Shown in pieces: positions 1 to 16,498 of a stretch of 16,498 nt of DNA. How positions within the stretch are numbered: position 1 is the first letter of the stretch; every line of letters begins with the position of its first letter. Source of the stretch: Candidatus Zixiibacteriota bacterium (lineage in GTDB: Bacteria; SM23-81). The stretch is taken from the NCBI GenBank assembly GCA_030628225.1, contig DAOVRJ010000019.1, forward strand, positions 1 to 16,498, written 5' to 3'. The notes below the pieces were generated by a model. That model ran no database searches. It saw only the letters and a program-made list of their open reading frames with translations, and was not told the DNA's origin. Made by a program: the position numbers and the translations under genes.

Positions 1-188
1 TCAAGAACTCTTTGAAGTCTGGAGACAGATTGACGGTAGCCATAATTTAATCGCCTCAATGTTTCGACGGCTTTCAACCGTTCGTAGTGTGATTTTGATA
101 ACCAATAATCTTTATCATCGGAAGGATCAGAGAGAGAAGCAACTTTGAATTTCGTTTTGTCTATTTTAAGAGAATCAAGCTCGCTCAT
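1..188 (-). CDS. Partial small hypothetical protein (N-terminal 62 residues)
   Basis: An open frame starts at the ATG at 188-186 and runs off the left edge without a stop. A GGGAGA ribosome binding site lies 7 bases upstream of the start. The visible product begins MSELDSLKIDKTKFKV and contains DYWLSKSHYERLKAVETLRR and ends SVSRLQRVL. The 'YWLSK/T...ERL.A.E.LRR...RLQRV' pattern is one I recall from small bacterial proteins often encoded next to nucleotidyltransferase or toxin-antitoxin-like genes. The partner would lie outside the window, so that role is only an inference. The start lies 83 bases downstream of the 105-residue gene on the same strand, so the two may be cotranscribed. No membrane segment or signal peptide is visible. 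The reading frame is well supported and the function is not known. Confidence 0.7.
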   Translation of the reverse strand, partial: MSELDSLKIDKTKFKVASLSDPSDDKDYWLSKSHYERLKAVETLRRLNYGYRQSVSRLQRVL

Positions 189-271
189 ATAACATTCTCC
201 CATATTAAGGCTCGATTAACTTAATTCCTATAGGCCTACCTGGTCAGGTTCCGCAAGTTATCCCACAGTTT

Positions 272-589
272 CTATTCATCATCAGCAAACTCGGGCGGCA
301 TCCAATCTATGACCGAACCGCCGCTGTTGGGGTAATAGGGACTGACTAAAAAATTCATCCCATGCTCCCGGGTGACACGAAAATCCCGAACCTGGAAAAG
401 CTTTCCTTCATGCAGGTCAAATTTCTTTTCATCCAGAGATGGGACCGGCGTAAACAGATAGAGTTTATTCAGAACCTCCGCTTTCTTCTCATCGGGGATC
501 ACGTATTCCTCAACAGTTCCACCATGCACCTTGAGCGATCGCGTCGGAAACGGCAATCTGGGATCGTCTGCTTCTGTGAAGTCGACCAT
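272..589 (-). CDS. Hypothetical protein, 105 aa
   Basis: A complete frame starts at ATG 589-587 with a good ribosome binding site (AAGGGAGA, about 6-7 bases upstream). The product is acidic, soluble-looking and has no signal peptide or transmembrane segment. It is rich in aromatic and proline residues towards the C-terminus (SPYYPNSGG, DWMPPEF). I do not recognise a family. Its neighbours are the partial YWLSK-type protein downstream on the same strand and the secreted esterase upstream. Small unrecognised proteins of this size next to such genes are often parts of toxin-antitoxin-like or accessory modules, but nothing in the sequence proves that. The plus-strand frame on the same stretch has no better support. 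Confidence 0.6.
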   Translation of the reverse strand: MVDFTEADDPRLPFPTRSLKVHGGTVEEYVIPDEKKAEVLNKLYLFTPVPSLDEKKFDLHEGKLFQVRDFRVTREHGMNFLVSPYYPNSGGSVIDWMPPEFADDE

Positions 590-661
590 GATGTGTCTCC
601 CTTCTGTTTAACGCCATCGGGCTAAGCCAGTTATCAGACAAACGATTGGTCCTTTAGGACC

Positions 662-1939
662 TCACCCGACCGCAGGAAGTGCGTCAGTTCGCGGTCCCAG
701 CTCCTCTCGAATAAGTGTTCCATGCTCGCCGGGGACAGCCTCAGATGGCTGCGCCGACCCGGACGGCTCTGCCGGGCTCTGCCCGGCGGGGAAGAACATC
801 TCCAGGGCATCGTCGATGTGTGCCCGCCAGGATCCCCAACTGTGACCTTCGTGATATTCCTGATACCGATAGGTATATCCCCCGGCCTGCAGAATGGGGA
901 TAAAATCTCTCACCAGGGGAATGAGCATGGGAATGTCATAGGTTCCCAGATCCAAATATAATTTCACGTCCAAAACCGGGCTGTTCTGGAATCTGTCGTA
1001 AATGGAACTCTGAATATAGCCGGACTGTGCGGCTATATTCCCGAAAATGTCAGGATGGTTCAGGCCAAACCACAAAGAGATATTGCCGCCGTTGGAGGCA
1101 CCCAGTACCGCCCGACTCTCCGGGCCGGCAAGGGTGCGGAAACGGGAATCCAGCCAGGGAATGATCTCCTCGACGATGAAGCTGGTGAACTCATCCTGCA
1201 GACTGCCGGCATATTCCTCATTGCGGTTGACCGGTGGAACAAAGACGGCGATGATCGGCACGATGCGTTCATGATGGATCAGGTAATCGATGACGTTGTC
1301 GGCATTGGCCAGACTGATGTACTCCAGTCCATCGTGGAACAGGATCATCGGGTAACAATCCGAGGAGACATCATAGGAGGGCGGCAGATACACCCTGATG
1401 GTTCGTGAATTTCCCATGTTCACGCTGTAAAACAGGGTGTCCTGCAGAGACCCGTGCGGTATCTCAGGATAGAACTCGATCTCTGGCGGAGCCTGATACG
1501 CTGGCATACATAGCTCTGAATTGGGCCCGAATCCTCCCAGTACAGTATTGGGATTCAGAGGGTCGAGGATCCAATTTGAGCCATTGAGCACGAATTTATA
1601 GTCCAGTCTAGCATCGATCTCGTACGATTGGGTCCGATGCCAGAGGTCGGTCCCGGCCACCAGGGTCATGGGAGATGCACCTATCGTCCAGGCATTGGCA
1701 TCTCCCGGCACCGATATGCTCTGTGTGCTTCCCCGGTAGATGAAATGGGCCAGGGTGTCCTGCTCGACCAGCGGAAAAGCGGCGGTGGTATCTATAAAGC
1801 TGTCCACCAGTGCTGGCCTCTGGTCCAATGGAGTGGCATCTAACTGCGCCAGAAAATCATCAAATGTCTGGGACCCAACGCCCGAGGATGCTGTCAGGAG
1901 TAACAGGATAAAAGCAATTGATAATTTCATGTTCTTCAT
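662..1939 (-). CDS. Secreted alpha/beta-hydrolase, enterochelin-esterase/EstD-like (Fes family)
   Basis: This is a predicted exported serine esterase. A TTG at 1966 would give 434 residues, but the ATG at 1939 is preferred because it directly precedes the signal peptide (MKNMKLSIAFILLLLTASSG); ATG 1930 is also possible. In numbering from TTG 1966, residues 75-150 resemble an E-set/CBM48-like domain (PGDANAW, LDYKFVLNGS), as in Fes-type esterases. Residues 170-392 form the alpha/beta-hydrolase domain. The nucleophile elbow is GASNGG (Ser291), the likely acid is an Asp in LYLDLGTYD (Asp339 or Asp344), and the His is His375 in EGHSWG. The last 40 residues are a Pro/Ser/Glu-rich tail of unknown role. 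The substrate cannot be read from sequence; this family includes siderophore, acyl-sugar and feruloyl esterases. The start codon overlaps the stop of an upstream PIG-L remnant as ATGA, which would allow translational coupling. Confidence 0.85.
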   Translation of the reverse strand: MKNMKLSIAFILLLLTASSGVGSQTFDDFLAQLDATPLDQRPALVDSFIDTTAAFPLVEQDTLAHFIYRGSTQSISVPGDANAWTIGASPMTLVAGTDLWHRTQSYEIDARLDYKFVLNGSNWILDPLNPNTVLGGFGPNSELCMPAYQAPPEIEFYPEIPHGSLQDTLFYSVNMGNSRTIRVYLPPSYDVSSDCYPMILFHDGLEYISLANADNVIDYLIHHERIVPIIAVFVPPVNRNEEYAGSLQDEFTSFIVEEIIPWLDSRFRTLAGPESRAVLGASNGGNISLWFGLNHPDIFGNIAAQSGYIQSSIYDRFQNSPVLDVKLYLDLGTYDIPMLIPLVRDFIPILQAGGYTYRYQEYHEGHSWGSWRAHIDDALEMFFPAGQSPAEPSGSAQPSEAVPGEHGTLIREELGPRTDALPAVG

Positions 1940-2040
1940 TTTCCTGCTGGAGCCCCTGCGGGACAATCAAATTTTGCTATCGTCCCCCCACAGTCGGTTT
2001 CCGGATCGTCCGGATGCACACCCATGACAATTACTTTCAT
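1936..2040 (-). pseudogene. N-terminal stub of a PIG-L/LmbE-family deacetylase, overlapping the esterase start
   Basis: A 34-codon frame runs from ATG 2040 to TGA 1938-1936. It contains VMGVHPDDPETDCGGTIAK, which is the start of PIG-L deacetylases: the HPDD zinc-binding motif followed by xCGGTIA. An intact member is usually about 220-280 residues with further metal ligands, so this is a remnant. After the match it continues DCPAGAPAGK and stops. The TGA overlaps the preferred esterase start (ATGA at 1939-1936). The other two frames show no continuation of the family. Either a deletion joined a deacetylase N-terminus to the esterase, or the stub survives as a short coupled leader ORF. The motif match is direct; the history is inferred. 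Confidence 0.6.
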
Positions 2041-2097
2041 TTCCTATTCTTCTTCTTTGCGGTGCCAACGTCAGATGTATTCTCTGGCAAGTTACAA

Positions 2098-3942
2098 TTA
2101 TTTCTTACCAAAAAACCGCGCTCTTTTAGTTAACAAGACCATATCTCTTAAATAATGGATATTCTCCGCGTTAAGCCAATTTTTCTCAAAATCCTTTTCC
2201 TGAACGAGAGTGGCTATAGAAGCTAAGGTTTTCAAATGAAATGCTCTATCTTCTTTTGTCCCAACAAAAACAAATACCGCCTTTACCGAACTTTCCTTAG
2301 CGGTGAATCTTATACCCTTTTTGCATCGGACAAGCATTAAGAAAAAGAGATTGCTTCTATCAATAATGATATGAGGAAGAGCAACAAAACGTGAAATTGC
2401 AGTGTTACAATCTTCCTGTCTGTTTTTTAGCAACGAAAGAATCTCATTCTTATTGATGTTAATCTCCTCAGAAATGTTTTCGGAAACAATCTTAAAAAAG
2501 TCATCCAATTCCAATGGACCCTCTATGTCTAGAATTTTCGCATCTTTAACTAATAAATCGAATTTATCATGTTTAATATTATTCCTATCACATAAAATGT
2601 CTCTTAACTCAGTTTCTAAAAGATGCTCTGTTAATCTTGAGTCTGTTATTCTTTTAAGCAGATGCAAGAGGGCATATTCACCTTCAAATTTTCTCCTCCC
2701 GTAAAACAGATAGCAAGCCACGCTCAACATAAGAAAAGATAAGCTAATTTCTATAGCCTCAAAACCTAAATCTATTACAAAAAAGGCAAAGATAACAATC
2801 CCAAGTATTTGTAGCCAAGGATATAGGGGAGTTTTAAAGCTGGGTCTATAATGTTTAAGTTTGCTTTCTCTTAAGATAATGACAGAGATGTTCGTTAGCA
2901 CGTATGAAGTTAAGATCACGGCGGATGCTGCTTTTACTAACATTTCCAAAGGCAGTAATAATGCAATAATAATGAACGCTCCGGTAATGCTGATTGAGAT
3001 CACTGGCGTTCTGAATTTTTTATGTACTTTACCGATACTGTGAGGTACAAGACTATCTCTGCTTAAAGCCAAAGGGTAACGCGATGCGGACATTATCCCG
3101 GCATTTGCAGTCGTGATAAAAGCCAATAAAGCGGCTATTGATATGGCAATAAAACCGGGTGTTCCCATGAAGATCTTTGCAGAATCCATTATCGGTGTGA
3201 GTGAATTGGCAAATGATACAGAATCTAAAATTCCAACCGTTGCGATAAGTAACAAAGTATATAATACTGTAACTATGCCCACTGAAGCAAGCATCCCCAA
3301 AGGAATATTCCTTTGGGGATTTTTAATTTCCTCGGACATGCTTGCTATTTTCAGTAAACCACCAAAAGATATGAAGATAAAACCTGCTGTGACAAAGATA
3401 GGATTGATTCCTTTGGGTGCAAAAGGTTTAAAATGTGAGGCGTTGATCTTGGGTAGTCCGAGAACAACATATAATGCCATCAGGATCAGCAGACCCATTA
3501 CAAGAAAAACCTGGAATCTCGCAGCTGTCTTCACTCCGATCATATTCAAGAATACGAAGCAAAGGCAGATTATAATTGAGGCAAATATCACTGGTGTTCC
3601 TGTGGCCAAGAAGATTATCTCTGATATGCCAAATATTGCAAAGGCGCTTTTAAGCGATAAAGCTGCCCAGCCTAAGAAACCTGATACGGTTCCGACTAAA
3701 GGGCCTAAGCTTCTATTAATAAAATAGTAATCGCCGCCTGCCTTAGGCATTGCAGTAGATAGTTCAATGACGCTCATAATACCCACTATGGCAAGCAATC
3801 CCGCGAGAAAATATGAAACGATCACTGAAGGACCAGTCCGAGAAAAGGCAAACCCGGGCAATATAAAAATACCAGAACTTATCATTGCTCCGGTTGCAAT
3901 ACAGAATACATCAAGGAAAGTTAACCTTTTTTTCAATTCCAT
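2098..3942 (-). CDS. APC-superfamily amino acid permease with C-terminal PTS EIIA-like domain
   Basis: This is an inner-membrane transporter, probably for amino acids. ATG 3942 is chosen because TAGGTG lies 6 bases upstream; GTG 3951 would add three residues and is the origin of the numbering here (617 aa). Residues 12-415 hold about 12 hydrophobic segments. TM1 carries the APC motif TGAMISSGIFILPG (20-33), followed by ELSTAMPKAGGDYYFINR (63-80), also characteristic of APC permeases. Residues 430-610 resemble the EIIA(Fru/Ntr) fold: ALPHIIID places His527 where the phosphorylated His of EIIA sits, and AFHLKTLASIATLV follows the EIIA pattern. Such fusions are known in many bacteria; here the domain could be regulatory rather than phosphotransferring, since the usual 'IPHG' glycine is replaced by Ile. 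The gene is clearly AT-richer than those on its right, which suggests transfer. Its upstream region is the baeRF remnant. Confidence 0.88.
   Translation of the reverse strand: MELKKRLTFLDVFCIATGAMISSGIFILPGFAFSRTGPSVIVSYFLAGLLAIVGIMSVIELSTAMPKAGGDYYFINRSLGPLVGTVSGFLGWAALSLKSAFAIFGISEIIFLATGTPVIFASIIICLCFVFLNMIGVKTAARFQVFLVMGLLILMALYVVLGLPKINASHFKPFAPKGINPIFVTAGFIFISFGGLLKIASMSEEIKNPQRNIPLGMLASVGIVTVLYTLLLIATVGILDSVSFANSLTPIMDSAKIFMGTPGFIAISIAALLAFITTANAGIMSASRYPLALSRDSLVPHSIGKVHKKFRTPVISISITGAFIIIALLLPLEMLVKAASAVILTSYVLTNISVIILRESKLKHYRPSFKTPLYPWLQILGIVIFAFFVIDLGFEAIEISLSFLMLSVACYLFYGRRKFEGEYALLHLLKRITDSRLTEHLLETELRDILCDRNNIKHDKFDLLVKDAKILDIEGPLELDDFFKIVSENISEEININKNEILSLLKNRQEDCNTAISRFVALPHIIIDRSNLFFLMLVRCKKGIRFTAKESSVKAVFVFVGTKEDRAFHLKTLASIATLVQEKDFEKNWLNAENIHYLRDMVLLTKRARFFGKK
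3293..3320. repeat. 28-bp perfect palindrome inside the permease gene
   Basis: The half-site ATCCCCAAAGGAAT is followed immediately by its exact reverse complement. It lies in the coding sequence of the permease, where the minus strand reads NPQRNIPLGM (about residues 211-220), the conserved loop after EEIKNP. On the plus strand it is followed by TTTTTAATTT, which makes it terminator-like for antisense transcription. Confidence 0.75.
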
Positions 3943-3951
3943 TATCGGCAC

Positions 3952-4273
3952 CTACGGTTTTTCCGTAACTGCTACCTTTATTGGGACTATCAGTAATATT
4001 ACCCCTGACATGCGATAGCGCAACAGGCAACCAACGCCGCCGAGCTGCATCAGAAAGTCGCTGTGCTCTACGACCTCGGTATAGCAACTGTTGCGTTCGG
4101 CCATTCTGACCATCTCTTCTTTAGATGTCAAGGCTTCTTACTTCTTTGCTTCCACATTCAGGACAAACCTTTTTAACAGCGCGATTCGAGCCTATTGCCT
4201 CGCATTCCGGGCATGACCATCCCGGACCAGGATTGTACGATTTGGCTAACACAAGCACATCCTGTCCATCCAT
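3952..4273 (-). pseudogene. Frameshifted C-terminal remnant of a bacterial eRF1-like (baeRF-type) protein
   Basis: Two consecutive minus-strand frames read as one protein end. From ATG 4273 to TAA 4123-4121 (50 aa) the product reads MDGQDVLVLAKSYNP, then a zinc-ribbon-like WSCPECEAIG and VCPECGSKEVRSLD. A +1 shift at the stop continues SKEEMVRMAERNS...VVEH, then DFLMQLGGVGCLLRYRM, and ends at TAG 3954-3952. The order 'VLVL-K-Y--GW-CP-C / CP-CG / helix / LGG(I/V)G-LLRYR' is that of the third (C-terminal) domain of archaeal aRF1 and bacterial eRF1-like proteins. The N-terminal two domains, usually 250 or more residues, are absent. The sequence upstream turns directly into an array of 7-base words at 4274, so the break lies at the array edge. 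A sequencing error could explain the frameshift but not the missing front. Confidence 0.6.
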
Positions 4274-4308
4274 TTTGCAATTTTCACTTTACATTTTTCA
4301 CTTTTCAT
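4274..4308. repeat. Array of 7-base words (TTTTCAC type)
   Basis: Five consecutive heptamers in perfect register: TTTGCAA, TTTTCAC, TTTACAT, TTTTCAC, TTTTCAT. The reverse complements (GTGAAAA, ATGAAAA and similar) are the words of the array at 8472-8499. It begins exactly where the baeRF remnant loses its upstream part. No gene is visible between it and the octamer array at 4509; the intervening roughly 200 bases hold nothing I recognise. Confidence 0.65.
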
Positions 4309-4508
4309 TGCGATATTCGAAGAATGTCGCTCAGGACCGCCGGTCGTGCTCACGGACGCCGAACGTAAATCGATGATCCTACGGTCGTAGAATCCCCAGT
4401 TCACGCACAGGACCGCGAACACGACGGACGGTTAATGTGAGCAACAAAGGGTTCAAGGGGTCAGGAATCGAGTGGCCCCCGTTCACCACCCCTCTGAACA
4501 CCTTAAGG

Positions 4509-4572
4509 TTTTCCCCTTGAATCCTAGAATCCTTGGATCCTCGAATCCTATCTTTTCCGAATCCTCAACCCC
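4509..4572. repeat. Array of 8-base words (nnGAATCC type)
   Basis: Eight consecutive octamers: TTTTCCCC, TTGAATCC, TAGAATCC, TTGGATCC, TCGAATCC, TATCTTTT, CCGAATCC, TCAACCCC. Five fit nnGRATCC exactly. The array lies just downstream of the aldehyde dehydrogenase stop, in a gap without a gene, and is flanked on the left by related text (GGGTTCAAGGGGTCAGGAATCGAG at about 4450-4473, split by the register). No recognisable terminator hairpin for the dehydrogenase is visible besides this region. Confidence 0.65.
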
Positions 4573-4603
4573 TATTTTTTCACTTGCACGATTCACGTCA
4601 TCA

Positions 4604-6091
4604 TTACTGATTATCAATCTGCGCCCGCTGCAGCTTGCCGCTGAAGTCCACGTAGAGGGTCTTCCACTCGCTGAAGATCTCGTAGGCGGTCCAGCCGCCC
4701 TCGCGGTGCCCGTTGCCGGTATCCTTGACGCCGCCGAAGGGCAGATGAGCCTCGGCGCCGATGGTCGGCCCGTTGATATAGGTGATGCCCGCCTCGATGT
4801 CGCGCATGGCCCGGAAAGCCCTGTTGACGTCGTTGGTATAGACGGACGAGGATAGACCATAGGCGGTATCGTTGAGCACGGAGATGGCCTCATCGAAAGA
4901 CTTCACCTTGATCACCACCACCACCGGCCCGAAGATCTCCTCCTGGGCGATGCACATCTCGCTTGTGACGTCGGTGAAGATGGTCGGTTTGTAGAAATAC
5001 CCCTTGGCCAGATCGCCATCGGTGGCGTACTGGCCGCCGCAGAGCATCCTGGCCCCCTCTTTCTGGCCGATCTGCACATAATTGTGGATGATCTTCCGCT
5101 GGCCCTCGTTGATCACCGGACCGACGTCCACACCCTCGTTATTGCCGTATCCAAGTTTCAGCTTCTTGGTACGCTCCAGGAGCATGTCCACGAACTGGTC
5201 GTGGACGTCTTCCTGGACGATGAGCCGGCTGGTGGCGGTGCAGCGCTGGCCGGTGGTGCCGAAGGCGCCCCACAGAGCTCCGTCGATGGCCAGCTCCAGG
5301 TTGGCATCGTCCATGACGATCTGGCCGTTCTTCCCACCCAGCTCCAGGGAGATCCTCTTCAGGTCCCTGCCGCAGGCCTCGGCGATCTTCCGGCCGACGA
5401 CCGAGGAACCGGTGAAGGAGATCACATCCACATCGGGATGCTCCACCAGGGGCGAGCCCACGGTGGAACCGGTGCCATGGACCAGGTTGATGGCCTTGGG
5501 CGGCACGCCGCCATCCAGAAGGATCTCCACCAGGGCGGTGCCGGTGGCCGGCACGTCGCTGGCCGGCTTGAACACAACGGCGTTGCCGCAGGTCAGGGCA
5601 GGAAAGATCTTCCAGGTGGGTATGGCCATGGGGAAATTCCACGGGCAGATGACACCGGCCACGCCCATGGGCTGCCGGGTGGTCATGGCCACCTTGTTGG
5701 GCAGCTCCGAGGGCACCGAAGGGGCGAAAAACCTTCTGCTTTCGCCATCGGCGTAGTAGGCGGTGTCGATCCCCTCCTGGGTATCGCCCATGGTCTCGGT
5801 GAACACCTTGCCCATCTCGCGGGTCATCTCCCGGGCGATCTGTTCCTTGCGCTGGACCATCAGATCGCCGATCTTCTTCATGATCTGTCCCCGCTGAGGC
5901 GCGGGAACCAGCCGCCATTCTTTAAAAGCCTCCCGAGCCGCCTTGACGGCCTCGTCCACATCCTTTTTATTGGATTTGGGGAAAATGCCGATGAGATCGT
6001 CCCGATCGGCCGGGTTGCGATTCTCGAAGGTTTCCCCGTCGATCGCGTCACACCAGCGTCCGTTGATGAAGTTCTGGTACTTCTTGGCCAT
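4604..6091 (-). CDS. NAD(P)-dependent aldehyde dehydrogenase, ALDH7-like
   Basis: A full-length cytosolic aldehyde dehydrogenase (495 aa, the normal family length) that oxidises an aldehyde to its acid with NAD(P)+. Visible active-site residues are Asn152 in CPWNFP, Lys175 in FKPASD, the cofactor-binding FTGSS (226-230), general base Glu250 in LELGGKN, nucleophile Cys284 in GQRCTATSR, and EEIFGP (384-389). The C-terminus (FGGVKDTGNGHREGGW and YVDFSGKLQRAQID) resembles the alpha-aminoadipic semialdehyde dehydrogenase side of the superfamily and related uncharacterised enzymes from Planctomycetes and FCB bacteria. The physiological substrate is therefore not settled. The start at ATG 6091 has a GGGGGG ribosome binding site 4 bases upstream. 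It has its own promoter at 6173-6201 and is probably monocistronic. Codon use is GC-rich, like the genes to its right. Confidence 0.95.
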   Translation of the reverse strand: MAKKYQNFINGRWCDAIDGETFENRNPADRDDLIGIFPKSNKKDVDEAVKAAREAFKEWRLVPAPQRGQIMKKIGDLMVQRKEQIAREMTREMGKVFTETMGDTQEGIDTAYYADGESRRFFAPSVPSELPNKVAMTTRQPMGVAGVICPWNFPMAIPTWKIFPALTCGNAVVFKPASDVPATGTALVEILLDGGVPPKAINLVHGTGSTVGSPLVEHPDVDVISFTGSSVVGRKIAEACGRDLKRISLELGGKNGQIVMDDANLELAIDGALWGAFGTTGQRCTATSRLIVQEDVHDQFVDMLLERTKKLKLGYGNNEGVDVGPVINEGQRKIIHNYVQIGQKEGARMLCGGQYATDGDLAKGYFYKPTIFTDVTSEMCIAQEEIFGPVVVVIKVKSFDEAISVLNDTAYGLSSSVYTNDVNRAFRAMRDIEAGITYINGPTIGAEAHLPFGGVKDTGNGHREGGWTAYEIFSEWKTLYVDFSGKLQRAQIDNQ

Positions 6092-6172
6092 GAAACCCCC
6101 CTTGTGATTATTTGGTGAGAGAAAAAACGCGGGCTGAAATATCAGCTTATGAAAAAACAGCCTTATCTAAGC

Positions 6173-6201
6173 AAATTAACACCCGGGGTGGGCGATGTCA
6201 A
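6173..6201 (-). promoter_or_regulatory. Sigma70-like promoter of the aldehyde dehydrogenase gene
   Basis: On the minus strand, TTGACA (6201-6196), 17 bases, TAATTT (6178-6173). Transcription would start near 6166, giving a leader of about 75 bases. It sits just past the stop of the S8 peptidase gene, which argues for independent transcription of the two genes. Confidence 0.6.
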
Positions 6202-6269
6202 TGGAAAAATCCCCCCTAACAGCTTTTTCAATATATCGATAACATTTTGTGTGCCACCAACATAACCGA

Positions 6270-8270
6270 TCACTTTGTGCGCAGGCGAACCAGTTTCCCG
6301 CGCATGATATCGGCATCAGTGACCACCTGATAGATGTAGATCCCATCGGCCACTTCCTCCCCGGATTCATTATCTCCATGCCATTCGATCTCACATCTGC
6401 CCCCCAGCTCCCAGAACAGCTCCCGCTCCCATACCCGCTCGCCGGCAAGAGTGAAGATGCTCACCTTCACCAGCCCGGGAGCGTTAAAAACGATGGTGGT
6501 GCTCTCCGAAAAGGGGTTGGGAAAGTTGTACAGACCAACGAGAGGTATGGGCTGTAGTTCGATGGTCAAGCTGTTCTGCCAGCTGGGGATCTGAATGTCG
6601 GAGATTTCCCGGGCAAGATAGCCGGAAGCTGTTACCTGAAAATCATGGTGCCCCGGGCTGAGATCATGGATGGCGAACCTCCCGGAAGCACTGGTCTTAA
6701 CCGAACCGACCGAGGCGCCGGCCAGGGATCGCCCGGACACAGCATCCACAACCTGCCCGAAGATACTGTAATTGGCCTGGCGGGCGACCTGGGCGTCGAT
6801 TACTCCCCAGCCGGAGGAGTTATTCGGATCCAGAGCCCGGTAGGCGGTATTCCGCAGGGCATCTGCGACCTGATTCGGGGTCATGGTGGAATCGGCCTGC
6901 AGTAGCAAAGCGGCTACGCCGGCCGTCAGAGGAGTGGACAGGGATGTGCCCACGCTCCGGTAATACCCGTGGGGATCGTCAGGATTTGCCACGTACGTGT
7001 TCTGCCCGCAGGCCATCACATCGGGCTTGATGCGGCCATCGTAGGTGGGTCCCAGGGAGCTGAAGTCAGCCCGGGTACCGGTGGTATCCACTGCCCCCAC
7101 GGCGATGACCTGCTCACCATCGGCAGGAGCGATGATGTACCGCCAATAGGAGTTGCCCTCGTTGCCGGCGGCGGTGACCACCACCACCCCCCGGGAGGCG
7201 GCCAGATCGGCGGCCACGGTGGTCACTGCCGTGCTGCCATCCATATCCTCGTACTCGTACCAGTCCATGTAGCCCAGGGAACTGCTGACCACATCGGCCC
7301 CCAGACCCTCCGCCCACTCGATGCCCTCCACCCAGTAATCCTCCTCGATGGGCTGCTCGCTGGAGATATCCTCGGTCTTGCCCAGCAGAAATGAGGCCCC
7401 AAAAGCCGGGCCGATAAGCTGCCCCGGGCAATACCCCCCGATGAGGGACAACACCACCGTCCCGTGAGAATCCTGTCCGGGCGGATCCCCGGTTTCGTCA
7501 ACCACTACATCGTCGTCGTTGATGAAATCCCGCTCAGCTATGATATTCACATGTTGGAGAGTTTCGTGGGCCAGGTCGAATCCGGTGTCCAGCAGGCAGA
7601 TTCGCACGTCCTCCCCGGGTGAGCCAAGGTCGTTTTCCTCCAGCCACTGGTGGAATTGGGGCACAGCGATCTGATAGAGCTGCGCGTAGGAAGGGCCGTA
7701 ATCAAGAACAAGCCGCCTGCTGATGGACGGTCCGACCGGGCCAACCTCCTGGAAGACCAATTCCCGCCGGCGGCCACCGGCCACCAGGCGCAGGGAACTG
7801 ATGAAGGGAAACTGCCGCAACCGGGAGATCTGATCCCCCCGGGCCCGGACGCTGATGGCGTTCAGCCACCGGGATTGTGCTCTCAACGTGACGCCTGTGT
7901 CCAGAACCTCCTGGATATATGGCCGGTGCAGGGGCAAATCTGCTAAGTCCACCAGATTCTCCCGGTCTCTCACCTTCAGTCTGCGAAAGCGGGCGTGAGG
8001 GTTGAGCTCTTTCCGCTGATACTCAATAGCCCTGCGGTAAGCTCCATCGTCGAAAACCCCCTTGTCGGTGAAGAAGAGCCATACATCGATGCTTTCTCCG
8101 GGAGTTTTCCCATTCAGAACGACCTGGAGACGAGAACCAATCTTAGGCCTCTGGAGAGGACTCGCCAGATCTGATCGGATCTGACCCCAAGCAGACGTAA
8201 GGGCACCCAACATCAGGACTGCCAGGACTGGACCCATTCCTTTTCGGATGATGGAATTCGATGTGTTCAT
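6270..8270 (-). CDS. Secreted subtilisin-family (S8) serine peptidase with C-terminal sorting-type domain
   Basis: An exported endopeptidase of 666 residues. A signal peptide (about 1-29, hydrophobic GPVLAVLMLGALTSAWG) is followed by an N-terminal prodomain-like region (45-165, containing WLFFTDKG). The S8 domain spans about 215-500, with the triad Asp228 (CLLDTGFD), His269 (DSHGTVV) and Ser443 (GTSLSTP), and the oxyanion Asn370 (AAGNEGN). A carboxypeptidase-regulatory-like beta-sandwich (502-572, IFGQVVDAVSGRSLAGA) comes next. Residues 578-666 form a FlgD_ig / type-A sorting-like domain beginning YNFPNPFSESTTI. In FCB bacteria such C-termini are associated with type IX secretion; export through that route is inferred. 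All catalytic residues are present. It has its own promoter at 8332-8360; the ribosome binding site is weak (GAG about 7 bases upstream). Confidence 0.93.
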   Translation of the reverse strand: MNTSNSIIRKGMGPVLAVLMLGALTSAWGQIRSDLASPLQRPKIGSRLQVVLNGKTPGESIDVWLFFTDKGVFDDGAYRRAIEYQRKELNPHARFRRLKVRDRENLVDLADLPLHRPYIQEVLDTGVTLRAQSRWLNAISVRARGDQISRLRQFPFISSLRLVAGGRRRELVFQEVGPVGPSISRRLVLDYGPSYAQLYQIAVPQFHQWLEENDLGSPGEDVRICLLDTGFDLAHETLQHVNIIAERDFINDDDVVVDETGDPPGQDSHGTVVLSLIGGYCPGQLIGPAFGASFLLGKTEDISSEQPIEEDYWVEGIEWAEGLGADVVSSSLGYMDWYEYEDMDGSTAVTTVAADLAASRGVVVVTAAGNEGNSYWRYIIAPADGEQVIAVGAVDTTGTRADFSSLGPTYDGRIKPDVMACGQNTYVANPDDPHGYYRSVGTSLSTPLTAGVAALLLQADSTMTPNQVADALRNTAYRALDPNNSSGWGVIDAQVARQANYSIFGQVVDAVSGRSLAGASVGSVKTSASGRFAIHDLSPGHHDFQVTASGYLAREISDIQIPSWQNSLTIELQPIPLVGLYNFPNPFSESTTIVFNAPGLVKVSIFTLAGERVWERELFWELGGRCEIEWHGDNESGEEVADGIYIYQVVTDADIMRGKLVRLRTK

Positions 8271-8331
8271 GCTCTGCTCACGCGCTGGTCAGTAAGTTCA
8301 GCTTTGGTTTTTGGGAAAACAACTTCTCTTC

Positions 8332-8360
8332 AATTTACCATTTTGCTGTGAACAGGTCAA
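8332..8360 (-). promoter_or_regulatory. Sigma70-like promoter of the S8 peptidase gene
   Basis: On the minus strand, TTGACC (8360-8355), 17 bases, TAAATT (8337-8332). The predicted start near 8325 leaves a leader of about 55 bases before the ATG at 8270. The spacer ends AAAATGG, similar to the TAAAATGGTAG found at the GEVED and C25 promoters. Confidence 0.55.
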
Positions 8361-8413
8361 CCCCTTTTTTGCAGTCCTTTTGCGTCGGAAGGTTGGTGTT
8401 ATGGGCAGATGTT

Positions 8414-8460
8414 GTAGGCAGTCAGAAGTAGGCAGGAGACAGTGGGGGCAGTGAGCAGTA
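8414..8460. repeat. Array of 7-base words (GTAGGCA type)
   Basis: Words: GTAGGCA, GTCAGAA, GTAGGCA, GGAGACA, GTGGGGGCA (two bases longer), GTGAGCA, GTA. Most start GT and end CA. Read on the other strand this is the TGCCTAC / TGCTCAC style. It is the first block of the word mosaic lying between the S8 promoter and the GEVED terminator. Confidence 0.6.
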
Positions 8461-8471
8461 AGGGAAAAGAA

Positions 8472-8507
8472 ATGAAAAATGCAAAGTGAAAAGTGCAAAA
8501 TGTGAAA
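8472..8507. repeat. Array of 7-base words (GTGAAAA/GTGCAAA type)
   Basis: Four heptamers in perfect register, ATGAAAA, ATGCAAA, GTGAAAA, GTGCAAA, then an 8-base ATGTGAAA. It shares GTGAAAA and ATGAAAA with the array at 4274-4308, which lies in the opposite orientation about 4.2 kb away. Confidence 0.65.
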
Positions 8508-8529
8508 GTCACTGATCTGTGCTTTTCCC

Positions 8530-8596
8530 GATTCCCGAATCCCGAACCCCGGTCCCCGGCGGTCTCACGAATCTCGACTCTCGATTCTCGAACCTC
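8530..8596. repeat. Two-block array of 7-base words (GAxTCCC then GAxTCTC)
   Basis: Block one: GATTCCC, GAATCCC, GAACCCC, GGTCCCC. An 11-base link GGCGGTCTCAC follows. Block two: GAATCTC, GACTCTC, GATTCTC, GAACCTC. The words vary at positions 3-4 while the frame of seven is kept, so this is not a simple slipped tandem repeat of one unit. Confidence 0.7.
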
Positions 8597-8605
8597 AGCC
8601 TTTCA

Positions 8606-8690
8606 CCAGGATCCAGGATCTGTCTCCACCTTAAACATCCGCAATCAGCAATCCGCGCCTTCCCACACTCCAACAAACCTCGCAAACCTC
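8606..8690. repeat. Further short word arrays (CCAGGAT, GCAATCC, CAAACCT types)
   Basis: Three small blocks follow one another: CCAGGAT twice (8606-8619, period 7); GCAATCA, GCAATCC after a partial CATCC (8636-8654, period 7); and CAAACCTCG, CAAACCTCC (8674-8691, period 9). No gene, promoter or hairpin explains them. They end directly against the GEVED terminator. Confidence 0.5.
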
Positions 8691-8691
8691 C

Positions 8692-8727
8692 AAAAAAAGA
8701 GCCGCCGGTCATCACGACCGGCGGCTC
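8692..8727 (-). terminator. Rho-independent terminator of the GEVED protein gene
   Basis: A perfect 12-bp stem (GAGCCGCCGGTC at 8699-8710 pairing with 8716-8727) with a 5-base loop. On the minus strand it is followed by seven T residues (A-run at 8692-8698). It lies 24 bases past the stop of the gene at 8752. Confidence 0.92.
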
Positions 8728-8751
8728 AGAAAACTAACCTTGTGGTCCAGC

Positions 8752-10719
8752 TTACTTCATGAACACCATCTTGGTCGTGGCGCTGAACTCACCCGCCTTC
8801 AGGGTACTGAAGTACACGCCGCTGGCCACCAATTTGCCATCAGCATCCATGCCGTTCCAGGTCACCTGGTAAGTATTGGCGCTCTGATGGGAATCAACCA
8901 GGGTCCTGACCTCCTCGCCCACAATGTTGAAGATCTTCAGGCTAACCTGCGAATCCTGGGGAATCGCATAGCTGATGATCGTCTGAGCGTTGAACGGGTT
9001 CGGATAGTTCTGGGACAGAGCAAACTCTGTGGGCAACTGAGTGGTAGCCTGTGGGGTTACGGTGATGGGACCATGAGCGGTGCACGTGCCAGCCAGATCC
9101 ACATCCATAACCTTGTAGCTGTACGTCACCCCGTTGACCAGACCCTTATCCGTGTAACTGTATTCATGACGCGTCTCGCTGGTGCCCTGGCCGGGAACAA
9201 GTGTCTCATTCACCCGCACATACTCGGAGCCATCCTGGCTGCGCAGAAGATAGAAGCCCAGGTTGTTGACCTCGCTCTCGGTGGTCCAGTACAGAGTGGC
9301 CTGAGCGTCGCCCGCCGAGGCGTAGAAGGTGGACAGACCAACGCTCAGCGGATGACCAAGTTTGTAGTCCTCCACCTCGCCATATGGAAGCTCTCCGAAG
9401 TACTCGTTATAGGTCATGCCGTATGCGAGTCGGAATCTGGTCCACATATCATTATTAGTGGCCCATTCGGGAACCGGAAAAGTGACGTTATAGGTCCAGA
9501 AATCCTGTCCCCAAGCGCTTGCATCTGCCGAGAACATACAGCACACATTTTCCATGTCGTCGTCCCAGTCCCCATCTTGGTTCCAATCGAACCAGGCATC
9601 GAGATATAACAGCTTAAACATATTAGAGCTATATCGACCCGAATTCCATTGCGTAACAGACATCTCGACGTCCACGCTTCCCGTTTCGCCCGGCACATAC
9701 GGCGTGTTAAAGGTGACCCCGTCGTCAAAGAGGTCAAGATCCACCTGCCTGGAGTTGAACTCCAGGTCGATGTAATCGGGGGGGGGGCCTGGGTCATTGC
9801 CCAACCATTCGAGAACTCCATCAGAGTTGATGTGGCGTGCACCGTTGCTTTCGTACAACGACGGATAATTGGGATCCGGAGCATCGCCGTAGTCGGCGTA
9901 ATCGCCGTAGAACCAGGACAGGATTCTGCTCATCAGCTCACCCTTGGTGTTGTCCGTTCCCACCGAGTCCTTTAGGGCGGCGAAGCAGATAGTGGTGAAG
10001 AAGACCCTGGGGCCCGCGTACTTATCCCCCGCTTTCCACGACAGAGCGGCATATCCGGCGCCGGCCAAATCATTGATGTAAAACTCTCCATTGATCAACT
10101 GCTTTCCAGGTATGGGCACGATCCAGTCGATGAAAAGGCCGTCCTTGCCGGCAAAAGGATCCTCTAGCTGGAAGGTAAGCCCATCGGTGATGGCCTGGGG
10201 ATTCGGACCTAACGCGATGTGGTCGGTTCCCAGCCATATATCCGTGGAACAGGCAGACACCTTCAGGCAGTCGTAGCGAAAAGTCCCCGGGAGGTAAGTC
10301 CCCTGGGGGTAATAGCTGAGATAATCTTGAGCGCTGAGGAACAGCTTGCCGCCCTGATCCAGATAAGCTCTCAGTTCCGTCTCATCGCCTGCTGTGATAC
10401 AGTTTGGCCAGGTGCAGCAGGTCTCTCCGTTGAACCAGATTACCACTTCGTAATCATCCAATTTATACCGATCCGGACCATCATCATTGGTCAGAACCTC
10501 GTAGACCTCGTACTGTCCCCGCATGGTGGCGTTAGCAACCTCCACAAGGCCGGCTTCCTCAAGGGCAGCCGTGAAGATAGGATGAATATCCGTGTATGGC
10601 CCCCAGCAACTGCCATCGTCGTCCACCAGCAGGAGGCCGCCACCCATCTGTGCCCAGGCGAACTGGGCCACTAAAACAGAAAGAACCAGTGTTCCCAACA
10701 CAATAGCTAATTTCCTCAT
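8752..10719 (-). CDS. Secreted multidomain surface protein: GEVED domain, Fn3 and C-terminal FlgD_ig sorting module
   Basis: An exported protein of 655 residues with no recognised enzyme motif. A signal peptide (1-23, ending QFAWA) precedes an N-terminal region (28-270) beginning LLLVDDDGS and containing YEVVIWFNGE and LDQGGKLFLSAQDY. That pattern suggests a glutamine-amidotransferase-like/ThuA-like fold used as a binding domain. Residues 274-455 form a GEVED domain, from YADYGDAPDP to the name-giving GEVEDY (447-452), with Asp-rich metal-binding-like loops (FDWNQDGDWDDD). An Fn3-like domain (465-556) and a FlgD_ig/type-A sorting-like module (562-655, NYPNPFN at 571-577) follow. The start at ATG 10719 has a strong AAGGAGG site 9 bases upstream. 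Promoter and terminator are both clear, so it is a single-gene unit diverging from the C25 protease. A ten-C run within codons about 311-314 (PPP) could slip. Its role is probably adhesion or extracellular structure. Confidence 0.88.
   Translation of the reverse strand: MRKLAIVLGTLVLSVLVAQFAWAQMGGGLLLVDDDGSCWGPYTDIHPIFTAALEEAGLVEVANATMRGQYEVYEVLTNDDGPDRYKLDDYEVVIWFNGETCCTWPNCITAGDETELRAYLDQGGKLFLSAQDYLSYYPQGTYLPGTFRYDCLKVSACSTDIWLGTDHIALGPNPQAITDGLTFQLEDPFAGKDGLFIDWIVPIPGKQLINGEFYINDLAGAGYAALSWKAGDKYAGPRVFFTTICFAALKDSVGTDNTKGELMSRILSWFYGDYADYGDAPDPNYPSLYESNGARHINSDGVLEWLGNDPGPPPDYIDLEFNSRQVDLDLFDDGVTFNTPYVPGETGSVDVEMSVTQWNSGRYSSNMFKLLYLDAWFDWNQDGDWDDDMENVCCMFSADASAWGQDFWTYNVTFPVPEWATNNDMWTRFRLAYGMTYNEYFGELPYGEVEDYKLGHPLSVGLSTFYASAGDAQATLYWTTESEVNNLGFYLLRSQDGSEYVRVNETLVPGQGTSETRHEYSYTDKGLVNGVTYSYKVMDVDLAGTCTAHGPITVTPQATTQLPTEFALSQNYPNPFNAQTIISYAIPQDSQVSLKIFNIVGEEVRTLVDSHQSANTYQVTWNGMDADGKLVASGVYFSTLKAGEFSATTKMVFMK
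9778..9787. repeat. Ten-base G:C homopolymer inside the GEVED domain
   Basis: Ten consecutive G residues on the plus strand read as C10 in the coding strand and encode GPPPD. The run keeps the frame open in this copy; gain or loss of one base would truncate the protein before its GEVED motif, Fn3 domain and sorting module. Confidence 0.85.
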
Positions 10720-10748
10720 CTGCTCTTTCCTCCTTTACTCAACTCCTG

Positions 10749-10778
10749 TTAAATTCTGGCCAAAAAACAGCAATCCAT
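10749..10778 (-). CDS. Possible 9-codon leader ORF upstream of the GEVED gene
   Basis: ATG 10778 to TAA 10751-10749 encodes MDCCFLARI, with a purine-rich GGGAG about 8 bases upstream. It lies within the predicted leader of roughly 160 bases, before the main AAGGAGG site. It may be chance; the observation that the divergent C25 transcript also has a leader ORF is the main reason to record it. Confidence 0.2.
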   Translation of the reverse strand: MDCCFLARI

Positions 10779-10885
10779 AACGATCTCTCCCTCTCGCTCA
10801 CCTCCTTGCGGAACGGTAAAACAACTCTCTAAATACGCGAATTCTCCTCTTCTCACAAAAATATTCCATATCCCGACTTACTACC

Positions 10886-10914
10886 ATTTTACCATATCGT
10901 GCTTTTTTTGTCAA
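10886..10914 (-). promoter_or_regulatory. Sigma70-like promoter of the GEVED gene
   Basis: On the minus strand, TTGACA (10914-10909), 17 bases, TAAAAT (10891-10886), continuing GGTAG. Upstream on this strand lies an A-rich tract (T-rich on the plus strand, 10901-10945) that could act as an UP element. The predicted start near 10879 gives a leader of about 160 bases. Confidence 0.75.
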
Positions 10915-10979
10915 GATGTTTTTTTATTTTTTTTATTTTTTTCTTTATAAGACTTTTTACCCCTGTTTCTCTCCGCCAG

Positions 10980-11093
10980 CCGGTTTTCCCGGAACAGCAG
11001 CTGAACCTGATAAGCGCAGCTATCCTGTGGCCGTAAAAGCGGCCAGGGACCTCTCCGGGAGAGCTGCTTGTCCAAAATCATCTCCAGGCAGCT
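10980..11093. repeat. Cluster of short inverted repeats between divergent promoters
   Basis: A GC-rich island in an otherwise AT-rich gap. Pairings seen: CCGG 10980-10983 with 10989-10992; AGCTG 10999-11003 with CAGCT 11017-11021; GGCCG 11029-11033 with CGGCC 11040-11044, extended by CCT/AGG; CTCTC 11051-11055 with GAGAG 11059-11063; AGCTGC 11062-11067 with GCAGCT 11088-11093. No convincing protein is encoded. It could be a structured RNA, a binding region for regulators, or a remnant. Only the pairings are certain. Confidence 0.4.
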
Positions 11094-11181
11094 AATACCT
11101 TCTAAATCTACCCATCTTAAATAGATAAAAATAAACGTCTGTCTTTTAGTAAGTACCTTAATTTTTTGTGATTTAAAAAGC

Positions 11182-11210
11182 TTGACAGATAATCGCATCT
11201 GTGTTAAAAT
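11182..11210 (+). promoter_or_regulatory. Sigma70-like promoter of the C25 protease gene
   Basis: TTGACA (11182-11187), 17 bases, TAAAAT (11205-11210), continuing GGTAG, the same core as the divergent GEVED promoter. Transcription would begin near 11217. The long reading frame of the protease technically opens at the TTG of this -35 box, so the true start must lie downstream. Confidence 0.75.
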
Positions 11211-11225
11211 GGTAGGAGAGAAAAT

Positions 11226-11288
11226 ATGCCCTTTATGCATACTTTGTACGCAAGAGGTGTGTCTCAGAAGAAACGCACAGACTTATAA
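11226..11288 (+). CDS. Possible 20-codon leader ORF upstream of the C25 protease
   Basis: An ATG at 11226 stands 7 bases after AGGAG and opens a 20-codon frame (MPFMHTLYARG...) ending TAA 11286-11288. It is in a different frame from the protease and lies at the very 5' end of the predicted transcript. It may be a translated leader peptide or coincidence. Confidence 0.25.
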   Translation: MPFMHTLYARGVSQKKRTDL

Positions 11289-11355
11289 TTTACAACAGGT
11301 TATTGAGATTAGCGGGGTGTCTGACATAAGGTTCTGTCATAGCTACAAGGCGATT

Positions 11356-14300
11356 TTGAACTTACGATTTGTGGGGCTTTTTCTTCTCCTGTTCATCGCC
11401 CCTAAATTATGTGGTGCCGAGGATCGGCTGATCTTCGCCTTCACCTTCGATCCACCCGCCATCCAGCGACTAGGTGAACAGGCACAGGTTACCATAGCCG
11501 GCCTGCCCTCCATCGGCAACCCGGGCGAACCCATCCTCCCGGTCAAGACGGCACGCATACTTCTGCCTCCCGGACAGAGCATCGCAGAAATTCAGGTTCT
11601 TGCCTCCCAGAGGCAAATCCTCCCGGGAAGTTTCCGTGTCTGTCCTGGTCAGATGCAAATTCCCCTGAGTGGTGCAGAAAATTGGCAACCCACTCCGGCA
11701 AACGAGGACATTTACACCTCCTCCACCCCTTTTCCACCACAGACCCACCACTTGGTAGGTGTCTGGTCCCTTTGCGGATACCAAATCGCCATCATCAACC
11801 TTCATCCCGTGGAATATATCCCCTCCACCGGCACCATCTCCTATTTCCCGGAGATGGAGCTTTGTCTGCGCACGGTCGATTCCCCTGATGTCTTTGCTCA
11901 AACTCAGAGGATGTTACGATCTCCCGGGCTGATGGCCTATCGTCTGGCCGGTCTGGTAGACAATCCCCGACAAATTGAGCAGTACAGCAACCTGGCCGAG
12001 CCCCCCAGAAGATCCAAGGGGTCTCTGGTGAATCCACAGGAGACTTACCGCTATGTTATCATCACCAGCCAGGATCTGAAGCCCACATTCCAGACGCTGG
12101 CCGAGTTCAAAACCCAGCGAGGTCAGAGAGCCACGGTGGTCACTGTCCAGGAGATCGGCGACACTTATTCCGGCCAGGATCTGCCGGAGCAGATCCGCAA
12201 CTTCATCCTGGACGCCTACACCGGCTGGCAAACGGATTTTGTCCTGTTGGGCGGCGATGACGAAATTATCCCCCACCGGGGCCTGTATGCCCAGGCCTTC
12301 GGGCACACGGAGACCGACATCCCCGCAGATCTTTACTTCGGCGCCCTGGACGGAGATTGGAACGCCGATGGCGACCAACTCTGGGGAGAGCCCGGGGAGG
12401 AAGATCTTTTTGCCGAGGTGAGCGTGGGGCGGGCTCCGGTGGACGATCAGGATGAAGCCCTGCACTTCGTGACCAAGACCATCCAGTACCAGCAGGCTCC
12501 GGTTCCCGAACAGGCCACCGAGGCCCTTATGGCGGGCGAAGAGCTGTGGGACAATCCCCTGACGTACGGGGGAGATTATAAGGATGAGATCCGCTTCGGG
12601 GCCACCACCAACAGCTGCACCACCACCGGATTTCCGGCTAATTTCACGGTGAACACCCTGTACGACCGAGACCTGGGCTCACCCTGGTGGAGCAGCATGT
12701 TATTGAACCTGATGAACAACGGTCTCCACCTGATCAACCACCTCGGCCACACAACAGTGAGCAGAGCCCTCCGCCTGACCGCTGACCAGGTTCTCAACGA
12801 TCTAACCAATGACGGGGTAGATAACTCCTTTTTGATCATCTTTTCCCAGGGCTGCTATGCCGCCTCCTTCGATAATCGCAACCCCGGGGGCCTCTACCTG
12901 GACGACTGCGTCGCCGAGGCCTTCTTGACCGGCCCGCACGGAGCCGCGGCCTTCGTGGGCAACACACGCTACGGCTGGGCGAGCCCGGGGATGACCGATG
13001 GGGCTTCCCAGTATTTCGATCGCCAGTTCTTCGACGCCCTGTTCGGGGAGAACATCTATCGCCTGGGGGCCATCAACGACGATTCCAAGATCGACAACAT
13101 CTGGGCCCTTGATTACCAGGGGATCAGATGGTGTTTTTACGAACAGACGCTCCTGGGAGATCCGGATCTGGACATTTGGACTGAGCTGCCCGGGACCCTG
13201 AGCGTCTCCCATCCGACAGTGCTGACCATCATGGAAGAGAACAGCATCACCGTACAGGTGGAATCAGACTGCGGACCGGTAACCGACGCTCTGGTCTGCA
13301 TTCGACAGGGCGATCAGCTTTACGCCACCGATCTGACCAACCATCTTGGGGAAACCTCCTTTGCTCTGCTACCCACGACCCCCGAAACCCTGGATATATC
13401 CGTGACCGCCCACAATAACCTGCCCTATGCAGGAACCATTCTGGCGCGAACGGATGGTCCATGGCTCTGTTACTCCCATCACTCTGTGGACGACGATCAG
13501 AACGGCCACAGCTCGGGCAACGGTGATGGAGTGATCAATCAGGGAGAGATCATCGAGTTAACCCTCTGGCTGAACAACTTCGGAGCCCAGGTCGCCGAGC
13601 GGATTACCGCAACACTTCGTTCTTCCGATGCTCACGTGGAGATTATCGACTCGGTGCAAACCTTTCCCCCCATTCCTCCTGAGCAGGAGGAAACCAGTCA
13701 AGAACGCTATCTTTTCGCAGTGGACGGTGGTTGTCCCGACGGCCATCACATCGAGTTCACTGTGCAGGTGCGTGACGAGACGGATGGTGTGTGGATCTCG
13801 ACTTTCTCTGTAAATGTTTCGGCACCGAAGCTGATTTTCGAAACTCTCGTCCTCGACGATGATCCTCCAACCGGAAACGGGAATGGCATCCTGGAGGCTG
13901 GCGAATCGGCCAGCCTGATGGTCACTGTCAGGAACACAGGTTCAGCTACTGCCGAAAAAGTTATCGGCCGGTTATCAGCAGAGGGGGACCCTTATATTCA
14001 GGTGAAGAGTGACAACTCCCGCTTTTACTTCATAGAGAGCGGCTCCGCCGTCCATGGCTGCCCTTATTACGAAATCACTGCTTCAAAACTGAGCCCACCT
14101 CTCTATTTTATAGATTACACCCTGAGCCTTTCGGCGATAGGTGGCTATACCACCCAGGACACTATCCCCCACGCCCTAGGACCCACTGGCCTGATGGACG
14201 ACATGGAGGACGAGGAAACCACCTGGATACATGGAGGAACAGGTGATCTCTGGCATCTCAGCCAGAACAGAGCTCACACACCTTCTCACGCATGGTACTG

Positions 14301-15780
14301 TGGGTCGGCCACCCATCGGGAGTACCAAACCGGGATGGATGCCCTCCTGATGTCCTCCAGGATCTTCCTGATCTCCGGCTCCCAGCTCAGCTTCTGGCAC
14401 TGGTATGACCTAGAGGAAGATCGAGATTTCGGATACCTGGAAATTTGCGCCGGCTCGGGGTGGATCCAATTGGGCGAGCCCTTCACCGGAGCCAGCCAGG
14501 GCTGGATCCGGGAAACCTATGACCTATCGGTATATCCCAGCGGATCGGTGCTCCAGCTCCGTTTCCGGCTGACCAGCGACGAGCAGAACTGCGGCGAGGG
14601 ATGGTACATCGATGATGTCTATGTGGGACCGCCGCTCCGATTCACGCTGGATCAGGCCAAGGTTTCTCCTGAACGGGGAGAGGAATCAACGGATTTCACC
14701 TTCAGCACTATTTACATCAGCGACTGGAATTATCCACCCACCTCCACCATCGTTTACATCGATGGCACTCCATACAACATGGCCAGCGCCGACACCGACT
14801 ACGCTCAGGGGGCAACCTTTACCTGTCAAACGGCACTGGACCTGGGAGAACACGAATATCACTTTGATTTCAGCAGCGGCCTGGAATCAACCAGATGGCC
14901 GAGACTTGGAGAATGCGCCGGACCCTTGGTTGCCGAGGTGATCTACCAGGAGGATTTCGAGGATTGGAACGGCAACTTTGTTTATACCGGCCCCGACTGG
15001 GAGTGGGGTCCCCCCACCAGCGGCCCGGGGCAGGCACATTCAGGCGAGAAGGTATGGGCCTCCGTTCTTGCCGATGCATATTCTGATAACTCCGACTCGC
15101 GGCTGGAAACGCCACCCATTGACCTGACCGGGATCACAAACCCCCAGCTCTCCTTCTGGCATTGGTATTCCTTCGAGTACCGCCAGGCCCACTATGACGG
15201 GGGCAACGTGAAGATCTCCGCTGATGGGGGGGAGTTCCAGGTCTTCACCCCCGATAACGGCTATGATGGCACTATCAGCACCCTGAACGCCGGCATTCCG
15301 GGAGAGCCCGGCTTCTGCTGGTATAATGCCGGCCAGTTCTGGCACCAGGAGACCCTCGACCTCAGCCCATACAGCGGTCAGCAGATCGTCATCCGCTTTC
15401 ACTTTGGGAGCAACAGCCGACACACCTATTCCGGCTGGTACATCGACGATGTGGTCATCAGCGGACTGCAGCCAACCGCCCTTCCCGCCGTCTCCGACCT
15501 CAATCTGACCCTGGCTGGCGAAAACATCCTGCTCAGCTGGTCCTGGCCCTATAAAGAAATCCCGGCTGCATACGCCATCTACCGGGGCATTCTCTCGAAC
15601 GGCCCCTTTGCCCAGCCTGAGTCCATCGCCACGGTGACGGCAACGACCTACACCGATCCCTCAGTTGCCGGGAATCAACCCATCAATTACTACTACCTGG
15701 TCAGAGCCCTGAGCTTCGATGGGTTAGAATCGGAGCCCTCCGAAAGGGTGGGCGAGTTCAAGACCACTACCTTTCATTAA
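11356..15780 (+). CDS. Large secreted gingipain-family (C25) cysteine peptidase
   Basis: An exported cysteine endopeptidase of about 1474 residues. The frame is open from 11182, but that codon is the promoter -35 box and in-frame ATG 11209 overlaps the -10. TTG 11356 is preferred: AAGG lies 5 bases upstream and it starts a clean signal peptide (MNLRFVGLFLLLFIAPKLCGA). A C25 propeptide-like region covers about 20-225. The catalytic domain (about 231-608) holds DFVLLGGDDEIIPH, the catalytic His465 (NHLGHTT) and Cys500 (SQGCYAA), and ends LLGDPDLDIW. Then come Ig-like regions (617-935) with Asp/Gly/Asn-rich NGDGVINQGE and GNGNGILEAGE segments. Two immune-inhibitor-A/MAM-like domains (about 948-1091 and 1195-1415), each ending GWYIDDV, flank a further beta domain; a final Fn3 reaches the C-terminus. 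Unlike its neighbours it has no YPNPF sorting module. Arg or Lys specificity cannot be read. Confidence 0.9.
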   Translation: MNLRFVGLFLLLFIAPKLCGAEDRLIFAFTFDPPAIQRLGEQAQVTIAGLPSIGNPGEPILPVKTARILLPPGQSIAEIQVLASQRQILPGSFRVCPGQMQIPLSGAENWQPTPANEDIYTSSTPFPPQTHHLVGVWSLCGYQIAIINLHPVEYIPSTGTISYFPEMELCLRTVDSPDVFAQTQRMLRSPGLMAYRLAGLVDNPRQIEQYSNLAEPPRRSKGSLVNPQETYRYVIITSQDLKPTFQTLAEFKTQRGQRATVVTVQEIGDTYSGQDLPEQIRNFILDAYTGWQTDFVLLGGDDEIIPHRGLYAQAFGHTETDIPADLYFGALDGDWNADGDQLWGEPGEEDLFAEVSVGRAPVDDQDEALHFVTKTIQYQQAPVPEQATEALMAGEELWDNPLTYGGDYKDEIRFGATTNSCTTTGFPANFTVNTLYDRDLGSPWWSSMLLNLMNNGLHLINHLGHTTVSRALRLTADQVLNDLTNDGVDNSFLIIFSQGCYAASFDNRNPGGLYLDDCVAEAFLTGPHGAAAFVGNTRYGWASPGMTDGASQYFDRQFFDALFGENIYRLGAINDDSKIDNIWALDYQGIRWCFYEQTLLGDPDLDIWTELPGTLSVSHPTVLTIMEENSITVQVESDCGPVTDALVCIRQGDQLYATDLTNHLGETSFALLPTTPETLDISVTAHNNLPYAGTILARTDGPWLCYSHHSVDDDQNGHSSGNGDGVINQGEIIELTLWLNNFGAQVAERITATLRSSDAHVEIIDSVQTFPPIPPEQEETSQERYLFAVDGGCPDGHHIEFTVQVRDETDGVWISTFSVNVSAPKLIFETLVLDDDPPTGNGNGILEAGESASLMVTVRNTGSATAEKVIGRLSAEGDPYIQVKSDNSRFYFIESGSAVHGCPYYEITASKLSPPLYFIDYTLSLSAIGGYTTQDTIPHALGPTGLMDDMEDEETTWIHGGTGDLWHLSQNRAHTPSHAWYCGSATHREYQTGMDALLMSSRIFLISGSQLSFWHWYDLEEDRDFGYLEICAGSGWIQLGEPFTGASQGWIRETYDLSVYPSGSVLQLRFRLTSDEQNCGEGWYIDDVYVGPPLRFTLDQAKVSPERGEESTDFTFSTIYISDWNYPPTSTIVYIDGTPYNMASADTDYAQGATFTCQTALDLGEHEYHFDFSSGLESTRWPRLGECAGPLVAEVIYQEDFEDWNGNFVYTGPDWEWGPPTSGPGQAHSGEKVWASVLADAYSDNSDSRLETPPIDLTGITNPQLSFWHWYSFEYRQAHYDGGNVKISADGGEFQVFTPDNGYDGTISTLNAGIPGEPGFCWYNAGQFWHQETLDLSPYSGQQIVIRFHFGSNSRHTYSGWYIDDVVISGLQPTALPAVSDLNLTLAGENILLSWSWPYKEIPAAYAIYRGILSNGPFAQPESIATVTATTYTDPSVAGNQPINYYYLVRALSFDGLESEPSERVGEFKTTTFH

Positions 15781-15828
15781 GTTCCCTGATAGCTGGCAAT
15801 TCCCTTTCCATCGCCAGGGCCGAATGTA

Positions 15829-15862
15829 AGCAGGGCAGGAATACCAAAACCCTGCTTTTTTT
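15829..15862 (+). terminator. Rho-independent terminator of the C25 protease gene
   Basis: AGCAGGG (15829-15835) pairs with CCCTGCT (15850-15856), a 14-base loop lies between, and seven T residues follow. It lies 49 bases after the protease stop. Confidence 0.85.
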
Positions 15863-15976
15863 CATCCTCCGCTATTCCCCCACACCAAAACCTGTTCCCG
15901 CACCACCCCGATCGAATTGCCTCTGCCGTCTCTGAAGCTGCTCAACCTGTCTTTTTCTGAACATCGCTCCCATGCA

Positions 15977-16006
15977 AAAGAGGCAGGACCGAAGCCCTGC
16001 CTCTTT
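15977..16006 (-). terminator. Terminator hairpin downstream of the right-edge surface protein gene
   Basis: An 11-bp stem, AAAGAGGCAGG (15977-15987) with CCTGCCTCTTT (15996-16006), and an 8-base loop. On the minus strand the stem ends in TTTT, and the hairpin lies 24 bases past the stop at 16030. The flanking A and T bases on both sides make it potentially bidirectional, so it could also back up the C25 terminator. Confidence 0.75.
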
Positions 16007-16029
16007 CACAAACAACATGCCACAACCAA

Positions 16030-16498
16030 CTACCTGATCAAGACCATCTTCATGGTCTGGCTGAACTCTCCAGCCTGCATGGTGCAGAAATAGATACCAG
16101 CAGAAACCTCAACGCCTCGGGAATCCCTGGCATTCCAGGTCGCCGTGTAGTATCCGGCCTGCAGATCAGCATCCATCAGAGAAACAACCTCCTGGCCCCT
16201 CACATTGTAGATCTTCAGGACCACCCGGCTGTCCTCGGGGATCTGGTACTTGATCTCGGTGTTGGGATTGAACGGGTTGGGATAGTTCTGAGACAGCACA
16301 AAGGCCGTCGGCAGCACGGCCGTCGGAGTGGCCGACACAACCGCATCGTGCATCTCGACGTTGCCGCCAAAATCAACGGCGGCGACCTGATAGTAATAGG
16401 TCACTCCGTTGACCAGACCTCTGTCCACGTAAGTGTACGAATGAGCATCCTCAGAACTGCCGGCTCCGGAGATCCGCTCGGCGTTGACCTTGACGAAA
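16030..16498 (-). CDS. Partial secreted protein: Fn3 plus C-terminal FlgD_ig sorting module
   Basis: The frame is open to the right edge; only the last 155 residues are visible. A GTG at 16428 is in frame but is inside an Fn3-like domain (FVKVNAERISG ... YVDRGLVNGVTYYYQVAAVD), so it is not the start. The last 90 or so residues form the FlgD_ig / type-A sorting-like module (LSQNYPNPFNPNTEIKY ... TMKMVLIR). Fn3 and sorting module together align by eye along their whole length with the end of the GEVED protein, including YxDxGLVNGVTY and LSQNYPNPFN, which marks them as paralogous C-termini. The functional part lies outside the window, so enzyme or adhesin cannot be decided. Confidence 0.85.
   Translation of the reverse strand, partial: FVKVNAERISGAGSSEDAHSYTYVDRGLVNGVTYYYQVAAVDFGGNVEMHDAVVSATPTAVLPTAFVLSQNYPNPFNPNTEIKYQIPEDSRVVLKIYNVRGQEVVSLMDADLQAGYYTATWNARDSRGVEVSAGIYFCTMQAGEFSQTMKMVLIR

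Follow-up and report, generated by a model that had tools for sequence, protein, structure and literature searches.

The window is the whole stretch of 16,498 nucleotides that was analysed; it belongs to the 2.34-Mb genome G000, a fragmented assembly of 306 contigs. An S8 peptidase gene and a GEVED-domain gene lie in it on the reverse strand, and the gap between them contains an island of seven-base words at 8414-8691. The genome is compared herein with a genome of the same family (G001) and two of the same phylum (G002 and G003). Arrays were placed by Tandem Repeats Finder (TRF) and regular-expression (regex) scans; gene calls are the longest ORFs. The features are:

4269-4322, plus strand: second island, a pyrimidine-rich (Y) arm of word A with the hairpin GCGATATTCGAAGAATGTCGC, one half of an 'A ... 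a' hairpin element
4515-4565, plus strand: octamer family CCTTGAATCCTAGAATCC, a dispersed repeat common to G001 (34 bases at 97%, several copies)
6270-8270, minus strand: S8 peptidase gene
8332-8360, minus strand: promoter-like site of the S8 peptidase gene, a consensus match only (9/12)
8418-8461, plus strand: module D, GTAGGCA/GCAGNNR heptamers, 4 + 2 units, purine-rich; outer portion of the left, purine-rich (R) arm
8471-8498, plus strand: module A, ARTGMAA heptamers, 4 units, the purine-rich inner R arm, with a degenerate continuation to about 8507
8499-8528, plus strand: linker joining the arms, GTGAAAGTCACTGATCTGTGCTTTTCCC, with the switch from purine-rich to pyrimidine-rich; homologous linkers occur in subfamilies elsewhere
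8529-8549, plus strand: module B1, CCCGAAT heptamers, opening the Y arm
8568-8595, plus strand: module B2, CGANTCT heptamers (CTCGAAT register), 4 units, by TRF and regex
8606-8620, plus strand: module C, CCAGGAT heptamers, with a CTTTNAC junction just before it at about 8599-8605
8642-8655, plus strand: module F, CAATCNG heptamers, 2 units
8674-8694, plus strand: weak stretch of period 9, CAAACCTC (score 33)
8699-8727, minus strand: intrinsic terminator of the GEVED-domain gene (13 pairs, 10 of them G-C, T7 tail)
8752-10719, minus strand: GEVED-domain gene, encoding a protein with a secretion tail

Across 8414-8691, the identity at lag 7 is 0.531, compared with 0.256±0.027 in 1000 dinucleotide shuffles (maximum 0.362), and no shuffle exceeds 0.367 at any lag from 3 to 30. 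The mosaic of seven-base words that a first-pass annotation had described is thus real: five or six words adjoin within 280 bases, and shuffled sequence does not give equal scores. The arrays of period 7 stand, whereas the stretch of period 9 is weak. The slot also is as it had been described, with the GEVED terminator on one side and the S8 promoter-like site on the other.

The purine fraction is 0.7-0.82 over 8410-8489 and 0.33-0.42 over 8510-8669. R arm and Y arm are built from different words, so the island is not a clean inverted pair. When the island is folded as single-stranded RNA, neither strand outperforms its shuffles (z -0.03 and 0.55), which speaks against a whole-island hairpin. 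No strong G+C hairpin with a T run lies inside the island, the only strong terminator (8699-8727) being outside. The island holds no ORF of the family PF05635, and the contig of the window gives no match to it. A search of the region against Rfam gave no match above gathering scores, and no orthologue of the S8-GEVED gap was found in G001.

The 'A ... a' elements, to which the half element at 4269-4322 belongs, have G+C hairpins at their borders (GCGGCACCTAATGGTGCCGC and GCGACCTTCGAAGAAGGTCGT, for example), and these hairpins make up a second structured repeat family (L004, L009, L266, L272, L277, L285, L286, L294, and L295). Coding sequence for a FlgD-like secretion tail (8752-9013 and 16031-16487) matches dozens of places in G001 and belongs to a large paralogous family.

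Heptamer islands across the genome

In an unbiased 111-kb sample of G000, the share of sequence covered by lag 7 is 6.0% in noncoding DNA but 0.24% in coding DNA. In the noncoding part of the same sample, lags 4-6 and 10-13 cover 0-0.5%, and lags 8 and 9 cover 1.35%, so that the excess of lag 7 extends to other intergenic regions. The sample holds ~12 islands, which extrapolates to ~250 in the genome. Noncoding cover by lag 7 is 3.45% in G001, 1.23% in G002, 0.87% in G003, and 1.29% across 40 unselected genomes.

Order and orientation of the modules are constant throughout G000, namely GCAGNNR, ARTGMAA, linker, CGANTCY, and ATCCAGN. Among neighbouring modules at 65 loci (289 kb, partly picked for holding word A, B, or C), A-B occurs 22 times versus 2 for B-A, D-A 9 versus 0, and B-C 10 versus 4; in 12 cases the module after A is A inverted. 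The linkers from A to B group into homologous subfamilies, and TTTTAC and TTTAAC precede B and C arrays. A 73-base piece of the window island (about 8548-8620) is 96% identical to a locus on another contig (L043, C130), where it lies in opposite orientation between different flanks. Fixed order, homologous linkers, and the relocated copy together indicate that the islands are copies of composite repeats and not independent collections of words. Hence, of the earlier proposal of an element or process that collects heptamers, the element is retained, and random collecting is not for G000 (A-B 22:2, D-A 9:0).

The words themselves are shared more widely. ARTGMAA in triple occurs 134 times in G000 and the reversed word 0 times; over 118 stretches from other phyla carry word A in five copies. 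Three copies occur in 19 of the 290 genomes searched versus 7 for the reversed word, and word C in 12 genomes versus 2. Module F's word, CAATCNG, also comes after an A array in a deltaproteobacterium (L097), and the B1 word is the opposite-strand form of GGGAATC, known from Xanthomonas. Word B as a universal word was rejected: among the 290 genomes it occurs in only two outside the family of the window, and its reversed-word control matches more. The composite pattern CGANTCY-CTTT-CCAGNAT is found only in the genome of the window and in none of 59 others, so the exact mosaic is local, though its words are shared.

Two syntenic regions of 74-79% identity allow orthologous slots to be compared (L030 in G000, L395 in G001). 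Slot 1 carries arrays in both genera, with the left array differing by 14 bases and the interior replaced. Slot 3 keeps its junction and polarity, but its word is A in G000 and D in G001. The composite of slot 2 is present in G000 only, the arrays of slot 4 in G001 only, and fourteen other orthologous gaps carry arrays in neither genome. The slot thus stays while words are replaced, which simple copying does not predict and which counts against the cassette reading developed below. In another orthologous gap (L028 at about 1360-1949, L252 at 2574-3138), G000 has a Y1_Tnp (RAYT-like) gene and G001 a PF05635 gene with heptamer arms; this gap is a common insertion hotspot.

The islands could be ordinary heptanucleotide microsatellites, born and resized by slippage in 7-base steps (the polymerase footprint idea), decaying by point mutation and spreading by recombination, with nothing mobile. 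Over-representation of heptamers and the slippage idea are already published (PMC4692102), and length does change by units: G000 and G001 differ by 14 bases where slot 1 begins on the left, and two Nostoc plasmids (L489 and L507) differ by one heptamer. In other genomes, units two apart are identical 253 times versus 211 in shuffles (A-scan loci L067-L184; a 14-base step), adjacent units being only slightly in excess. Microsatellites do not, however, predict a fixed module order, and adjacent identical units within arrays of G000 are fewer than in within-array shuffles (41 versus 50.9, P=0.023). We regard this explanation as unlikely. The idea that perfect repeats are unstable and neighbours differ for that reason was discarded, since the deficit of G000 is not reproduced in G001 or other genomes.

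Many contigs of G000 end in or near islands (C16, C39, C44, C83, C102, C137, C183, and C221), where the assembly seems to break, and runs of N adjoin heptamer arrays in G235 (C9 and C77).

Purine-to-pyrimidine polarity and gene context

Arrays follow a common polarity. In a blind test, arrays were called by lag 7 alone and assigned to purine or pyrimidine class by composition alone; pairs are neighbouring noncoding arrays within 150 bases with one vote per locus, other phyla and viral contigs included. With purine cut-offs of 0.57/0.43 that were fixed after the pattern was seen, and array settings also picked during the work, purine-rich precedes pyrimidine-rich in 74 of 80 loci and the reverse holds in 6 (P=5e-16). 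The rule holds for inverted pairs (58:3) and for different-word pairs (81:15). Array-free gaps show no such skew, and random window pairs of array-free noncoding DNA give 2336 versus 2236 (51%). Ordinary microsatellites do not predict this polarity.

By gene 3' ends, the arrays are purine-rich on the coding strand, and by 5' ends pyrimidine-rich; divergent gaps are unbiased. Rehm et al. described the same placement at gene ends, and the convergent pairing, for GGGAATC in Xanthomonas. The polarity rule reaches beyond that word to words unable to form G-quadruplexes. The G-quadruplex is ruled out as the common cause, since word A has no G runs, and the proposal that arrays replace canonical terminators was likewise dropped, terminator frequency being equal in gaps with and without arrays. 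The equal frequency, together with the many arrays that begin at a stop codon, also means that the transcriptionally quiet slot proposed by the first-pass annotation is not general; cyanobacterial arrays inside operons, described below, contradict it as well.

Functional barriers to transcription in both directions (acting as terminators, Rho-loading sites, or G-quadruplexes), selected for a purine-then-pyrimidine transcript on both strands, would account for a polarity that reads alike from either strand, for the purine-rich 3' ends, pyrimidine-rich 5' ends, and unbiased divergent gaps, and for the placement seen by Rehm et al.; some spacers between arms also fold better than shuffles. Against such barriers stand the equally common canonical terminators, the inability of word A to form a G-quadruplex, and the position of some arrays within operons, e.g., between cas10 and cmr3. 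In addition, the Rho spacing given in the literature puts 9-13 bases between YC, not 5. Selection for barriers is therefore distinctly improbable as an explanation of the islands.

PF05635 genes between heptamer arms

PF05635 (S23/23S rRNA-IVP) proteins crystallise as pentamers of four-helix bundles (PMC4990558) and are homologues of Avd, which serves diversity-generating retroelements as a cofactor (PMC10053308); a bAvd match is weak. In one slot of G001, inverted B arms enclose a PF05635 gene.

PF05635 genes are associated with heptamer arrays. An array counts as beside a gene if an array of 7-9-base units lies within 120 bases. Of 22 PF05635 genes, mostly from G001-G003 and two of them (L153 and L115) drawn from an array-selected set, 20 have arrays and 11 have them on both sides, compared with 39/161 and 4/161 control genes; these controls lie partly in the same loci, so the comparison is conservative. 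For an independent test, plasmid records were gathered solely through protein similarity, without regard to repeats. In this set, 15 of 16 PF05635 genes have arrays beside them and 12 of 16 on both sides, whereas size-matched genes on two Nostoc plasmids of the set give 9/43 and 0/43 (P=4e-7 and 2e-9). Among 12 genes on viral contigs, 10 have arrays, 5 of them on both sides.

The arms have the polarity of the islands: in the plasmid cassettes, the upstream arm is R rather than Y in 10:2 and the downstream arm Y rather than R in 13:3. Arms are inverted copies of each other in 17 of 20 cassettes, with a word that differs per cassette; L490 and L499 have direct arms instead. Cassettes lie within the gene pairs cas6-cas4 (twice) and cas10-cmr3 on plasmids of Pseudanabaena, Anabaena, and Picosynechococcus (L490, L495, and L496). 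Arrays flanking PF05635 genes on both sides are not what microsatellites predict.

The same arrangement is found with the words of the window. On contig C44 of G001, a decayed PF05635 gene has a D-A arm on one side and an inverted A arm on the other, and window positions 8480-8508 are 97% identical to the left arm beside this gene. The sole PF05635 gene of G000 sits between GGGGTTA and CCCTAATCCC words, and in another phylum (L153) an A arm, an intact PF05635 gene, and an inverted A arm follow each other. Two counts speak against the cassette reading: G000 has 1 PF05635 gene in 2.34 Mb versus ~250 islands (extrapolated), and the A-word islands of other phyla are mostly without the gene (2 PF05635 genes in 118 loci).

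One site is found in three states: filled, empty, and ORF-less. This is the TraM site of Nostoc plasmids, where L489 and L507 have a cassette and exactly one heptamer distinguishes their right arms. The site is vacant in L505 and L506, and in L513 it holds an ORF-less heptamer island. Site 2 is filled in L497 and empty in L491, L508, L509, and L510; the insert has TTCTA at both ends and the empty site has it once, a target duplication that is clean at this one site only. Site 5 is filled in L491, the other plasmid of the same strain, and empty in L508 and L509, the junction TAATG|GGATTT becoming TAATG-insert-TTATG|GGATTT. Filled and empty states are likewise seen at sites 3 (nrdB-nrdA) and 4 (integrase). 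In Aulosira, Trichormus, and Scytonema, the cassette alone is homologous (78-81% identity) and lies at other places. Insertion of a PF05635 gene into pre-existing arrays is ruled out at sites 2 and 5, where the empty sites have no array, and microsatellites do not predict empty sites without array remains. These comparisons of filled and empty sequences support well that the cassettes are mobile.

The islands could also be REP-like or MITE-like repeats moved by a Y1 (RAYT-type) or other transposase, with the heptamers as incidental filler and the PF05635 genes as passengers. G000 has four Y1_Tnp genes, one of which (C179) occupies a slot where G001 has a heptamer-armed PF05635 gene, and hairpins flank the 'A ... 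a' elements. However, inspection of the aligned islands by eye revealed no conserved palindrome bearing a tag of GTAG type, the ends of the islands vary in word, and the cassettes are without a transposase, which leaves only a slim chance for transposase-driven repeats of this type.

A proposed intervening-sequence-like cassette class

The window island probably belongs, as a composite without an ORF, to a class of mobile cassettes that resemble intervening sequences and have heptamer arms. Its assignment to the class is drawn from the match of its arm to that on C44 of G001, the words flanking the PF05635 gene of G000, the arrangement at L153, and the polarity rule. The reading as an element rests on copied islands with fixed order, common linkers, and polarity, and on comparable arrays that enter or leave sites together with the PF05635 gene. 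We infer that the island, in which the gene is absent, descends from a PF05635 cassette.

A complete cassette of this class consists of an R arm (a purine-rich array), one PF05635 gene read from R to Y, and a Y arm (a pyrimidine-rich array) that usually repeats the R-arm word in inverted form. Each cassette has its own word. Cassettes would insert into intergenic or intercistronic gaps, and gene-less copies would persist as bare R-to-Y islands and spread through segment copying, with arms lengthening and shortening by whole heptamers. The PF05635 protein, as an Avd-like pentamer, may act in movement or in arm synthesis, and a role in arm copying is possible. Pairing of the arms in DNA or RNA may matter, compare RNase III in rRNA intervening sequences (IVSs), and the 7-base step may reflect the machinery of the cassette together with replication slippage. 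A broader claim is tentative and, on balance, doubtful: that the PF05635 protein, without a transposase of its own, is responsible both for moving the cassette and for writing its copy-specific heptamer ends, that most bacterial heptanucleotide arrays are live, gene-less, or dead arms, and that the class is widespread.

Intervening sequences of 23S rRNA include short ORF-less forms. Those with an S23p/PF05635 ORF (Coxiella, Leptospira) are alike in placing the ORF between inverted-repeat arms without a transposase; they have been termed selfish, and their origin is unclear (PMC4990558). Unlike them, the elements described here are intergenic and not in rRNA (the window island has the S8 peptidase and GEVED genes as its neighbours and is not within a 23S rRNA gene), their arms are tandem heptamers with a word that changes per copy, and the copy in the window has no ORF.

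Among known heptamer repeats, GGGAATC and GGGGAYT of Xanthomonas and Nostoc (PMC4692102) share the B1 word, the intergenic location, the degeneracy, the often about four units, and the close convergent pairs. They were described as single G-quadruplex words and were not connected with PF05635, mobility, or other words, whereas the rule found here also takes in A/T-rich words and mixtures. Calothrix heptanucleotides are cited in the same work. The TAACTGA repeats of Beggiatoaceae (PMC4679880) are likewise dispersed seven-base direct repeats and occur in unrelated phyla, but they consist of one word, lie mostly just upstream of start codons with a proposed role in translational control, and include one inverted pair only. 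The heptanucleotide elements of Geobacter metallireducens (PMC2700814) form dispersed families of four or five heptamers, some classes being paired on opposite strands at variable distance; they differ in having been read as regulator-binding sites, with PF05635 left aside.

The window island also resembles another group of repeats in its tandem seven-base units in noncoding DNA. These are the cyanobacterial STRR, heptanucleotide arrays that the Nostoc group has in its noncoding DNA. An STRR site usually carries a single word, whereas the window island has five or six words within 280 bases. The contrast with STRR drawn by the first-pass annotation is weaker than thought, as arrays of Nostoc plasmids flank PF05635 genes, but the several words per island of G000 hold.

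Why heptamers are over-represented in bacteria and how 23S rRNA IVSs originated have each been noted as unexplained (PMC4692102, PMC4990558). No paper linking heptamer arrays to PF05635 cassettes was found in the open-access literature, although one may still exist. If the repeats are tied to IVS-like cassettes, both puzzles become testable, with the repeats as the ends of a mobile unit. PF05635, an Avd-related family with function unassigned, would gain a genomic partner, and the purine-to-pyrimidine rule provides a simple prediction that can be checked in any genome.
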